Source: Pseudomonas asiatica (GTDB lineage Bacteria > Pseudomonadota > Gammaproteobacteria > Pseudomonadales > Pseudomonadaceae). Taken from it: a DNA stretch of 64,000 nt. The notes beneath the pieces were generated by a model. That model did not search any database, had not been told where the DNA came from, and saw nothing but the letters and a program-made list of their open reading frames with translations. Where the stretch lies: assembly GCF_040214835.1 (NCBI RefSeq), contig NZ_CP157874.1, positions 5,544,501 through 5,608,500 of the forward strand, read 5' to 3'. The position numbers and the translations under genes are program-made. The stretch's first letter is position 1. Every line of letters begins with the position of its first letter. Positions 1 to 64,000 of this stretch are shown one piece after another.

Positions 1-1
1 C

Positions 2-781
2 GCCTTCCACGCCAAGGCCTACACCGGCGGCAACGCAGTCATCGCCCTGGTCGGCGACCTCAGCCGCGCCGAGGCCGAAGCCATCGCCGCCCAGGTATCA
101 GCTGGCCTGCCCAAGGGCCCCGCGCTGGCCGCACCGGCCCAACCCGGCGAAGCCAAGGCAGGCCTGACCCACATCGACTTCCCGTCCAAGCAGACCCACC
201 TGATGCTGGCCGAACTCGGCATCGACCGCCAGGACCCGGACTGGCCGGCCCTGTCACTGGGCAACCAGATCCTCGGCGGCGGTGCGTTCGGCACCCGGCT
301 GATGAGCGAGGTGCGTGAAAAGCGCGGCCTGACCTACGGCGTGTACTCGGTGTTCAGCCCGATGCAGGTGCGCGGGCCGTTCATGATCAACCTGCAGACC
401 CGTGCCGAACTCAGCGAGGGCACGCTCAAGCTGGTGCAGGATATTCTCGCCGACTACCTCAAGGCCGGCCCCACCCAGCAGGAGCTGGACGATGCCAAGC
501 GCGAACTGGCCGGCAGCTTCCCGCTGTCCAATGCCAGCAACGCCAGCATCGTCGGCCAACTGGGTGCCATTGGCTTCTACAACCTGCCGCTGACCTGGCT
601 GGAGGACTTCATGCAGCAGTCCCAGGCCCTCACCGTCGAGCAGGTAAGAACGGCCATGAACAAACACCTGTCAGCCGATAAACTGGTGATCGTCACCGCT
701 GGCCCGAAAGTGCCGCAAAAACCGCTGCCAGCACCCACTGACAAGCCCTCCGAGCAGCCGCTCGGGGTACCGGAGCACTAA
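2..781 (+). CDS. M16 family zinc-peptidase-like protein, C-terminal part (5' end outside window)
   Basis: The open frame runs in from the left edge (reading from base 2), so only about 259 C-terminal residues are seen. They carry the usual M16 C-terminal half: a domain start of the FHAKAYTGGNAVIALVGDLS type, then REKRGLTYGVYS, the Arg/Tyr motif that contacts substrate in M16 enzymes. The zinc motif HxxEH would lie upstream, so whether this is the catalytic or the non-catalytic subunit cannot be judged here. Its TAA stop overlaps the rsmD ATG by one base, so the two are co-transcribed. Family assignment is firm; substrate unknown. Confidence 0.85.
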   Translation, partial: AFHAKAYTGGNAVIALVGDLSRAEAEAIAAQVSAGLPKGPALAAPAQPGEAKAGLTHIDFPSKQTHLMLAELGIDRQDPDWPALSLGNQILGGGAFGTRLMSEVREKRGLTYGVYSVFSPMQVRGPFMINLQTRAELSEGTLKLVQDILADYLKAGPTQQELDDAKRELAGSFPLSNASNASIVGQLGAIGFYNLPLTWLEDFMQQSQALTVEQVRTAMNKHLSADKLVIVTAGPKVPQKPLPAPTDKPSEQPLGVPEH

Positions 782-1383
782 TGCCAAGATCCACCCCTCC
801 CGCCCGCCCGCAACCGGGCCAAAGCAAGGGCCAGGGCCACCTGCGCATCATCGCCGGCGAATGGCGCAGCCGCCGTCTGGCGGTGCCGGAAGGCGAAGGC
901 CTGCGGCCAACGCCCGACCGCGTGCGCGAAACCCTGTTCAACTGGCTGGCGCCCTATATCGAGGGTGCCCGCGTGCTGGACGCCTTCACCGGCAGCGGCG
1001 CCCTGGTGCTCGAAGCCCTGTCCCGCGGGGCCGAGGACGCCGTCGCGCTGGACAGCAACCCGGCGGCCATCGCCAACCTGAAGAACAACCTCGAGATCCT
1101 GCGCTGCCCGCGCGGGCAAATCTTGCAGACCGACGCCCTGCGCTATCTGCAAGGCCCGGCCAAGCAGCAGTTCGACGTGGTGTTCCTCGACCCGCCGTTC
1201 CACCAGGACCTGCTGGCCGACACCTGCAACCTGCTGGAACAGAACCAGTGGCTGCGCGAGCAAGCGTGGGTCTACACAGAAAGCGAGGCTGCCCCGTCGA
1301 CCTTGCAACTGCCAGGTAACTGGCGCCTGCATCGAGAGAAAAAGACCGGCCAGGTACATTACGCGCTCTGGCAGCGGGGCTAA
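781..1383 (+). CDS. rsmD: 16S rRNA (guanine(966)-N(2))-methyltransferase RsmD
   Basis: This 200-residue protein matches RsmD, which methylates G966 of 16S rRNA on the small subunit using S-adenosylmethionine. Visible are the SAM-binding motif I (DAFTGSGALVLEALSRGA, about residues 61-78) and the catalytic N6/N2-methylase motif DPPF (VFLDPPF, around residue 138). The N-terminal segment HLRIIAGEWRSRRL is also typical of RsmD. The start overlaps the stop of the preceding M16 gene (TAATG), which indicates translational coupling. Length is normal for the family. Confidence 0.95.
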   Translation: MPRSTPPARPQPGQSKGQGHLRIIAGEWRSRRLAVPEGEGLRPTPDRVRETLFNWLAPYIEGARVLDAFTGSGALVLEALSRGAEDAVALDSNPAAIANLKNNLEILRCPRGQILQTDALRYLQGPAKQQFDVVFLDPPFHQDLLADTCNLLEQNQWLREQAWVYTESEAAPSTLQLPGNWRLHREKKTGQVHYALWQRG

Positions 1384-1454
1384 TTATTTAAAGCAGGTGC
1401 AGCACCCTTGTCGCTGAAGCTGTTCGGGTTCACATCAACCAGAGCACTTCAGCG

Positions 1455-2798
1455 ATGACCTCACCACCTACTTCGCCACCCGACCTGGGCCAGGTCTCTG
1501 CAGGGCTTGCCGCCTTGTCCTGCACCACTACCTCGCCATTGCAGCACTTCACGCTGGAAAACGGCCTGTCCGTTTACTTGCGAGAAAATCACAAGACATC
1601 TCTGGCCGCAGTCCAACTCTGGTACCACATAGGCTCAAGCCATGAGCCTGCCGGCCACACGAACCTGTCTCACGTACTGGAGCACCTGATCTTCGCAGGC
1701 AGCAGCAAACTGCCCGCCGGCCAATACAGCCGGGTGATCGCACGCATAGGGGGCAATGCCAATGCCTCCACCCACCTGGACGCCACCTCCTATGAAATCT
1801 CGCTACCGGCCAGCCGCCTGCCCATAGCGTTGGAAATCATGGCCGATGCCATGAGCACCGCAACCTTCGGCCAAGCGGAGATGGAAAGGGAGATAAAGGC
1901 GGTGGAGGACGAGCGCCGGCTCAAGCTGGACGTCCAGCCCGACCAACAGGCATACGATCAGCATAACGCTCTGGCCCATGGCACCAGCCCTTATGCAGGC
2001 CCGAGCTTCGGTTATCCGGCAGACCTGGACAGCATCGACCTGGCGGCGCTGCGAACCTGGTACAGGTCCTGGTATCAGCCCAACAACGCAACGCTTGTGG
2101 TAGTCGGCAGCGTTGACCTGCCAACGCTCCGGCAGCATGTGGCGCGTTACTTCGCAGGCGTGCCGAAAGCGCCTGTCGCCGACCGGCCTGTTCCACGCCA
2201 TGACACTCAACTGCAGGCCCGCAGCCACACCGTAAGCCTGCCAGGGTTACGCGAGGGGCTGTTCATGTCATTCAACGTTCCAGGCCGAGCAACAGCCCCC
2301 GACGCCGGGACATCGCTTGCCCTGACCCTGCTTTGCGACTTGCTTGGCGCAGGTTTCAGCTCCCGGCTGTACAGCGACCTGGTACGGGACAGGCGCCTGC
2401 TTACAGGTGTGCGAGTGTCCTACGAGCCCTTGGTACGTGGCGACACACTGTTGACGATTTCAGCCTACGTGAACACCACCCACGCCACACCGGAAGACGC
2501 CGCCCAAGCCGTTTACGAGCATGTGCAGGCGCTGCGCAGCGTTGCCTTGCCGGAAGCAGAGCTGCAACGCGCCAAGTTGCGCATGCTCGCCCGACGGCTA
2601 TTCGACCTTGACGCGCTCACCGCCCAGGCAGACGAGCTGGGCGCCGCTGCCGCCGCCGGTTTGCCAGCATCGGTGATTGACGAGGACTTCCCTCTCATCC
2701 GGGACCTCGACAGCGCGACAGTGCAACAGGTGGCGGTTGCCTATCTGGGGCGCGAACGGCTGACCACAACCTACCTTCGGCCAGGAGTGCCAGCATGA
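1455..2798 (+). CDS. M16 family zinc metallopeptidase, catalytic subunit
   Basis: A 447-residue M16B peptidase. The inverted zinc motif HVLEH is at residues 73-77 (His73, Glu76, His77), with a likely third ligand among the glutamates of AVEDERR near residue 151. Two M16 half-domains are present. The second half reads RDRRLLTGVRVSYEP where the substrate-binding Arg/Tyr pair would be expected, and the tyrosine of that motif is not obvious. The next gene overlaps by four bases (ATGA) and encodes a partner with the reciprocal pattern, as in heterodimeric M16B enzymes. No signal peptide is evident, so it is probably cytoplasmic. Substrate unknown. It lies 71 bp after rsmD and is the second M16 locus in the first 5 kb. 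Confidence 0.9.
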   Translation: MTSPPTSPPDLGQVSAGLAALSCTTTSPLQHFTLENGLSVYLRENHKTSLAAVQLWYHIGSSHEPAGHTNLSHVLEHLIFAGSSKLPAGQYSRVIARIGGNANASTHLDATSYEISLPASRLPIALEIMADAMSTATFGQAEMEREIKAVEDERRLKLDVQPDQQAYDQHNALAHGTSPYAGPSFGYPADLDSIDLAALRTWYRSWYQPNNATLVVVGSVDLPTLRQHVARYFAGVPKAPVADRPVPRHDTQLQARSHTVSLPGLREGLFMSFNVPGRATAPDAGTSLALTLLCDLLGAGFSSRLYSDLVRDRRLLTGVRVSYEPLVRGDTLLTISAYVNTTHATPEDAAQAVYEHVQALRSVALPEAELQRAKLRMLARRLFDLDALTAQADELGAAAAAGLPASVIDEDFPLIRDLDSATVQQVAVAYLGRERLTTTYLRPGVPA

Positions 2799-4195
2799 GC
2801 CCAGACAACTTGACGACCACCCGACCAACGCTATGCGACGGCCCAACTACCGACACCGCGTTGGAGGCCATGGCCAACCTGGAATCGGCCAAGGAAATCG
2901 AGCTTGGCCAGGTACCGCCCCTGCAAGCCGCCGCCAAATGTTGGCAAACCGCCGGCGGCGCAAAGGTCAGCTTCATCGCAGACCATGACCGCCCGATGTT
3001 CGACCTGGCCTTGCGCTTTCGAGCCGGCAACGTGCTTGACGGTGCCAACCCAGGCCTGGCTGCAGTTACCCTGTACAGCCTCGACCAAGGGACCGGGGAG
3101 CTCGATGCAGCACAGTTTGCCGAGCAGCTGGCCGGGTACGGGGCCATCCTCGGCAGAAGGATCACCGATGACAGTGCGGTCATCACACTCCGCTGCCTGA
3201 GCTTGCCCGCGCTACGCGCCAGCGTGATGCAACTGTTCACCCAGATGCTGGCATATCCTGCTTTCAAGGAGCCTGACGTGGCGAAAATCCGGGAGCGGCT
3301 GGCTTTCAACCGGGTCCGACAGGCCAGCCACCCACTGGTACGGCTTACCAACACCACGATGGCTCATGTTTTCCGTGATCATCCGTACGCTGCCAGCGCC
3401 ACCACGACGGCCAGTGGCACCGTCAATGTCGAGCAGATCAGGGACTTCCACCAGAAGGCTTACTCGGCGAACAATCTGGATATTGGCCTGGTGGGGGACC
3501 TGAGCCGCGAAGACGCGGAGCAACTGATCGACGAACTCACCCGTGCCCTGCCGCAGGAGTGGGCCGCCGCCGCCCCGCCGCCACTCCCCGAACACCTGCC
3601 ACTCGTGCAGCACCTGACCGCCGCCGGCAGCGCCACCCGGGCACTGTTGACGTTGTCCTCGAAAGCTTCGCCAAGCAGCCCGCTATTTCCGGCCTTGACG
3701 CTGCTCAACGTGATACTTGGCACCAGCTATGAATCACGCCTGACGCAAGAGTTGCGAACCCTGCGCAGCCTGACCTACGCCATCTACTCCGACCTCAACC
3801 CGCTGGATGCGGCATGCCTGCTGCAAATTCATTGGGACATCGCCCCGCAGTACCGGGATGCGGCAGCGGCCCTGGTGTCGGGGATTGTCGCGTGCCTGCG
3901 CGAACGAGGCCCAAGCCAGGCAGAGTGCGACATCGCTGTGAACGAAATTGCGGCCAAGCTGCATCACGACCTTGCAGACAGCGCCAAACTGGCCAGAGCA
4001 CTTGCGACTTACAGCCACCAAGGGCTGCCAGGCGATCACCTTGCCACTTTTCTTGACAGGCTACAGTCGCTCACGCCTGCGAACCTGCGTGAAGCCGGGC
4101 AGGTGTGGTTGGGCAACGCGACGCAAGTGCTGGTGACCGTAGGCCCCGAGTCAGTGCAGCTGCCACTGCCGGAAACAATGAAGGACGACCAATAG
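2795..4195 (+). CDS. M16 family peptidase-like protein, non-catalytic subunit
   Basis: A 466-residue M16 homologue. At the zinc-site position it reads LAAVTLYSLDQGTG, so HxxEH is absent and it should not hydrolyse peptides itself. It keeps the C-terminal substrate-binding signature TLRSLTYAIYSDL with an Arg/Tyr pair. Together with the preceding gene (ATGA overlap) this gives the split seen in two-subunit M16B enzymes: one chain holds the metal, the other the Arg/Tyr pair. It starts at the ATG inside the upstream stop. No signal peptide was recognised. Function inferred from family only. Confidence 0.88.
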   Translation: MSPDNLTTTRPTLCDGPTTDTALEAMANLESAKEIELGQVPPLQAAAKCWQTAGGAKVSFIADHDRPMFDLALRFRAGNVLDGANPGLAAVTLYSLDQGTGELDAAQFAEQLAGYGAILGRRITDDSAVITLRCLSLPALRASVMQLFTQMLAYPAFKEPDVAKIRERLAFNRVRQASHPLVRLTNTTMAHVFRDHPYAASATTTASGTVNVEQIRDFHQKAYSANNLDIGLVGDLSREDAEQLIDELTRALPQEWAAAAPPPLPEHLPLVQHLTAAGSATRALLTLSSKASPSSPLFPALTLLNVILGTSYESRLTQELRTLRSLTYAIYSDLNPLDAACLLQIHWDIAPQYRDAAAALVSGIVACLRERGPSQAECDIAVNEIAAKLHHDLADSAKLARALATYSHQGLPGDHLATFLDRLQSLTPANLREAGQVWLGNATQVLVTVGPESVQLPLPETMKDDQ

Positions 4196-4254
4196 CGCAG
4201 GTACATCGGGGTTTTTCCATGGCATTCTAGGCACGCACAACATGAGTCGCCCAC

Positions 4255-5247
4255 ATGCCCAGCCCCAGCGCAACGTTCCGTCCAGCCCTCGGCCTTGCCA
4301 ATCCCCACTTGCAAACCTTGTGGGGACCATTGTGGCGAAAACTGCCAGAGCTGCAGCGCAACCGCGAGCGGCTATGGCTGGCCGATGGCGACTTCATCGA
4401 CCTGGACTGGCATGGCCCGCACCAGCCCCACGCGCCGTTGGTGCTGGTGCTGCACGGTTTGACCGGCTCCTCCCACTCGCCCTACGTCAAAGGCTTGCAG
4501 CAAGCGCTGCAAGGCCGCGGCTGGGCCAGCGTGGCGGTGAACTGGCGCGGTTGCTCGGGCGAGCCCAACCTGCTGCCACGCAGCTACCATTCCGGCGCCA
4601 GCGAAGACCTGGCCGAAATCGTCAGCCACCTGCGTGCCCAGCGCCCGTTGGCGCCGTTGTATGCGGTGGGTTATTCGCTGGGGGGCAATGTGCTGCTGAA
4701 ATACCTGGGCGAAAGCGGTGTCGCCAGCCAGTTGCAGGCTGCGGTAGCGGTGTCGGTGCCGTTTCGCCTGGACCACTGCGCCGACCGCATCGGCCAGGGC
4801 TTTTCAAAGGTGTACCAGGCGCATTTCATGCGCGAGATGCTGGCTTATGTGCAGCTCAAGCAGCGGCACTTCCACGACAAGGGCCAGCATGAAGGGCTGG
4901 CGACGCTGCAACGGCTGGGGCCGTTGGCCAACCTGCGCACGTTCTGGGATTTCGACGGCAAGGTCACCGCACCACTGAACGGTTTTCGCGATGCGCACGA
5001 CTACTACCGCCGCTCATCGAGTCATTTTTTCCTCGGCCAGAACCGCACGCCGACGCTGATCATCCACTCCAGCGATGACCCTTTCGTCTCCGGCCACAGC
5101 CTGCCAACGGCCCGCGAACTGGCGCCGCAGACCCGCTTCGAACTGCACAGCCGCGGCGGCCATGTGGGCTTTGTCGATGGCAGCCTGCGCAACCCGGGCT
5201 ATTACCTGGAGCGGCGGATTCCACAGTGGTTGGTGGAGGGCACATAA
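4255..5247 (+). CDS. YheT-type alpha/beta hydrolase
   Basis: A 330-residue alpha/beta hydrolase of the YheT/EMB8 family. Signature elements: an N-terminal FRPALGLANPHLQTLWG segment, the HGLTGSSHS oxyanion region, the nucleophile elbow GYSLGGN (Ser in GxSxGG), an acid in IHSSDDPFV and a catalytic His in GGHVGFVDG. YheT-like proteins are probable esterases with no settled substrate. It stands 59 bp after the M16 pair on the same strand and could be read from the same transcript. A REP-type repeat follows the stop. Confidence 0.9.
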   Translation: MPSPSATFRPALGLANPHLQTLWGPLWRKLPELQRNRERLWLADGDFIDLDWHGPHQPHAPLVLVLHGLTGSSHSPYVKGLQQALQGRGWASVAVNWRGCSGEPNLLPRSYHSGASEDLAEIVSHLRAQRPLAPLYAVGYSLGGNVLLKYLGESGVASQLQAAVAVSVPFRLDHCADRIGQGFSKVYQAHFMREMLAYVQLKQRHFHDKGQHEGLATLQRLGPLANLRTFWDFDGKVTAPLNGFRDAHDYYRRSSSHFFLGQNRTPTLIIHSSDDPFVSGHSLPTARELAPQTRFELHSRGGHVGFVDGSLRNPGYYLERRIPQWLVEGT

Positions 5248-5265
5248 GCGATTGTTTTGCAGGAA

Positions 5266-5356
5266 CCCTGTGGGAGCGGGCGCGCCCGCGAACACCGGCG
5301 CAGCCGGTGCCAGCCACCGCGTTGCATGCTTCGCGGGCTCGCCCGCTCCCACAGGG
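5266..5356. repeat. REP-type compound palindrome (type with central GC hairpin)
   Basis: Two inverted arms, CCTGTGGGAGCGGGCG and its complement at the far end, flank a smaller hairpin ACCGGCGCAGCCGGT. The same three-part layout occurs at 58138-58222 and 61327-61416. It sits between the 3' ends of the convergent yheT-like and sulfurtransferase genes. Confidence 0.85.
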
Positions 5357-5387
5357 CCTGGGCGATCTCCTACAGGATTTGACCGGC

Positions 5388-6242
5388 TTACTCGCCAGTG
5401 GCTACGCCATGCTGCGGATCGTTGATCCACTCACTCCACGACCCGGCATACAGCTTGCCCAGCGGGTACCCGGCCAACGCCAGGGCAAACAGGTTATGAC
5501 ACGCCGTCACCCCTGACCCGCAATACGCCACCAACTGCTCCGGCGCCCGCCCGGCCAGCTTTTCGGCAAAGCGCTGTTTTAGCTGGTCCGGCTGCAGAAA
5601 ACGCCCATCAGCCCCCAGGTTATCGGTGAACGCCGCGCACTGCGCCCCCGGAATATGCCCCGCCACCGGGTCGATCGGTTCCACTTCGCCACGGAAACGC
5701 GGCAAGGCACGCGCATCGATCAAGGTCAGGTCTGCGTTACCCAAGCGCTTGGCCAGGTGCTCGGCATCGATCAGCAGCTTGCCGTCCGGCTCACCGTTGA
5801 AGGTGCCTTCCCGCTTGAGCGGCGGGTCCAGGCTGAGCGGCAGGTGCGCCGCATGCCAGGCCCTCAGGCCACCGTCGAGGATCGCCACGCCGCTGCGCTT
5901 GCCCAGCCAGGCCAGCAGCCACCAGGCACGGGCAGCAAAAGCGCCAGGGCCGTCGTCGTACAGCACCACCTCGCTGTCATCGTCCAGGCCCCACTCTCGC
6001 AGGCTCTCGACCAGCCCGCGCGCATCCGGCAACGGGTGGCGCCCGGTGCGCCCCTTGCTCACCGGCCCGCTGAGGTCACGCTCCAGGTCGGCAAAATGCG
6101 CCCCGGCAATATGCCCCTGGGCATAGCTGCGTTGGCCATAGTCCACATCCTCGAGGGCGAAGCGGCAGTCGAGGATCACCAACTTGGGCGAGCCCAGACG
6201 CTCGGCCAACTGCTGCGGGGTGATCAATTGCGCAAGGGGCAT
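5388..6242 (-). CDS. sseA: 3-mercaptopyruvate sulfurtransferase / rhodanese
   Basis: A 284-residue two-domain rhodanese, which transfers sulfur from 3-mercaptopyruvate or thiosulfate to thiol acceptors or cyanide in the cytoplasm. The active-site loop in the C-terminal domain reads YCGSGVTACHN. The CG(S/T)GVT form is typical of mercaptopyruvate sulfurtransferases, rather than the CRxGx(R/T) of thiosulfate rhodanese. The start at MPLAQLITPQQ is chosen because AGGAG lies just upstream and the protein then has normal family length; the frame stays open 31 codons further 5'. Convergent with the YheT-like gene. Confidence 0.88.
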   Translation of the reverse strand: MPLAQLITPQQLAERLGSPKLVILDCRFALEDVDYGQRSYAQGHIAGAHFADLERDLSGPVSKGRTGRHPLPDARGLVESLREWGLDDDSEVVLYDDGPGAFAARAWWLLAWLGKRSGVAILDGGLRAWHAAHLPLSLDPPLKREGTFNGEPDGKLLIDAEHLAKRLGNADLTLIDARALPRFRGEVEPIDPVAGHIPGAQCAAFTDNLGADGRFLQPDQLKQRFAEKLAGRAPEQLVAYCGSGVTACHNLFALALAGYPLGKLYAGSWSEWINDPQHGVATGE

Positions 6243-6289
6243 GACAATCTCCTGATCGATGGCACTATCGATAGCACTGAGGCCCTGGG

Positions 6290-6955
6290 TTAGTGCTCCA
6301 GGGCCTGGTTGAACGGTACATGGAATTCCTGGCACAGGGCGTCCACGGCATTGCGGGCGTTGTCGGTGACGAAACCGAGCTCCAGCACCAGTACCTGGTA
6401 GACGCCGCGCTTGAAGGCTTCTTCACCCAGGTGCGCGGAATGCTCCCGCGTGGTGCTGAGAAAACGTACCCAGGACGTCAACACGATCCAGGCGTTGATG
6501 GTCAGCGATTCGATCTGCGCTGGTGCCATGGCCAGGATGCCCGCCTCGACGAAGCCGCGGTAGATCGCCTGGCCCTGGCGCAGGCAGCGCTCGGAAAAGC
6601 GCCGATAACGGGCGGCCAGTTCCGGGTCGCTGTCCAGCAGGTGCTCCAGGTCGCGGTGCAGAAAACGGTAGTTCCACATCGCCGCCAGCAGGGCCTTGAG
6701 GTAGAAGCGCTTGTCCTCCACGGTCGCCGCGCGGCCTTGCGGCGGGCGCAGGAAGCTGTCCACCAGCTCTTCGTACTGGCTGAACAGCAAAGCGATGATC
6801 GCCTGCTTGTTGGGGAAGTGGTAATACAGGTTGCCGGGCGAAATTTCCATGTGCGCGGCAATGTGGTTGGTACTGACGCTGCGTTCGCCCTGCTGGTTGA
6901 ACAGCTCGAGGCTGTTCTGCACGATGCGCTCTCGGGTCTTCATGCGCGGGGCCAT
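6290..6955 (-). CDS. TetR/AcrR family transcriptional regulator
   Basis: A 221-residue regulator with an N-terminal TetR helix-turn-helix (residues about 5-60: TRERIVQNSLELFNQQGE ... NHIAAHMEISPGNLYYHF, the YYHFPNK ending being diagnostic). The ligand domain is not recognisable by eye. It is divergent from the aldehyde dehydrogenase / GMC oxidoreductase operon with a 151-bp gap containing an inverted repeat (7062-7077), so it probably represses that operon. Start could be Met1 or Met5. Confidence 0.9.
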   Translation of the reverse strand: MAPRMKTRERIVQNSLELFNQQGERSVSTNHIAAHMEISPGNLYYHFPNKQAIIALLFSQYEELVDSFLRPPQGRAATVEDKRFYLKALLAAMWNYRFLHRDLEHLLDSDPELAARYRRFSERCLRQGQAIYRGFVEAGILAMAPAQIESLTINAWIVLTSWVRFLSTTREHSAHLGEEAFKRGVYQVLVLELGFVTDNARNAVDALCQEFHVPFNQALEH

Positions 6956-7061
6956 GCTCAGCTCCCAGTCTGCGGGCCTTCATCAAAGGGTCATCTTACG
7001 GCGTATTGGCGGTGGAATGCACCGCTCGACAACGCGGAAAAATTCGCACCATCGTACAAAT

Positions 7062-7077
7062 TAGAGTATAGGCTCTA
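7062..7077. promoter_or_regulatory. Candidate TetR operator (inverted repeat)
   Basis: TAGAG-N6-CTCTA lies 30 bp before the aldehyde dehydrogenase start and in the AT-richest part of the divergent region (TACAAATTAGAGTATAGG). The position suits an operator over the -10 region. No binding consensus is known to me for this regulator, so the role is inferred from position only. Confidence 0.4.
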
Positions 7078-7106
7078 GGGATTCCCTGCCCGGACTCGAC
7101 GCCGCC

Positions 7107-8537
7107 ATGAACTCGCCCAGTGCCTTGCCCCCTGTGCAATCCGACCTCGACCTTGCGGCGACGTTCGCCACCCAGCGCCAGGCCTTTGCCGACAACCCCC
7201 TGCCAGCGGCGACGCAGCGGCGCCAATGGCTGAAAAGCCTGCGGGAAGCCTTGCTGGCCGGCCAGGCCGAACTGATCGAGGCAATCGGCCAGGACTTTGA
7301 GGGGCGCAGCGCCGACGAGACCCTGCTGGCCGAGCTGCTGCCCTCGGTGCAAGGCCTGCGTCACGCCGAAAAGCACCTGCAGCGCTGGATGCGCGCCAGC
7401 CGGCGCAAGGTCGGCCTGGCCTTCCAGCCGGCCAGCGCTCAGGTGCGCTACCAACCCCTGGGCGTGGTCGGCATCATCGTGCCGTGGAACTACCCGCTGT
7501 TCCTTGCCATCGGCCCGCTGACCTGCGCCCTGGCCGCCGGCAACCGGGTAATGCTCAAGCTCAGCGAAGCCACGCCTGCCACTGGCCTGGCGCTCAAGCA
7601 ACTGCTGGAGCAGGTGTTCCCCACCGATCTGGTCAGCGTGGTGCTCGGCGAGGTCGAGGTAGGCCAGGCCTTTGCCCGCTTGCCGTTCGATCACCTGCTG
7701 TTCACCGGCGCCACCAGCGTGGGGCGCCAGGTAATGCTGGCTGCGGCGCACAACCTGACCCCCGTCACCCTGGAACTGGGTGGCAAGTCGCCGGCCATAG
7801 TCTCTGCCGACGTACCGCTGGACAGCGCCGCCGAGCGCATCGCCTTCGGCAAGACCCTCAACGCTGGCCAGACCTGCGTCGCCCCTGATTACGTGCTGGT
7901 GCCACGCGAGCGCCTGGAGGCCTTCAGCGACGCCTACCAGCGTGCCGTGCTCCGGCTGTACCCGCGCATCGCCGGCAACCCCGACTTCACCGCCATCATC
8001 AACCAGCGCCAGCTGCAGCGCTTGCAACATCTACTGGACGATGCCCACGCCAAAGGTGCGCAGGTACTCGACCTGTACCCCGGTGAAACCCGCCAGGGCC
8101 GGCGCCTGCCACCCCACCTGCTGCTGGGGGTGAACGACAGCATGCAGGTGATGCAGGACGAAATCTTCGGCCCATTGCTGCCGCTGGTGCCCTACGACAG
8201 CCTCGAGCAGGCACTGGCCTACATCAACCAGCGCCCGCGCCCGCTGGCGCTTTACTACTTCGGCTATGACCGCGCAGCCCAGGAGCAGGTGCTGCGCCAC
8301 ACCCACTCCGGCGGAGTGTGCCTGAACGACACCCTGCTGCACGTGGCCCAGGATGACTTGCCGTTCGGCGGCATCGGCCCTTCAGGCATGGGCCATTACC
8401 ATGGCCATGACGGTTTCCTGACCTTCAGCAAGGCCAAGGCGGTGCTGGCCAAGCAACGCTTCAACGCTGCCCGGCTGATCTACCCGCCTTATGGCAAAGC
8501 CTTGCAGCGCCTGGTCTTCAAGCTTTTCATCCGCTGA
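7107..8537 (+). CDS. calB: Coniferyl-aldehyde dehydrogenase-type NAD(P)+ aldehyde dehydrogenase
   Basis: A 476-residue member of the ALDH superfamily, class 3-like. Visible motifs are GIIVPWNYPLFLAIGPL, ELGGKSPAIV (general-base Glu) and GQTCVAPDYVLV (catalytic Cys), and the C-terminal GMGHYHGHDGFLTFS is typical of the class 3 / coniferyl aldehyde branch. It oxidises an aldehyde to the acid in the cytoplasm; coniferaldehyde is the family's annotated substrate, but the real one here is unproven. It is the first gene of an operon with a Tat lipoprotein and a GMC oxidoreductase, which together could oxidise an alcohol to the acid. Divergent TetR gene upstream. Confidence 0.88.
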   Translation: MNSPSALPPVQSDLDLAATFATQRQAFADNPLPAATQRRQWLKSLREALLAGQAELIEAIGQDFEGRSADETLLAELLPSVQGLRHAEKHLQRWMRASRRKVGLAFQPASAQVRYQPLGVVGIIVPWNYPLFLAIGPLTCALAAGNRVMLKLSEATPATGLALKQLLEQVFPTDLVSVVLGEVEVGQAFARLPFDHLLFTGATSVGRQVMLAAAHNLTPVTLELGGKSPAIVSADVPLDSAAERIAFGKTLNAGQTCVAPDYVLVPRERLEAFSDAYQRAVLRLYPRIAGNPDFTAIINQRQLQRLQHLLDDAHAKGAQVLDLYPGETRQGRRLPPHLLLGVNDSMQVMQDEIFGPLLPLVPYDSLEQALAYINQRPRPLALYYFGYDRAAQEQVLRHTHSGGVCLNDTLLHVAQDDLPFGGIGPSGMGHYHGHDGFLTFSKAKAVLAKQRFNAARLIYPPYGKALQRLVFKLFIR

Positions 8538-8547
8538 GGGCCGGCCC

Positions 8548-9033
8548 ATGCACCGCCGCGAACTGCTGCGCTTCAGCCTTGGCGCCAGCGTCTTTCTGGC
8601 CGGTACCAGCCTGGTCGGCTGCAGCGCACAGACAGCCGCAACGGGTTACCAGGTACTGCGCGACGACGACCTGCCGCTGCTACGCGCGCTGATCCCGGTG
8701 GTACTGGCCGGCACCCAGGCCGCCGAGACACTGGTGCTGCATAGCCTCGACCACAAGCTGGCGGCGCTATCGCCGGAAATGCTCAAACTCACCCGGCAGT
8801 TGTTCGACGTGCTCAACCTGCCGCTCACCCGCGGCCCCCTGACCGGTGTCTGGGGCGCCTGGGAGCAAGCCGGCGCCGCGCAGGTCACGGCCTTCCTGCA
8901 ACGTTGGCAGGACAGCTCGCTGAACCTGCTGCGCATGGGCCACGCCTCGCTGCTGCAGTTGCTGCAGATGGCCTGGTACGAGCGCCCCGAATCCTGGGCC
9001 GCCTGCGGCTACCCCGGGCCACCGAAAATCTGA
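8548..9033 (+). CDS. Tat-exported lipoprotein, likely small subunit of GMC dehydrogenase
   Basis: A 161-residue protein beginning MHRRELLRFSLGASVFLAG, a twin-arginine-type signal, followed by a lipobox-like LVGC. It should therefore be exported folded and possibly lipid-anchored. It starts 10 bp after calB and is followed 20 bp later by a GMC oxidoreductase that has no signal of its own. In gluconate/sorbose-type dehydrogenases a small Tat subunit carries the flavin subunit out of the cell, which is the probable role here. The rest of the sequence has no motif I recognise by eye. Confidence 0.75.
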   Translation: MHRRELLRFSLGASVFLAGTSLVGCSAQTAATGYQVLRDDDLPLLRALIPVVLAGTQAAETLVLHSLDHKLAALSPEMLKLTRQLFDVLNLPLTRGPLTGVWGAWEQAGAAQVTAFLQRWQDSSLNLLRMGHASLLQLLQMAWYERPESWAACGYPGPPKI

Positions 9034-9053
9034 AAACAACAAGAGCAGCGCCA

Positions 9054-10652
9054 ATGCCTGTACCCGACCCGTTTCGCCAAGGCCTGGAAAGCGGCTGGAT
9101 CACCCACGACGCCTCGCGCCTGGAGCACGACCTCACGCTGGAAGCCGACGTTGCCGTGATCGGCAGCGGTGCCGGTGGCGCTACCAGCGCGCAAATGCTC
9201 AGCACTGCCGGCTTCAAGGTGCTGCTGATCGAAGAAGGCCCGCTGAGGACCAGCAGCGATTTCCACCTGCTGGAAAACGAAGCCTATGCCAGCCTGTACC
9301 AGGAAGGCCTGGGCCGCATGAGCAAGGACGGCGCCATCACCATCCTCCAGGGCCGCGCCGTGGGCGGCACCACGCTGGTCAACTGGACCTCGAGCTTTCG
9401 CACGCCGCCACAGACCCTGGCGCACTGGGCCGCAGCCCACAACGTGAGCGGCCTGGGCGAGAAGCAGATGCGCCCCTGGTTCGAGCGCATCGAGCAGGAA
9501 CTGGGCATCACCCCCTGGGCCCTGCCACCGAACGCCAACAACGACGTGCTGCGCCGTGGCTGCGAACAGCTGGGCTACCGCTGGGCGGTGATCCCGCGCA
9601 ACGTGCGCGGCTGCTGGAACCTGGGCTACTGCGGCATGGGTTGCCCGGTGAATGCCAAGCAGTCGATGCTGGTCACGCGTATTCCCGCCACCCTCGAACA
9701 AGGCGGCGAGCTGCTGTACCTGGCTCGGGCCGAGCGCTTCGAGCACAACGGCGAGCGCATCCAGGGCCTGTCATGCCAGGCGCTGGATAGCCAGGGCATA
9801 CACGCCACAGGCCGGCAGGTCCGCATTCGCGCGCGTCACTACATCCTTGCCGGTGGCGGCATCAACAGTCCGGCCCTGCTGCTGCGTTCCGACGCGCCCG
9901 ACCCGCATGGCCGCCTGGGCAAACGTACCTTCCTGCACCTGGTCAACTTCAGCGCAGCACGCTTCAACGACCGTATCGACCCCTACTATGGCGCCCCGCA
10001 GTCCATCTACAGCGACCATTTCCAATGGCAAGGCGGCAGCGACGGCCCGGTTGGCTACAAGCTGGAAGTACCACCGCTGCACCCGGCCCTGGCCAGCACC
10101 CTGCTGGGCGGGCACGGCCACGAGAATGCCCGGCGCATGGCCGAACTGCCACATACCCACGTGATGCTGGCGCTGCTGCGTGACGGCTTCCACCCACAAA
10201 GCCAGGGCGGGGCCGTGGAGCTGCGCGGCGATGGCTCACCGGTGCTCGATTACCCGGTCACCGACTACCTGCGCGACGGCCTGCGCCGCGCCTACCGCAG
10301 CATGGCGCAGATCCAGTTCGCCGCCGGCGCCACCCAGGTCACCCCCGTGCACAGCGATGCCAGCGCCGCGTCCAGCCTGGAGCAGGCCTTGGCCATGATC
10401 GACCAGTTGCGCCTGGAGCCGTTCCGCACGCGCCTGGGCAGCGCTCACGTGATGGGTGGCTGCGCCCTCGGCGACGACCCGCGCCAGGCGGTATGCGACA
10501 GCCTTGGCCGCCATCACCAGCTGGAAAACCTGTCGGTTCACGACGGCTCGCTGTTCCCCACCAGTATCGGCGCCAACCCGCAACTGTCGGTGTATGCCAT
10601 CAGCGCCAGGCTCACCGAAGCGCTGGTCGCCCGCCTGGCACACAGCGCATGA
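9054..10652 (+). CDS. GMC-family FAD-dependent oxidoreductase (membrane-linked alcohol dehydrogenase type)
   Basis: A 532-residue flavoprotein. The ADP-binding fold is at residues about 29-60 (VAVIGSGAGGATSAQML ... LLIEEGP). The GMC signature GRAVGGTTLVNWTSSFRTP follows, and the C-terminal catalytic region contains SAHVMGGCALG and DGSLFPTSIGANP, as in the long-chain alcohol / gluconate dehydrogenase branch. The start at 9054 was chosen because the frame is open upstream but overlaps the previous gene. It probably oxidises an alcohol in the periplasm when exported with the preceding Tat protein. The natural substrate cannot be told from sequence. Confidence 0.88.
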   Translation: MPVPDPFRQGLESGWITHDASRLEHDLTLEADVAVIGSGAGGATSAQMLSTAGFKVLLIEEGPLRTSSDFHLLENEAYASLYQEGLGRMSKDGAITILQGRAVGGTTLVNWTSSFRTPPQTLAHWAAAHNVSGLGEKQMRPWFERIEQELGITPWALPPNANNDVLRRGCEQLGYRWAVIPRNVRGCWNLGYCGMGCPVNAKQSMLVTRIPATLEQGGELLYLARAERFEHNGERIQGLSCQALDSQGIHATGRQVRIRARHYILAGGGINSPALLLRSDAPDPHGRLGKRTFLHLVNFSAARFNDRIDPYYGAPQSIYSDHFQWQGGSDGPVGYKLEVPPLHPALASTLLGGHGHENARRMAELPHTHVMLALLRDGFHPQSQGGAVELRGDGSPVLDYPVTDYLRDGLRRAYRSMAQIQFAAGATQVTPVHSDASAASSLEQALAMIDQLRLEPFRTRLGSAHVMGGCALGDDPRQAVCDSLGRHHQLENLSVHDGSLFPTSIGANPQLSVYAISARLTEALVARLAHSA

Positions 10653-10698
10653 CAAGGAACAGGCCCCCTGTCTATAGTGCCATCAGCCGGCCGCATGA

Positions 10699-11604
<906 letters not shown>

Positions 11605-11633
11605 TCGCTGCCTGAACGCCTCCACGCGGTCCC

Positions 11634-11752
11634 TGTGTGGGAGCGGCCTTGCGTCGCGATGGGGCGCGAAGCGGCCCCAGGATTCCAGCTTCGCAGCAGA
11701 AACTGCCGGGGCCGCTGTGCGGCCCTTTCGCGACGCAAGGCCGCTCCCACAA
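11634..11752. repeat. REP-type palindromic pair (GGCCTTGCGTCGCGA type)
   Basis: Inverted arms GTGGGAGCGGCCTTGCGTCG and complement, separated by about 70 bp with inner hairpins of GCGGCCCC type. It lies between the convergent fdxA and mutM 3' ends. It is a variant of the GGCCTTGTGTCGCGA family found at 32885, 43251, 53436 and 57136. Confidence 0.85.
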
Positions 11753-11772
11753 GAGGTACCGCGTAACTAGCC

Positions 11773-12585
11773 TCAGCGCTGGCAGCGCGGGCAATACACA
11801 CTCGCCCTCTGCCCCAGCTTCACCTCGCGCAACTCCGTGCCACACACCTTGCACGGCTGCCCGCCCCGCCCGTACACGAACAATTCCTGCTGGAAGTACC
11901 CCGGCTGCCCATCGCCACCGATGAAGTCGCGTAGCGTGGTGCCGCCCTGCTCGATCGCCGCCGCCAGCACGCGCTTGATCTCGATCGCCAGCTTCAGGTA
12001 ACGCGCCCGGGAAATCCCGCCCGCTTCCCGACGAGGGTCGATGCCGGCGGCAAACAGCGCCTCGGTGGCGTAGATGTTGCCCACCCCCACCACCACCGCG
12101 TTGTCCATGATGAACGGCTTGACCGCCATCGACCGCCCACGGGACAGCTGGAACAGCCGCTCGCCGTCGAACAGGTCGGTCAGCGGCTCCGGCCCCAGGC
12201 GCAGCAGCAGTTCGTGGTTGAGCGGGTCCAGGCTCCACAGCATCGCGCCAAAGCGGCGCGGGTCGGTGTAGCGCAGCATCAACCCCGACTCCAACTCGAT
12301 ATCCACGTGCTCATGCTTGGCCGCCGGCAAGCCCAGCTCGACCAGGCGAAGGTTGCCCGACATGCCCAGGTGACTGATCAGGGTGCCGACCTCGGCATTG
12401 ATCAACAGGTACTTTGCGCGCCGCTCGACACTGACGATGCGCTGCCCCGACAGGCGCACATCCAGGTCTTCCGGAATCGGCCAGCGCAGGCGCCGGTCAC
12501 GCACCACCACCCGGCTGACGCGCTGGCCTTCCAGGTGGGGCGCAATACCGCGCCGGGTGGTTTCTACTTCTGGCAATTCCGGCAT
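11773..12585 (-). CDS. mutM: Formamidopyrimidine-DNA glycosylase MutM (Fpg)
   Basis: A 270-residue base-excision repair enzyme that removes 8-oxoguanine and formamidopyrimidines and cleaves the abasic site. The N terminus [13 protein letters not shown] holds the catalytic Pro2 and Glu3. The H2TH region includes [19 protein letters not shown], and the C terminus is a four-Cys zinc finger (CKVCGTE ... YCPRC). The gene starts three bases after the stop of the upstream HDOD gene, so both are one transcription unit. Confidence 0.97.
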
Positions 12586-12588
12586 GTG

Positions 12589-13461
12589 TCAGTGCCCGCC
12601 CATCTCGCGAATGTTCTGCTTGAGGTTCTCGAAATCGTATTCCGACAAGCCAATGTAATCGAGCACCAGCGGGCCAACCACACTCCATTCGTGGTCCACG
12701 GCCTGGCTGCCCAGCACCCGGTACGATGCGCAGATGTGCTCGGCCATCTTCAGCACCGCCAGCAGGTTTTTCAGTTGGCTCTGGGTATTGCGCGCGCTCT
12801 CGTCGCGGAATACCGCCAGGGCGTTGTGGTGGTTGGCAATGGCCGCGCTGAGGTGCTCGGGCAGGCGCCAGGACTTGGCCGTGAAATAGCCGACCACCGA
12901 ATGATTGGTGTTGAACGCGCGGTTTTCGGTGTCAACCACGCGAGTTTCCTCGTCGGCCTTGGCATAGGCGTCCTCCAGCACATCCATATAGTCGGGGAAG
13001 CGCTTGAGCATCAGCGGCACGCCACAGTCATGGAACAGGCCCAGGGTATAGGCCTCGTCTGCCGCCTGGATGCCGGTGCGCTTGGCCAGAGTGAGGCAGG
13101 TCATCGCCACGTCCTGGGCAGTGTCCCAGAAGCGGTTGAGGGTAACGATGGTCTCGTCGGTCATTTCACCCTTGATCGACTGGGCGTTGATCAGGTTGAT
13201 GATCGAACGGCTGCCCAGCAGGTTCACCGCGCGCTGGATCGAACCGATCTTGTTGGAAAGGCCGAAATGCGGGGAATTGACCAGCTTGAGCAAGGCGCCC
13301 GACAGGCCCGGGTCCTGGGAAATCAGCTTGGCGATGGTTTCCAGGTCCGGGTCAGGCATGTACTGCTCGAACTGCAGGTCGACCATTATCTGCGGTTGCG
13401 GCGGGATGGTGATGCCTTGCAAGGCTTGCTGGATCTGTTCGGCGCTGAGTTCTTGGGACAT
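12589..13461 (-). CDS. HDOD domain-containing signalling protein
   Basis: A 290-residue protein with an HDOD domain (about residues 20-220). Supporting stretches are ISQDPGLSGALLKLVNSPHFG, IGSIQRAVNLLGSRSIINLI and TLGLFHDCGVPLM, the last in place of a full catalytic HD motif. HDOD proteins are non-enzymatic signalling partners. The start MSQELSAEQ is preferred because the frame upstream has no supporting features. It is the first gene of a two-gene unit with mutM. Confidence 0.88.
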   Translation of the reverse strand: MSQELSAEQIQQALQGITIPPQPQIMVDLQFEQYMPDPDLETIAKLISQDPGLSGALLKLVNSPHFGLSNKIGSIQRAVNLLGSRSIINLINAQSIKGEMTDETIVTLNRFWDTAQDVAMTCLTLAKRTGIQAADEAYTLGLFHDCGVPLMLKRFPDYMDVLEDAYAKADEETRVVDTENRAFNTNHSVVGYFTAKSWRLPEHLSAAIANHHNALAVFRDESARNTQSQLKNLLAVLKMAEHICASYRVLGSQAVDHEWSVVGPLVLDYIGLSEYDFENLKQNIREMGGH

Positions 13462-13598
13462 ACGTGCACACTCGTTTGGGACCGGCGATTCTAACCCTCC
13501 AGACCGGAAATGGACCAACCACTGAATCGTTGCGCCGGAACTTTACTCTATCCATGCGGGCCTCTCTCTCATATTCATCAAGGAAAGGAGAAAGGCCC

Positions 13599-14138
13599 AT
13601 GAGTGCAGAACTGAACGGCAAGCGAGTGGCTTTCCTGGTCACCGACGGCTTCGAGCAAGTGGAACTGACAGGCCCTCGCGAGGCCCTGGAACAGAGCGGC
13701 GCGGTGGTGGACATCCTCAGCGACAAAGAGGGAACGGTACGCGGCTGGAACCACGACCAGCCGGCTGACGCATTCGCCGTGGACGCAACCTTCGAAAGCG
13801 CCCACCTGGACCTCTACGATGCCCTGGTGCTGCCCGGTGGCGTGCAAAACTCTGACACGATTCGGTTGATTCCCGCTGCGCAGAAACTGGTGAAAAGCCA
13901 CGATTCGGCTGGCAAGCCGCTGGCGGTGATCTGTCATGGTGGCTGGTTGCTGGTGTCCTGCGGGTTGGCCAAGGGCAGGCGGCTGACCAGCTACAAGACC
14001 CTGCAGGACGACATCCGCAATGCCGGCGGAGACTGGGTGGATGAAGAAGTGGTGGTCGATGGCAACCTGATCACCAGCCGCCAGCCCGATGACATTCCGG
14101 CGTTCAACCGGCAGCTGATCAAGGCATTGGCAGCCTGA
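13599..14138 (+). CDS. DJ-1/PfpI family protein (YhbO/YraA type)
   Basis: A 179-residue PfpI-type protein with the fold start KRVAFLVTDGFEQVEL and the nucleophile elbow AVICHGGW (reactive Cys), followed by the C-terminal QPDDIPAFNRQLI. Members act as deglycases, chaperones or general stress proteins, often induced in stationary phase. A strong AAGGAG ribosome site precedes the ATG at 13599. Divergent from the HDOD gene. Confidence 0.9.
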   Translation: MSAELNGKRVAFLVTDGFEQVELTGPREALEQSGAVVDILSDKEGTVRGWNHDQPADAFAVDATFESAHLDLYDALVLPGGVQNSDTIRLIPAAQKLVKSHDSAGKPLAVICHGGWLLVSCGLAKGRRLTSYKTLQDDIRNAGGDWVDEEVVVDGNLITSRQPDDIPAFNRQLIKALAA

Positions 14139-14230
14139 CGTCATCTCATGGCCGACGCGAGGCTGCTCCTGCAAGGGACGAGTGCCCAGGCAACAGGCTA
14201 TAATCCCGCTCTTTTTCCCGGAGCGACGTC

Positions 14231-15427
14231 ATGTCCCTGCCCAGCCTACGCCTCAAAGCCAATGCCGACCGCCGCCTGCGCGCCGGCCACCTGTGGGTCT
14301 ACAGCAACGAAGTCGACGTCAGCGCGACCCCGCTGCAAGGCTTCCAGGCCGGCCAGCAGGCTGTTCTCGAGGCGGCCAACGGCAAGCCGCTGGGTATCGT
14401 CGCACTGAGCCCGAACAACCTGATCTGCGCCCGCCTGCTGTCGCGCGACGCCAAGCTGCCGCTGGACAAGTCGCTGCTGGTGCACCGCCTGAACGTCGCC
14501 CTGTCGCTGCGCCAGCGCCTGTTCGACCAACCGTGCTACCGCCTGGTCTATGGCGATTCCGACCTGTTGCCAGGCCTGGTGGTCGACCGCTTCTTCGACA
14601 TCCTCGTGGTGCAATTGGCCTCCGCCACCATGGAAGCGCACAAGGACGACGTGATTGCAGCCCTGGTACAGGTGCTCAAGCCAAGCGGCATCCTGTTCAA
14701 GAACGACTCCTCCGCGCGTGACGCCGAAGGCCTGCAGCGCTATGTCGAGACCGTCTATGGCGAAGTGCCGGACTGGGTGCCGCTGGAAGAAAACGGCGTC
14801 AAGTTCGAAGCCCCGGTACGCGAAGGCCAGAAGACCGGCTGGTTCTACGACCACCGCATGAACCGTGCACGCCTGGCGCCGTACGTGAAAGGCAAGCGCG
14901 TGCTCGACCTGTTCAGCTACATCGGTGGCTGGGGCGTGCAAGCCGGTGCCTTCGGCGCCAGCGAAGTGTTCTGCGTCGATGCCTCGAGCTTTGCCCTGGA
15001 CGGCGTCGAGCGTAACGCCGCGCTGAACGGCATCAGCGAGAAACTGACCTGCATCGAAGGCGATGTATTCGAGGCCCTGCGCGAACTGAAGGCCGCCGAA
15101 GAGCGCTTCGACGTGATCATTGCCGACCCACCCGCCTTCATCAAGCGCAAGAAAGACCTGAAGAACGGCGAAGCGGCCTACCGCCGCCTGAACGAGCAGG
15201 CCATGCGCATGCTGACCAAGGACGGCATCCTGGTCAGTGCCTCGTGCTCGATGCACCTGCCCGAGGACGACCTGCACAACATCCTGCTGACCAGCGCCCG
15301 TCACCTGGACCGCAACCTGCAGTTGCTCGAACGCGGCGGCCAAGGCCCGGACCACCCGGTGCACCCGGCCATCGCCGAAACCCGCTACATCAAGAGCATC
15401 ACCTGCCGGTTGCTGCCAAACAGCTGA
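14231..15427 (+). CDS. rlmI: 23S rRNA (cytosine(1962)-C(5))-methyltransferase RlmI
   Basis: A 398-residue class I methyltransferase with an N-terminal PUA domain (SLRLKANADRRLRAGHLWVYSNEV), a central SAM-binding motif DLFSYIGGWGVQAGAFGA and the catalytic loop IIADPPAFIK with a later SASCSMHL cysteine. This is the RlmI/RlmK-C layout; it methylates C1962 of 23S rRNA. A rho-independent terminator follows directly. Confidence 0.9.
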   Translation: MSLPSLRLKANADRRLRAGHLWVYSNEVDVSATPLQGFQAGQQAVLEAANGKPLGIVALSPNNLICARLLSRDAKLPLDKSLLVHRLNVALSLRQRLFDQPCYRLVYGDSDLLPGLVVDRFFDILVVQLASATMEAHKDDVIAALVQVLKPSGILFKNDSSARDAEGLQRYVETVYGEVPDWVPLEENGVKFEAPVREGQKTGWFYDHRMNRARLAPYVKGKRVLDLFSYIGGWGVQAGAFGASEVFCVDASSFALDGVERNAALNGISEKLTCIEGDVFEALRELKAAEERFDVIIADPPAFIKRKKDLKNGEAAYRRLNEQAMRMLTKDGILVSASCSMHLPEDDLHNILLTSARHLDRNLQLLERGGQGPDHPVHPAIAETRYIKSITCRLLPNS

Positions 15428-15437
15428 TATCCGCTAA

Positions 15438-15460
15438 AAAGGGCCGCCAAGCGGCCCTTT
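15438..15460 (+). terminator. Rho-independent terminator of rlmI
   Basis: Stem GGGCCGC / GCGGCCC with a CAA loop, flanked by an A-run before and TTTCCT after. It lies 10 bp past the rlmI stop. Confidence 0.8.
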
Positions 15461-15698
15461 CCTGCTGCAATCTCCCCGCCAGCTATCCACATCTGCATTC
15501 CCTCGCCGCGCCAGCGGTGTAGAATCGGCCTATTCATCGCCAGTCATCCCCGGCGGGTTTATGAGCTCTGCCCAAGCACGCGGCGATCCCGCGAGGTCTT
15601 CGGCCCCATCCGTGCCAGTGGCAACCGGCCTGCGGTACAAAGGACAAGAGAAGCTCACTCCCCTTTTTGTGACCTGATTAAGCCGCCAGGAGTGTTTC

Positions 15699-17540
15699 AT
15701 GCCTGATTATCGTTCCAAGACTTCCACCCAAGGCCGCAACATGGCCGGCGCCCGTGCCCTGTGGCGCGCCACCGGGATGAAGGACGAAGACTTCAAGAAA
15801 CCGATCATCGCCATCGCCAACTCGTTCACCCAGTTCGTCCCGGGCCACGTGCACCTGAAGGACCTGGGCCAGCTGGTCGCCCGCGAAATCGAACGCGCCG
15901 GTGGCGTGGCCAAGGAATTCAACACCATCGCGGTCGATGACGGCATCGCCATGGGCCACGACGGCATGCTCTACTCGCTGCCAAGCCGCGAGATCATCGC
16001 CGACGCCGTGGAGTACATGGTCAACGCCCACTGCGCCGACGCCATCGTGTGCATCTCCAACTGCGACAAGATCACCCCCGGCATGCTGATGGCCGCCCTG
16101 CGCCTGAACATCCCGGTAATCTTCGTCTCCGGCGGCCCGATGGAAGCCGGCAAGACCAAGCTGGCCAGCCACGGTCTGGACCTGGTCGACGCCATGGTCA
16201 TTGCCGCCGACTCCTCGGCTTCCGACGAAAAAGTCGCCGAATACGAGCGCAGCGCCTGCCCGACCTGCGGTTCGTGCTCCGGCATGTTCACCGCCAACTC
16301 GATGAACTGCCTGACCGAAGCCCTGGGCCTGGCCCTGCCGGGCAACGGTTCGACCCTGGCCACCCACGCCGACCGCGAGCAGCTGTTCCTCACCGCCGGC
16401 CGCACCATCGTCGAGCTGTGCAAGCGCTACTACGGCGAGAACGATGAGTCGGTACTGCCGCGCAACATCGCCAACTTCAAGGCGTTCGAGAACGCCATGA
16501 TGCTCGACATCGCCATGGGCGGCTCGACCAACACCATCCTGCACCTGCTGGCCGCCGCCCAGGAAGCCGAGGTGGCGTTCGACCTGCGCGACATCGACCG
16601 CCTGTCGCGCAAGGTGCCGCAGCTGTGCAAGGTTGCGCCGAACATCCAGAAATATCACATGGAAGACGTGCACCGTGCCGGCGGCATCTTCAGCATCCTC
16701 GGCTCGCTGGCCCGTGGCGGCCTGCTGCACACCGACCTGCCGACCGTGCACAGCCGCAGCATGGAAGAAGCCATCGCCAAGTGGGACATCACCCAGACCG
16801 ATGACGAAGCCGTGCACACCTTCTTCAAGGCCGGCCCTGCCGGCATCCCGACCCAGACGGCATTCAGCCAGTCGACCCGTTGGGAATCCCTGGATGACGA
16901 CCGTGAGAACGGCTGCATCCGCAGTGTCGAGCACGCCTATTCGCAGGAAGGCGGCCTGGCCGTGCTGTACGGCAACATCGCGCTGGACGGCTGCGTGGTG
17001 AAAACCGCCGGTGTCGACGAGTCGATCCTGGTGTTCGAAGGCACCGCGAAGATCTTCGAGAGCCAGGACAGCGCCGTACGCGGCATCCTCGCCGACGAAG
17101 TGAAGGCCGGCGACATCGTGATCATCCGCTACGAAGGCCCGAAAGGTGGCCCGGGCATGCAGGAAATGCTGTACCCGACCTCGTACCTGAAGTCCAAGGG
17201 CCTGGGCAAGGCTTGCGCCCTGCTCACCGACGGCCGCTTCTCGGGCGGCACCTCGGGCCTGTCGATCGGCCATGCCTCGCCGGAAGCCGCCGCTGGCGGC
17301 GCCATCGGCCTGGTGCGCGACGGCGACAAGGTGCTGATCGACATCCCGAATCGTTCGATCAACCTGCAGGTCAGCGACGAAGAGCTGGCCGAGCGCCGTG
17401 TCGAGCAGGACAAGAAGGGCTGGAAACCGGCTGAAGTACGCCCACGCAAGGTGACCACCGCGCTGAAGGCCTATGCCCTGCTGGCGACCAGTGCCGACAA
17501 GGGCGCTGTGCGTAACAAGGCGATGCTGGAAGGGCTGTGA
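15699..17540 (+). CDS. ilvD: Dihydroxy-acid dehydratase IlvD
   Basis: A 613-residue Fe-S dehydratase that forms 2-keto acids in isoleucine, valine and pantothenate synthesis. The cluster-binding cysteines are in [10 protein letters not shown] and [24 protein letters not shown]. The Mg/substrate region and the C-terminal [14 protein letters not shown] are intact. A clear ribosome site (CCAGGAGTG) precedes the ATG. The 271-bp upstream stretch holds a possible TAGAAT -10 element (15520-15525) and a 38-codon open frame (15561-15677) with no branched-chain codon run, so attenuation is not supported. A strong terminator follows. Confidence 0.97.
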
Positions 17541-17563
17541 GGCTCTGACGGTATGAATGAAGA

Positions 17564-17590
17564 ACCGGCGCCCTGGGCGCCGGTTTTTTA
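17564..17590 (+). terminator. Rho-independent terminator of ilvD
   Basis: Ten-base stem ACCGGCGCCC / GGGCGCCGGT with a one-base loop as written (T), followed by TTTTTT. A textbook intrinsic terminator 24 bp after the ilvD stop. Confidence 0.92.
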
Positions 17591-17600
17591 TGCCTGTAAG

Positions 17601-18278
17601 GGCCCTTTCGCGGGTAAACCCGCTCCCACAGGTACAGTGCCTGGCTCAAAGGCTGCGGAGTCCTTGTGGGAGCGGGTTTACCCGCGAAGAGGCCTCTCCC
17701 ACAGGTACAGCGCCTGGCTCAAAGGCTGCGGAGTCCTTGTGGGAGCGGGTTTACCCGCGAAGAGGCCTCTCCCACAGGTACAGCGCCTGGCTCAAAGGCT
17801 GCGGAGTCCTTGTGGGAGCGGGTTTACCCGCGAAGAGGCCTCTCCCACAGGTACAGCGCCTGGCTCAAAGGCTGCGGAGTCCTTGTGGGAGCGGGTTTAC
17901 CCGCGAAGAGGCCTCTCCCACAGGTACAGCGCCTGGCTCAAAGGCTGCGGAGTCCTTGTGGGAGCGGGTTTACCCGCGAAGAGGCCTCTCCCACAGGTAC
18001 AGCGCCTGGCTCAAAGGCTGCGGAGTCCTTGTGGGAGCGGGTTTACCCGCGAAGAGGCCTCTCCCACAGGTACAGCGCCTGGCTCAAAGGCTGCGGAGTC
18101 CTTGTGGGAGCGGGTTTACCCGCGAAGAGGCCTCTCCCACAGGTACAGCGCCTGGCTCAAAGGCTGCGGAGTCCTTGTGGGAGCGGGTTTACCCGCGAAG
18201 AGGCCTCTCCCACAGGTACAGCGCCTGGCTCAAAGGCTGCGGAGTCCTTGTGGGAGCGGGTTTACCCGCGAAGAGGCC
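17601..18278. repeat. Tandem array of eight identical 73-bp REP-derived repeats
   Basis: Units begin at 17661, 17734, 17807, 17880, 17953, 18026, 18099 and 18172, with partial copies at 17625-17660 (one T/C difference) and 18245-18278. Each unit has the palindromic REP core TGTGGGAGCGGGTTTACCCG, a second short arm CTCCCACAGG and a spacer TACAGCGCCTGGCTCAAAGG. An inverted REP (17601-17632) heads the array. Outer arms TGTGGGAG / CTCCCACA and the inner CGGGT-TT-ACCCG let every unit fold into a hairpin. It fills the gap between the convergent ilvD and pchP genes, ending 20 bp from the pchP stop. The 73-bp period keeps all three forward frames open; these frames are not genes. Confidence 0.97.
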
Positions 18279-18297
18279 AGCACAGGCACCACATGGC

Positions 18298-19353
18298 TTA
18301 CTGAATCTGCTCCGGCGTCACGATCACCCAGTTCTTGTCCGCCGTCACCGGCAGCCCTTCCTTGGCCTGCGCCGCGGCATTCCTGGCAATCATCCCGTTC
18401 ATCTGGTCCATGTACTTGGCCTTGCGGTTTATCCACAGGTGGATGCCACCTTTGCCCACATCCACCCCATGAAACTGCATGTAGCCGTCGCTGGTCGGCG
18501 TATCGCCCCCCACCAGCACCGGTTTCTTCCACTCATCGATATAGGTCAGGATCGCCGCCTGCTTGCCTGCCATCCAGGTGGCCGGGGTCCACAGGTACGG
18601 GGTCAGCTCCAGCCCCACGTTGGCCTTGGCATCATAGTGCCCGGCGCTGATCTGCTTGCGCGCGGTGGTCAACTGGCCGCTGGCGCGGTCCTTCAGCAAC
18701 AGGCTCACGCCAATCACATTCTGCGGTTTCACGTTGTAGCCGTACTTGGGGTCCGACGCGACCATGCGCACCAGCTCCTCGGAAGCAGCGGAAATCACAT
18801 AGACCTCGATACCGTTCTCCATCAGCTTGTTGTACAGCTCGGCCTGGCCCTTGAAGACCTTGGGCGGCTGTACCTCGATGGCCTTGACCTGGTCCCCTTC
18901 GTAATAGGTGGCCGGGATCGGTTTGCCGGAGGCCATCAGCTCATCCACCTGCACCTTCAGCTCCTGCAGGGTAAAGCCGGAGAACACCTGGGCCACCCAC
19001 GGGTAGCAGACCATGTCGTCCACTTCGCACAGCCGGTAGTAGTAACTGAACAGGCTTTCCTTGTGCTCGGCGGTGTCCTTGAACGGCATCAGCTTCAACG
19101 AGGGGTCGAGCTTGTCGCGGCTCAGCAGGCCCTTGTTTTCCATGAACGGCAGCAAGGCCTCTTCAAGGTCGTAGCGGTAACTGGTGTTGTCCATGTCGAA
19201 GACAGCGTAGTTACCCTTGTTGGCATTGGCGGCAATCATGCCGTCGAGCTGCCTGGCTGCCTCGGCGGGCCAGTGCTTGAGCTCGGTGGCGAAGGTTTCG
19301 ATACTGAACAGCAGGGACAGGCCGATGGCGACGGCTTTCGGAGCGAACTTCAT
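18298..19353 (-). CDS. pchP: Phosphorylcholine phosphatase PchP (HAD superfamily, periplasmic)
   Basis: A 351-residue protein with an N-terminal signal peptide ([22 protein letters not shown]). HAD motif I is [18 protein letters not shown], motif II is VISAASEEL and motif III is [11 protein letters not shown]; these match the DMDNT, SAA and GDTP(x)SD elements known for P. aeruginosa PchP. The enzyme releases choline and phosphate from phosphorylcholine, working after phospholipase C on host or environmental phosphatidylcholine. Length is normal. The gene is convergent with ilvD across the 73-bp repeat array. Confidence 0.9.
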
Positions 19354-19470
19354 GTACGAATCTCCTGAAATGACCCCGAAACGCTAGTGCAACAATCCCT
19401 GCCGGCAGCCCTTGATAACGACCTCCATGCAGCTGCAAACGCCGTGTTCATTGCAATCCGCGACACGCCG

Positions 19471-19512
19471 TTATTCCATAAACGACTATGCACATTCCAT
19501 TTGGGTATAAAT
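19471..19512 (+). promoter_or_regulatory. Candidate control region of the cystine symporter gene
   Basis: TTATTCCATAA (19471-19481) and a second ATTCCAT (19494-19500) are direct repeats 21 bp apart, about two helical turns, just before a -10-like TATAAAT (19506-19512). Closely related TTATTCC sites occur upstream of metQ in this window (62370-62380 and 62402-62412). The likely binder is a sulfur regulator such as CysB, but this is inference. Confidence 0.45.
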
Positions 19513-19597
19513 TCGTTTGTTTTCAGCCTGTTAGCATTTCCGTTCGCAATCGCTCACAGAGGCGATGCCTCTTCTGCTTTTTTCTGCTGGAGCTTCA

Positions 19598-20989
19598 ATG
19601 AACCTGCCGCTGTCCCTTAACCTGCTGGCGTTCCTGGCCCTGTTGCTGGGCCTGGCACAAACCCGCCGCACCGACTGGAGCCTGGCCAGGAAAGTATTGC
19701 TGGGCCTGGTGCTGGGCGTAGTGTTCGGCCTGATCCTGCATACCGTCTATGGCGCTGGCCACCCCGTACTCAAGGCCACCATCAGCTGGCTCGACCTGGT
19801 CGGCAACGGCTACGTCGGCCTGTTGCAGATGATCGTAATGCCGCTGATCTTCGCCTCGATCCTCAGTGCCGTGGCTCGCCTGCACAATGCCTCGTCACTG
19901 GGCCGCATCAGTGTGCTGAGCATTGGCACCCTGCTGCTGACCACCGCCATCGCCGCGTTGATCGGCATCGTCCTGACCAACCTGTTCGGCCTGAGCGCCG
20001 AAGGCCTGGTGGCCGGCGCGCAGGAAAGCGCGCGCATGCAGGTTATCCACAGCGACTATGCCGGCAAGGTCGCCGACCTAAACATCCCGCAATTGCTGCT
20101 GTCGTTCATCCCCAGCAACCCGGTAGGTGACCTGGCACGGGCCAAGCCGACCTCGATCATCAGCGTGGTGATCTTTGCCGTGTTCCTCGGCCTGGCCGCG
20201 TTGCAGCTGATCAAGGACGATGCCGAGAAAGGCGAACGCGCGCTGTCGGCCATCGACACCCTGCAGGCCTGGGTGATGCGCCTGGTGCGGGTGGTGATGA
20301 AGCTGACCCCGTATGGCGTACTGGCGCTGATGACCAAGGTGGTGGCCAGCTCGAACATGGAAGACATCCTCAAGCTGGGCAGCTTCGTGGTGGTGTCGTA
20401 CCTGGGCCTGGCCCTGATGTTCGTGGTGCACGGCGTTATCCTCGCCGCCACCGGCGTGAGCCCGCTGCGCTTCTTCCGCAAGGTGTGGCCGGTGCTGACC
20501 TTCGCCTTCACCAGCCGCTCCAGCGCCGCCAGCATTCCGCTGAACATCGAAGCGCAAACCCGCCGCCTGGGCGTACCGCAGTCGATTGCCAGCTTCAGCG
20601 CATCGTTCGGTACCACCATTGGCCAGAACGGCTGCGCCGGCCTCTATCCCGCCATGTTGGCGGTGATGGTGGCGCCGGCGGTGGGCATCGATACCTTCGA
20701 CCCGCTGTGGATCGCCACCCTCGTGGCCATCGTCACCTTGAGTTCGGCAGGTGTTGCCGGCGTAGGTGGCGGTGCGACTTTCGCCGCGCTGATCGTGCTG
20801 CCGGCCATGGGCTTGCCGGTGGAGCTGGTGGCGTTGCTGATTTCGGTGGAGCCGCTGATCGACATGGGCCGCACGGCGTTGAACGTGAACGGTTCGATGA
20901 CCGCAGGGGTGGTGACCAGCCAACTGCTGAAAGAGACCGACAAGGATGTGCTGGCTGGCGATGAACATGCCGAGCTGAGTCATACTTAA
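19598..20989 (+). CDS. tcyP: L-cystine / dicarboxylate:cation symporter (TcyP/YdjN type)
   Basis: A 463-residue secondary transporter of the DAACS family with eight or more hydrophobic segments. Typical stretches are [20 protein letters not shown], the serine-rich hairpin [17 protein letters not shown] and [19 protein letters not shown]. The N-terminal layout resembles the cystine symporter TcyP more than the glutamate or C4-dicarboxylate carriers, so cystine uptake is the best guess. A GGAG site precedes the ATG at 19598. It is divergent from pchP. Confidence 0.82.
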
Positions 20990-20997
20990 AAATCAAA

Positions 20998-21016
20998 GGG
21001 GCCGCTATGCGGCCCC
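20998..21016 (-). terminator. Terminator between tcyP and folA
   Basis: Stem GGGGCCGC / GCGGCCCC with loop TAT. On the minus strand it is followed by TTTGATTTTTAAG, which suits folA termination; on the plus strand it may also end tcyP, though the T-tract is poor there. Confidence 0.7.
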
Positions 21017-21023
21017 AAATTGA

Positions 21024-21542
21024 TCAGCGACGATCCCAAACTTCAAAATGGTAACTGGGTGCGTCAGTTTCAGCAGGCTGGGGATCTTGGGAAATAATCT
21101 TCCATTTGGAATCGTCGACCTTGGGAAACCACGCATCTCCTTCTGGAGCATAGTCAACCTGGGTCAGGTACATCCGGTCCACTAGCTCCTGCTCTAGGGC
21201 TTGCCCATAGAGTTGGGCGCCGCCAATCAGCATAAGCTCATCCACCCCATTTTCTCTTGCCCAGCTATCTGCCCGTTCAATAGCTTCAGCCAGAGAGGGT
21301 AGGACTTCCGCCCCATCGAGCTTCAGGCCCGCCTGGCGGCTTACAACGATGTTCAAGCGCCCCGGCAAAGGACGGCCAAGAGAGTCCCATGTCTTACGCC
21401 CCATGATGATGGGCTTACCCATCGTTTGAGCTTTGAAAAATTTAAAATCCCCCGGCAAATGCCAGGGCATGCGGTTATCGATGCCAATTACACGGTTCGC
21501 ACCAATGGCAGCAATCAGGCAGAGGGGAAGTGGTTTTTTCAT
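21024..21542 (-). CDS. folA: Dihydrofolate reductase FolA
   Basis: A 172-residue DHFR that reduces dihydrofolate to tetrahydrofolate with NADPH. Conserved elements: LIAAIGANRVIGIDN, the MPWHLPGDFKFF active-site acid (Asp), GRKTWDSLGRPLPGR for NADPH binding, and IGGAQLYGQAL. The ATG at 21542 gives usual family length; a TTG seven codons upstream also exists. The gene is visibly poorer in GC than its neighbours and uses more A/T-ending codons. It lies at the end of a convergent pair with tcyP. Confidence 0.95.
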   Translation of the reverse strand: MKKPLPLCLIAAIGANRVIGIDNRMPWHLPGDFKFFKAQTMGKPIIMGRKTWDSLGRPLPGRLNIVVSRQAGLKLDGAEVLPSLAEAIERADSWARENGVDELMLIGGAQLYGQALEQELVDRMYLTQVDYAPEGDAWFPKVDDSKWKIISQDPQPAETDAPSYHFEVWDRR

Positions 21543-21653
21543 GCTGGCGAGAATACCAAACAACCCGGTGAAGATATCTAGCTAACTGTCGAGATCTATC
21601 TAGCGAAGCTCACAATTTTCCGTGTGGGTTATGCTTCTGCCCTGACCTGTGCA

Positions 21654-23045
21654 ATGGAAGACCTTGTGACCGCACCGACTTCACTGGACAAGCGCTGGCT
21701 CACCGAAGCGGTACGCCTGCGCGAGGAACATGCCGGCCCCCTGGAGGACCAGGAAGCCAACCGCCGCGCCCGCCAGGCAGGCGGTGACCTGGCGGCCCGC
21801 ATCGAAACCCGTGCCCTGTTCCTGGCCGAACGCGACGGCATCAGCACCGCCCTGCGCCACTGGAAACAGGGCGCACGCCTGGCTCTGCTGGCCTTGCTGG
21901 TGCTGGCCATGCTCAGCGGCGCAGGGTTGGCACTGGCCGCCTTGGGCGACGGGCAGCGCCCGGTGAATGTGTTCTGGGCCCTGGGCAGCCTGCTCGGCCT
22001 GAACTTGCTGATGCTGCTGGGCTGGGCCATCGGCTTTGCACTGAGCGGCGAGCATGGCGCGGGGCTGGGCCGCCTGTGGCTGTGGCTGAGCGAACGCTTT
22101 GCCCGTGACGCCAAGGCCGCGCACCTGGCACCGGCGCTGCTGGTGCTGCTGCAACGCCAGCGCCTGAACCGCTGGCTGCTCGGCCTGCTGGTGCATGGCC
22201 TGTGGCTGCTGGCGATGATCACCGCACTGGGCATGCTACTGGCCTTGCTGGCAACCCGGCGCTATGGCTTTGTCTGGGAGACCACCCTGCTCGCCGCCGA
22301 CCCGTTCATCCACCTGACCCAAGCCTTGGGCGCGCTGCCCTCGTTACTGGGCTTCACGGTACCCGACGAGACCATGATCCGCGCCAGTGGCGACAGCCAG
22401 CCGGCCCTGGACCTGGCGCGCCAGGCCTGGGCCAGCTGGCTGCTTGGCGTGGTGCTGGTGTACGGCCTGCTGCCGCGTCTGCTGCTGGCCGGGCTGTGTC
22501 TGTGGCGCTGGCGTCAAGGCCGCCAACACCTGGCGCTGGACCTCAGCCTGCCCGGCTACGCACAGCTGCGTGAAGCGCTGATGCCACGCAGCGAACGCAT
22601 CGGCGTCCAGGATGCCGCGCCCGAGGCCTTGCCGCAGTTTGCCGCTGGCCAGCTGGAAAGCGGCAGCAGCGGTGCCCTGCTGGTCGGCCTGGAGCTGGAC
22701 GACCAGCACCCCTGGCCACCCGCCCTGCCGAAAAGCGTGACCAGTGCCGGCGTGCTCGACAGCCGCGAATCGCGCAACCGCCTGCTCGAACAGCTCAGCC
22801 GTTTTCCGCCGGCACGCCTGGCCATCGCTTGCGACCCGCGCCGTTCGCCCGACCGCGGCAGCCTGGCGCTGCTCGCCGAGCTGGCACGCAATGCCGGCGC
22901 CACCCGCATCTGGCTACTGCAGGCCGCACCGGGCGAGGCCCTGGACGCCCAACGCCTGGGCGACTGGCACGACGCCCTCGACCGCCTTGGCCTGGCGCAT
23001 GCCGATACCTCGCCGCTGACCTGGCTGGAGCATGGCCATGACTGA
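21654..23045 (+). CDS. DUF2868 domain-containing inner-membrane protein
   Basis: A 463-residue membrane protein. Its N-terminal 60 residues are charged and soluble, followed by four strongly hydrophobic segments (about residues 65-90, 105-130, 170-200 and 255-285) and a C-terminal cytoplasmic half. The family is DUF2868; the function is unknown. It overlaps the following GTPase gene by eight bases, and the two families regularly occur together. A GTG ten codons upstream is an alternative start. Confidence 0.8.
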   Translation: MEDLVTAPTSLDKRWLTEAVRLREEHAGPLEDQEANRRARQAGGDLAARIETRALFLAERDGISTALRHWKQGARLALLALLVLAMLSGAGLALAALGDGQRPVNVFWALGSLLGLNLLMLLGWAIGFALSGEHGAGLGRLWLWLSERFARDAKAAHLAPALLVLLQRQRLNRWLLGLLVHGLWLLAMITALGMLLALLATRRYGFVWETTLLAADPFIHLTQALGALPSLLGFTVPDETMIRASGDSQPALDLARQAWASWLLGVVLVYGLLPRLLLAGLCLWRWRQGRQHLALDLSLPGYAQLREALMPRSERIGVQDAAPEALPQFAAGQLESGSSGALLVGLELDDQHPWPPALPKSVTSAGVLDSRESRNRLLEQLSRFPPARLAIACDPRRSPDRGSLALLAELARNAGATRIWLLQAAPGEALDAQRLGDWHDALDRLGLAHADTSPLTWLEHGHD

Positions 23046-24402
23046 GCCGCTGAAACTGGCCGTGGTCGGCCACACCAACGTCGGCAAGACCTCGCTGCTG
23101 CGCACCCTGACCCGTGACGTCGGCTTTGGCGAAGTCTCCCACCGCCCCAGCACCACCCGCCATGTGGAAGGTGCGCGGCTGTCGGTGGACGGCGAACCCT
23201 TGCTCGAACTGTACGACACCCCGGGCCTGGAAGACGCCATCGCCCTGCTCGACTACCTCGAACGCCTGGAGCGCCCGGGCGAGCGCCTGGACGGCCCGGC
23301 CCGCCTCGAGCGCTTTCTGCAAGGCAGCGAGGCACGCCAGCGTTTCGAGCAGGAGGCCAAGGTGCTGCGCCAGCTGCTTGCCAGCAATGCCGGCTTGTAT
23401 GTGATCGACGCCCGCGAACCGGTGCTGGCCAAATACCGCGACGAACTGGAAGTGCTGGCCAGTTGTGGCAAGCCGCTGCTACCGGTGCTCAACTTCGTCG
23501 CCAGCCACCAGCACCGCGAGCCGCAATGGCGTGAAGCCCTTGCCAGGCTTGGGCTTCACGCGTTGGTGCGGTTCGACAGCGTGGCCCCGCCAGAGGATGG
23601 CGAGCGCCGGTTGTACGAAAGCCTGGCCCTGCTGCTGGAAGACGCCCGCCCGGCCCTGCAGCGGCTGATCGACGACCAGCAGGCACAGCGCCTGGCGCGT
23701 CGGCACAGCGGCAAGCGCCTGATTGCCGAGCTGCTGCTGGACTGCGCCGCCTGCCGGCGCAGCGTCGAGGCCGAACCGGCTGCCGAAGCCCAGGCCATCG
23801 AGGCATTGCGGCAAGAGGTGCGCCAGCGCGAGCAGCGCTGTGTCGAGGCACTGCTCAAGCTGTATGCCTTCCGCCGCGAGGACGCCCATGCCAGCGACCT
23901 GCCGTTGCTGGATGGCCGTTGGGGCGATGACCTGTTCAATCCCGAAACCTTGAAGCTGCTGGGCGTGCGCCTGGGCAGTGGTGTGGCCGCCGGTGCTGCG
24001 GCGGGTGCCGGGGTGGACCTGCTGGTCGGCGGCCTGACACTGGGGGCTGCCGCCCTGGCCGGGGCGATTGCCGGCGGCGCGCTGCAGACGGCGCGCAACT
24101 ATGGGTCGCGGTTGATGGGCAAGCTCAAGGGCAAGCGCGAGCTGACGGTGGACGACACGGTGTTGCGCTTGTTGGCCTTGCGTCAGCAGCAGTTGATGGT
24201 GGCGCTGGAAAACCGCGGGCATGCGGCGCAGGATAGCATTCGGCTGGGGGAGCTGGATGAGAAGGCCTGGCGGGAGGGCAAGTTGCCGGAGGCGCTGAGC
24301 AAGGCGCGGGCGCATCCGCAGTGGTCCACCCTCAACCCTGGGGCGAAGCTGAACCAGGCTGAGCGGCAGGAACAGCTGGAGGCGCTGGTTTCACAGTTTT
24401 GA
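23038..24402 (+). CDS. GTPase with DUF3482 domain
   Basis: A 454-residue Era/TrmE-like GTPase. The P-loop is VVGHTNVGKTSLL (near residue 10) and the G3 element is DTPGLED; G4 is not the standard NKxD (LPVLNFVAS is at that place). The C-terminal DUF3482 domain includes a glycine/alanine-rich hydrophobic segment (GSGVAAGAAAGAGVDLLVGG onward, about residues 315-355) that could insert in a membrane. It overlaps the DUF2868 gene, so the two products probably work together at the inner membrane. An ATG two codons earlier (23032) is equally possible. Confidence 0.85.
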   Translation: MTEPLKLAVVGHTNVGKTSLLRTLTRDVGFGEVSHRPSTTRHVEGARLSVDGEPLLELYDTPGLEDAIALLDYLERLERPGERLDGPARLERFLQGSEARQRFEQEAKVLRQLLASNAGLYVIDAREPVLAKYRDELEVLASCGKPLLPVLNFVASHQHREPQWREALARLGLHALVRFDSVAPPEDGERRLYESLALLLEDARPALQRLIDDQQAQRLARRHSGKRLIAELLLDCAACRRSVEAEPAAEAQAIEALRQEVRQREQRCVEALLKLYAFRREDAHASDLPLLDGRWGDDLFNPETLKLLGVRLGSGVAAGAAAGAGVDLLVGGLTLGAAALAGAIAGGALQTARNYGSRLMGKLKGKRELTVDDTVLRLLALRQQQLMVALENRGHAAQDSIRLGELDEKAWREGKLPEALSKARAHPQWSTLNPGAKLNQAERQEQLEALVSQF

Positions 24403-24414
24403 TCAAGCAGGTCT

Positions 24415-24508
24415 GGCCTCTTCGCGGGTAAACCCGCTCCCACAGGTATCTCAAATTCCTTGAGATGTGCACTATTCCTGTGGGAGCGGGTTCACCCGCG
24501 AAGAGGCC
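24415..24508. repeat. REP pair, inverted (CGGGTTTACCCG type)
   Basis: GGCCTCTTCGCGGGTAAACC... at 24415-24446 and its inverse at 24477-24508, with a 30-bp spacer. It is placed between the convergent GTPase and PhnZ-like genes. Confidence 0.9.
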
Positions 24509-24527
24509 CGCACAGGCAGCCCACATC

Positions 24528-25076
24528 TCAAAGTAATGCCAAAGCCTTCCGCTTCAACCCATCCAGGTCAATCACCGTCACCCCGACCACCTTGGCCCGC
24601 TCATCCCACTCCCTCATCCGCAAGCTCACCTCGAACAGCGGGTCCCGCTCGAACAAATCCGCCTCGTCCTCGCTCATCACGCCCCCCTGATACTCCAAGG
24701 TCCGCCTGCTCGCTTCACTCAACCGCTGGTAATACCCAGGCTGGCGCAAAGTCAGGTAGCGCTTGGCCTCCACGTGATACTGCACCAGCCGTGCCATGCG
24801 TTCGCCGAAACCACAGCGGCGTAAATACTCGGCGCCGATGCGCTCATGGCTGACCACGCCATAGCCGCCCATGCTGGCGTCACCGCCGCACAGGTGGCCG
24901 ATGTCATGGAAGAACGCCGCCAGCACCACTTCGTCGTCGAAGCCTTCGGCCATGGCCAGTTGCGCGGCCTGGGACATGTGTTCGAGCTGGGTGATAGCTT
25001 CGCCGATGTAGTCGTCACTGCCGTGGCGTTCGTACAGCGCGAAGGTGCTGTCGATGATCTGGGCTGGGGTGGGCAT
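24528..25076 (-). CDS. phnZ: PhnZ-like HD-domain diiron oxygenase (phosphonate degradation)
   Basis: A 182-residue HD-domain protein. Ligand-type residues lie where PhnZ has them: His33, the pair His57-Asp58 in FFHDIGHL, His77 (VVSHERIG), His101 (VQYHVEAKRYL) and Asp158 (MREWDE). Substrate-type residues Tyr23 and Glu26 (YIGEA), His61 and Lys105 are also present. PhnZ splits 2-amino-1-hydroxyethylphosphonate, made by PhnY, into glycine and phosphate. The gene lies downstream of a 2-aminoethylphosphonate transporter, which supports the role, but no phnY is in the window. The ATG at 25076 is used; a GTG one codon earlier exists. Residue matches are from memory of the family. Confidence 0.78.
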   Translation of the reverse strand: MPTPAQIIDSTFALYERHGSDDYIGEAITQLEHMSQAAQLAMAEGFDDEVVLAAFFHDIGHLCGGDASMGGYGVVSHERIGAEYLRRCGFGERMARLVQYHVEAKRYLTLRQPGYYQRLSEASRRTLEYQGGVMSEDEADLFERDPLFEVSLRMREWDERAKVVGVTVIDLDGLKRKALALL

Positions 25077-25107
25077 CACTGTTTATTCCTGGCTGGATTG
25101 CAGCAGT

Positions 25108-25203
25108 GGCTTCTTCGCGGGCATGCCCGCTCCCACAAGGATCGCACACAGCTGAACGACTGCGCGGTACCTGTGGGAGCGGGCGAGCCCGCGAAGAGTC
25201 CGG
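25108..25203. repeat. REP pair, inverted (CGGGCATGCCCG / CGGGCGAGCCCG)
   Basis: Arms TTCGCGGGCATGCCCGCTCC and CTGTGGGAGCGGGCGAGCCC, spacer about 30 bp. It lies inside the transporter-phnZ unit, between the binding-protein stop and the phnZ-like start, so it may form an mRNA 3' stabiliser or a polarity element. Confidence 0.88.
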
Positions 25204-25209
25204 TGCAGG

Positions 25210-26235
25210 CTACTGCTGAGCCACCTTCTCCGACTTGCCGTCATAGCGCTTGCGCCACTCGGCCAGGATCTGGTCACGGTTCTTCGAGGCCCAGGCAAAG
25301 TCGTTCTTGATCAGGCGCTGTTCATAGTCCGCCGGCAGTTCGGTCTGCGGCTTGGCAATACCCGGGGCAGCCAGCACGGCGAAGTTCTCCTTGTACAGCT
25401 CCATGGCCGCCGGGCTTGCCGAGAAATCAGCCAGGCGCTTGGCCGCATCCGCTTTTGGCGAACCCTTGATCACCGCAGTCGCCTCGATCTCCCAGCCCAG
25501 GCCTTCCTTCGGCAGCACGATGTCCAGCGGCGCGCCCTGGCGCTTGAGCTGCACGGCCGGGTACTCGAACGAGATACCGATCGGGAATTCACCCGCTGCG
25601 GCAAGCTTGCACGGCTTGGAGCCGGAATGAACGTACTGGCCGATGTTCTGGTGCAGTGCATCCATGTACGCCCAACCCTGTGGCTCGCCAAAGGTCTGCA
25701 ACCAGGCACTGACATCCAGGAAGCCGGTGCCGGACGAGGCCGGGTTCGGCATGACGATCTTGCCCTTGTACTCAGGCTTGGTCAGGTCCTGCCAGCTCAC
25801 CGGCTTGCTCAGGCCCTGCTTCTCGGCCTCGATGGTATTGAAGCAGATGGTCGCGGCCCACACGTCCATACCGACCCAGGCTGGTGGGTTGGCAGCATCG
25901 CGGTAATTGGCGGCAATCTTGCCCAGGTCCTTCGGTGCGTAGGCTTCGAGCATGCCGTTCTGGTCGAGGATGGCCAGGCTGGAAGCAGCCAGGCCCCACA
26001 CTGCGTCGGCTTGCGGGCGGTCTTTCTCGGCCAGCAGCTTGGCGGTGATGATGCCGGTGGAGTCACGAACCCACTTGATCTCGATGTCCGGGTTGGCCTT
26101 CTCGAAGGCCTGCTTGTAGCTCTTCAGCTGTTCGGCTTCCAGGGCGGTGTAGACCGTCAGCTGGGTACCAGCGGCCGAAGCCTGCAGGCTGAACACGGCG
26201 GAAACGGCAGCGGCAAGTGCAAGGTGCTTGTACAT
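25210..26235 (-). CDS. aepX: 2-aminoethylphosphonate ABC transporter, substrate-binding protein
   Basis: A 341-residue periplasmic binding protein with a signal peptide (MYKHLALAAAVSAVFSLQASA). It belongs to the iron(III)/2-aminoethylphosphonate binding family: LTVYTALEAEQLKSYKQAFE, WVRDSTGIITAKLLAEK and PNPASSGTGFLDVSAW. It delivers the phosphonate to the membrane complex encoded next to it. It is the third cistron of the ATPase-permease-binding protein unit; the gap to the permease stop is 18 bp. The substrate is inferred from family and from the adjacent PhnZ-like gene. Confidence 0.85.
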   Translation of the reverse strand: MYKHLALAAAVSAVFSLQASAAGTQLTVYTALEAEQLKSYKQAFEKANPDIEIKWVRDSTGIITAKLLAEKDRPQADAVWGLAASSLAILDQNGMLEAYAPKDLGKIAANYRDAANPPAWVGMDVWAATICFNTIEAEKQGLSKPVSWQDLTKPEYKGKIVMPNPASSGTGFLDVSAWLQTFGEPQGWAYMDALHQNIGQYVHSGSKPCKLAAAGEFPIGISFEYPAVQLKRQGAPLDIVLPKEGLGWEIEATAVIKGSPKADAAKRLADFSASPAAMELYKENFAVLAAPGIAKPQTELPADYEQRLIKNDFAWASKNRDQILAEWRKRYDGKSEKVAQQ

Positions 26236-26253
26236 GGGTAGGTTCCTTACAGG

Positions 26254-27978
26254 TCAGACGGTCGCGGCGCGTTGGCGCCAGGCTTGGGAGCGGCGCAGCA
26301 GGCCGCGTGAGGCTGCGGCCAGCAGCAGTGAAGCGCCTGCACTGGTCAGCAGGATCAGGGTGGACATGGCGGCGGCACCACCGACGTTGCCGGCGTCATC
26401 CATGTTCAGCACGGCGACGGCAGCCAGGATGGTGTCGGGGCTGTACAGGAAGATCGCCGCCGACACGGTGGTCATCGCCGAGACGAACAGGTAGCGGATG
26501 ATGTCCAGCAGCGCCGGCAGGCAGATCGGCACGGTCACCCGCAGGAAGTGCCTGTACAGCGGCGCCTTCAGCGACAGCGCGGCAGCCTCGAACTCGCCGT
26601 CGAGCTGGCGCAGGGCGGTGGTCGCAGTCATCTGCGCGGTGGTCAGGTAGTGGGCGATGGTGCACACCACCAGCAGCCCCATGCCGCCGTAGAACACATG
26701 CAGCGGGTTGCCGTTCAGGTTGAAGAAGAATACGTAGCCCAGGCCCAGCACCAGGCCCGGCACGGCCATGGGGATGAAGCTGAGCAGGCGCAGCGCCTGG
26801 TTGAGCAGGCGTTGGCCCTGGGTCTTCTCCATCAGGTAGGCGCCGGTGAAGATCACGATGCTGCCGATCAGCGCGGTGCCGATGGCCATGGTCACGCTGT
26901 TGCGGTAGGCCAGCCAGCCACCACCGGCGGTGTCCTCGAACATGTAGTGACGCAGCGACAACGACAGGTTGTAGGGCCAGAAAGTGACCAGCGACGAATA
27001 CACCGCCATGCCGATCACCAGCAGCAATGCCGCGCACACCAGCAGCACGATCGCCAGGAAGCAGGCATCACGGCCCCGCGACGGCTTGGGCTCGAACACT
27101 TGGGCACGGCCGCTCATGGCCTCGCCCTGGCGCCGGCGCAGCCAGGCATCGACGGTAAAGCTGAACAGCGCCGGCAACAGCAGCACCATGCCGATCAGCG
27201 CGCCGCGGCCGAACTGCTGCTGGCCGACCACAGCCTTGTAGGCTTCCAGGGCCAGCACCTGATAGTCGCCGCCGACCACGACCGGTACACCGAAGTCGGT
27301 GATGGTCAGGGTGAACACCAGGCAGAACGCTGCGAATACTGCCTGGCGCGTGGCCGGCCAGGTGATGCTGGTGAACGCTCGCCAAGGGCCGGCACCCATG
27401 CTGGACGCTGCGTCGAACAGGCGTGCATCGGCCAGCGATAGCGCCGACAGCAGGATCATCAGGGCATGCGGGAAGGTGTAGATGGCCTCGCCCAGCACAA
27501 TGCCCCAGAAGCCATAGATGTTGTCGCTGAGCAACCCGCGCAGCAGCCCCTGGTTACCGAACAGGTAGACCAGGGCGATGGCCGGCAGCATTGACGGCGC
27601 CAGCAGCGGCAGCAACGAAATCCCCCGCCACAAGCCTTTGCCCGGAATCAGCGTGCGTTGCAGGGCATAGGCGAACAGGTAGGCCTGCGGCACCACGATG
27701 GCTGCCACCGTGAAGGCCACCGACAGACTGTTGCCCAGCAGCCAGTGGAAGTTTTCACTGGCGAACAGTTCGCGGGCCGCCAGCAGGCCGCCACCCTGGC
27801 CCGCTTCTGCGCTGAAGCCGCGCCAGAAGATCGCCAGCAGCGGCATCAGCACCGCCAGCACCAGAAGGATCAGCAGCAGGCTCTTGCCGCCGACGACAAA
27901 CAACCGGTCGCCCAGGGCGACGCCAGCACGCGGCGTGGCCTTGGCCTGGCTCAGCGGCAGGGACATTGGCGCGGCCAT
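26254..27978 (-). CDS. aepW: 2-aminoethylphosphonate ABC transporter, fused double permease
   Basis: A 574-residue inner-membrane protein in which two permease domains are joined in one chain, giving about 12 transmembrane segments. Each half carries an EAA-type loop (near MGAGPWRAFTSITWPATRQA and AALSLKAPLYRHFLRVTVP). This is the 2-aminoethylphosphonate / ferric-type permease layout. The start MAAPMSLPLSQ at 27978 is one base from the ATPase stop, indicating coupling; the frame is open further upstream only inside the ATPase gene. Confidence 0.85.
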   Translation of the reverse strand: MAAPMSLPLSQAKATPRAGVALGDRLFVVGGKSLLLILLVLAVLMPLLAIFWRGFSAEAGQGGGLLAARELFASENFHWLLGNSLSVAFTVAAIVVPQAYLFAYALQRTLIPGKGLWRGISLLPLLAPSMLPAIALVYLFGNQGLLRGLLSDNIYGFWGIVLGEAIYTFPHALMILLSALSLADARLFDAASSMGAGPWRAFTSITWPATRQAVFAAFCLVFTLTITDFGVPVVVGGDYQVLALEAYKAVVGQQQFGRGALIGMVLLLPALFSFTVDAWLRRRQGEAMSGRAQVFEPKPSRGRDACFLAIVLLVCAALLLVIGMAVYSSLVTFWPYNLSLSLRHYMFEDTAGGGWLAYRNSVTMAIGTALIGSIVIFTGAYLMEKTQGQRLLNQALRLLSFIPMAVPGLVLGLGYVFFFNLNGNPLHVFYGGMGLLVVCTIAHYLTTAQMTATTALRQLDGEFEAAALSLKAPLYRHFLRVTVPICLPALLDIIRYLFVSAMTTVSAAIFLYSPDTILAAVAVLNMDDAGNVGGAAAMSTLILLTSAGASLLLAAASRGLLRRSQAWRQRAATV

Positions 27979-27979
27979 C

Positions 27980-29038
27980 TCAGGCAAACACCTGCAGGCT
28001 CTGCGGCGGCAGCGCCACCCAGATGTCCTGCGAGCCCAGCCGCGGCATGGCCTCGGGGGCCAGCTCCGCCAGCAGTGCATGGCCAGGCAGCGCCTTGAGC
28101 TCGAAGCTCATGCGGCAGCGGTTACCGAGGAAGGTGATTTCACGGACCATGGCCGGGAACAGGTTTTCTTCGTGCACCGCCGGGTTGACCGTGATCGCCT
28201 CCGGGCGGCAGAACAGCCGGCCGCTGCTGGGTCGGGCCGAACCTGGTGCCAGACGCATGTTCATGCCACCGACCTGGGCATGGCTGTCACTGCTGCGCTG
28301 GAACGGCAACCAGTTGCCCTGGCCGACGAACTCGGCAACGAACGGCGTGGCCGGCTGGTCATAGATTTCCTGCGGGGTGGCGTACTGCTCGACCTGGCCG
28401 TTGTTCATCACCGCAATGCGGTCGGCCATCAGCATGGCCTCGTCCTGGTTGTGAGTGACCATCAGCGTGGTGATACCCAGCTGGCGCTGCAGCTGGCGCA
28501 GTTCGGTGCACAGGTGCTCGCGCACCCGGGCATCCAGCGCCGACATCGGCTCGTCCAGCAGCAGCAACGACGGCGACGGTGCCAGCGCACGGGCCAGGGC
28601 CACACGCTGCTGCTGGCCACCGGAAAGCTGACCGGGGTACTTCTTCTCGCTGCCGGCCAGGCCCACCAGTTCGAGCATTTCGGCCACTCGCTGGCGAGCC
28701 TGCTCGCGGCCACTGCCAGTCAGGCCATAGGCGATGTTGGCTTCGACGGTGAGGTTGGGGAACAGCGCGTAGGACTGGAACAGGATGCCGTAGTCACGGG
28801 CCTGGGGTGGCAGCTCCGAGATATCGCGCTCGCCGATGTACAACGTACCGCGGTCCTGGCGCTCCAGGCCGGCGATGCAGCGCAGCAACGTGGTCTTGCC
28901 GCAGCCGGACGGCCCGAGCAGGCACACCAGTTCGCCGGCGGCGATGTCCAGCGAGACATCGTTCAGCGCCGTGAAGGCGCCGAAGCGCTTGTGGATGTTG
29001 CGCACTTTCATCTGTGCGCCGGGGGTGGTGTGGTTCAT
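27980..29038 (-). CDS. aepV: 2-aminoethylphosphonate ABC transporter, ATP-binding protein
   Basis: A 352-residue ABC ATPase. Walker A is LGPSGCGKTTLLRCIAG, the signature is LSGGQQQRVALARALAP, Walker B is LLLLDEPMSALDARVRE and the switch His is in MVTHNQDEA. A C-terminal TOBE-like domain follows (FCRPEAITVNPAVHEENLF). It powers uptake through the fused permease. It is the first gene of the transporter unit; 219 bp with a REP pair separate it from the LysR gene upstream. Confidence 0.88.
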   Translation of the reverse strand: MNHTTPGAQMKVRNIHKRFGAFTALNDVSLDIAAGELVCLLGPSGCGKTTLLRCIAGLERQDRGTLYIGERDISELPPQARDYGILFQSYALFPNLTVEANIAYGLTGSGREQARQRVAEMLELVGLAGSEKKYPGQLSGGQQQRVALARALAPSPSLLLLDEPMSALDARVREHLCTELRQLQRQLGITTLMVTHNQDEAMLMADRIAVMNNGQVEQYATPQEIYDQPATPFVAEFVGQGNWLPFQRSSDSHAQVGGMNMRLAPGSARPSSGRLFCRPEAITVNPAVHEENLFPAMVREITFLGNRCRMSFELKALPGHALLAELAPEAMPRLGSQDIWVALPPQSLQVFA

Positions 29039-29154
29039 GGCAGGGCCTCATCGAAGAGATGGGGGCCATGCTAGGAAGGCTGTGCGAAGGTTCTGTGGCT
29101 TTAGGGCAAAAGCGGGTGATAGTGGTATAGGCAGATTTTGTAGTGGCCTTCGCG

Positions 29155-29248
29155 GGCCTCTTCGCGGGTAAACCCGCTCCCACAGGGATCGCGCCGCATC
29201 TGAAGGCTGTGCAGTACCTGTGGGAGCGGGTTTACCCGCGAAGAAGCC
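29155..29248. repeat. REP pair, inverted (CGGGTTTACCCG type)
   Basis: GCCTCTTCGCGGGTAAACCC and its inverse with a 30-bp spacer, lying in the gap between the LysR stop and the aepV start. Confidence 0.9.
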
Positions 29249-29257
29249 AACACAAAT

Positions 29258-30127
29258 CTAGAACTGTGAACCGGCCACTTCCTGCGCCACCCCAAGGAAG
29301 GCCGCCGGCAACCGGGCCTGGCGCCGCTCCTTCAGGCAATACAGGTACTCATGCATCACCGGCGCGTTCTCCAGCGCCAGCACCCGCAACTCAGGGTTGT
29401 GCGGCACCTCGTGCCGGGCAATCACGCTGATGCCGATATTGCGCAGCACCGCCTCACGGATAGACTCGCGGCTGCCAATCTCCAGCAAGGCGCCGGCCTT
29501 CACCCCGGCCTCCTGCATCATCTGCTCGGTCAGCTTGCGTGTGGTCGAGCCCTTCTCGCGCATCAGCAGGCAATGCCCTGCCACCACGTCAATGGACACC
29601 GCCTGGCGGTGTGCCAACGGGTGGTTGCGATGCACCGCCACCACCAACGGGTCAGTCCCCAGCACCCGCCGCACCAGCCGAGCGTCTTCCAGCAGTTGCG
29701 ACGAAGCGGCGATATCCACCCGGTAGTCCTCGAGCATCTCCAGCACCTGCTGCGAGTTGCCGATTTCCACCGCCACTTCCACCTGCGGCAGGCGTTCGCG
29801 GTAGATCTTCACCAGGTCGAGAATGTAGTAAGGCGCCGTGGCCGCAATGCGCAAGCTGCCCTGGGCCTGGCCGCTGTTGCGCAGCTCGAACTCGATGTCG
29901 GCCTCCTGCTGCAGCAGTGCCTTGACCATCGGCAGCAGGCGCACGCCCTCCTCGCTCAGCACCAGGCGCCGCCCGCCGCGGTAGAACAGCTCCACCGCGT
30001 ACTGGCTCTCCAGGTTGCGAATCTGCGTGGTCACCGTGGGCTGGCTGAGGCCGAGCTTCTTCGCCGCCAGGGTGATGCTGCCCAGGCGGGCCACCATGTA
30101 GAAGGCTTTAAGCTCCGAACTCAGCAT
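29258..30127 (-). CDS. LysR-family transcriptional regulator
   Basis: A 289-residue LysR regulator with an N-terminal winged helix (MLSSELKAFYMVARLGSITLA, LGLSQPTVTTQIRNLE) and a ligand-binding domain. By position it probably controls the downstream phosphonate transporter and PhnZ-like gene. Its start lies nine bases after the cadA stop, so it may also be read through from the metal-induced cadA promoter. Confidence 0.9.
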   Translation of the reverse strand: MLSSELKAFYMVARLGSITLAAKKLGLSQPTVTTQIRNLESQYAVELFYRGGRRLVLSEEGVRLLPMVKALLQQEADIEFELRNSGQAQGSLRIAATAPYYILDLVKIYRERLPQVEVAVEIGNSQQVLEMLEDYRVDIAASSQLLEDARLVRRVLGTDPLVVAVHRNHPLAHRQAVSIDVVAGHCLLMREKGSTTRKLTEQMMQEAGVKAGALLEIGSRESIREAVLRNIGISVIARHEVPHNPELRVLALENAPVMHEYLYCLKERRQARLPAAFLGVAQEVAGSQF

Positions 30128-30136
30128 GCACGTCCT

Positions 30137-32350
30137 CTATTTGCGCAACAGGCGCAAGCCGTTGAACACCACCAGCAGGCTCACGCCCATGTCGGCAAAC
30201 ACCGCCATCCACATGGTGGCCATGCCGGCAAAGGTGATCGCCAGGAATATCGCCTTGATGCCCAACGCCAGAACGATGTTCTGCATGAGGATCGCCGCAC
30301 TTTGGCGCGACAGCCTGACGAAGGCCGGGATTTTCCGCAAGTCGTCGTCCATCAGCGCCACATCGGCGGTCTCGATGGCGGTGTCGGTACCGGCCGCCGC
30401 CATGGCAAAACCGATCTCGGCACGAGCCAGCGCCGGGGCGTCGTTGATGCCGTCACCGACCATGCCCACCCGATGGCCCTGGGCGTACAGAGTTTCGATG
30501 CTCTTGAGCTTGTCGGCAGGCAGCAGGTTGCCTTCGGCACGGTCGATGCCCACCACGGTGGCGATGGCCTGGGCGGTATGCGGATTGTCACCGGTCAGCA
30601 TGACAGTCTTGATGCCCAACTCATGCAGCTCGGCGATGGCCTGGCGACTGCTTTCCTTCACCGTGTCGGCCACCGCGAACAGCGCCAACGGGCCGGAGCG
30701 GTCGAGCAGAAGCACCACGGTCTTGCCCTGGCGCTCCAGCACATCCAGCTGGGCCTCGAGCTCGGGCGAGCACAGCCCCAGTTCCTCGACCAGACGGTGG
30801 TTACCCAGGTGGTAAACCTCACCCGCGATGGTACCGCGCACGCCGCGCCCGGCCAGGGCGGCGAAGTCATCGACCTCGCTCAAGGCCAGGCCTTGCTCCT
30901 TGCCGAACTGGGCAATGGCGCGGGAAACCGGGTGATCCGAACGCTCGCCCAGGCTGGCGGCCAGGGCTTGCGCGCGGCCTTCGAACAGCGGCTCCAGTAC
31001 CTTGGCGTCGGTCTGCACCGGCTTGCCGTGGGTGATGGTGCCGGTCTTGTCCAGGGCCAGGAAGTCCAGCTGGCGCCCGCCTTCCAGGTACACGCCACCC
31101 TTGATCAGGATGCCCTTGCGCGCGGCGGCAGCCAGGCCGCTGACGATGGTCACCGGGGTCGAGATCACCAGGGCGCATGGGCAGGCCACCACCAGCAGCA
31201 CCAGGGCGCGATAGACCCAGTCGAACCAGGCACCGGCCATGAACAGCGGCGGTATCACCGCAACAGCCAGGGCAATGGCGAACACTACCGGGGTGTAGAT
31301 GCGCGAGAAGCGGTCGACGAAACGCTGGGTAGGCGCCCGCGCGCCTTGCGCTTCCTCGACGGCCTTGATGATCCGCGCCAGGGTCGATTGCCCGGCAGCA
31401 GCGGTAACGCGGAACTCCAGCGCCCCTGCCTGGTTGATGGTGCCGGCGAACAACTTGTCGCCCACGGCCTTCTCCACAGGCAGGCTTTCGCCGGTGATCG
31501 GCGCCTGATCGACGGTGGATTGCCCGCTGGTCACTTCTCCGTCCAGGCCAATTCGTTCGCCGGGGCGCACCCGCACCAGGGCCCCGATGGCCACCTCCCG
31601 CACCTCCACTTCCCGCCACTGGCCATCGGCCTGGCGCACGGTGGCCATGTCCGGGGTGAGCTGCATCAGGCCGCCAATGGCGTTGCGCGCGCGGTCCAGC
31701 GAGCGGGCTTCGATCAGCTCGGCGACGGTGAACAGCACCATCACCATGGCCGCTTCCGGCCACTGACCGATCAGCACCGCGCCAGTCACGGCAATGCTCA
31801 TCAGCGCGTTGATGTTGAGGTTGCGGTTTTTCAGGGCGATCCAGCCCTTCTTGTAGGTACCCAGGCCACAGCCGAGGATCGCTGCCAGCGCCAACGCCGC
31901 CACCACCCACTCCGGGGCCAGCGCGGCAAAGTGCACGATTTCGGCGGCGATCGCGGCAAGACCGGACAGCGCCAGCGGCCACCAGCGGGTCTTGACCACT
32001 TGTGGCGCGCTGGCCGTGCCATCGTCTTCGGCGCCAAGCGGCTCGGCCTTCATGCCCAGGCTGTCGATGGCCTGCTCGATTTCAGCAGTGCCACCCAGGG
32101 TGTGGCGCACGCCAAGCACACGGTTGATCAGGTTGAATTCCAGCTGCTCGATACCGGCCAGCTTGCCCAGCTTGTCCTGGATCAGGGTCTGCTCGGTAGG
32201 GCAGTCCATGGCCTCGATGCGAAAACGGCTGAACTGGGCGTGGCTGCTGGCCTTTTCGCTCAGCTGGACCGAGGCTGGCGCAGCAGCGCTGCCACAGCAG
32301 CTGTGGGCGTGGTGATCGTGCTTGTGTTCGTGGCTGACAGGCTGGTTCAT
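30137..32350 (-). CDS. cadA: Cd2+/Zn2+/Pb2+-exporting P1B-type ATPase CadA
   Basis: A 737-residue heavy-metal pump in the inner membrane. The N terminus is His-rich (HEHKHDHHAHSCCG), followed by a ferredoxin-like HMA domain with DCPTEQT. The membrane metal site is VVACPCALVIS, the phosphorylation site is ALDKTGTITHG, and TGES and GDGINDAPALA complete the ATPase core. It exports Cd, Zn and Pb. The start MNQPVSHEH at 32350 is chosen for the family N terminus. Divergent from cadR with an operator between. Confidence 0.95.
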   Translation of the reverse strand: MNQPVSHEHKHDHHAHSCCGSAAAPASVQLSEKASSHAQFSRFRIEAMDCPTEQTLIQDKLGKLAGIEQLEFNLINRVLGVRHTLGGTAEIEQAIDSLGMKAEPLGAEDDGTASAPQVVKTRWWPLALSGLAAIAAEIVHFAALAPEWVVAALALAAILGCGLGTYKKGWIALKNRNLNINALMSIAVTGAVLIGQWPEAAMVMVLFTVAELIEARSLDRARNAIGGLMQLTPDMATVRQADGQWREVEVREVAIGALVRVRPGERIGLDGEVTSGQSTVDQAPITGESLPVEKAVGDKLFAGTINQAGALEFRVTAAAGQSTLARIIKAVEEAQGARAPTQRFVDRFSRIYTPVVFAIALAVAVIPPLFMAGAWFDWVYRALVLLVVACPCALVISTPVTIVSGLAAAARKGILIKGGVYLEGGRQLDFLALDKTGTITHGKPVQTDAKVLEPLFEGRAQALAASLGERSDHPVSRAIAQFGKEQGLALSEVDDFAALAGRGVRGTIAGEVYHLGNHRLVEELGLCSPELEAQLDVLERQGKTVVLLLDRSGPLALFAVADTVKESSRQAIAELHELGIKTVMLTGDNPHTAQAIATVVGIDRAEGNLLPADKLKSIETLYAQGHRVGMVGDGINDAPALARAEIGFAMAAAGTDTAIETADVALMDDDLRKIPAFVRLSRQSAAILMQNIVLALGIKAIFLAITFAGMATMWMAVFADMGVSLLVVFNGLRLLRK

Positions 32351-32387
32351 GGGGTCATCCTTAATTTGAGCCTGTTGCCAAGTGAAC

Positions 32388-32408
32388 ACCCTGTAGCCAC
32401 TATAGGGT
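32388..32408. promoter_or_regulatory. CadR operator in the cadA/cadR divergent promoter
   Basis: A 21-bp inverted repeat, ACCCTGTAG-CCA-CTATAGGGT, with eight of nine arm positions paired. Its ACCCT...AGGGT layout is that of CadR/MerR-family metal operators placed in a lengthened promoter spacer. It sits 37 bp from the cadA start and 26 bp from the cadR start. Confidence 0.88.
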
Positions 32409-32434
32409 CAAGCCACTTGCTGGAGAATTTCGTG

Positions 32435-32878
32435 ATGAAGATCGGAGAACTGGCCAAAGCCACCGACTGCGCCGTGGAAACCATCCGCTACTACGAGCGT
32501 GAACAGCTGCTGCCGGAGCCGGCGCGCAGCGACGGCAACTACCGGCTGTATACCCAGGCCCACGTCGAGCGGCTGACGTTCATCCGCAACTGCCGCACCC
32601 TGGACATGACCCTGGATGAAATCCGCAGCCTGCTACGCCTGCGCGACAGCCCCGATGATTCGTGCGGCAGTGTCAATGCGCTGATCGACGAACATATCGA
32701 GCATGTGCAGGCACGGATCGATGGTCTGGTGGCGTTGCAGGAACAGCTGGTGGAGCTGCGGCGGCGCTGCAATGCGCAAGGGGCGGAATGCGCGATCTTG
32801 CAGCAACTGGAGACGAACGGGGCGGTATCGGTGCCGGATACCGAGCATTCGCATGTGGGGCGAAGCCACGGGCATTGA
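32435..32878 (+). CDS. cadR: Cadmium-responsive MerR-family regulator CadR
   Basis: A 147-residue MerR regulator, the same length as known P. putida CadR. The winged HTH is at residues 1-40 (MKIGELAKATDCAVETIRYY), and the metal-binding cysteines Cys77, Cys112 and Cys119 are all present. The C-terminal tail is His-rich (EHSHVGRSHGH). It senses Cd(II) and activates cadA from the divergent promoter. A TGGAG ribosome site precedes the start at 32435. Confidence 0.95.
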   Translation: MKIGELAKATDCAVETIRYYEREQLLPEPARSDGNYRLYTQAHVERLTFIRNCRTLDMTLDEIRSLLRLRDSPDDSCGSVNALIDEHIEHVQARIDGLVALQEQLVELRRRCNAQGAECAILQQLETNGAVSVPDTEHSHVGRSHGH

Positions 32879-32884
32879 GATTCT

Positions 32885-32995
32885 GGGGCTGCTTTGCAGC
32901 CCATCGCGACACAAGGCCGCTCCTACAGGCTACGCGATCTCCTGTAGGAGCGGCCTTGTGTCGCGAAAGGGGCGCAAAGCGCCCCCGGCAATCTA
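32885..32995. repeat. REP-type pair, GGCCTTGTGTCGCGA family
   Basis: Outer hairpins GGGCTGCTTTGCAGCCC and GGGCGCAAAGCGCCC enclose inverted arms ACACAAGGCCGCTCCTACAG and complement. It sits between the convergent cadR and thyA genes. Confidence 0.88.
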
Positions 32996-33000
32996 GAACA

Positions 33001-33972
33001 TCAGACGGCCATCGGCGCCGTCATCGGCGCATGATGCTCATACCCTTCGAGCCAGAAATCGCTCGGCTCGATCTTCTCCAGCCACTCCGGCTCGTACTTG
33101 CCCGTCTCGGCAAACGCCGGCACACGGTCGCTGATCACCAGCTTCGGCGCTTCCAGCGGCTCACGCTTGAGCTGCTCGTTGAGCATGTCCAGGTGGTTCT
33201 CATACACATGGGCATCGCCGATGAAGTAGGTGAACCAGCGCGGGGTGTAGCCGGTCAGGCGGCCGAACAGCGACAGCAGCGCCGCGCCTTCGGTGAGGTT
33301 GAACGGCGTACCCAGGCCCAGGTCGTTGGAACGGATGTAGAGGGTCAGGGAAATCTCCCTGGTCTCCACATTCGGGTGGAACTGGTACAGCAGGTGGCAC
33401 GGCGGCAGGGCCATTTCGTCCAGCTGCGCGCAGTTCCAGCCGTGGAACAGGATACGGCGGCTGCCCGGGTCGTTGGCGATGGTGTCCAGGCACTGGCGCA
33501 CCTGGTCGATGGCCTTGTACAGGATGACGAACGCGACGCCGTCCTCCTCGTCCTGGGCGATGCGGCGGAAGCCCGCCTTCTCGGCCATTTCGATGGCCGC
33601 CGGGTTGCTCAGCGGGATGCGCTTGTAGCCCGGCCATTGGCGCCATTGCACGCCGTAGATCTCGCCAAGGTCGTCATGGCCCTGACGGAACGGGTTGGCC
33701 AGCCACTGGGCGTTCTCGTTGGCGTTCTGGTCCCAGACCTTGCAGCCCAGTTCGCGGAATTCACCGGCGTTCTTCACGCCACGCAGGAAACCGACCATTT
33801 CGCCGATCGCCGACTTGAACGCCAGTTTGCGCGTGGTAATGGCCGGGAAGCCCTTCTGCAAGTCGAAACGCAGCATGGCGCCCGGCAGGCTGATGGTGCG
33901 GATGCCGGTGCGGTTGCCCTGCAGCGTGCCGTTGTCGATGACGTCGCGGACCAGGTCCAGATACTGTTTCAT
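33001..33972 (-). CDS. thyA: Thymidylate synthase ThyA
   Basis: A 323-residue ThyA, which methylates dUMP using methylene-tetrahydrofolate. Key parts: GTIRxLPGxx-type start ([16 protein letters not shown]), the nucleophile region [25 protein letters not shown] and the C-terminal EGYEHHAPM. It is somewhat longer than E. coli ThyA, as in other pseudomonads. The CAGGTAAGCC stretch before the start acts as ribosome site; a strong hairpin lies only 15-43 bp upstream (33987-34015). Confidence 0.95.
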
Positions 33973-33986
33973 GGCTTACCTGTAGC

Positions 33987-34015
33987 AAAAACGGCAGGGG
34001 GATCGCCCCTGCCGT
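33987..34015 (-). terminator. Intrinsic terminator between lgt and thyA
   Basis: Read on the minus strand: stem ACGGCAGGGG / CCCCTGCCGT (10 bp) with a five-base loop, followed by TTTTGC. It ends only about 15 bp before the thyA ATG, so it may be an attenuator rather than a plain terminator. Confidence 0.85.
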
Positions 34016-34023
34016 GGGATTAA

Positions 34024-34830
34024 TCAGGCGGGTTTCGCCGTAGGCTTGCGATTATAAGCCCACCAGATCAGGCCAAGGCCAGCCAGGATCATCGGCACGC
34101 ACAGAATCTGACCCATGGTCAGCCAGCCCCAGGCCAGGTAGCCAAGCTGGGCATCCGGTACGCGGACGAATTCGACGATGAAGCGGAAGATGCCGTAGAA
34201 CAGCGCGAACATGCCGGATACCGCCATGGTCGGCCGCGGCTTGCGCGAAAACGCCCAGAGGATCAGGAACAGCGCCACACCTTCGAGTGCGAACTGGTAC
34301 AGCTGCGATGGGTGACGCGGCAGCTGCGCCGGGTCGCTGAACGGTGGGAAGACCATCGCCCATGGCACGTCGGTGGCCTTGCCCCACAGCTCGGCGTTGA
34401 TGAAGTTGCCGATGCGCCCGGCCCCCAGGCCGATCGGCACCAGCGGCGCGACGAAGTCCATCAGCTCGAAGAACGACTTGTTGTTGCGCTTGCCGAACCA
34501 CAAGGCCGCCAGCATCACGCCGATGAAACCGCCGTGGAACGACATGCCACCCTTCCACACCTCGAAGATCAGCGTCGGATTGGCCAGGTAGGCGTGCAGG
34601 TCGTAGAACAGCACGTAGCCCAGGCGACCACCGACGATCACACCCATCGACAGCCAGAACACCAGGTCGGAGAGCTTTTCGCGCGTCCAGGTGGGGTCGA
34701 AGCGGTTCAGCCGGCGCGAGGCGAGCAGCCAGGCACCGCCGATGCCGACCAGGTACATCAGGCCGTACCAATGGATTTTCAGCGGCCCGATGGCCACGGC
34801 CACGGGGTCTATCTGCGGGTAAGGCAGCAT
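34024..34830 (-). CDS. lgt: Prolipoprotein diacylglyceryl transferase Lgt
   Basis: A 268-residue membrane enzyme that adds diacylglycerol to lipobox cysteines, the first step of lipoprotein maturation. The Lgt signature [16 protein letters not shown] is present, with [10 protein letters not shown] and several membrane segments. It begins 16 bp after the TauE-type gene stop, so the two are probably one transcript. Confidence 0.95.
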
Positions 34831-34846
34831 GGAACTTCCTCTCGAT

Positions 34847-35629
34847 TCAAATCAAAAAGCTGAGGCCGACACAGAACAGCAGGGCTGCGAACAGGCGTTT
34901 CAACAAACGTGGCGACAGCTTGTGCGCCAGGCGCGCGCCGAAGCGGGCGAAAAACATGCTTGTCACGGCAATGCCGAGCAGCGCCGGCAGGTACACGTAA
35001 CCCAGGCTGTGGGCCGGCAGGTGCTCCTCGTGCCAACCCAGCAGCATGAAACTCAGGGCACTGGCCAAGGCAATCGGCAGGCCACAGGCCGAAGACGTGG
35101 CCACTGCCTGCTGCATGGGCAGGCTGCGCCAGGTCAGGAACGGCACGGTCAGCGAACCGCCGCCGATGCCGAAAATGGCCGAAGCCCAGCCGATCACCCC
35201 ACCTGCACCGATCAGCGCGGGCTTGCCGGGGATGCCGCGACTGGCCTTGGGCTTGAGGTCCAGGGCCATCTGCGCGGCGATGACCAGGGCGAACACACCG
35301 ATGATCTTTTGCAGCAGTGGCCCCTGGATCAGCGAGGCGGTCTTGGCGCCGACACCGGCCCCGAGGAGGATGCCGAGGGTCATCCAGGCGAAGATCGGCC
35401 ATTGCACCGCGCCCTTGCGATGGTGCTCGAGCACGGCGTTGATCGAGGTGAAGACGATGGTTGCCAGCGACGTACCGACAGCCAGGTGGGTCAGCACCGA
35501 GGCATCGAAACCCTGCAAGGTGAAGCTGAACACCAGCACCGGCACGATGATGATACCGCCGCCCACGCCGAACAGCCCGGCCAGCACACCGGCGCAGGCG
35601 CCCAACAGCAGATAGAGCACGAATTCCAT
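34847..35629 (-). CDS. TauE/SafE family sulfite/anion permease
   Basis: A 260-residue protein with about eight membrane segments and the family's repeated Gly-rich elements [15 protein letters not shown] and [14 protein letters not shown]. TauE/SafE proteins export sulfite or sulfonate-derived anions, but substrates vary widely. The start [10 protein letters not shown] has a GGGGAAGA site. It is the first gene before lgt. Confidence 0.88.
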
Positions 35630-35758
35630 TCGTCTTCCCCGAAAAAACAATGCGGCATGGTAACGGAAGCCGGGCTCGGGGCTCTAGTGAACAGTGTGTC
35701 AGGATGGATCCTCCCCGCCGCTGTGGGTACAGTGGCAAAAAACCCAGAGGCCCGACCG

Positions 35759-36505
35759 ATGTGCCTGATCGTATTCGCCTGGCGGCCGGGGCATGCCCTG
35801 CCGCTGATCGTGGCGGCCAACCGCGATGAGTTCTATGCCCGCCCCACCCAGGCCCTGGCGGCCTGGGAGGATGCACCCGGGGTATATGCCGGGCGCGACC
35901 TGGAGGCCGGCGGCACCTGGCTGGGCGTCGGCCCGCAGGGGCGGTTCGCGGCGCTGACCAATATTCGCGACCCGGCGCAGGCTTTGGGGCCGCGCTCGCG
36001 GGGCGAGCTGGTGGCGGCGTATCTGCAGGGGGAGTTGGGGGTCGAGGCCTATCTGGACCAGGTGGCCAGCCGCAGCAGGCAATATTCAGGGTTCAACCTG
36101 CTGGTGGGCGATGGGCGGCAGCTGGGCTATCTGCATGCCCGGGACGCGGCGCCGCGCTTGCTGGAGGCCGGGGTTTACGGGCTTTCCAATGCCGGGCTGG
36201 ATACGCCTTGGCCGAAGCTGGTGAAGGCGCGCAGTGGGCTGGAAGGGTTACTGGAGACGCCAGAGCCACAGCGCTTGCTGGCGTTGCTGGCCGATGCCGA
36301 ACCGGCGCCGGAGGGCGAGTTGCCGGAGACGGGCGTGGGGTTGGCGACCGAGAAGCTGCTGTCGAGTGTGTTCATTGCCAGCCAGAACTACGGGACGCGG
36401 GCGAGCACGGCTCTGATTGTGGATGATCAGGGAAAAAGGCGACTGGTTGAACGCAGTTTCGGGCCCTTTGGTGGGCACTTGGGGGAAGTTGAGTTGCTGG
36501 TCTGA
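35759..36505 (+). CDS. NRDE family protein (TANGO2-like)
   Basis: A 248-residue protein beginning MCLIVFAW with NRDEFYARPT, the NRDE motif that names the family, and then GTWLGVGPQGRFAALTNIRDP. An N-terminal Cys directly after Met suggests an Ntn-hydrolase fold, but the biochemical role is unsettled. It is divergent from the TauE-type gene. Confidence 0.88.
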   Translation: MCLIVFAWRPGHALPLIVAANRDEFYARPTQALAAWEDAPGVYAGRDLEAGGTWLGVGPQGRFAALTNIRDPAQALGPRSRGELVAAYLQGELGVEAYLDQVASRSRQYSGFNLLVGDGRQLGYLHARDAAPRLLEAGVYGLSNAGLDTPWPKLVKARSGLEGLLETPEPQRLLALLADAEPAPEGELPETGVGLATEKLLSSVFIASQNYGTRASTALIVDDQGKRRLVERSFGPFGGHLGEVELLV

Positions 36506-36524
36506 TAATTTGATGTTGCTTGCT

Positions 36525-36622
36525 CCGGCCTCTTCGCGGGTAAACCCGCTCCCACAGGTACTGCGCCGCATCTGAAGGCTGCGCTGTACCTGTGGGAGCG
36601 GGTTTACCCGCGAAAAGGCCGG
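36525..36622. repeat. REP pair, inverted (CGGGTTTACCCG type)
   Basis: Arms CCGGCCTCTTCGCGGGTAAA and complement, spacer about 35 bp, between the convergent NRDE and ptsP genes. Confidence 0.9.
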
Positions 36623-36638
36623 AACAGGCACCCCACAT

Positions 36639-38918
36639 TCAGAGGGTTTTATTGGCCCCAGGCCCGATCATCCGCGCCAACCCAAGGTTTTTCAGGGCCA
36701 GTTGCAGCGAGCTGTGGATAACCTGCGGGTTGTCATGACTCAAGGCCTCCACCAGCAGCTCCTTGGCCTTGCTCATATTCACCTGACGCAGCATCCACTT
36801 CACCTTCGGCAGGTTGGTGGCGTTCATCGACAGGCTGTCGAAGCCCATGGCCATCAACAGGATCGCCGCTGCCGGGTCACCGGCCATCTCACCGCAGATA
36901 CTCACCGGCTTGCCTTCGCCATGGGCGTCGCGCACCACCGTGTTCAGCGCCTGCAACACCGCCGGGTGCAGGTAGTCGTACAGGTCGGCGACCCGCGGGT
37001 TGTTGCGGTCCACCGCCAGCAGGTACTGGGTCAGGTCGTTGGAACCGACCGACAGGAAGTCCACCTGCCGCGCCAGCTCCTTGGTCTGGTACACCGCCGC
37101 AGGAATTTCCACCATCACGCCAACCGGTGGCATCGGCACATCGGTGCCTTCGTCACGCACCTCGCCCCAGGCGCGGTGGATCAGGTGCAGCGCCTCTTCC
37201 AGCTCGTGGATGCCGGAAATCATCGGCAGCAGGATACGCAGGTTGTTCAGCCCCTCGCTGGCCTTGAGCATGGCGCGGGTCTGCACCAGGAAGATTTCCG
37301 GGTGGTCGAGGGTGACGCGAATGCCGCGCCAGCCGAGGAACGGGTTTTCTTCCTTGATCGGGAAGTACGACAGCGACTTGTCGCCACCGATGTCGAGGGT
37401 ACGCATGGTCACCGGCAGCGGGTGGAAGGCCGCCAGCTGCTCGCGGTAGATGGCCAGCTGCTCTTTTTCGCTGGGGAAGCGCTGGTTGATCATGAACGGC
37501 ACTTCGGTGCGGTACAGCCCCACCCCTTCGGCGCCACGCTGCTGGGCACGGGCTACGTCGGCGAGCAGGCCGGTGTTGACCCACAGCGGCATGCGGTGGC
37601 CGTCCGGGGTAACGCACGGCAGTTCGCGCAGGGCATCCAGGCCCTGGGCCAGCTGGCGCTCCTCCTCGACCACGTCGCTGTACTGCTTGCGCAGCACTTC
37701 GCTGGGGTTGGTGAACACCTCGCCCTTGTAGCCGTCGACGATCATCTCGATGCCGTCGACCTTGGAATAAGGCAAGTCGACCAGGCCCATCACCGTGGGG
37801 ATGCCCATGGCGCGAGCCAGGATGGCGACGTGGGAGTTGCCCGACCCCAGTACCGAGACCAGGCCGACCAGCTTGCCTTCCGGCACTTCACCGAGCATCG
37901 CCGGGGTCAGCTCTTCACTGACCAGGATGGTGTTGTCGGCATACACCAGCGACTGCGCGCGGGCTTCCTGCAGGTAGGCCAGCAGGCGCCGGCCCAGGTC
38001 CTTGACGTCGGAGGCGCGCTCGCGCAGGTAGTCATCGTCCATCAGCTCGAAGCGGTTGACGTGCTCGCCCACCACCTGGCGCAGTGCGCCCTGAGCCCAC
38101 TGGCCGGTCTTGATGACCTCCGTCACCTCACCGCCCAGGGCCGCGTCTTCGAGCATCATCAGGTACACATCGAACAGTGCACGCTCCTCCGGGCGCAGCT
38201 GGGTGGCCAGCTTGGCCGACAGCTTGCGCATATCGTCGCGCACACCTTCGAGGGCGTTCTGGAACAGCTTCAGCTCGGCGTCGATGTCATCGACGGTCTT
38301 GTCCGGTACCACTTCCAGATCGGCTGGCGGCAGCATCACCACTGCGCGCCCCACGGCGGCGCCTGGCGAGCCCGGTACACCGACGAAGCGCGCCTCCTGG
38401 ATACCCTTGCCCTGGCGGCCCAGGCCACGGATCGAGCCGGTGGCCTCGGCGTGGGCGATAACCCCTGCCAGCTGGGCGCTCATGGTGACCAGGAAGGCTT
38501 CTTCGCCCTCGTCGAACTGGCGGCGCTCCTTTTGCTGGATGACCAATACCCCGACCACGCGGCGGTGGTGGATGATCGGCGCACCGAGGAAGGAGGCGAA
38601 TTTTTCCTCGCCGGTTTCGGCAAAGTAGCGGTAACGCGGGTGGTCGGCAGCGTTTTCCAGGTTCAGCGGCTCTTCCCGGGTACCGACCAGGCCGACCAGG
38701 CCTTCGTTGGGGGCCATGCTGACCTTGCCGATGGAGCGCTTGTTCAGGCCTTCGGTGGCCATCAGCACGAAGCGGTTGGTTTCCGGGTCGAGCAGGTAGA
38801 CCGAGCAGACCTGGCTGCCCATGGCCTCCTTGACACGCAAGACAATGATCCCCAACGCCGACTTGAGATCTTTGGCGGAGTTTACTTCCTGGACGATCTT
38901 GCGCAGCGTATTGAGCAT
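36639..38918 (-). CDS. ptsP: Nitrogen PTS enzyme I, phosphoenolpyruvate-protein phosphotransferase PtsP
   Basis: A 759-residue EI-Ntr. An N-terminal GAF domain (about residues 1-165, MLNTLRKIVQEVNSAKDL) precedes an EI domain with the phosphohistidine motif GSGNSHVAILARAMGIPTVMG and the PEP-binding C-terminal half (GWRGIRVTLDHPEIF, GSNDLTQYLLAVDRNN, ICGEMAGDP). It passes phosphate from PEP to NPr, linking nitrogen status to potassium transport, polyhydroxyalkanoate and other traits. It starts 22 bp after the rppH stop and is co-transcribed with it. Confidence 0.96.
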   Translation of the reverse strand: MLNTLRKIVQEVNSAKDLKSALGIIVLRVKEAMGSQVCSVYLLDPETNRFVLMATEGLNKRSIGKVSMAPNEGLVGLVGTREEPLNLENAADHPRYRYFAETGEEKFASFLGAPIIHHRRVVGVLVIQQKERRQFDEGEEAFLVTMSAQLAGVIAHAEATGSIRGLGRQGKGIQEARFVGVPGSPGAAVGRAVVMLPPADLEVVPDKTVDDIDAELKLFQNALEGVRDDMRKLSAKLATQLRPEERALFDVYLMMLEDAALGGEVTEVIKTGQWAQGALRQVVGEHVNRFELMDDDYLRERASDVKDLGRRLLAYLQEARAQSLVYADNTILVSEELTPAMLGEVPEGKLVGLVSVLGSGNSHVAILARAMGIPTVMGLVDLPYSKVDGIEMIVDGYKGEVFTNPSEVLRKQYSDVVEEERQLAQGLDALRELPCVTPDGHRMPLWVNTGLLADVARAQQRGAEGVGLYRTEVPFMINQRFPSEKEQLAIYREQLAAFHPLPVTMRTLDIGGDKSLSYFPIKEENPFLGWRGIRVTLDHPEIFLVQTRAMLKASEGLNNLRILLPMISGIHELEEALHLIHRAWGEVRDEGTDVPMPPVGVMVEIPAAVYQTKELARQVDFLSVGSNDLTQYLLAVDRNNPRVADLYDYLHPAVLQALNTVVRDAHGEGKPVSICGEMAGDPAAAILLMAMGFDSLSMNATNLPKVKWMLRQVNMSKAKELLVEALSHDNPQVIHSSLQLALKNLGLARMIGPGANKTL

Positions 38919-38940
38919 GGCTCGGGGTCGAACTCCGTCG

Positions 38941-39420
38941 TCAGTCGCGCGTCAGCAGACGCGGTGCTAGCTCTTTCAGGGCGCGTCGGTAGACCTCGCG
39001 CTTGAATGTCACAACCTGGCCCAGCGGGTACCAATAGCTGACCCAGCGCCAGCCGTCGAATTCCGGCTTGCCGGTCAGGTCCATCCGCACCCGTTGTTCG
39101 TTGCTGACCAGACGCAGCAGGAACCATTTCTGCTTCTGGCCGATGCACAGCGGCTGGCTATGCGTACGCACCAGTCGCTGGGGTAAACGATAACGCAACC
39201 AGCCACGGGTGCAGGCAAGAATTTCCACATCATCGCGTTCAAGGCCAACTTCTTCGTTCAGCTCGCGGTACAGGGCATCTTCCGGCGTCTCGTCAGGGTT
39301 GATGCCACCCTGGGGAAACTGCCAGGCATCCTGGTTGATCCGTCGAGCCCATAGCACCTGCCCGGCATCATTCGTGAGAATGATCCCGACATTGGGGCGA
39401 AAACCATCCGGGTCGATCAC
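38941..39420 (-). CDS. rppH: RNA pyrophosphohydrolase RppH
   Basis: A 159-residue Nudix hydrolase. The Nudix box is [23 protein letters not shown], with FRPNVGIIL at the N terminus. It removes pyrophosphate from mRNA 5' ends to begin decay. The start is a GTG codon (39418-39420, Val-Ile-Asp-Pro), preceded by GAGGTTG; the frame is open upstream but this start gives the standard length. First gene of rppH-ptsP. Confidence 0.94.
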
Positions 39421-39561
39421 GGCAGCAACCTCGCAAACGCATGTCACCGCATTGTTCCACAAAGCTTGCGAGCGCAGCAACGCGCCCGCCAAGCTTATGT
39501 GCAGCAGCGTGAAAACTCCGTATTCTGCGGGCCTACCCTGTGGCTTATGCGAGTGACCGCG

Positions 39562-40218
39562 ATGCGCCTGGCTTTATTCGACCTGGACAATACCCTCCTC
39601 GGTGGCGACAGCGACCATGCCTGGGGTGACTACCTTTGCCAGCGCGGCATCCTCGACCCGGTTACCTACAAGCAACGCAACGATGGCTTCTACCAGGACT
39701 ACCTGAACGGCACCCTGGACCTGCAGGCCTACCTGGCCTTTTCCATGGAAATCCTTGCGGCAACACCGGTAGCCCAGCTCGACGAATGGCACCGCGACTT
39801 CATGCGCGCCTGCATCGAGCCGATCATCCTGCCCAAGGCGCTGACCTTGCTGCAGCAGCACCGCGAGGCCGGCGACCAGCTGGTGATCATCACCGCCACC
39901 AACCGCTTCGTCACCGCACCGATTGCCCGGCGCCTGGGGGTTCGCGTGTTGCTGGCGACCGAATGCGAGATGCGTGATGGCCGCTATACCGGGCGTAGTA
40001 CCGATATACCGTGTTTCCGTGAAGGCAAGGTGACGCGGCTGGAACGCTGGATGCTGGAGAACGGCTTCGATCTTGAGGACAGCTATTTCTATAGCGACTC
40101 GATGAACGATTTGCCGTTGTTGCAGCGAGTGGCGCATGCGGTGGCGGTGGACCCCGACCCGAAGCTGCGGGCGGAGGCCGAGATGCGCGGGTGGCCTGTG
40201 GTTTCGCTGCGGGATTGA
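39562..40218 (+). CDS. HAD-IB family hydrolase (phosphoserine phosphatase-like)
   Basis: A 218-residue HAD enzyme. Motif I is [13 protein letters not shown], motif II is [10 protein letters not shown], and motif III/IV is [11 protein letters not shown]. It belongs to the HAD-IB / SerB-like group; the physiological substrate is unknown. Starts at the ATG at 39562 after an open but unsupported upstream stretch. Divergent from rppH. Confidence 0.88.
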
Positions 40219-40233
40219 GGTTTTACTGTGCCA

Positions 40234-40326
40234 GCCTCTTCGCGGGTAAACCCGCTCCCACAGGTACTGCACAGCCCTCAAGCCTTGCTCAGACCCTGTA
40301 GGAGCGGGTTTACCCGCGAAGAGGCC
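40234..40326. repeat. REP pair, inverted (CGGGTTTACCCG type)
   Basis: CTCTTCGCGGGTAAACCCGC and its inverse with a 30-bp spacer; one arm has CCTGTAGGAGC in place of CCTGTGGGAGC, a hybrid with the second REP family. Confidence 0.88.
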
Positions 40327-40347
40327 AGCACATACAGCACAAAGCTG

Positions 40348-40773
40348 TCAGACCGGCTTGGCCCCCATCAGCCCGGCGATGGACAGGAAGCAAACCCCAC
40401 TGAACACCGCCAGTGCCAGGGTAAAGCGCAACCCCACCACCTCGGCCTTGCGCAGCCGGTTCAACCGCACCAGCAGCCACCACACGGCAAACGCGCCCAG
40501 CGTATAGATGACGCTGGACGCCAGCACCCAAGTCTGCCCCAGCGGCCAGCCCACCAGGTGCACCAGCCACCAGCCGGTGAACGGCATGCTCACCAGGCAC
40601 AGGCCCATCACCAGCCAGACGAACACCAGGGGCCGACGCAGCAGCTTGGCGTAGGCCTCGGCATCGCCCTGGCGGCGGGCGCGCACGGTCCAGAGCGCCA
40701 AGCCCAGAGCACCCAGCAGCAGGAGCGCGGTGGCGATGATGTGCAGGGTCTTGAGGGTGGTCAGGTGTTCCAT
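40348..40773 (-). CDS. DUF2269 family membrane protein
   Basis: A 141-residue protein with four hydrophobic segments (about residues 8-28, 47-70, 82-102 and 115-137) and conserved His/Arg positions (TLKTLHIIATALLLLGALG). The family is DUF2269, integral membrane proteins of unknown function. It starts at MEHLTTLKTL (40773). REP pairs flank it on both sides. Confidence 0.78.
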   Translation of the reverse strand: MEHLTTLKTLHIIATALLLLGALGLALWTVRARRQGDAEAYAKLLRRPLVFVWLVMGLCLVSMPFTGWWLVHLVGWPLGQTWVLASSVIYTLGAFAVWWLLVRLNRLRKAEVVGLRFTLALAVFSGVCFLSIAGLMGAKPV

Positions 40774-40807
40774 GTCTCGGTTGTCCTTAAGCAGGCCATT
40801 TTGTGCA

Positions 40808-40901
40808 GGCTTCTTCGCGGGCTTGCCCGCTCCCACAGGGATATCACAGGCCCTGAAGCCTGCGCAGTACCTGTGGGAGCGGGCAAGCCCGCGAAAGGGC
40901 C
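40808..40901. repeat. REP pair, inverted (CGGGCTTGCCCG type)
   Basis: TTCTTCGCGGGCTTGCCCGC and its inverse, spacer about 30 bp, in the gap between ilvA and the DUF2269 gene (same strand). Confidence 0.88.
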
Positions 40902-40921
40902 ATCAGCCCCAGCTTAGCCGC

Positions 40922-42436
40922 TCAGCCCAGGAACAGCTTGTAAGCCGGGTTGTCAGTCTCGTCCCAGTACGGGTAGCCGATCTTCGCCAGCGCCGCCGGC
41001 ACCAGGTGGCGCTCGTCCTCCGGCACCTGCAACCCCGCCACCACGCGTCCGTCAGCGGCACCATGGTTGCGGTAATGGAACATCGAGATGTTCCAGCGCC
41101 CGCCCAGCTTGTTGAGGAAGTTGAACAGCGCCCCCGGCCGCTCGGGGAACTCGAAGCGCAGCACCATCTCGTCACTGGCACCGGCCGAATGGCCACCGAC
41201 CATGTGGCGAATATGCAGCTTGGCCAGCTCGTTGTCGGTCAGGTCGGTAACCGGGAAGCCCTGCTCGGTCAGTTGCTGTACCAGCGCCGCACGCGGGTCG
41301 TTTTCCGGGTGGGTCTGCACGCCGACGAAGATATGCGCCTCGTCGGAGGTGTGCTTGCGGTAGTTGAATTCGGTGATCTGGCGCTTGCCGATAGCCTCGC
41401 AGAAGGCCTTGAAGCTGCCCGGGCGCTCAGGGATGGTCACGGCGATGATCGCTTCGCGCTTTTCACCCAGCTCGGCACGCTCGGCCACATGGCGCAGGCG
41501 GTCGAAGTTGACGTTGGCACCGGAGTCGATGGCCACCAGGGTCTGCCCGGCCACACCGTACAACTCGACGTACTTCTTGATGCCCGCCACGCCCAGGGCA
41601 CCGGCAGGTTCGGTGATCGAGCGGGTATCATCGTAGATATCCTTGATAGCCGCACAGATCTCGTCGGTACTGACGGTGACCACTTCATCCACATGATGGC
41701 GGCAGATATCGAAGGTGTGCTGGCCGATCTGAGCCACCGCCACGCCGTCGGCGAACAGCCCGACCTGCGGCAGCACCACGCGCTCGCCGGCCGCCATGGC
41801 CGCCTGCAGGCAGTTGGAGTCGTCCGGCTCGACACCAATCACCTTGATTTCCGGGCGCAGGTACTTCACGTAGGCAGCAATGCCGGCGATCAGGCCACCG
41901 CCACCCACCGGCACGAAGATCGCGTCCAGCTGGCCTGGGTGCTGGCGCAGGATCTCCATGGCCACGGTGCCCTGCCCGGCGATGGTGTGCGGGTCGTCGT
42001 AGGGGTGCACGTAGACGAAGCCCTTTTCATCGACCAGTTTCAGCGAATAGGCCAGCGCCTCGGGGAACGAGTCGCCATGCAGCACCACCTTGCCGCCCCG
42101 CGAACGCACGCCTTCGACCTTGATTTCCGGGGTGGTCTTGGGCATCACGATAGTGGCCTTGATACCCATCTCGCGCGCAGCCAGGGCAAGACCCTGGGCG
42201 TGGTTGCCGGCCGAGGCGGTGACCACGCCACGGGCCAGTTCTTCCGGGGTCAGTTGGGCCAGCTTGTTGTAGGCCCCGCGGATCTTGAACGAGAACACCG
42301 GCTGCAGGTCTTCGCGCTTGAGCAGAATCTGGTTGCCCAGGCGCTTGCTCAGCTGCCCGGCGCTCTGCAGCGGGGTTTCGACCGCAACGTCGTAGACGCG
42401 CGAGGTGAGGATCTTCTTGACGTACTGTTCGAGCAT
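40922..42436 (-). CDS. ilvA: Biosynthetic threonine ammonia-lyase IlvA
   Basis: A 504-residue PLP enzyme that makes 2-oxobutyrate from threonine, the first committed step to isoleucine. The PLP lysine is in [11 protein letters not shown], with SAGNHAQG and GGGGLIAG as phosphate-binding loops. Two ACT-like regulatory domains fill the C terminus ([36 protein letters not shown]), as in feedback-inhibited biosynthetic forms. Divergent from rpiA. Confidence 0.96.
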
Positions 42437-42570
42437 CGGGAATGCATCACTGGGCCGCGGGACAAGGGCTGGGAGTCTACCCCAGCGCTACGTCGGGCGA
42501 CCACAGCAAAGCCGCCCGAGCCGTTATACTAGGCTCCTTTCAAAACCGCCCTGCCCCTCTCGGAGCCCGC

Positions 42571-43245
42571 ATGACCCAGGACCAACTCAAACAGGCCGTC
42601 GCCCAGGCCGCTGTCGACTTCATTCTGCCCAAGCTGGATGAAAAGAGCGTCGTCGGCGTCGGCACCGGTTCGACCGCCAACTTCTTCATCGACGCCCTGG
42701 CTCAGCACAAGACCGCCTTCGACGGCGCGGTCGCCAGCTCCGAAGCCACTGCCCAGCGTCTGAAGGGCCATGGCATCCCGGTCTACGAGCTGAACAGCGT
42801 CAGCGAACTGGAGTTCTACGTGGACGGCGCCGACGAGAGCGACGCGCACCTGAACCTGATCAAGGGCGGCGGCGCAGCCCTGACCCGCGAAAAGATCGTC
42901 GCCGCCGTGGCCAAGACCTTCATCTGCATCGCCGACGCCAGCAAGCTGGTACCGGTGCTGGGCGCCTTCCCGCTGCCGGTCGAAGTGATCCCGATGGCCC
43001 GCAGCCACGTGGCGCGCCAACTGGTCAAGCTGGGTGGTGACCCGGTGTACCGTGAGGGCGTGGTTACCGACAACGGCAACGTGATCCTCGATGTGCACAA
43101 CCTGCAAATCACCAACCCGGTGGAGCTGGAAGCGCAGATCAACGCCATCGTTGGCGTGGTGACCAACGGCCTGTTCGCGGCGCGTCCGGCAGATTTGCTG
43201 CTGCTGGGTACCTCTGAGGGCGTGAAGAGCCTCAAGGCCGAGTAA
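42571..43245 (+). CDS. rpiA: Ribose-5-phosphate isomerase A
   Basis: A 224-residue RpiA, which interconverts ribose-5-phosphate and ribulose-5-phosphate. Motifs [16 protein letters not shown] and [12 protein letters not shown] are present with the catalytic acid and lysine. A CGGAG site precedes the ATG at 42571. Immediately after the stop lies a hairpin CGAGGGCTTCGCCCTCG (43253-43269) followed by TTTCG, which may serve as its terminator. Confidence 0.96.
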
Positions 43246-43250
43246 CCTTC

Positions 43251-43354
43251 TGCGAGGGCTTCGCCCTCGTTTCGCGACACAAGGCCGCTCCTACAGGGGT
43301 ACGCGATTTCCTGTAGGAGCGGCCTTGTGTCGCGATGGGCTGCAAAGCAGCCCC
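43251..43354. repeat. REP-type pair, GGCCTTGTGTCGCGA family
   Basis: CGCGACACAAGGCCGCTCCT and its inverse, with outer hairpins CGAGGGCTTCGCCCTCG and GGGCTGCAAAGCAGCCC. It separates the convergent rpiA and SdiA-regulated-type gene. Confidence 0.88.
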
Positions 43355-43360
43355 ACCTGC

Positions 43361-44263
43361 TCACTCCGCTGGCTGTTTGAACACATAGAACAGGTTCGGC
43401 TCACTGACCAGATAGATGGTCCCTGCCTCATCCATCGCAATCCCCTCCGCCTGCGGCACCGTCGCCTGCAACCCCTGGAACCCCTTGCGCAACGACAAGG
43501 TACTCAGCGGCCGGCCCTCCACATCCAGCTCCAGCACCAGCCGCGACTCGTCCGACAGCGCCAGCAGGTGCCCGCTGCGCTCATCGAACTGCAAGCTCGA
43601 CAGGTCCCGCACGAACAGCCGCGAATCGCGCTTGCGGTCCTGCACCACATGCACCGCATAGGGTTGTTCAGGATTGTCGTGCGGGAAGCCATGCACCTCG
43701 TAGATCAGCATTGGGTCACGCTCCTTGGCCACGAACAGGCGCTTGCCCGCCGAATCGTAAGCCAGCCCCTCGAAGCCCTTGTTGCCGTTCAGGCCAATGC
43801 CCAGGGTCAGCTGCTCGGCATCGCCGGCATCGAGGAACATCGTGTCGTCCTCCAGGCGCACGCGAATCAGCCGCTGCTGACGCTCGTCGGTGATCACATA
43901 GCTGTTGGGCCCGACGTACTCCACGGCTTCCGGGTCGCCGAAGCCGGTCAGCGGCACCCGGCGCAGGATGCGGCCGTCCAGCGACAGCTCGATCAGCTCC
44001 GAGCGGGCATTGGTGACGGTAAACAGGGTCTTGCGGTCGGGGTCGTAGGTCAGCGCCGATATGTCGTCATCCAGCCCTTCGACCGGCTGCGCCTCCACCA
44101 CCACCCGGTAGCGGTCCAGGCCGATGCTCTGCTCGGCGGGCTGCCACCAGGCCTTGAGGTTGAACCAGCCACGCTCGAACAGGCGGAACTCCTGCCCGGC
44201 CAGGCCGAGCAGGAGCAGGCCGATGGCGGCCAGGACAAGGAACAGGCGAACGAAACGGCGCAT
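43361..44263 (-). CDS. SdiA-regulated family protein (first of two paralogues)
   Basis: A 300-residue protein with one N-terminal membrane anchor (FVRLFLVLAAIGLLLLGLAG) and a periplasmic beta-propeller-like domain. Family-typical stretches: DDDISALTYDPDRKTLFTVT, DPEAVEYVGPNSYVITDERQ and NKGFEGLAYD. Function unknown. The next gene upstream is a clear paralogue with the same layout. Confidence 0.82.
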   Translation of the reverse strand: MRRFVRLFLVLAAIGLLLLGLAGQEFRLFERGWFNLKAWWQPAEQSIGLDRYRVVVEAQPVEGLDDDISALTYDPDRKTLFTVTNARSELIELSLDGRILRRVPLTGFGDPEAVEYVGPNSYVITDERQQRLIRVRLEDDTMFLDAGDAEQLTLGIGLNGNKGFEGLAYDSAGKRLFVAKERDPMLIYEVHGFPHDNPEQPYAVHVVQDRKRDSRLFVRDLSSLQFDERSGHLLALSDESRLVLELDVEGRPLSTLSLRKGFQGLQATVPQAEGIAMDEAGTIYLVSEPNLFYVFKQPAE

Positions 44264-44353
44264 GAGGGCAGACTCGACATAGGGGTGGCGAATCTAACCA
44301 TGAACAACTGAAGTAAAGCTTAATGCCAGCATCCGAAAAGTCGGATGTTGGGC

Positions 44354-45274
44354 TCAGTTCTTTCTGAAGCGATAGAACAGGGCCGGCTCGCTGACCATGT
44401 ACAGGTTGCCCTTGTCGTCCATGGCCACCCCTTCGGCACGCGGAATGGTGTCCTGCAGGCCGTTGAAACCGCCGAGCAAGGTCATGAAGCTGACCTGCTG
44501 ACCCTGCTCGTCCAGCTCCAGCAGCATGTTGGAATCGGCCGACAACGCCAGCAGGTGGCCGGTACGCGGGTCGACGCCCAGCGCCGAGAGGTTGCGCAGG
44601 TCCAGTTCATCGTTGGGCAACGGCTGCTTTTCGCCCGTGAGCGGGCTGCGGCCATCGGTGTTCCAGGTGTACAGCCTTGGCGGGCGCTCCTCGCCGATGA
44701 CCAGGCGCTGGCGCAGCGGGTCCCAGGCCACCGCCTCGAAGCCCTTGTTGCTCTTCACCGACTGGCCCAGGTCGTGGCTCTGGAAATCATCATGGTTCAA
44801 CGAGGTGGTCTGCGCATCCACCTTGACCACGGTCAGGTCGTGCAGGCGCTCATCGGTAATTGCCAGGAAGCCGTCTTCCAACACGGCGACGCCTTCCGGG
44901 TTGTTCCAGCCGTTGAGGGGGATCTTGCGCAGTACATCGCCATCCAGGCTCAGTTCGACCAGGATCGGGTTCTTGCCCATGACTGCGAACAGGGTGCGGG
45001 TACGCGGGTTGAAGGCCACATCCGAAGCTTCATCGTCGTCCATGCCCGGCAGCGGCTTGGCATCGATGTCGACCTGGTAGTCCGGCAGCCATACGCTTTC
45101 GCTGCGCTCGGCGGTGCTTTCGAAGCTTTCCTTGACCCACAGCGCGCCGCGGTCATCCCAGTGCATGGCCACAGCCACGCCATAGCCGATTACCGCCGCC
45201 GCGGCCAGGCCGAAGGGCCAGCGCAGGAAGAAACGACGCTTGGGGGTTGCCGGGGCGCTGGAGGGAGATGGCAT
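44354..45274 (-). CDS. SdiA-regulated family protein (second paralogue)
   Basis: A 306-residue paralogue of the neighbouring gene, with a membrane anchor near residues 18-36 (WPFGLAAAAVIGYGVAVAM) and the same order of blocks: DDDEASDVAFNPRTRTLFAV, NPEGVAVLEDGFLAITDERL and NKGFEAVAWDP. A 90-bp gap separates the two genes, so they are probably one operon from a tandem duplication. Function unknown. Confidence 0.82.
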   Translation of the reverse strand: MPSPSSAPATPKRRFFLRWPFGLAAAAVIGYGVAVAMHWDDRGALWVKESFESTAERSESVWLPDYQVDIDAKPLPGMDDDEASDVAFNPRTRTLFAVMGKNPILVELSLDGDVLRKIPLNGWNNPEGVAVLEDGFLAITDERLHDLTVVKVDAQTTSLNHDDFQSHDLGQSVKSNKGFEAVAWDPLRQRLVIGEERPPRLYTWNTDGRSPLTGEKQPLPNDELDLRNLSALGVDPRTGHLLALSADSNMLLELDEQGQQVSFMTLLGGFNGLQDTIPRAEGVAMDDKGNLYMVSEPALFYRFRKN

Positions 45275-45348
45275 GCAGGGGTCCTGGGGAAATGGGCGTA
45301 GGTTCGCGCATTATCCGGATCAGGTGTGAAAAATCGGTAAACAGGACC

Positions 45349-45441
45349 GGCCTCTTCGCGGGTGAACCCGCTCCCACAGGGTTCTCCACAGGTTTGAAGC
45401 TTGTGATATTCCTGTGGGAGCGGGTTTACCCGCGAAGAAGG
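45349..45441. repeat. REP pair, inverted (CGGGTTTACCCG / CGGGTGAACCCG)
   Basis: CTCTTCGCGGGTGAACCCGC and the inverse arm with GGTTTACC, spacer about 35 bp. It lies between the SdiA-type gene start and the FAH-family gene stop, both on the minus strand. Confidence 0.88.
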
Positions 45442-45456
45442 CGACGCGGTTTCGAG

Positions 45457-46122
45457 TCAGAGCACCCGGCTTTCGAAGCGGCTCACACCCGGCAGCTCCA
45501 GCACCAGTTCGTCACCGACATTGAACGGCCCCACGCCCGCCGGGGTGCCGGTAAGGATCACATCCCCCGCCTGCAGCGAGAAATGCGCGGCCATGTACTG
45601 AATCATCGGCACGATCGGGTTCAGCATCATCGCGCTGTTACCGTCCTGGCGAACTTCGCCGTTGACGGTCAGGCGCACCGGGATGTCGGTCACGTCCTCG
45701 AAGCTGGCGGCTGACACGAACGGCGGCAGTACGCAGGCGCCGTCGAAGCACTTGGCCAACTCCCATGGCAGGCCTTTTTCCTTCAGCTTGGCCTGCACAT
45801 CGCGCAGGGTCAGGTCCAGCGCCGGGGCGTAACCGGAAATGGCGTCCAGCACCTCTTCCTCGCTCGGATGAGTCGACAGCGGCTTGCCCAGCAGCACGGC
45901 AATTTCCGCCTCATAGTGCACCGAGCCACGCTCGACCGGAATCTTGAAGCCGCCCTCGGCCGGCACCACGCAGCTGCCCGGCTTGATGAACAGCAGCGGT
46001 TCGGTGGGGATCGGGTTGTCCAGCTCCTTGGCATGCTCGGCATAGTTACGGCCGATGCACACCACCTTGCCCAGCGGGAAGTGAATGCGTGTGCCGTCTA
46101 CGTACTGGTGCTGGTAACTCAT
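45457..46122 (-). CDS. Fumarylacetoacetate hydrolase family protein
   Basis: A 221-residue FAH-family enzyme with CIGRNYAEHAKEL, the metal-binding block VHYEAEIAVLLGKPL and LTGTPAGVGPF near the C terminus. Small members act as acylpyruvate hydrolases or oxaloacetate decarboxylases. It starts 25 bp after the D2HGDH-type gene and is probably co-transcribed. Confidence 0.88.
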   Translation of the reverse strand: MSYQHQYVDGTRIHFPLGKVVCIGRNYAEHAKELDNPIPTEPLLFIKPGSCVVPAEGGFKIPVERGSVHYEAEIAVLLGKPLSTHPSEEEVLDAISGYAPALDLTLRDVQAKLKEKGLPWELAKCFDGACVLPPFVSAASFEDVTDIPVRLTVNGEVRQDGNSAMMLNPIVPMIQYMAAHFSLQAGDVILTGTPAGVGPFNVGDELVLELPGVSRFESRVL

Positions 46123-46147
46123 GGCCGACTCCTCTGGATACTGCTTT

Positions 46148-47545
46148 CTATTCAGGTGCGAAGATCTTACCCGGATTCATGATGCCGTTAGGGTCGAACA
46201 CGGCCTTTATTGCCTTCATGCAGGCGATTTCTTCGGGCGAGCGGCTGTAGCCCAGGTAGTCTCGCTTGGTCATGCCCACGCCGTGCTCGGCCGAGATCGA
46301 GCCGTTGTAGCGCTTGACGATATCGAACACCCACTTGTTGACCTTGGTGCACGAAGCGAAGAAGTCATCCTTGCTCATGTGCTCGGGCTTGAGGATGTTC
46401 AGGTGCAGGTTGCCGTCGCCGATGTGGCCGTACCACACCACTTCGTAATCCGGGTAATGTTCGGCGACGATGGCATCTATATCGCGCAGGAACAATGGCA
46501 CTTTCGATACCGTGACAGAAATGTCGTTCTTGTACGGGGTCCAGTGCGAGATTGTTTCCGACAGGTACTCGCGCAGTTTCCACAGGTTTTTCAGCTGGGT
46601 CTCGCTCTGGCTCATCACCCCGTCCAGCACCCAGCCTTGCTCGACGCAGTGCTCGAAGGTGGCCAGGGCTTCGTTGGCCACCTCCTCGGTGCTGGCCTCG
46701 AATTCCAGCAGCGCATAGAACGGGCAGTCGGTCTCGAACGGCGCCGGCACATCGCCACGCGCCAGGATCTTGGCCAGGCCCTTGTCGGAAAAGAACTCGA
46801 AGGCGGTCAGGTCCAGCTTGCCCTGGAAGGCATGCAGCACCGGCATGATCGAGTCGAAATCCGGGGTCCCCAGCACCATCGCGGTGAGGTTGCGCGGCGC
46901 ACGGTCCAGACGCATGGTGGCCTCGACCACAAAGCCCAGGGTACCTTCGGCACCGATGAACAGCTGGCGCAGGTCGTAGCCGGTGGCGTTCTTGATCAGG
47001 TCCTTGTTCAGCTCCAGCAGCTCACCCTTGCCGGTGACCACTTTCAGCCCGGCCACCCAGTTGCGGGTCATGCCGTAGCGAATCACCTTGATTCCGCCGG
47101 CATTGGTGCCGATATTGCCGCCAATCTGGCTGGAACCGCTGGAAGCGAAGTCCACCGGGTAATACAGGCCCTGTTCTTCGGCGTAGGCCTGCAACTGGCG
47201 GGTAATCACCCCTGGCTGGCAGACCACGGTGCGGTCGAAGGCATTGAAGCCGAGAATCTGGTTCATGTAGTCGAAGGCGACCACCACTTCGCCATTGGCC
47301 GCCACGGCGCCTGCGGAAAGCCCGGTACGCCCGCCCGACGGCACCAGCGCCACCTTGTGCGTGTTGGCCCAGCGCACGATCGCCTGCACCTGCTCCACCG
47401 TCTTGGGGAAGACGATGGCGCTGGGCGCCGGTGGGTAATGCTTGGTCCAGTCCTTGCCATAGGCTTCCAGGGAAGCTGCGTCGGTCAGGACCTTGCCAGG
47501 GTCGACAAGGGTCATCAGTTCATCAATAACAGCGGGGTGAGTCAT
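46148..47545 (-). CDS. D-2-hydroxyglutarate dehydrogenase-type FAD oxidoreductase
   Basis: A 465-residue FAD-linked oxidase of the GlcD/D2HGDH branch. FAD binding: ALVPSGGRTGLSAGAV and SSGSSQIGGNIGTNAGGIKV. C-terminal metal/substrate block: YGHIGDGNLHLNIL and SAEHGVGMTKRD. In Pseudomonas, D2HGDH removes the D-2-hydroxyglutarate that SerA makes when it couples 3-phosphoglycerate oxidation to 2-ketoglutarate reduction, and passes electrons to ETF. Its divergent position next to serA supports that role. Start at 47545; earlier in-frame ATGs exist. Confidence 0.88.
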   Translation of the reverse strand: MTHPAVIDELMTLVDPGKVLTDAASLEAYGKDWTKHYPPAPSAIVFPKTVEQVQAIVRWANTHKVALVPSGGRTGLSAGAVAANGEVVVAFDYMNQILGFNAFDRTVVCQPGVITRQLQAYAEEQGLYYPVDFASSGSSQIGGNIGTNAGGIKVIRYGMTRNWVAGLKVVTGKGELLELNKDLIKNATGYDLRQLFIGAEGTLGFVVEATMRLDRAPRNLTAMVLGTPDFDSIMPVLHAFQGKLDLTAFEFFSDKGLAKILARGDVPAPFETDCPFYALLEFEASTEEVANEALATFEHCVEQGWVLDGVMSQSETQLKNLWKLREYLSETISHWTPYKNDISVTVSKVPLFLRDIDAIVAEHYPDYEVVWYGHIGDGNLHLNILKPEHMSKDDFFASCTKVNKWVFDIVKRYNGSISAEHGVGMTKRDYLGYSRSPEEIACMKAIKAVFDPNGIMNPGKIFAPE

Positions 47546-47620
47546 CGCTGGAACTCTCGACTTATTCATAGTCACCCTGAGCACTCTTCACCTGTCGGGA
47601 TAAGCTCAGATTGTGTCGCG

Positions 47621-47632
47621 TATGCTAGCATA
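47621..47632. promoter_or_regulatory. Perfect palindrome in the D2HGDH-serA divergent region
   Basis: TATGCTAGCATA is a perfect 12-bp palindrome 76 bp from the D2HGDH-type start and 83 bp from the serA start. TATGCT could also be a -10 element. Joint control of both genes is an inference from position. Confidence 0.35.
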
Positions 47633-47715
47633 GCCCTCCCGCTGTTCATGCTAAGGCTGCCTTTGCGCCTGGCATCACCCTCGCCATTTTTTCTCCGGGA
47701 TACAGGTTTACGCAG

Positions 47716-48945
47716 ATGAGCAAGACTTCTCTCGACAAGAGCAAGATCCGGTTCCTTCTTCTTGAAGGTGTGCACCAGAACGCGGTCGATACCCTCAAGG
47801 CCGCCGGCTACACCAACATCGAATACCTCACTGGTTCGCTGCCGGAAGCCGAGCTGAAGGAAAAGATCGCCGACGCCCACTTCATCGGCATCCGTTCGCG
47901 CACCCAGCTGACCGAAGAGATCTTCGACTGCGCCAAGAAACTGGTCGCCGTTGGCTGCTTCTGCATCGGCACCAACCAGGTCGACCTGGAAGCTGCCCGC
48001 GAGCGCGGTATCGCCGTGTTCAACGCGCCATACTCCAACACCCGTTCGGTAGCCGAACTGGTACTGGCCGAAGCCATCCTGCTGCTGCGCGGCATCCCCG
48101 AGAAGAACGCTTCCTGCCACCGTGGCGGCTGGATCAAGAGCGCGGCCAACTCCTTCGAAATCCGCGGCAAGAAGCTGGGTATCGTCGGTTACGGCTCGAT
48201 CGGCACCCAGCTGTCGGTCCTGGCCGAGAACATGGGCATGCAGGTGTATTTCTACGACCCGCTGACCAAGCTGCCACTGGGCAACGCCGTGCAGGTCACC
48301 AGCCTGAACGAGCTGCTGGGCCTGGCCGACATCGTTTCGCTGCACGTGCCTGAGCTGCCGTCCACCCAGTGGATGATCGGCGAGAAGGAAATCCGCGCGA
48401 TGAAGAAGGGCGCGATCCTGATCAACGCCGCACGCGGCACCGTGGTCGAGCTCGACCACCTGGCCGCCGCCATCAAGGACCAGCACCTGATCGGCGCCGC
48501 CATCGACGTGTTCCCGGTGGAGCCGCGCTCCAACGACGAGCAGTTCGAAAGCCCGCTGCGTGGCCTGGACAACGTGATCCTGACCCCGCACATCGGTGGT
48601 TCCACTGCCGAAGCCCAGGCCAACATCGGCCTGGAAGTGGCCGAGAAACTGGTCAAGTACAGCGACAACGGTACCTCGGTATCCTCGGTCAACTTCCCGG
48701 AAGTTGCCCTGCCGGCGCACCCAGGCAAGCACCGCCTGCTGCACATCCACGAAAACATCCCTGGCGTGCTCAGCGAGATCAACAAGGTCTTCGCCGAGAA
48801 CGGCATCAACATCTCCGGTCAGTTCCTGCAGACCAACGAGAAAGTCGGTTACGTGGTGATCGACGTTGACGCCGAGTACTCCGACCTGGCGCAAGAGAAG
48901 CTGCAACAGGTCAAGGGCACCATCCGTTCCCGCGTCCTGTTCTAA
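47716..48945 (+). CDS. serA: D-3-phosphoglycerate dehydrogenase SerA
   Basis: A 409-residue SerA, which oxidises 3-phosphoglycerate at the start of serine synthesis. NAD-binding: KKLGIVGYGSIGTQLSVLAE; catalytic stretches are NAARGTVVELDHL and DVFPVEP; the His is in ILTPHIGGSTAEAQ. A C-terminal ACT domain (residues about 335-409) gives serine feedback. The length is that of the E. coli-type enzyme known to use 2-ketoglutarate. A strong terminator follows. Confidence 0.97.
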   Translation: MSKTSLDKSKIRFLLLEGVHQNAVDTLKAAGYTNIEYLTGSLPEAELKEKIADAHFIGIRSRTQLTEEIFDCAKKLVAVGCFCIGTNQVDLEAARERGIAVFNAPYSNTRSVAELVLAEAILLLRGIPEKNASCHRGGWIKSAANSFEIRGKKLGIVGYGSIGTQLSVLAENMGMQVYFYDPLTKLPLGNAVQVTSLNELLGLADIVSLHVPELPSTQWMIGEKEIRAMKKGAILINAARGTVVELDHLAAAIKDQHLIGAAIDVFPVEPRSNDEQFESPLRGLDNVILTPHIGGSTAEAQANIGLEVAEKLVKYSDNGTSVSSVNFPEVALPAHPGKHRLLHIHENIPGVLSEINKVFAENGINISGQFLQTNEKVGYVVIDVDAEYSDLAQEKLQQVKGTIRSRVLF

Positions 48946-48966
48946 GTTCGCTGGCGGCATGAAAAA

Positions 48967-48994
48967 GGGAGGCCCTGGTGGCCTCCCTTTTTTT
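48967..48994 (+). terminator. Rho-independent terminator of serA
   Basis: Stem GGGAGGCC / GGCCTCCC, five-base loop CTGGT, followed by seven T. It starts 21 bp after the serA stop. Confidence 0.93.
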
Positions 48995-49013
48995 GCCTGT
49001 GACATTGGTGTCG

Positions 49014-49103
49014 CCTGCTTCACGGGCTTGCCCGCTCCCACAGGGTCCACACCAGCCTTGAAGCCAGTGGTGATCATGTGGGAGCGGGCGAGCCCGCGAA
49101 GAA
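49014..49103. repeat. REP pair, inverted (CGGGCTTGCCCG type)
   Basis: CTTCACGGGCTTGCCCGCTC and its inverse with a 35-bp spacer, between the serA terminator and the stop of the convergent DUF4399 gene. Confidence 0.88.
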
Positions 49104-49111
49104 CCCGACAC

Positions 49112-49588
49112 CTATTTCACGTCGACAGTAATCTTCTGCGACACGACGCTCGGCTTGAACGGCACGTGATACTGGTCACCCAGCACCAGCTGCAGGGTGT
49201 GCTTGCCCGGGGTGAGGGTAATGCTGGTCTCGGTCTGCGCCTTGCCGAAGTGCAGCACTTGCGGGCCATCCGGCAGCGCGGTGCCGGCCTGTGGCATCAG
49301 GCTGGATGGCAGCGCCATGTCGGCCACCGGCTCTTTATCCACATCCACCAGCAGGTGGTGGTGCCCGGTGTGCGGGGTGCTGTCGCCCGCAGGCTTGAGC
49401 GCCATGCCCTCGATGCCGAACTTGACGGTGAAGGTCTTGTCGACCGTGGCGCCATCGGCGGGGGAAACGATGAAGACCTTGGCATCCTTGGGCGGCTCCT
49501 GGCTCTTCAGGGCATCTGCGGCACTGGCGAACATTGACGCTCCCATCAACAGACCAGCAACGGCAGCACGCGAAAATAGGCTGTTCAT
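49112..49588 (-). CDS. DUF4399 domain-containing exported protein
   Basis: A 158-residue protein with a signal peptide (MNSLFSRAAVAGLLMGASMF ... ASA) and a small beta-rich domain: VFIVSPADGATVDKTFTVKFG, HTGHHHLLVD and LTPGKHTLQLVLGDQYHVPF. The paired histidines in HTGHHH suggest metal binding, but nothing is proven. Family DUF4399. Divergent from the short binding-protein gene, with a 223-bp gap in which I see no clear promoter. Confidence 0.85.
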   Translation of the reverse strand: MNSLFSRAAVAGLLMGASMFASAADALKSQEPPKDAKVFIVSPADGATVDKTFTVKFGIEGMALKPAGDSTPHTGHHHLLVDVDKEPVADMALPSSLMPQAGTALPDGPQVLHFGKAQTETSITLTPGKHTLQLVLGDQYHVPFKPSVVSQKITVDVK

Positions 49589-49811
49589 TCACTTCTCCTG
49601 TGATTCACTTATTGACCGCCGCCAGTATTCCAGTGGCGGCGGTGGTTCACCTTAGTTGATATGTTTGCCCAGATGTTCACATCGTCAGGCAGAAATATTT
49701 CAATCCGGGTTAAACAATGCCGAGGCTTCAAGGTCATAGGCTGCGCTCGACCACGGCGAGGAAGAAAGCCGTGGCGAAGGTTATTCATCTGCCAAAGAGA
49801 AAGGGGCTTTA

Positions 49812-50300
49812 ATGCGTTCGATCATAGGAGTAATGCTGGCGGTACTGATCACGCCATTGGCTCAGGCCGAGCTGATAGACGAAATTGCCGACCGGGGCGA
49901 ACTGCGCATTGCCGTACAGGCGAATAACTCGCCGTACGCATTCAAGGAAAATGACCACCTGACCGGTTTCGAGATCGAGTTTGGCCAGGACCTGGCCAGG
50001 GAACTGGACCTGCGCGCCGAGTTCATCGAAGCCCCTGCGGCAGAGGTACTGCCCGGTGTCGAGAGTGGCAAGTACGACATCGCACTGACCCCGTCGAGCG
50101 AATCACCAAAAGGTGACGGCCCGCTCGATGTGAGCCTGCCGTTTGGCGAGAAGCAGCTGGTGATCCCGTTCCAGAAGGACAACCCGGCGTTCGAGAGCGC
50201 GGTGAACAATGCACTGCAGCGGCTCAAGGACAGCGGGCGGACTGCCGAGCTTGAGCAGAAGTGGTTCAAGGGTGTGCCTGAGACTGCGTCCGGGCAATAG
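49812..50300 (+). CDS. Short, internally reduced family-3 solute-binding protein
   Basis: A 162-residue exported protein (signal MRSIIGVMLAVLITPLAQA). It opens as a normal SBP_bac_3 domain (DRGELRIAVQANNSPYAFKE, LTGFEIEFGQDLAREL), runs to VESGKYDIALTPSSESPKGD, and then goes almost directly to the usual C-terminal helix (NNALQRLKDSGRTAELEQKW). About 90 residues of the second lobe are missing. The frame is intact and codon use ordinary, so it may be a functional small sensor-type protein. No transporter genes adjoin it. Confidence 0.8.
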   Translation: MRSIIGVMLAVLITPLAQAELIDEIADRGELRIAVQANNSPYAFKENDHLTGFEIEFGQDLARELDLRAEFIEAPAAEVLPGVESGKYDIALTPSSESPKGDGPLDVSLPFGEKQLVIPFQKDNPAFESAVNNALQRLKDSGRTAELEQKWFKGVPETASGQ

Positions 50301-50318
50301 GATTTTTGCTGCCTGTAC

Positions 50319-50415
50319 CGGCCTCTTCGCGGGTGAACCCGCTCCCACAGGGACATCACAAGCCTTGAGGGCTGTGGAGAACCTGTGGGAGCGGGTTCAC
50401 CCGCGAAAGGGCCGG
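50319..50415. repeat. REP pair, inverted (CGGGTGAACCCG type)
   Basis: CCGGCCTCTTCGCGGGTGAA and complement with a 35-bp spacer, between convergent genes. Confidence 0.88.
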
Positions 50416-50422
50416 AACAGAC

Positions 50423-50926
50423 TTAAGCTGAAAGCCCGGCCAGAGCCTGCTGTGCCTCGTCCAGCTCCAGCTCGCTGAACACCAGCACCCCCGCCCGCCG
50501 CAGCAATGCCGTGGTCACCCCTTCCCCGGCCACCTTCACACCACTGAACGTGCCGTCATAGGTCAACCGGTTGCCACACGAAGGGCTTCCAGCCTTCAGC
50601 ACGGCCACACGAATGCCATGCCGGTGCACCAGCTCCAGCGCCCGCTGCGCCCCGGCCAGGAACTCGGCACTGACATCCTCGCCCGCCACCGTCAGCACCT
50701 GCGCGCCACCGTCGAGCACCTCCCCACCCTGCCCGCCCGGTATCTCTGCAGGTGGCCGTGGAGTCGGCAAGCCACCGGCCACTTCCGGGCACAACGGCAC
50801 CACGCGCCCTTCGGCCTGCCAGCGCTGCAACAGGTCGGGGTGGCCACTGGCGCGGCCGTCATAGCGCACCGGCTGCCCCAGCAGGCAAGCGCTGACCAGC
50901 ACCTTGGGCAGGTCAGAAGGGGTCAT
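50423..50926 (-). CDS. DUF523 domain-containing protein
   Basis: A 167-residue protein of family DUF523 (YbbK-like), with VSACLLGQPVRYDG, CPEVAGGLPTPRPPAEI and LKAGSPSCG; the repeated cysteines are conserved in the family and may bind a metal or cluster. Function unknown. It overlaps the end of the upstream oxygenase gene by 14 bases, so the two are one unit. A GTG two codons earlier is an alternative start. Confidence 0.85.
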   Translation of the reverse strand: MTPSDLPKVLVSACLLGQPVRYDGRASGHPDLLQRWQAEGRVVPLCPEVAGGLPTPRPPAEIPGGQGGEVLDGGAQVLTVAGEDVSAEFLAGAQRALELVHRHGIRVAVLKAGSPSCGNRLTYDGTFSGVKVAGEGVTTALLRRAGVLVFSELELDEAQQALAGLSA

Positions 50927-51536
50927 TGCCACGGCGCCGGAACCAGCCGGTCAACGAAAGCCGCTCACGCCCTGCCGGCAGCACCTCATGGGGCACCTCG
51001 CCCGACAGGAACACCACCAGGCAGCCCGCCACCGGCTCGACATCATGCTCGACACCGTCCGCCAGGAACATGCGCAACTGGCCACCGTCCTGCGGCTGCC
51101 AGCCTTCATTCAGGTACAGGACTGCCGACACCATGCGCCGGTCATCGTCGCGGAAGCGGTCCAGGTGCCGGCGATAGAACGCCCCTGGCGGGTACAAGGC
51201 AAAATGGCATTCGAAGTCTTCCAGGCCGAGGAACAGGCCCTGGTTGATGGCCTGGCGCAGCTGGTCCATGGCGCTCAGGTACTGGTCGCAGGCCTCGGCC
51301 TGGCCAGGGTCGATCCACTGGATCTGGTCGCCGCGAATGGCCTCGTGCACCTCCTGGGCAGCACCGCGCCCAACCCCTGCAGGGTTGAGTTCGCCTTCGG
51401 CATCACGGCGCCGGCACTCGGCCGCGAGCGCGCGCACCAGGTCGGCAGGCAGAAAAAGCGCCTGCTGGGACCAGCCATGGGTGACCAGATCGTCGACGAC
51501 GGCCGCAAGCATCGGGTGTTCAGGGGAGATGTGCAT
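50913..51536 (-). CDS. 2-oxoglutarate/Fe(II)-dependent oxygenase (prolyl-4-hydroxylase type)
   Basis: A 207-residue enzyme with the iron triad HxD...H: YRRHLDRF and VPHEVLP, and the 2-oxoglutarate Arg in RLSLTGWF. YLNEGWQPQDGGQLRMF is typical of the P4H-type fold. Substrate unknown; possibly a protein hydroxylase. It starts at MHISPEHPML (51536). First gene before the DUF523 gene, divergent from the DUF2059 gene. Confidence 0.87.
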   Translation of the reverse strand: MHISPEHPMLAAVVDDLVTHGWSQQALFLPADLVRALAAECRRRDAEGELNPAGVGRGAAQEVHEAIRGDQIQWIDPGQAEACDQYLSAMDQLRQAINQGLFLGLEDFECHFALYPPGAFYRRHLDRFRDDDRRMVSAVLYLNEGWQPQDGGQLRMFLADGVEHDVEPVAGCLVVFLSGEVPHEVLPAGRERLSLTGWFRRRGNDPF

Positions 51537-51658
51537 GGCGCGCATCATATCCATTAGCCATGCTGGCGCACAGCGCCACTTGGCCGAGAAGCACGCGGAT
51601 ATCTCGACAAACCGGCGCCCGGCCACGGACAATAGCCACCTGCCGACAGGAGTCCTGA

Positions 51659-52411
51659 ATGCGCCGTCTGTTTTCCCTGATTCTGCTGATGATCTGCACC
51701 GTGCCTGTCTGGGCAGACAACCTGGATCAACTGTACAAGGCCGCCGGCTGGCCCGACCAGCGCGCCCATTTCAATGATGCCCTGACCGCCGCCCAGGAAC
51801 GCTACCGCAACAGTTTGCCACCCGCCGTGTACCAAGCGCTGGTAAACAACAGCAACCAGCGCTTCCAGGCCCAGGCGGTGGACCGTCGCGCCCAGGCACA
51901 GCTGCGCGCAACCTTGGCCAACCCGGCACCGGCGCTGGCCTTCTTCCGGTCGCCGCTGGGGCGCAAGGTGGTGGCTGCGGAGCTCAAGGCCACACGCAAG
52001 GACGAACTGGCCAGGAATGCCAAGGGCTTGCCAAAGATCCAGGCCAGCGATGACCGCCTGCTGATAATCGGCCACCTGGCCCAGGCCCTGCCGGCGCGCG
52101 AAGCCGGCGCCGAAGTGAGCCTGGCCATCGCCGGCGTGGCGGCCGACAGCCTCAGCTCGATGATCCCCGGCCTGTTCGGCGGCGGCCAGGCTCAGAACCT
52201 GCTCGACGGCCAGCGCCAGCGCCTGATGGGCCAGATCGGCGAAGACCTCAACAACACCCTGCTGTATGTCTATCGCGACCTGTCCGATGCCGAGCTGGAA
52301 GAGTTCGCCACCTTTGCCGAGTCGCCAGACGGCAAGGCTTACTACCAGGCCGCCCTGGCCGCCGTTCGCGCAGGCCTGGCGGTTGGCCAGAGCAGCAGCG
52401 ACCTGAAGTGA
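51659..52411 (+). CDS. DUF2059 domain-containing exported protein
   Basis: A 250-residue protein with a signal peptide (MRRLFSLILLMICTVPVWA) and a helical C-terminal domain with LYVYRDLSDAELEEFATF followed by AESPDGKAYYQAAL, the pattern of DUF2059. Role unknown. Its stop touches the stop of the convergent hydrolase gene with no spacer. Confidence 0.83.
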   Translation: MRRLFSLILLMICTVPVWADNLDQLYKAAGWPDQRAHFNDALTAAQERYRNSLPPAVYQALVNNSNQRFQAQAVDRRAQAQLRATLANPAPALAFFRSPLGRKVVAAELKATRKDELARNAKGLPKIQASDDRLLIIGHLAQALPAREAGAEVSLAIAGVAADSLSSMIPGLFGGGQAQNLLDGQRQRLMGQIGEDLNNTLLYVYRDLSDAELEEFATFAESPDGKAYYQAALAAVRAGLAVGQSSSDLK

Positions 52412-53347
52412 TCAGCCCAGGCGCTGGTCGATGAAGTCGAAGTAGCGCTGGCGAATGCCCGGCAGCTCGTTGGCCAGGTGGTGACGGGCCTCGGGCAGCA
52501 TCAGAATCTGCGGTTCGGCGAACTTGGCCTTGAGTACTTCGAGGTTGTACGGCCAGTCCACTGTGCCATCCGCCTCTCCTTGCACGATCAACGGCCGCCG
52601 CGTGCTGCGCGGCGCGGCCTCGATGCGTTTGACCCAGGCAATCAAGGCGCCCACCCAGGCCGTTGGCAGGCGGCGCGGTTGCAGCGGGTCGGCTTCGAGG
52701 AACGGCAGGAAGGTCGGGTCATTGGTGTTCTCGCTGAAGCGCCGCTCGATGCCATTCACGAAGTGACGCAACACGTGATAGCTCAGCTTCGACCAGCGCC
52801 AGGCACAGGGCCGCACCAGCGGCGCCAACAGGATGACCTGACCATCGATGGGGCTGCGCGCGCCCTGGTACAACAGGTGGTCCACGGCGATGGCGCCACC
52901 GGTGCTTTGCCCGCAAAGGTGCCAGGGGCGCGGCAGTTGCAGCGTGCGCGCCTGTTCGAACAAAGCCTCCAGCACTTGCTGGTAAACCGCGAAATCACTG
53001 ATGCTGGCCCGCTCGCCGCTGGACAGGCCATGGCCGGGCAGGTCGCAACTGATCACGGCGAAACCCTGTTTGAGCGCCCAATCGATCACATGCCGGTAGA
53101 GGCCCATATGGTCGTAATAGCCGTGCAGCAGGAACAGCGTCGCGCTCGGCTGCTCGGGTAGCCAGGCCTGCCCGACCAGCTCGAAGCCTGCGGCCTGGAA
53201 GCCGCCCAGCCAGCTGTGGGCCGACAGGTTCAGGCCATAGAAGCGCTGGTAGTCCTGCGCCTGCACCGACAACGGCTGGCGAACGGTCAACGGCGCCAGG
53301 CTGGTGCGCAGGAGGTCGGGGTGAAAGGCAGCGGGCATTGGGTACAT
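52412..53347 (-). CDS. Alpha/beta hydrolase, serine aminopeptidase S33 / lysophospholipase type
   Basis: An alpha/beta hydrolase of about 311 residues. The oxyanion region is LFLLHGYYDHMGLYRHV, the nucleophile elbow is CGQSTGGAIAVDHLLY (GxSxGG), the acid is near VQGEADGTVDWPYN and the His is in EARHHLANELPG. The group includes monoacylglycerol lipases and lysophospholipases. Start uncertain: ATG at 53347 or 53338. Confidence 0.85.
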   Translation of the reverse strand: MYPMPAAFHPDLLRTSLAPLTVRQPLSVQAQDYQRFYGLNLSAHSWLGGFQAAGFELVGQAWLPEQPSATLFLLHGYYDHMGLYRHVIDWALKQGFAVISCDLPGHGLSSGERASISDFAVYQQVLEALFEQARTLQLPRPWHLCGQSTGGAIAVDHLLYQGARSPIDGQVILLAPLVRPCAWRWSKLSYHVLRHFVNGIERRFSENTNDPTFLPFLEADPLQPRRLPTAWVGALIAWVKRIEAAPRSTRRPLIVQGEADGTVDWPYNLEVLKAKFAEPQILMLPEARHHLANELPGIRQRYFDFIDQRLG

Positions 53348-53435
53348 CCACAGTGAAGCAAGTATTGATCTGGGATATTCAGCTCTGGCCCGCGCCATGG
53401 CAAGCTTGCTCACCATCGAACATCAACCACCGATC

Positions 53436-53556
53436 CCCTGTAGGAGCGGCCTTGTGTCGCGATAGGGCCGCACAGCGGCCCCGGCAATCTCAGCGTGGGG
53501 CACAAATCCTGGGGGCGCTTCGCACCCCATCGCGACGCAAGGCCGCTCCTACAGGG
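53436..53556. repeat. REP-type pair, GGCCTTGTGTCGCGA family, in a divergent region
   Basis: CTGTAGGAGCGGCCTTGTGT and its inverse, with inner hairpins. Unlike most copies here it lies between two divergent genes, its last base 15 bp before the DUF6436-type start, so it must be part of that gene's leader or promoter. Confidence 0.88.
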
Positions 53557-53571
53557 GGCCGCGGAACCTTC

Positions 53572-54141
53572 ATGAAGACTCGGATCATCAAACCACTGTG
53601 CATGGCTCTCGTCCTCATCGTCGGCGCCATCATCCTCTGGCAGGCCTACACCACCTTCCAGGCCCGCTACCTGCGCCCGTTCGACAACCAGGCCACGCTG
53701 TTCGACGGCAGCCAGCTGCAGTTGCCCCCCGAGCTGGCCGGCCCCGGCCCGATCCGGGTAGTGCATTTCTGGGACCCGGCCTGCCCGTGCAACGTCGGCA
53801 ACCAGCAGCACTTGGGCGACCTGGTCAACCAGTTCGCCAGCCAGGGCGTGACCTTCCACGTACTGCAAAAGCCCGACAGCCACGGCCAGCTGCCCGCCAA
53901 CCTCACCGCCCTCAAGCCACTCGCCAGCGTGCCCGGCAGCGAACACCTGCCCGCCTCTCCGGCCGTGGCCATCTGGGACCGGCAAGGCCACCTGGCCTAC
54001 TTCGGCCCCTACAGCGAAGGCGCCGTGTGCAATGCCAGCAACAGCTTCATCGAGCCGATCCTCAAAGCGCTACTCGACGGCCGCCAGGTGAGTGCCTCCA
54101 ATACCCTGGCGGTGGGCTGCTACTGCCCCTGGGCCGGCTGA
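53572..54141 (+). CDS. DUF6436 / thioredoxin-like membrane-anchored protein
   Basis: A 189-residue protein with an N-terminal membrane anchor (KPLCMALVLIVGAIILWQAY) and a thioredoxin-like domain: VVHFWDPACPCNVGNQQH holds a C-P-C motif in the place of the CxxC redox site. The end AVGCYCPWAG has two more cysteines. Possibly an envelope redox protein. Its last 22 bases overlap the end of the convergent acetyltransferase gene. Confidence 0.8.
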   Translation: MKTRIIKPLCMALVLIVGAIILWQAYTTFQARYLRPFDNQATLFDGSQLQLPPELAGPGPIRVVHFWDPACPCNVGNQQHLGDLVNQFASQGVTFHVLQKPDSHGQLPANLTALKPLASVPGSEHLPASPAVAIWDRQGHLAYFGPYSEGAVCNASNSFIEPILKALLDGRQVSASNTLAVGCYCPWAG

Positions 54142-54686
54142 CGCACCCGCGCAGGGTTGCCCACCACCACCGCGCCTGCCGGCACGTCACGGGTGACCAC
54201 ACTACCGGCACCCACCACGGCGTTATCGCCAATGGTCACCCCCGGCAGGATGATCGCCGCGCCGCCGATCCACACGTTGTTGCCGATGGTCACCGGCCGG
54301 CCACTCTCCAGCCCAGTGCGGCGCACCTCGGGGTCGAGCGGGTGGTCGGCGGTATAGATTTGCACGTTGGGGCCGATCTGGCAGTCATCACCAATATGCA
54401 CCGGCAGCACATCGAGGATCACGCAGTTGAAATTCATGAAGGTGTTACGGCCGACGCTGATGTTGTAGCCATAGTCGCAATAGAACGGCGGGCGGATCAC
54501 CGCGCCTTCACCGACTTGGCCAAAGTGCTCTACCAGGAGCCCATGACGTGCGTCGTTGAGCAATTCGACACTGCTGTTGTAGCGGTGCATCCAGTGCTTG
54601 TTGGCGATCTGCTCGGCCTGCAGCTCGGGGCAGCCAGCGTGATAGAGCTGGCCTGTAAGCATTTTCTGTTTTTCGCTGAGGGACAT
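54120..54686 (-). CDS. Maltose/galactoside O-acetyltransferase family protein
   Basis: A 188-residue hexapeptide-repeat acetyltransferase with N-terminal MSLSEKQKMLTGQLYHAG, RPPFYCDYGYNISVGRNTF, the repeats IGDDCQIGPNVQIYT, the catalytic His in TADHPLDPEVR and IGNNVWIGGAAIILPGV. It acetylates sugars with acetyl-CoA in the cytoplasm; the exact sugar is unknown. A GGAG site is near the start. Confidence 0.9.
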   Translation of the reverse strand: MSLSEKQKMLTGQLYHAGCPELQAEQIANKHWMHRYNSSVELLNDARHGLLVEHFGQVGEGAVIRPPFYCDYGYNISVGRNTFMNFNCVILDVLPVHIGDDCQIGPNVQIYTADHPLDPEVRRTGLESGRPVTIGNNVWIGGAAIILPGVTIGDNAVVGAGSVVTRDVPAGAVVVGNPARVRQPAQGQ

Positions 54687-54772
54687 GGAAACTCCTTCCT
54701 GGGGCTATGCTCTGTTCGCGAATCCGCCGATCATCGGACCACATTTTTCGCTTGAACGCACAAGGAGCCTGC

Positions 54773-57136
54773 ATGAAGCGCAGCCTGACCCTGTTGGCCG
54801 TGGTGGTTGCCGTGGCCGCCGGCGCCGGATACTGGTACGTGCAGGGCAAGCTGCCGCAACGCGAGGGCGAGGTGGCCATTGCCGGCCTGCAGGCGCCGGT
54901 CAGCGTGCGCTACGATGCCCGCGGCGTGCCGCACCTGCAGGCGCAGAGCGAGCCGGACCTGTACCGTGCCCTCGGTTACGTGCATGCCCAGGACCGGCTG
55001 TTCCAGATGGAGATCCTGCGCCGCCTGGCCCGGGGTGAGCTGGCCGAGGTGCTGGGCGACAAGCTGCTGCCCACCGACACCCTGTTCCGCAGCCTGCGCA
55101 TACGCGAACAGGCAGCACTGATGGCCAAGCGTCAGGACCGGCAATCGCCCGCCTGGCAAGCCCTGCAAGCCTACCTCGACGGAGTGAACAGCTGGCAGGC
55201 CAGCCACCCCAAGCCCATGGAATTCGACCTGCTCGGCATTACCCCGCGCCCATTCAGCGCCGAAGACACCCTGAGCATCGCCGGCTACCTGGCCTACAGC
55301 TTTGCCGCCGCGTTTCGCACCGAGCCCGCGCTGACCTACATCCGCGACCAGCTGGGCCCTGAGTACCTGAACATCTTCGATCTCGCCTGGCAGCCCGAGG
55401 GCGCCTTGAGTACACCGCTGGCCGCTGCCGACTGGCAAAGCCTGGAGGCCCTCGCCCGCCTCAGCCATGACGCGCTGGGCGATGCGGGCATCCCGCAATT
55501 CGAGGGCAGCAACGCCTGGGCCGTGGCCGGCAGCCGCACCCGCAGCGGCAGGCCGCTGCTGGCCGGCGACCCGCACATCGGTTTTGCGGTGCCGGCGGTG
55601 TGGTACGAGGCCGAGCTGTCGGCGCCGGGCTTCAACCTGTATGGCTACTTCCAAGCGCTCAACCCGTTCGCCCTGCTCGGTCACAACCGCGACTTCGGCT
55701 GGAGCCTGACCATGTTCCAGAACGACGACGTCGACCTGATCGCCGAGCGCACCAACCCGGCCGACGCCAACCAGGTGATGGTCGATGGCAAATGGCAGGC
55801 GCTGGAAAAGACCGAGCAACAGATTGCCGTCAAAGGCGAAGCACCGGTCACCCTCAGCCTGCGCCGCTCGCCCCATGGCCCGATCGTCAACGACGTGCTG
55901 GGCGCCACTGCCGGGCCCACGCCAATCGCCATGTGGTGGGCGTTCCTGGAGACCGAAAACCCGATCCTCGACGGCTTCTACCAGCTCAACCGCGCCGATA
56001 CCCTGGGCAAGATGCGCGAGGCCGCGGCCAAGGTGCATGCGCCGGGGCTGAACCTGGTGTGGGCCAATGCCCGTGGCGATATCGGCTGGTGGGCGGCGGC
56101 GCAGTTGCCGATCCGTCCCGACGGCGTCGACCCCGCGTTCATCCTTGACGGTGCCAGTGCGCAGGCCGACAAGCTCGGCTTCTATCCCTTCAGCGTCAAC
56201 CCGCAGCAGGAGAACCCGGCGCGCGGCTACATTGTCTCGGCCAACTACCAGCCTCCGGCCGCGGTGCCGATACCCGGTTACTACAACCTGCCGGACCGAG
56301 GCCGCCAGCTCGACCGCCACCTGGCCAACGCCGAGGTGAAGTGGGATACCCAAAACAGCCAGGCGCTGCAGCTGGACACTGCCAGCGACCATGGCCCGCG
56401 CACCCTTGCACCACTGCTGGCAACGCTGCGCGCAGTGGCCGAAGGTGACGAAGAGAAGGAACTGGTCGAGCAACTGGCAGCCTGGAGCGGCGACTACCCG
56501 CTCGACTCGACCAGTGCCACGCTGTTCAACCAGTTCCTCTACGAGCTGGCATTCGCGGCCCTGCATGACGAGCTGGGCGACACCTGGTTCCCGGTGCTGA
56601 TCAGCACCCGCGCCATCGACGCAGCCCTGCCGCGCCTGGCGGCGGATGCCGATTCGCCGTGGTGGAACACCCGCGGAGCCAACCAGCGCACCGACCGTAC
56701 CGCCGTGGTGCGCACGGCGTGGCAGAACAGCTTGAAGCACCTGCGGGAGACCTTGGGTAGTGACCCGGCCAGCTGGCAGTGGGGCAAGGCCCATACCCTG
56801 ACCCACAACCACCCGCTGGGGGTTAAAAAGCCGCTGAACCTGCTGTTCAACGTCGGCCCATTCGCCGCACCGGGCACCCATGAAGTGCCGAACAACCTCT
56901 CGGCGAAGATCGGCCCGGCGCCATGGCCGGTGACCTATGGGCCGTCGACGCGGCGGCTGGTCGACTTTGCCGATGCCGGGCAGGCGCTGACCACCAACCC
57001 GGTCGGGCAGAGTGGCGTGCCGTTCGACAGGCATTTTGCGGATCAGGCCGAAGGGTATGTGCAGGGGCAGTACCAGAAGGCGCAGATGGGGGTGATTCCG
57101 GCGCAGAGTACCTTGCGTCTGGTGCCAGCACCGTAG
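54773..57136 (+). CDS. Penicillin acylase family Ntn-hydrolase
   Basis: A 787-residue precursor with a membrane or signal segment (MKRSLTLLAVVVAVAAGAGY), an alpha-chain region (VRYDARGVPHLQAQSEPDLY, YVHAQDRLFQMEILRR) and the autocatalytic junction EG-SNAW with Ser246 as the presumed N-terminal nucleophile of the beta chain. Later GDPHIGFAVPAVWYE and GHNRDFGWSLTMFQNDD match the family. Members cleave amide bonds such as beta-lactam or N-acyl-homoserine lactones; the substrate here is unproven. Next to an alpha/beta hydrolase on the same strand. Confidence 0.88.
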   Translation: MKRSLTLLAVVVAVAAGAGYWYVQGKLPQREGEVAIAGLQAPVSVRYDARGVPHLQAQSEPDLYRALGYVHAQDRLFQMEILRRLARGELAEVLGDKLLPTDTLFRSLRIREQAALMAKRQDRQSPAWQALQAYLDGVNSWQASHPKPMEFDLLGITPRPFSAEDTLSIAGYLAYSFAAAFRTEPALTYIRDQLGPEYLNIFDLAWQPEGALSTPLAAADWQSLEALARLSHDALGDAGIPQFEGSNAWAVAGSRTRSGRPLLAGDPHIGFAVPAVWYEAELSAPGFNLYGYFQALNPFALLGHNRDFGWSLTMFQNDDVDLIAERTNPADANQVMVDGKWQALEKTEQQIAVKGEAPVTLSLRRSPHGPIVNDVLGATAGPTPIAMWWAFLETENPILDGFYQLNRADTLGKMREAAAKVHAPGLNLVWANARGDIGWWAAAQLPIRPDGVDPAFILDGASAQADKLGFYPFSVNPQQENPARGYIVSANYQPPAAVPIPGYYNLPDRGRQLDRHLANAEVKWDTQNSQALQLDTASDHGPRTLAPLLATLRAVAEGDEEKELVEQLAAWSGDYPLDSTSATLFNQFLYELAFAALHDELGDTWFPVLISTRAIDAALPRLAADADSPWWNTRGANQRTDRTAVVRTAWQNSLKHLRETLGSDPASWQWGKAHTLTHNHPLGVKKPLNLLFNVGPFAAPGTHEVPNNLSAKIGPAPWPVTYGPSTRRLVDFADAGQALTTNPVGQSGVPFDRHFADQAEGYVQGQYQKAQMGVIPAQSTLRLVPAP

Positions 57137-57250
57137 GGGCTGCCTTGCAGCCCATCGCGACACAAGGCCGCTCCTACAGGGGACCGCGCAACTCAAGGCG
57201 AATCCTTGTAGGAGCGGCCTTGTGTCGCGATGGGCCGCAAAGCGGCCCCC
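57136..57250. repeat. REP-type pair, GGCCTTGTGTCGCGA family
   Basis: CGCGACACAAGGCCGCTCCT and its inverse, outer hairpins GGGCTGCCTTGCAGCCC and GGGCCGCAAAGCGGCCC. It begins at the acylase stop and separates it from the next gene on the same strand. Confidence 0.88.
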
Positions 57251-57295
57251 GACAATTTCGAATTCCCTACAACACTTCCAGCCGAGACCCACTGC

Positions 57296-58111
57296 ATGCA
57301 AAGACACTTCATCGAAATCGACGGCGCCCGCATGAGCTACATCGATCAGGGCCAGGGTTTCCCGGTCCTGCTCGGCCACAGCTACCTGTGGTCCGCCGAG
57401 ATGTGGCAGCCACAAATCGAAGCCTTGTCAGCACACTTCCGCGTCATCGTCCCCGAGCTGTGGGGCCACGGCGGCTCCGATGCTCCGCCTGCGACCATCG
57501 ACATGGGCGCCCTGGCCCGCCAGCATCTGGCACTGCTGGACGCTCTGGACATTGGCAAATGCCATTTGGTCGGCCTGTCGGTCGGCGGCATGTGGGGCGC
57601 GCAACTGGCCCTGGAACACCCCGAGCGGGTAGACCGCCTGGTGCTGATGGACACTTACCTCGGCGCCGAGCCGGAGGCGACCCGGCTCAAGTACTTCGGC
57701 CTGCTCGACGCCGCCAGTGCTGCGGGGCTGTTCCCGGAGCCATTGTTGGATATCGTCGTGCCGATCTTCTTCCATGCAGGCGGGCAGACTGTGCCGGAAG
57801 TGCGCGAAGGCTTCCGCGCAGCATTGAAGGCGAGCAGCGCCGAGGTGATTCGGCACAGTTTCGATCCGATGGGGCGGGTGATCTTTGGCCGGCCAGACCT
57901 GTTGTCGCGGCTGGGAGAACTGGCCAGTGAGCGGACCATCGTTGTCTGCGGCGACCAGGACATTCCGCGGCCGCCGGAAGAGTCCAATGAAATGGCGCGG
58001 ATCATTGGCTGCCTGGCAGCGCAGATTCCGTTTGCGGGGCATATCTCCAGCCTGGAGAATCCGCGGGTAGTAAATGAGTTCCTGTTGAATTGGCTGCCGC
58101 GTAACCAGTGA
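57296..58111 (+). CDS. Alpha/beta hydrolase
   Basis: A 271-residue alpha/beta hydrolase with LLGHSYLWSAEMWQPQ, the nucleophile elbow GLSVGGMWGAQLAL (GxSxGG), the acid in VVCGDQDIPRPPEE and the His in FAGHISSLENP. The SYLWSAEMW segment resembles esterases and the AidH type of acyl-homoserine lactonase. The function cannot be fixed by eye. The ribosome site is weak. Confidence 0.85.
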   Translation: MQRHFIEIDGARMSYIDQGQGFPVLLGHSYLWSAEMWQPQIEALSAHFRVIVPELWGHGGSDAPPATIDMGALARQHLALLDALDIGKCHLVGLSVGGMWGAQLALEHPERVDRLVLMDTYLGAEPEATRLKYFGLLDAASAAGLFPEPLLDIVVPIFFHAGGQTVPEVREGFRAALKASSAEVIRHSFDPMGRVIFGRPDLLSRLGELASERTIVVCGDQDIPRPPEESNEMARIIGCLAAQIPFAGHISSLENPRVVNEFLLNWLPRNQ

Positions 58112-58118
58112 GATTGCC

Positions 58119-58222
58119 GGGGCTGCTTTGCAGCCCTTGTGGGAGCGGGTTCACCCGCGAAGCAGGCAACGCGGTGTATGGCACCGGCTTCGCCGGTGTT
58201 CGCGGGTGAACCCGCTCCCACA
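58119..58222. repeat. Mosaic repeat: GGGCTGC hairpin plus compound REP palindrome
   Basis: A hairpin GGGGCTGCTTTGCAGCCC (58119-58136), usually the edge of the GGCCTTGTGTCGCGA family, is joined to a REP palindrome (58138-58222) with CGGGTTCACCCG arms and a central CACCGGCTTCGCCGGTG. So two families meet at one locus, between convergent genes. Confidence 0.85.
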
Positions 58223-58240
58223 ACGGCCTCATTTACCCGA

Positions 58241-59113
58241 CTAACCCTGCCACTTGCCCCCTTCCACAATCACGCTTTCCGGCTTGGTGTCATCGCTCAG
58301 TTCCTTGCGCACATACTGGTCATACAGCTTCAGCAGAAACTTCTCCTCCCCCAGCTTGGCCAGCTCGGCATTCACCCAGTCACGCAGCTCGGTGTTGCCC
58401 TTCTTAACCGCCGGTGCAATCGGTGCCTCGTCACCCAGCAGCTCAGGCAGCACGCGGTACCCCGGGTTCTGCTTGGCCCAGCTGAACAGAATCAGGTTGT
58501 CCTGCGCATAGGCATCGCCACGCCCGGTGGCCAGCGCCTGCAGCGACTCGCTGTTCTTCTCGAACTTGAGCAGTTTCCAGTCCGGGTGGTTCTTGGTCAG
58601 CCAGATATCAGCGGTAGTGCCGGTGGTGACGATGATGGTCTTGTCGGCCAGGTCGTCGAGCTTCTGCACCGGGCTGCCATCCGCGACGATGGCCTGCACG
58701 GCAACGCGCAGGTTGGGGTTGGTGAAGTCCACCGCTTCCTTGCGCTCCGGGGTCACGGTCATGTTGGCGAGGATCAGGTCGACCTTGTCGCTCTGCAGGA
58801 ACGGGATACGGCTGGCCGGCTCCACGGCAACGAACTCGACCTTGTTTTCATCACCCAGCAGGTCCTTGGCCAGGCGCCGGCCGATATCGGTGTCAAAGCC
58901 CACGTAGCGGCCCTGCTCATCGACGAAACCGAACGGTGGCTTGTCGGTGAACACCCCGACAATCAGCTTGTCGCGGGCCTTGATGGTTTCCAGGTAGCTG
59001 GTGGCCGGCGAGGCCGCCGCGGGCTTGGGTGGTTCTTCAGCCTTGTTGCAGCCGGCCAGCAAGGCCAGGCCGAACAACGGCGCCAGCAGTTTGGTGAAGT
59101 TGGCAGTTTTCAT
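58241..59113 (-). CDS. Polar amino-acid ABC transporter, substrate-binding lipoprotein
   Basis: A 290-residue family-3 binding protein with a lipobox (GLALLAGC, Cys22), then DKLIVGVFTDKPPFGFVDEQ, DKVDLILANMTVTPERKEAV and VVTTGTTADIWL. It resembles PEB1/cystine/glutamate-type binding proteins, but the substrate is not settled. Four genes (permease, permease, ATPase, this) overlap end to start on the minus strand as one operon. Confidence 0.87.
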   Translation of the reverse strand: MKTANFTKLLAPLFGLALLAGCNKAEEPPKPAAASPATSYLETIKARDKLIVGVFTDKPPFGFVDEQGRYVGFDTDIGRRLAKDLLGDENKVEFVAVEPASRIPFLQSDKVDLILANMTVTPERKEAVDFTNPNLRVAVQAIVADGSPVQKLDDLADKTIIVTTGTTADIWLTKNHPDWKLLKFEKNSESLQALATGRGDAYAQDNLILFSWAKQNPGYRVLPELLGDEAPIAPAVKKGNTELRDWVNAELAKLGEEKFLLKLYDQYVRKELSDDTKPESVIVEGGKWQG

Positions 59114-59883
59114 GACAGTTCCTTGTGCAGTGTCTTCGGCAGGCTTTCTACGAAGGAGAATTTCTCCAGGAACTGCTGCGCGCGTGCGGTCCGCGGTCGT
59201 GTGAAGAAGCTCTCGGGGTCGCCCTGTTCAAGGATCCTGCCGGCCTCCATGAACACGATGCGGTCGGCCACCGCGCGAGCGAAGGCCATTTCGTGGGTAA
59301 CGATGAGCAAGGTCATGCCGTCGCGGGCCAGGCCCTGGATCACCTGCAGCACCTCCTTGACCATTTCCGGGTCGAGGGCTGCGGTAACCTCGTCGAACAG
59401 CATCACCTCGGGGTTCATGCACAGCGAACGCACGATGGCGATGCGCTGTTGCTGGCCCCCGGACAACTGCCGGGGAAAGGCGTCGCGCTTGTCCAGCAGG
59501 CCGACCCGCGCCAGCAGCGCCTCGGCCTGGGCCTGGGCTTCGGCGCGCTCGCGCCTTTGTACCTTGAGCGGGCCAAGCAGCAGGTTGTCGATCACGCTCA
59601 TGTGGCCGAACAGGTGATAGCTCTGGAACACCATGCCGACCCGCTGGCGGATCTCGCGCCAATCGGTGCGCGGGTCGAGCAGCTCCTGCCCGGCCAGGCG
59701 CAGGTGGCCGCCGTGGGCCTGCTCCAGGCCGTTGAGGCAGCGCAGCAGCGTGCTTTTGCCACAACCGCTGGGGCCGAGGATGACTACCACCTCGCCGGCC
59801 GCCACCTGGAGGTCGACGTCCTTGAGCACCTGGTGCTCGCCAAAGAACTTGTTGAAACCCTGGAATTCGATCAATGCGCTCAT
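59110..59883 (-). CDS. Polar amino-acid ABC transporter, ATP-binding protein
   Basis: A 257-residue ATPase: Walker A LGPSGCGKSTLLRCLNG, signature LSGGQQQRIAIVRSLCM, Walker B VMLFDEVTAALD and switch His VTHEMAFARAVAD. It starts at MSALIEFQGF (59883), overlapping the permease stop by four bases, and its stop overlaps the binding-protein start by four bases. The frame is open much further upstream but only within the permease genes. Confidence 0.93.
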   Translation of the reverse strand: MSALIEFQGFNKFFGEHQVLKDVDLQVAAGEVVVILGPSGCGKSTLLRCLNGLEQAHGGHLRLAGQELLDPRTDWREIRQRVGMVFQSYHLFGHMSVIDNLLLGPLKVQRRERAEAQAQAEALLARVGLLDKRDAFPRQLSGGQQQRIAIVRSLCMNPEVMLFDEVTAALDPEMVKEVLQVIQGLARDGMTLLIVTHEMAFARAVADRIVFMEAGRILEQGDPESFFTRPRTARAQQFLEKFSFVESLPKTLHKELS

Positions 59884-60539
59884 GAGTGGGCCCAGCGGCG
59901 TTCCAGCACGCGTGAAGCGGCGGACAGCGGATAGCAGACGATGAAGAAGAACAGGAACAAGGCGCCGTAGATCAGCACCGACTCGTAGGTGCGTTCGATG
60001 ATCTGCTGGCCGGCCTTGATTACCTCGACCACGCCGATCAGCACCGCCAGCGAGCTGGTCTTGATGATCCGCGTGTAGATATTGATGGTCGGCGGGGTCA
60101 TGCGCTTGAGCGCCTGTGGCAACAGCACGTAGCCATACAGCTGCCAGCCGGCCAGGCCGATCGACAACCCCGCCTCGCGCTGGCCGCGCGGCAGCGAGCG
60201 CAACGCGCCACGCACCACCTCGCCCACCTCGCTGGCGCCCCACAGGCCCAGCACCAGCACCGCGCACCAGAAGCTGGGGATGCTCAAGGCCAGGAAGATC
60301 GGCAGGCCGAAGAACACCAGGTACAGCCAGACCAGCACGGGGATGGCACGGAACAGCTCCAGGTACACCTGCAAGGCAATGTTCAGGGCCCGGTTGCCCA
60401 AGGTTGCCAGCACGCCATAAAGCACACCGCCCAGCGTCGCGAAGAGGATGCCCAGTGCAGAGATGGCCAGGGTCTGCGCCGCGCCGCCAGCCAGCTGCGG
60501 CAATGCCTGCAGCAGCAGTTCAGACGCCGAACTGGCCAT
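59880..60539 (-). CDS. Polar amino-acid ABC transporter, permease 2
   Basis: A 219-residue HisM/GlnP-type permease with five membrane segments and the loop REAGLSIGLAGWQLYGYVLL. AGGAGGCT precedes the ATG at 60539. It overlaps permease 1 by 20 bases. Confidence 0.9.
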   Translation of the reverse strand: MASSASELLLQALPQLAGGAAQTLAISALGILFATLGGVLYGVLATLGNRALNIALQVYLELFRAIPVLVWLYLVFFGLPIFLALSIPSFWCAVLVLGLWGASEVGEVVRGALRSLPRGQREAGLSIGLAGWQLYGYVLLPQALKRMTPPTINIYTRIIKTSSLAVLIGVVEVIKAGQQIIERTYESVLIYGALFLFFFIVCYPLSAASRVLERRWAHS

Positions 60540-61185
60540 GTTGCAGCCTCCTTTCGACATAGCGCAGCAGCAACGACAGCGGCAGGAACAGCAGCACACA
60601 GAGCAGGGTCAGCACGGTGAGCATTTCATAGGTCTTGTAGTACAGCGCGATGTAGTTCTTGGTGGTGTAGAGAATTTCCGGCACGGCCACCGCCGACACC
60701 ACGGTGGTTTCCTTGAGCAGGAAGATGAAGTTGGCGAACAGTGCCGGCAGGCTGAGGATGCCGGCCTGGGGCAGCACCACATGACGCAGCAGCTGGCCTT
60801 CGGACAGGCCGATGGAGCGCCCGGACTCCAGCTGGGCACGGGGCACGGCCTCGATGCCGGCACGCAGCACCTCGGTGAGATAGGCACCGCCCATGAAGGT
60901 CATGGTGATGATCGCTGCGGCAAAGCCGGAAATCTTCAGGCCCAGGCTGGGCAAGGCGAAGTAGACGAAAAACAGCTGGATCAGCAGCGGCGTGTTGCGG
61001 GCCAGCTCCACGTAGGTTTTTACCAGGCGCCACAGGTACGGGGTGCGTAATACCAGCAGTGTGGCGTTGACCAGGGCGACCAGCAGCGAGGTGGCGATGG
61101 CGATCAGGCCGACCTGCAGGGTCACGCCCACGGCCTTGAGGAAGGCGGGCAGCGTGCCGAGGATGAATGCGGTGTCGAGGGTCAT
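60520..61185 (-). CDS. Polar amino-acid ABC transporter, permease 1
   Basis: A 221-residue permease with ELARNTPLLIQLFFVYF and the EAA-type loop RAQLESGRSIGLSEGQLLRH. First gene of the operon; start at MTLDTAFILG. Upstream lies an 18-bp perfect inverted repeat and other palindromes. Confidence 0.9.
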   Translation of the reverse strand: MTLDTAFILGTLPAFLKAVGVTLQVGLIAIATSLLVALVNATLLVLRTPYLWRLVKTYVELARNTPLLIQLFFVYFALPSLGLKISGFAAAIITMTFMGGAYLTEVLRAGIEAVPRAQLESGRSIGLSEGQLLRHVVLPQAGILSLPALFANFIFLLKETTVVSAVAVPEILYTTKNYIALYYKTYEMLTVLTLLCVLLFLPLSLLLRYVERRLQHGQFGV

Positions 61186-61236
61186 GGTGAAGCAGGTCTG
61201 CAGGGTGCGCGTGGGCACGATAGCTAGACTCTAATG

Positions 61237-61254
61237 ATCTAAAAACTTTTAGAT
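61237..61254. promoter_or_regulatory. Perfect inverted repeat upstream of the amino-acid transporter
   Basis: ATCTAAAA-AC-TTTTAGAT, eight-base arms and a two-base spacer, 52 bp upstream of the permease 1 start. A further perfect palindrome, ATATGCATAT, is at 61270-61279. The AT-rich location suits an operator or promoter element. Binding protein unknown. Confidence 0.5.
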
Positions 61255-61326
61255 AAATACCTTTGTAGCATATGCATATCACTGAGAGTTCCGCGCTGGA
61301 TGCATGTATTGACGGCACACGCAGGT

Positions 61327-61416
61327 CCTTGTGGGAGCGGGTTTACCCGCGAAGCAGACAACGCGGTGGATGGCACGGGCTTCGCCCGTGTTCGCGGGTA
61401 AACCCGCTCCCACAGG
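61327..61416. repeat. REP-type compound palindrome (central GC hairpin)
   Basis: CTTGTGGGAGCGGGTTTACC and its inverse flank CACGGGCTTCGCCCGTG. Same design as 5266-5356 and 58138-58222. It stands between the metQ terminator and the amino-acid transporter promoter. Confidence 0.88.
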
Positions 61417-61430
61417 TAACTATGCCCACA

Positions 61431-61461
61431 AACAAAAACGCCGACACAAGGGTGTCGGCGT
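61431..61461 (-). terminator. Rho-independent terminator of metQ
   Basis: On the minus strand: stem ACGCCGACAC / GTGTCGGCGT, four-base loop, followed by TTTTTGTTT. It lies 28 bp beyond the metQ stop. Confidence 0.9.
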
Positions 61462-61488
61462 TGGGTCATGCAAGGTAATGCAAGCGCA

Positions 61489-62274
61489 TCAGAACGCCGG
61501 CAGCACCGCACCCTGGTATTTCTTGGCGATGAATTCCTTCACTTCCGGGCTGGTCAGGGCCTTGGCCAGTTTCTGGATGGCTTCGCTGTCCTTGTTGTCC
61601 GGGCGAGCGACCAGGAAGTTCACGTATGGCGAGTCGCTGCCTTCGATTACCAGCGCGTCCTTGGCCGGGTTCAGGCCGGCTTCCAGGGCGTAGTTGGTGT
61701 TGATCATGTCCAGGTCGACCTGGTCCAGCACACGCGGCAGCATGGCCGACTCAAGCTCGCGGAACTTCAGCTTCTTCGGGTTCTCGGCAATGTCCTTGGG
61801 GGTGGCCAGGGCGTTCTTCGGGTCCTTCAGGGTGATCAGGCCAGCCTTCTGCAACAGCAGCAGGGCTCGGCCGCTGTTGCTGCCCTCGTTAGGGATGGCA
61901 ACGGTAGCGCCTTCTTTCAGTTCGCTCAGGCTCTTGACCTTTTTCGAGTAACCACCGAAGGGTTCGACGTGCACGCCGATCACGGTATCCAGGTGGGTGC
62001 CCTTGCCTTCGTTGAAGTTCTGCAGGTACGGCAGGGTCTGGAAGTAGTTGGCGTCCAGGCGCTTCTGGTCAACCTGCACGTTCGGCTGCACGTAATCGGT
62101 GAAGACCTTGATCTGCAGGTCCACACCTTCCTTGGCCAGGGTCGGCTTGATCAGCTCGAGGATTTCGGCGTGCGGTACCGGGGTGGCGGCAACCACCAGT
62201 TTCTCGGCGGCGGCAGCCAGGCCGGCAAACGACAGGGCAGCAGCCAGGGCAGTGGTCAGCAGGGTCTTCTTCAT
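61489..62274 (-). CDS. metQ: MetQ/NlpA family substrate-binding protein
   Basis: A 261-residue periplasmic protein with a signal peptide (MKKTLLTTALAAALSFAGLA) and no clear lipobox Cys, unlike most MetQ. Family blocks: LVVAATPVPHAEILELIKP, QIKVFTDYVQPNVQVDQKRL, IPNEGSNSGRALLLLQKAGL and AMLPRVLDQVDL. It probably binds methionine or a derivative. No metN or metI adjoins, so it must use a transporter coded elsewhere. TTATTCC elements lie 96-138 bp upstream of the start. Confidence 0.88.
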   Translation of the reverse strand: MKKTLLTTALAAALSFAGLAAAAEKLVVAATPVPHAEILELIKPTLAKEGVDLQIKVFTDYVQPNVQVDQKRLDANYFQTLPYLQNFNEGKGTHLDTVIGVHVEPFGGYSKKVKSLSELKEGATVAIPNEGSNSGRALLLLQKAGLITLKDPKNALATPKDIAENPKKLKFRELESAMLPRVLDQVDLDMINTNYALEAGLNPAKDALVIEGSDSPYVNFLVARPDNKDSEAIQKLAKALTSPEVKEFIAKKYQGAVLPAF

Positions 62275-62369
62275 GGTGGTCCTTGTTCTGGTTCTGGGCC
62301 ATCGACGATGGCGAATCGGGTGCCCAACCGGTTCACCAGCGGGCGTGAGGCGGACAATACCCAGATTTT

Positions 62370-62412
62370 TTATTCCGTAACAATATCTTTTATTTAGCTT
62401 CTTATTCCAAAA
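62370..62412. promoter_or_regulatory. Two TTATTCC elements upstream of metQ
   Basis: TTATTCCGTAA (62370-62380) and TTATTCCAAAA (62402-62412) on the plus strand, 32 bp apart, in AT-rich DNA upstream of metQ. The first differs by one base from TTATTCCATAA ahead of the cystine symporter gene. A common sulfur regulator is suspected. Confidence 0.4.
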
Positions 62413-62449
62413 ACAAACTGCCATCAGCCACTTTGCTTATGAGCGATGT

Positions 62450-63280
62450 CTAGCGCGCGGGGTTTGGCAGGTCGAGGTCTTCAGCCAGGATCTCTTCGCC
62501 GTCATTCACCAGCAAGGCGAAGTGGATGACGTTCTCCAGTTCACGGGTGTTGCCGGGCCAGGGGTGTGCTTCCAGCACCTGCTGCGCCGCCTCGCTCACC
62601 AGCGGCACAGGCCGTTGCAGGCGCACGCTGTAGATGCCCACGAAGTACTCGGCCAACGGCAGGATATCGCCCGGCCGCTCGCGCAGTGGCGGCAGCTCCA
62701 GCGCCCCCTCGCGCAGGTATTGATACAGGCGCTCGTTGAAGCGCCCCGCGCGCACCACCCGCGCTAGGTCGATACTGGTAGCGGCCACAAGGCGCACGTC
62801 CACCGGTTGCGGCTGCTGCGCGCCCACCCGGGTAACCTCGCGGTTTTCCAGGGCGGCCAGCAGCTTGCCCTGGATGGCCAGCGGCAAGTCGGCGATCTCG
62901 TCCAGGTACAACGTGCCGCCGTTGGCCGAGCCGAACCAGCCGGCACGGCTGCTGGCTGTGCCGCCCTGGCTGCCGGCACTGTAGCCGAACAGCTCGGCAT
63001 CGGCGTAGGTGGGGCTGATGGCAGCGCAGTTGACCGACACGAACAACCCGCTGCGGTCACTGGCACGGTGGATCTGCCGAGCCAGCAGTTCCTTGCCGGT
63101 ACCGGTTTCGCCACGGATCAGGACTGGCAAGGGTTGTGGCGCCAGGTGCTCGAGCTCCTCGCGCAGCTGCTGCGAACGTGGGTCGATGAACACCAGCGCC
63201 TTGGCGCGGATGCTCAACGGGCTCTTGTCCAGCTCAGGGAAGGTCAGCAACGGCTGGCCAAAAGGGTTTTGAAAAGTCAT
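62450..63280 (-). CDS. Sigma-54-type AAA+ protein lacking GAFTGA and HTH (SfnR-like)
   Basis: A 276-residue protein consisting of one AAA+ domain: Walker A RGETGTGKELLARQ (near residues 57-70), Walker B GGTLYLDEIADL (121-132) and arginine region PPLRERPGD. In the place of the sigma-54-contact loop GAFTGA it reads GSQGGT (residues 103-108, within LFGYSAGSQGGTASSRAGWF). It ends soon after WPGNTRELENVIHF with no Fis-type HTH. SfnR-type regulators of sulfur metabolism are the nearest kind I know. It lies between metQ and the RBBP9-type gene, all on the minus strand. Role uncertain. Confidence 0.82.
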   Translation of the reverse strand: MTFQNPFGQPLLTFPELDKSPLSIRAKALVFIDPRSQQLREELEHLAPQPLPVLIRGETGTGKELLARQIHRASDRSGLFVSVNCAAISPTYADAELFGYSAGSQGGTASSRAGWFGSANGGTLYLDEIADLPLAIQGKLLAALENREVTRVGAQQPQPVDVRLVAATSIDLARVVRAGRFNERLYQYLREGALELPPLRERPGDILPLAEYFVGIYSVRLQRPVPLVSEAAQQVLEAHPWPGNTRELENVIHFALLVNDGEEILAEDLDLPNPAR

Positions 63281-63344
63281 GACAAACTCCCGCCCCAGGC
63301 CTTCAATGGCCGGGCGTCAGGCAAACGGTAAACAGTAAGGGCGA

Positions 63345-63926
63345 TCAGGCGCGGCGCAGTGCGCGCTGCTCGACCCGGCTCTGCAAGCGATACAAGTAGG
63401 CGAAACCCTGTTCCCAGCGCTCATGGCCGGACTTGACGTTGATGTGCCCGGCGTTGGTCAGCAGCCCTGCTTCGGCGCCCCAGACCTGGGCCAGGTACAG
63501 CGCCCTTGGCACGCTTACGGCCGGGTCGTTGTCCGAGCTGACCACCTGGCTGGGGAATGGCAGTGCTTCGGTCGGGATCGGCGCGAAGTTGCGCAGAGCC
63601 GGCGCGCAGGTTGGCCGCTCCACGTCAGCGGGCGCCACCAGCAGCGCGCCACGTACCCGCCGCAGCAGGGCCGGGCTGGCTTGCGCGGCCCAATGAGCGA
63701 CGGTTATGCAGCCCAGGCTATGGGCAATCAGAATCACCGGCGAGCGCTCGGCGGCAATCGCCTGCTCCAGTGCCTGCACCCAGTCCTTACGTTGCGGGGT
63801 AAGCCAGTCGTGCTGCTCGACCCGGGCACTGTTGGGCAGGGTGCGCTGCCAGTGACTTTGCCAATGGTTGTCTGGCGATCCTTGCCAGCCCGGCACAATC
63901 AGGTAACGAATCGACTCATTGCGCAT
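63345..63926 (-). CDS. RBBP9/YdeN family serine hydrolase
   Basis: A 193-residue small alpha/beta hydrolase: YLIVPGWQGSPDNHWQSHW, nucleophile elbow LIAHSLGCITVAHWA, the acid in VVSSDNDPAVS and the His in NAGHINVKSGHERW. YdeN/RBBP9 proteins are serine hydrolases of unknown substrate. CTGGAGGCG precedes the start. The 74 bp to the window end hold no gene start that I can support. Confidence 0.92.
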   Translation of the reverse strand: MRNESIRYLIVPGWQGSPDNHWQSHWQRTLPNSARVEQHDWLTPQRKDWVQALEQAIAAERSPVILIAHSLGCITVAHWAAQASPALLRRVRGALLVAPADVERPTCAPALRNFAPIPTEALPFPSQVVSSDNDPAVSVPRALYLAQVWGAEAGLLTNAGHINVKSGHERWEQGFAYLYRLQSRVEQRALRRA

Positions 63927-64000
63927 GGGGACGCCTCCAGTGAGTTTGCGTGCTTGGAGACAAGTATAGGGAGGGAGTTATATCAGTAAAGGAATAAGAA

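Follow-up and report, generated by a model that had tools for sequence, protein, structure and literature searches.

A nine-copy tandem array of 73-bp REP units between ilvD and pchP of Pseudomonas asiatica, probably grown from a single REPIN

The intergenic region between ilvD and pchP of Pseudomonas asiatica (GCF_040214835.1) holds a real tandem array of nine 73-bp units, each with one REP in the same orientation, at the start of which an intact inverted REP pair (REPIN) is still visible. We consider it likely that an ancestral REPIN was fused and then amplified in tandem in this lineage by slippage or unequal recombination, most likely as a near-neutral change. In the window, i.e., the whole stretch of 64,000 nucleotides analyzed here (contig NZ_CP157874.1, positions 5,544,501 to 5,608,500), TRF reported the array with 99% matches, 0% indels and a score of 1305, the copy number being that of the deposited contig, and the remaining two rows for the window scored 61 and 58. 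The features are compiled in Table 1.

Table 1. Coordinates of the array, its neighbors and comparable REP arrays (window positions, unless a contig is given).
Feature	Location	Strand	Basis or description
ilvD, dihydroxy-acid dehydratase, left neighbor, convergent	15699..17540	+	NCBIfam PRK12448 equivalog, 1184 bits; TIGR00110 ilvD, 837 bits
Inverted repeat I10 ending in a T run, likely ilvD intrinsic terminator, upstream of the array	17557..17591	+	
Intact founder REPIN (REP1, spacer, REP2)	17601..17694	.	DNA and minus-strand RNA folds
REP1 of the founder REPIN, sole complete inverted REP of the array	17601..17635	-	Inverted repeat I2; aligned position in relatives
Whole tandem array	17623..18278	+	TRF period 73, 9.0 copies
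Unit copy 1, T at 17638	17623..17695	+	One base different from copies 2-9; T common to L055
Unit copies 2-8, identical 73-mers	17696..18206	+	Units written out and compared
Unit copy 9, 72 bases identical, then right flank AGCACAGGCACCACATGGC	18207..18278	+	Flank identical in L055
pchP-like phosphorylcholine phosphatase, right neighbor, convergent	18298..19353	-	PDB 4as2, E 1.7e-179; ORF
Alternating REP arrays, same genome	C1 624003, 1157337, 2748236		8, 8 and 6 heads; periods 119, 165 and 163 bp
Second same-orientation REP array, same genome (L222, L248)	C1 1794439-1794661		Four REPs, 70-72 bp apart
One-armed array, G270	C23 (L246)		Intact REPIN, then three 60-bp units: REP2, short joint, CTCCCACA of REP1
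One-armed array, G006	C114 (L278)		Three joints of the truncated design, period 94 bp, runs into the contig end
One-armed array, G286	C57 (L221)		Two extra 86-bp units, left break also within the REP1 head

An initial annotation of this DNA had described eight identical 73-bp units that seemed to derive from a normal inverted REP pair. The pair is present, its arms (17601-17635 and 17660-17694) being 89% complementary, while the count of units is nine: there is full identity among copies 2-9, and a single base sets copy 1 apart, which has a T at 17638 where all others have a C. The final base of the ninth 73-mer is that of the right flank and not of the unit. The same annotation had the end of REP2 running into the tail of REP1; a fusion is indeed seen, but the real joint, occurring eight times, consists of AAGAGGCC (the end of REP2), one extra T and CTCCCACAGG, which is the REP1 head alone. 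The eight added units have kept the spacer and REP2, and the REP1 stem is gone from all eight joints; the REP heads read -+++++++++ along the array (one minus, then nine plus), with the plus heads spaced 73 bp apart.

The founder is a REPIN in the full sense of the term, with two inverted REPs, a short spacer, the capacity to form a hairpin (89% complementarity, DNA fold z -9.15), dispersed copies in the genome and a cognate-looking RAYT gene. REP stem palindromes amount to 953 in this genome as against 4 in the reversed control, and in a sample of 1,655,500 bp of the 5.85 Mb, partly chosen for containing matches, 774 head motifs formed 398 clusters, 326 of them doublets. Units 2-9 of the array are not REPINs, as the stem of REP1 is missing from the eight joints.

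That the array separates two convergent genes, as had been annotated, was borne out by ilvD on the plus strand and the phosphorylcholine phosphatase gene on the minus strand. Judging from the end of ilvD, the T-run repeat behind it and the orientation of pchP, the array lies past the likely ilvD terminator and probably within the 3' part of the pchP transcript, its last REP being 19 bases from the pchP stop codon. An author-made pattern found terminator-like sequence in the ilvD-pchP gaps of 39 of 58 relatives; an automatic terminator scan of the region in P. asiatica gave no report of the 17557-17591 repeat.

For the ancestral state, genome contigs were scanned with the phosphatase and the best 80 of 468 loci were kept, 58 of which have ilvD beside pchP in the expected orientation; the 22 failing this were left out. 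At least one REP head occurs in the gap of 41 of these 58 relatives and none in 17. Exactly one '-+' REP pair is found in 21 (spaced 43-44 bp in 13 of them) and other REP content in 20, and none of the 58 has more than four heads. A single REPIN in this gap is therefore common among relatives, though not general. The gap of P. asiatica measures 757 bp, from which eight units of 73 bp leave 173 bp; in the alignment, which covered gaps below 230 bp at loci up to L106, Pseudomonas inefficax (L055) has a gap of 174 bp and L061 one of 173 bp. L055 carries a single REPIN followed by a right flank, AGCACAGGCACCACATGGC, identical to that of P. asiatica; the stem of its REPIN belongs to a different type, and between the gaps of the two species there are 21 mismatches over 174 positions together with one alignment gap. 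At seven further loci (L056, L057, L062, L064, L075, L078 and L082), ilvD and pchP are 1.5-2.0 kb apart. With a single REPIN at the orthologous site in several relatives and a gap arithmetic that fits, the suggestion that the array came from one REPIN by fusion and amplification has held up well.

The age of the expansion can be bracketed by the uniformity of its copies, which show zero differences over the 584 bp of copies 2-9. By per-lineage divergence, 8.2 (ilvD), 10.8 (pchP) or 35.2 (gap) changes would be expected since the split from L055, which at the 95% level and in the absence of homogenization places the expansion within the last 36%, 28% or 9% of the time since that split, respectively. 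This estimate assumes independent, neutral change in each copy, and an older array could also stay uniform if its copies recombine with one another. With this proviso we agree with the initial annotation that the expansion is probably recent, unless the copies were homogenized by recombination. Among the 398 Pseudomonas genomes sampled, the joint, at up to one mismatch, is present eight times in that of P. asiatica and is absent from the remaining 397, so the expansion looks private to its own lineage. Variation of copy number between strains is plausible, and if it occurs, the array could be used as a VNTR-type marker.

We also considered whether the deposited sequence expands what is a shorter array in the chromosome, a reading that we regard as very unlikely. 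Short-period arrays at draft contig ends in two other genomes (G178, L225; G006, L278) indicate that such arrays trouble assemblies, but the present genome is a single contig of 5.85 Mb, 100% complete, and 656 bp of array are far below ordinary long-read length. Moreover, copy 1 has its distinguishing base, and the right end joins the flank common to L055, both of which speak against an artefact.

As to the mechanism, the presence of a REPIN between ilvD and pchP would predate the separation of this lineage from its near relatives. Spacer and REP2 would then have been duplicated in the P. asiatica lineage with loss of the REP1 stem at the joint; the end state is that of the anatomy described above, and the order of events is our reconstruction. 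In the simplest order, a single REPIN would have undergone duplication with a new joint, then a change of T to C in the new unit and finally multiplication. As copy 1 keeps the base found in L055, copies 2-9 are most simply derived from one such unit, from which the eight extra copies may have arisen through unequal crossing over, replication slippage or both, acting between perfect 73-bp direct repeats. For perfect direct repeats of 73 bp, slippage or unequal crossing over suffices for the amplification.

The founding joint is less simple. The extra T at the joint is left unexplained by simple slippage of REP1 against the present flank, which counts against our preferred scheme. Slippage of the right flank CACAGGCAC with the REP1 tail CACAGGTAC as the sole event was rejected, since it would produce GAGGCCAGCACAGG at the joint. 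Two founding steps fit, namely template switching accompanied by a small base change and deletion of the REP1 hairpin. In the latter variant, which is compatible with the scheme as a whole and which we hold to be possible but doubtful, complete REPINs would have been joined at GGCC and the REP1 hairpin deleted from the resulting palindrome between two CT dinucleotides before amplification of the 73-bp unit. It explains the extra T exactly if REP1 began with GGCCTCT at that time, as it does in L055, L065 and L068, but REP1 of P. asiatica now starts with GGCCCTT. Ten bases at the joint of a comparable array in G006 resemble, by eye, the 5' flank of its REP1, the 3' flank lying beyond the contig end; against this, the joint in G270 does not agree with the same deletion, and a search of 119 genomes allowing up to two mismatches gave no instance of the palindromic intermediate. 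The intermediate may be missing due to instability or may never have existed.

These comparable arrays, in G270, G006 and G286, share with that of P. asiatica an intact REPIN followed by units devoid of the REP1 stem and a left break in the REP1 head. They differ from it in having two or three joints each, other spacers and periods of 60, 94 and 86 bp, and owing to these spacers and periods we regard them as separate events. G270 and G286 were detected by a search for same-orientation REPs that did not require a REP1 head; the pattern that found G006 did require it, and G006 gives no independent support for recurrence of the breakpoint. A loose pattern for CTCCCACA after a REP matched in 36 of 398 genomes, by eye mostly as single occurrences, other sequences or another REP family, and we rejected the view that REPs are commonly followed by CTCCCACA; by eye among those 36, at least three tandem joints of this type occur only in P. 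asiatica, G270 and G006. G267 and G034 each have CTCCCACA directly behind a single REPIN or within a dozen bases of it and show no duplication, which might be the look of the state before amplification. Two arrays starting with '-+', in G093 (L219) and at 1.794 Mb in the P. asiatica genome, have spacers unlike that of their REPIN and lack this breakpoint. It is conceivable, though on balance improbable, that one-armed arrays form by a stereotyped break where head and stem of the first REP meet (CTCCCAC), in separate events in P. asiatica, G270 and G006 and, inside that head, in G286, and that loss of the arm removes the long hairpin and so permits high copy number. If this were true, REPINs would give rise to contingency-like tandem repeats by a founding step that is defined.

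In a different route to the array, a RAYT (REP-associated tyrosine transposase) would nick close to REPs and the array would then arise by a rolling-circle process or by strand transfer, a model put forward for BIMEs by Nunvar et al. A RAYT gene (NF047646, 154 bits; L134 1251-1995) lies at 5622594, about 60 kb from the array, and is the putative cognate, since the REP doublets to its left and right share their stem with the array REPs; a second RAYT gene, at 645359, is flanked by another REP type. In PMC2817692, rolling-circle formation of BIMEs is proposed and slippage together with recombination alone is argued to be unlikely to explain BIME variation, and a passage of PMC8266576 describes cleavage by TnpA-REP near REPs at C|T. 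However, the joint of the array lies at the base of the REP1 stem, inside the REP and not adjoining it, and the array units, with one REP each, differ from the basic module of the published model, in which an inverted REP accompanies two direct ones. We therefore think a RAYT-driven origin unlikely and retain amplification by slippage or unequal recombination.

Outside the array, REPs had been described as single inverted pairs. This is true of the window, in which all 17 remaining clusters are pairs by their head motif, but not of the genome: the sample of 1.66 Mb has four clusters with at least six heads, three of them (six to eight heads) besides the array and all of these alternating in orientation, and outside the sample lies the same-orientation array at 1.794 Mb. 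There, the first REP is in an inverted pair, the copies have diverged and the repeated spacer is unlike that of the pair. At least three same-orientation REPs of this head type, 56-86 bp apart, were found in 13 of the 398 genomes including P. asiatica, so the kind of array is not new; one of them (G289) has ten REPs in a row among the loci fetched. TRF matches in same-orientation arrays range from 82 to 97%, with 99% in the array described here and 100% in a 40-bp array of G178. The latter, a perfect REP array of 7.3 copies at the start of contig C208 (L225 1-291), probably marks a break in a draft assembly. What distinguishes the P. asiatica array is that as many as nine copies are nearly identical and that the founder can still be seen.

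The initial annotation had further proposed that the hairpins of the units stack up as terminators, gyrase sites or mRNA 3' stabilizers, which our analysis did not sustain: the likely ilvD terminator comes before the array, the scan of the region was empty and a single unit folds weakly. Against shuffles, the intact REPIN folds at -39.6 kcal/mol as DNA (z -9.15) and at -67.4 kcal/mol as minus-strand RNA (z -9.83). One array unit is barely above shuffles (DNA z -1.92, RNA z -1.75), the last unit with its flank reaches z -0.94, and the values for REP2 with the joint fall in between (DNA z -2.44 and -2.52). The whole array as RNA gave z -16, with 0 of 20 shuffles as good, a strong fold that is to be expected given the repeated complementary parts of any such array. 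An automatic scan of the region found no promoter-like or terminator-like site, the Rfam scan of the window at gathering thresholds gave no match, and the ilvD-pchP gap has none to the IHF consensus.

Selection of extra hairpins as terminators, gyrase sites or pchP 3' stabilizers hence appears quite improbable to us. It would agree with the fold of the whole array and of REP2 with the joint, with the closeness of the last REP to the pchP stop codon and with passages of PMC2817692 that state gyrase binding by BIME-2 and a help of REPs to Rho-dependent termination, but among the genomes sampled the array is present in one only, single units and the last unit with its flank fold too weakly, and the gap has no match to the IHF consensus. 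From the weak unit folds, the empty scan and the absent IHF match, specific function is unproven and a near-neutral amplification is most likely, near-neutrality being an assumption of ours. If a pchP transcript extends beyond the stop codon, it would include additional short hairpins, and these might have a modest effect on its 3' end that depends on copy number.

Open reading frames of 212, 365 and 603 aa cross the array, since all plus frames of the 73-mer are free of stop codons. A coding origin of the array was rejected, as stop-free plus frames also occur in 8.2% of 20,000 base shuffles of the 73-mer. With the 212-aa frame, the protein search gave at least eight matches of 29-40% identity and no near-identical strain version among the 7989 candidates scored. 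By eye, these predicted "proteins" of public data (P0001-P0008) resemble frames across other REP arrays, and because of this resemblance they are likely spurious genes. The array illustrates how such repeats create long spurious open frames.

Tandem repetition of REPs has been described before. Many Pseudomonas REPs are "reiterated in tandem" according to a passage of PMC3733652, and tandem BIMEs are described in PMC2817692; passages of PMC1525189 and PMC12306157 contributed nothing on tandem arrays. In open-licence full texts, searched at the level of titles, abstract starts and passages, no description of the ilvD-pchP locus or of the one-armed design was found. The Pput2 REP class of Pseudomonas putida GB-1, as listed in PMC2817692, has a 24-mer, TGTGGGAGCGGGTTTACCCGCGAA, that is contained in REP2 of the array; that entry denotes a REP class of the GB-1 genome and not this array. 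BIME-2 and modular BIMEs, presented in the same paper, resemble the array in being a head-to-tail module derived from inverted REPs, but BIMEs alternate in REP orientation, whereas here nine REPs run one way after one inverted REP, and the array is therefore not of that class.

Close counterparts are also those of Pseudomonas fluorescens SBW25, for which Bertels and Rainey (2011, PMC3116915) describe tandem REPIN clusters as well as arrays of evenly spaced REPs of one type. To the latter class the P. asiatica array belongs, with nine plus REPs at a spacing of 73 bp. The cluster units in SBW25 are whole REPINs with their flanks, the largest cluster given there having four REPINs and one REP; unlike these, the array in P. 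asiatica has eight units lacking one REP stem, and its nine copies are nearly identical. Since the founder copy, the single-copy state in sister species, the joint and a mutation that orders the copies come together at one locus, the step from REPIN to array can be reconstructed here, and the array is a clean, probably recent case of an already known type of repeat expansion, with its founder still visible.
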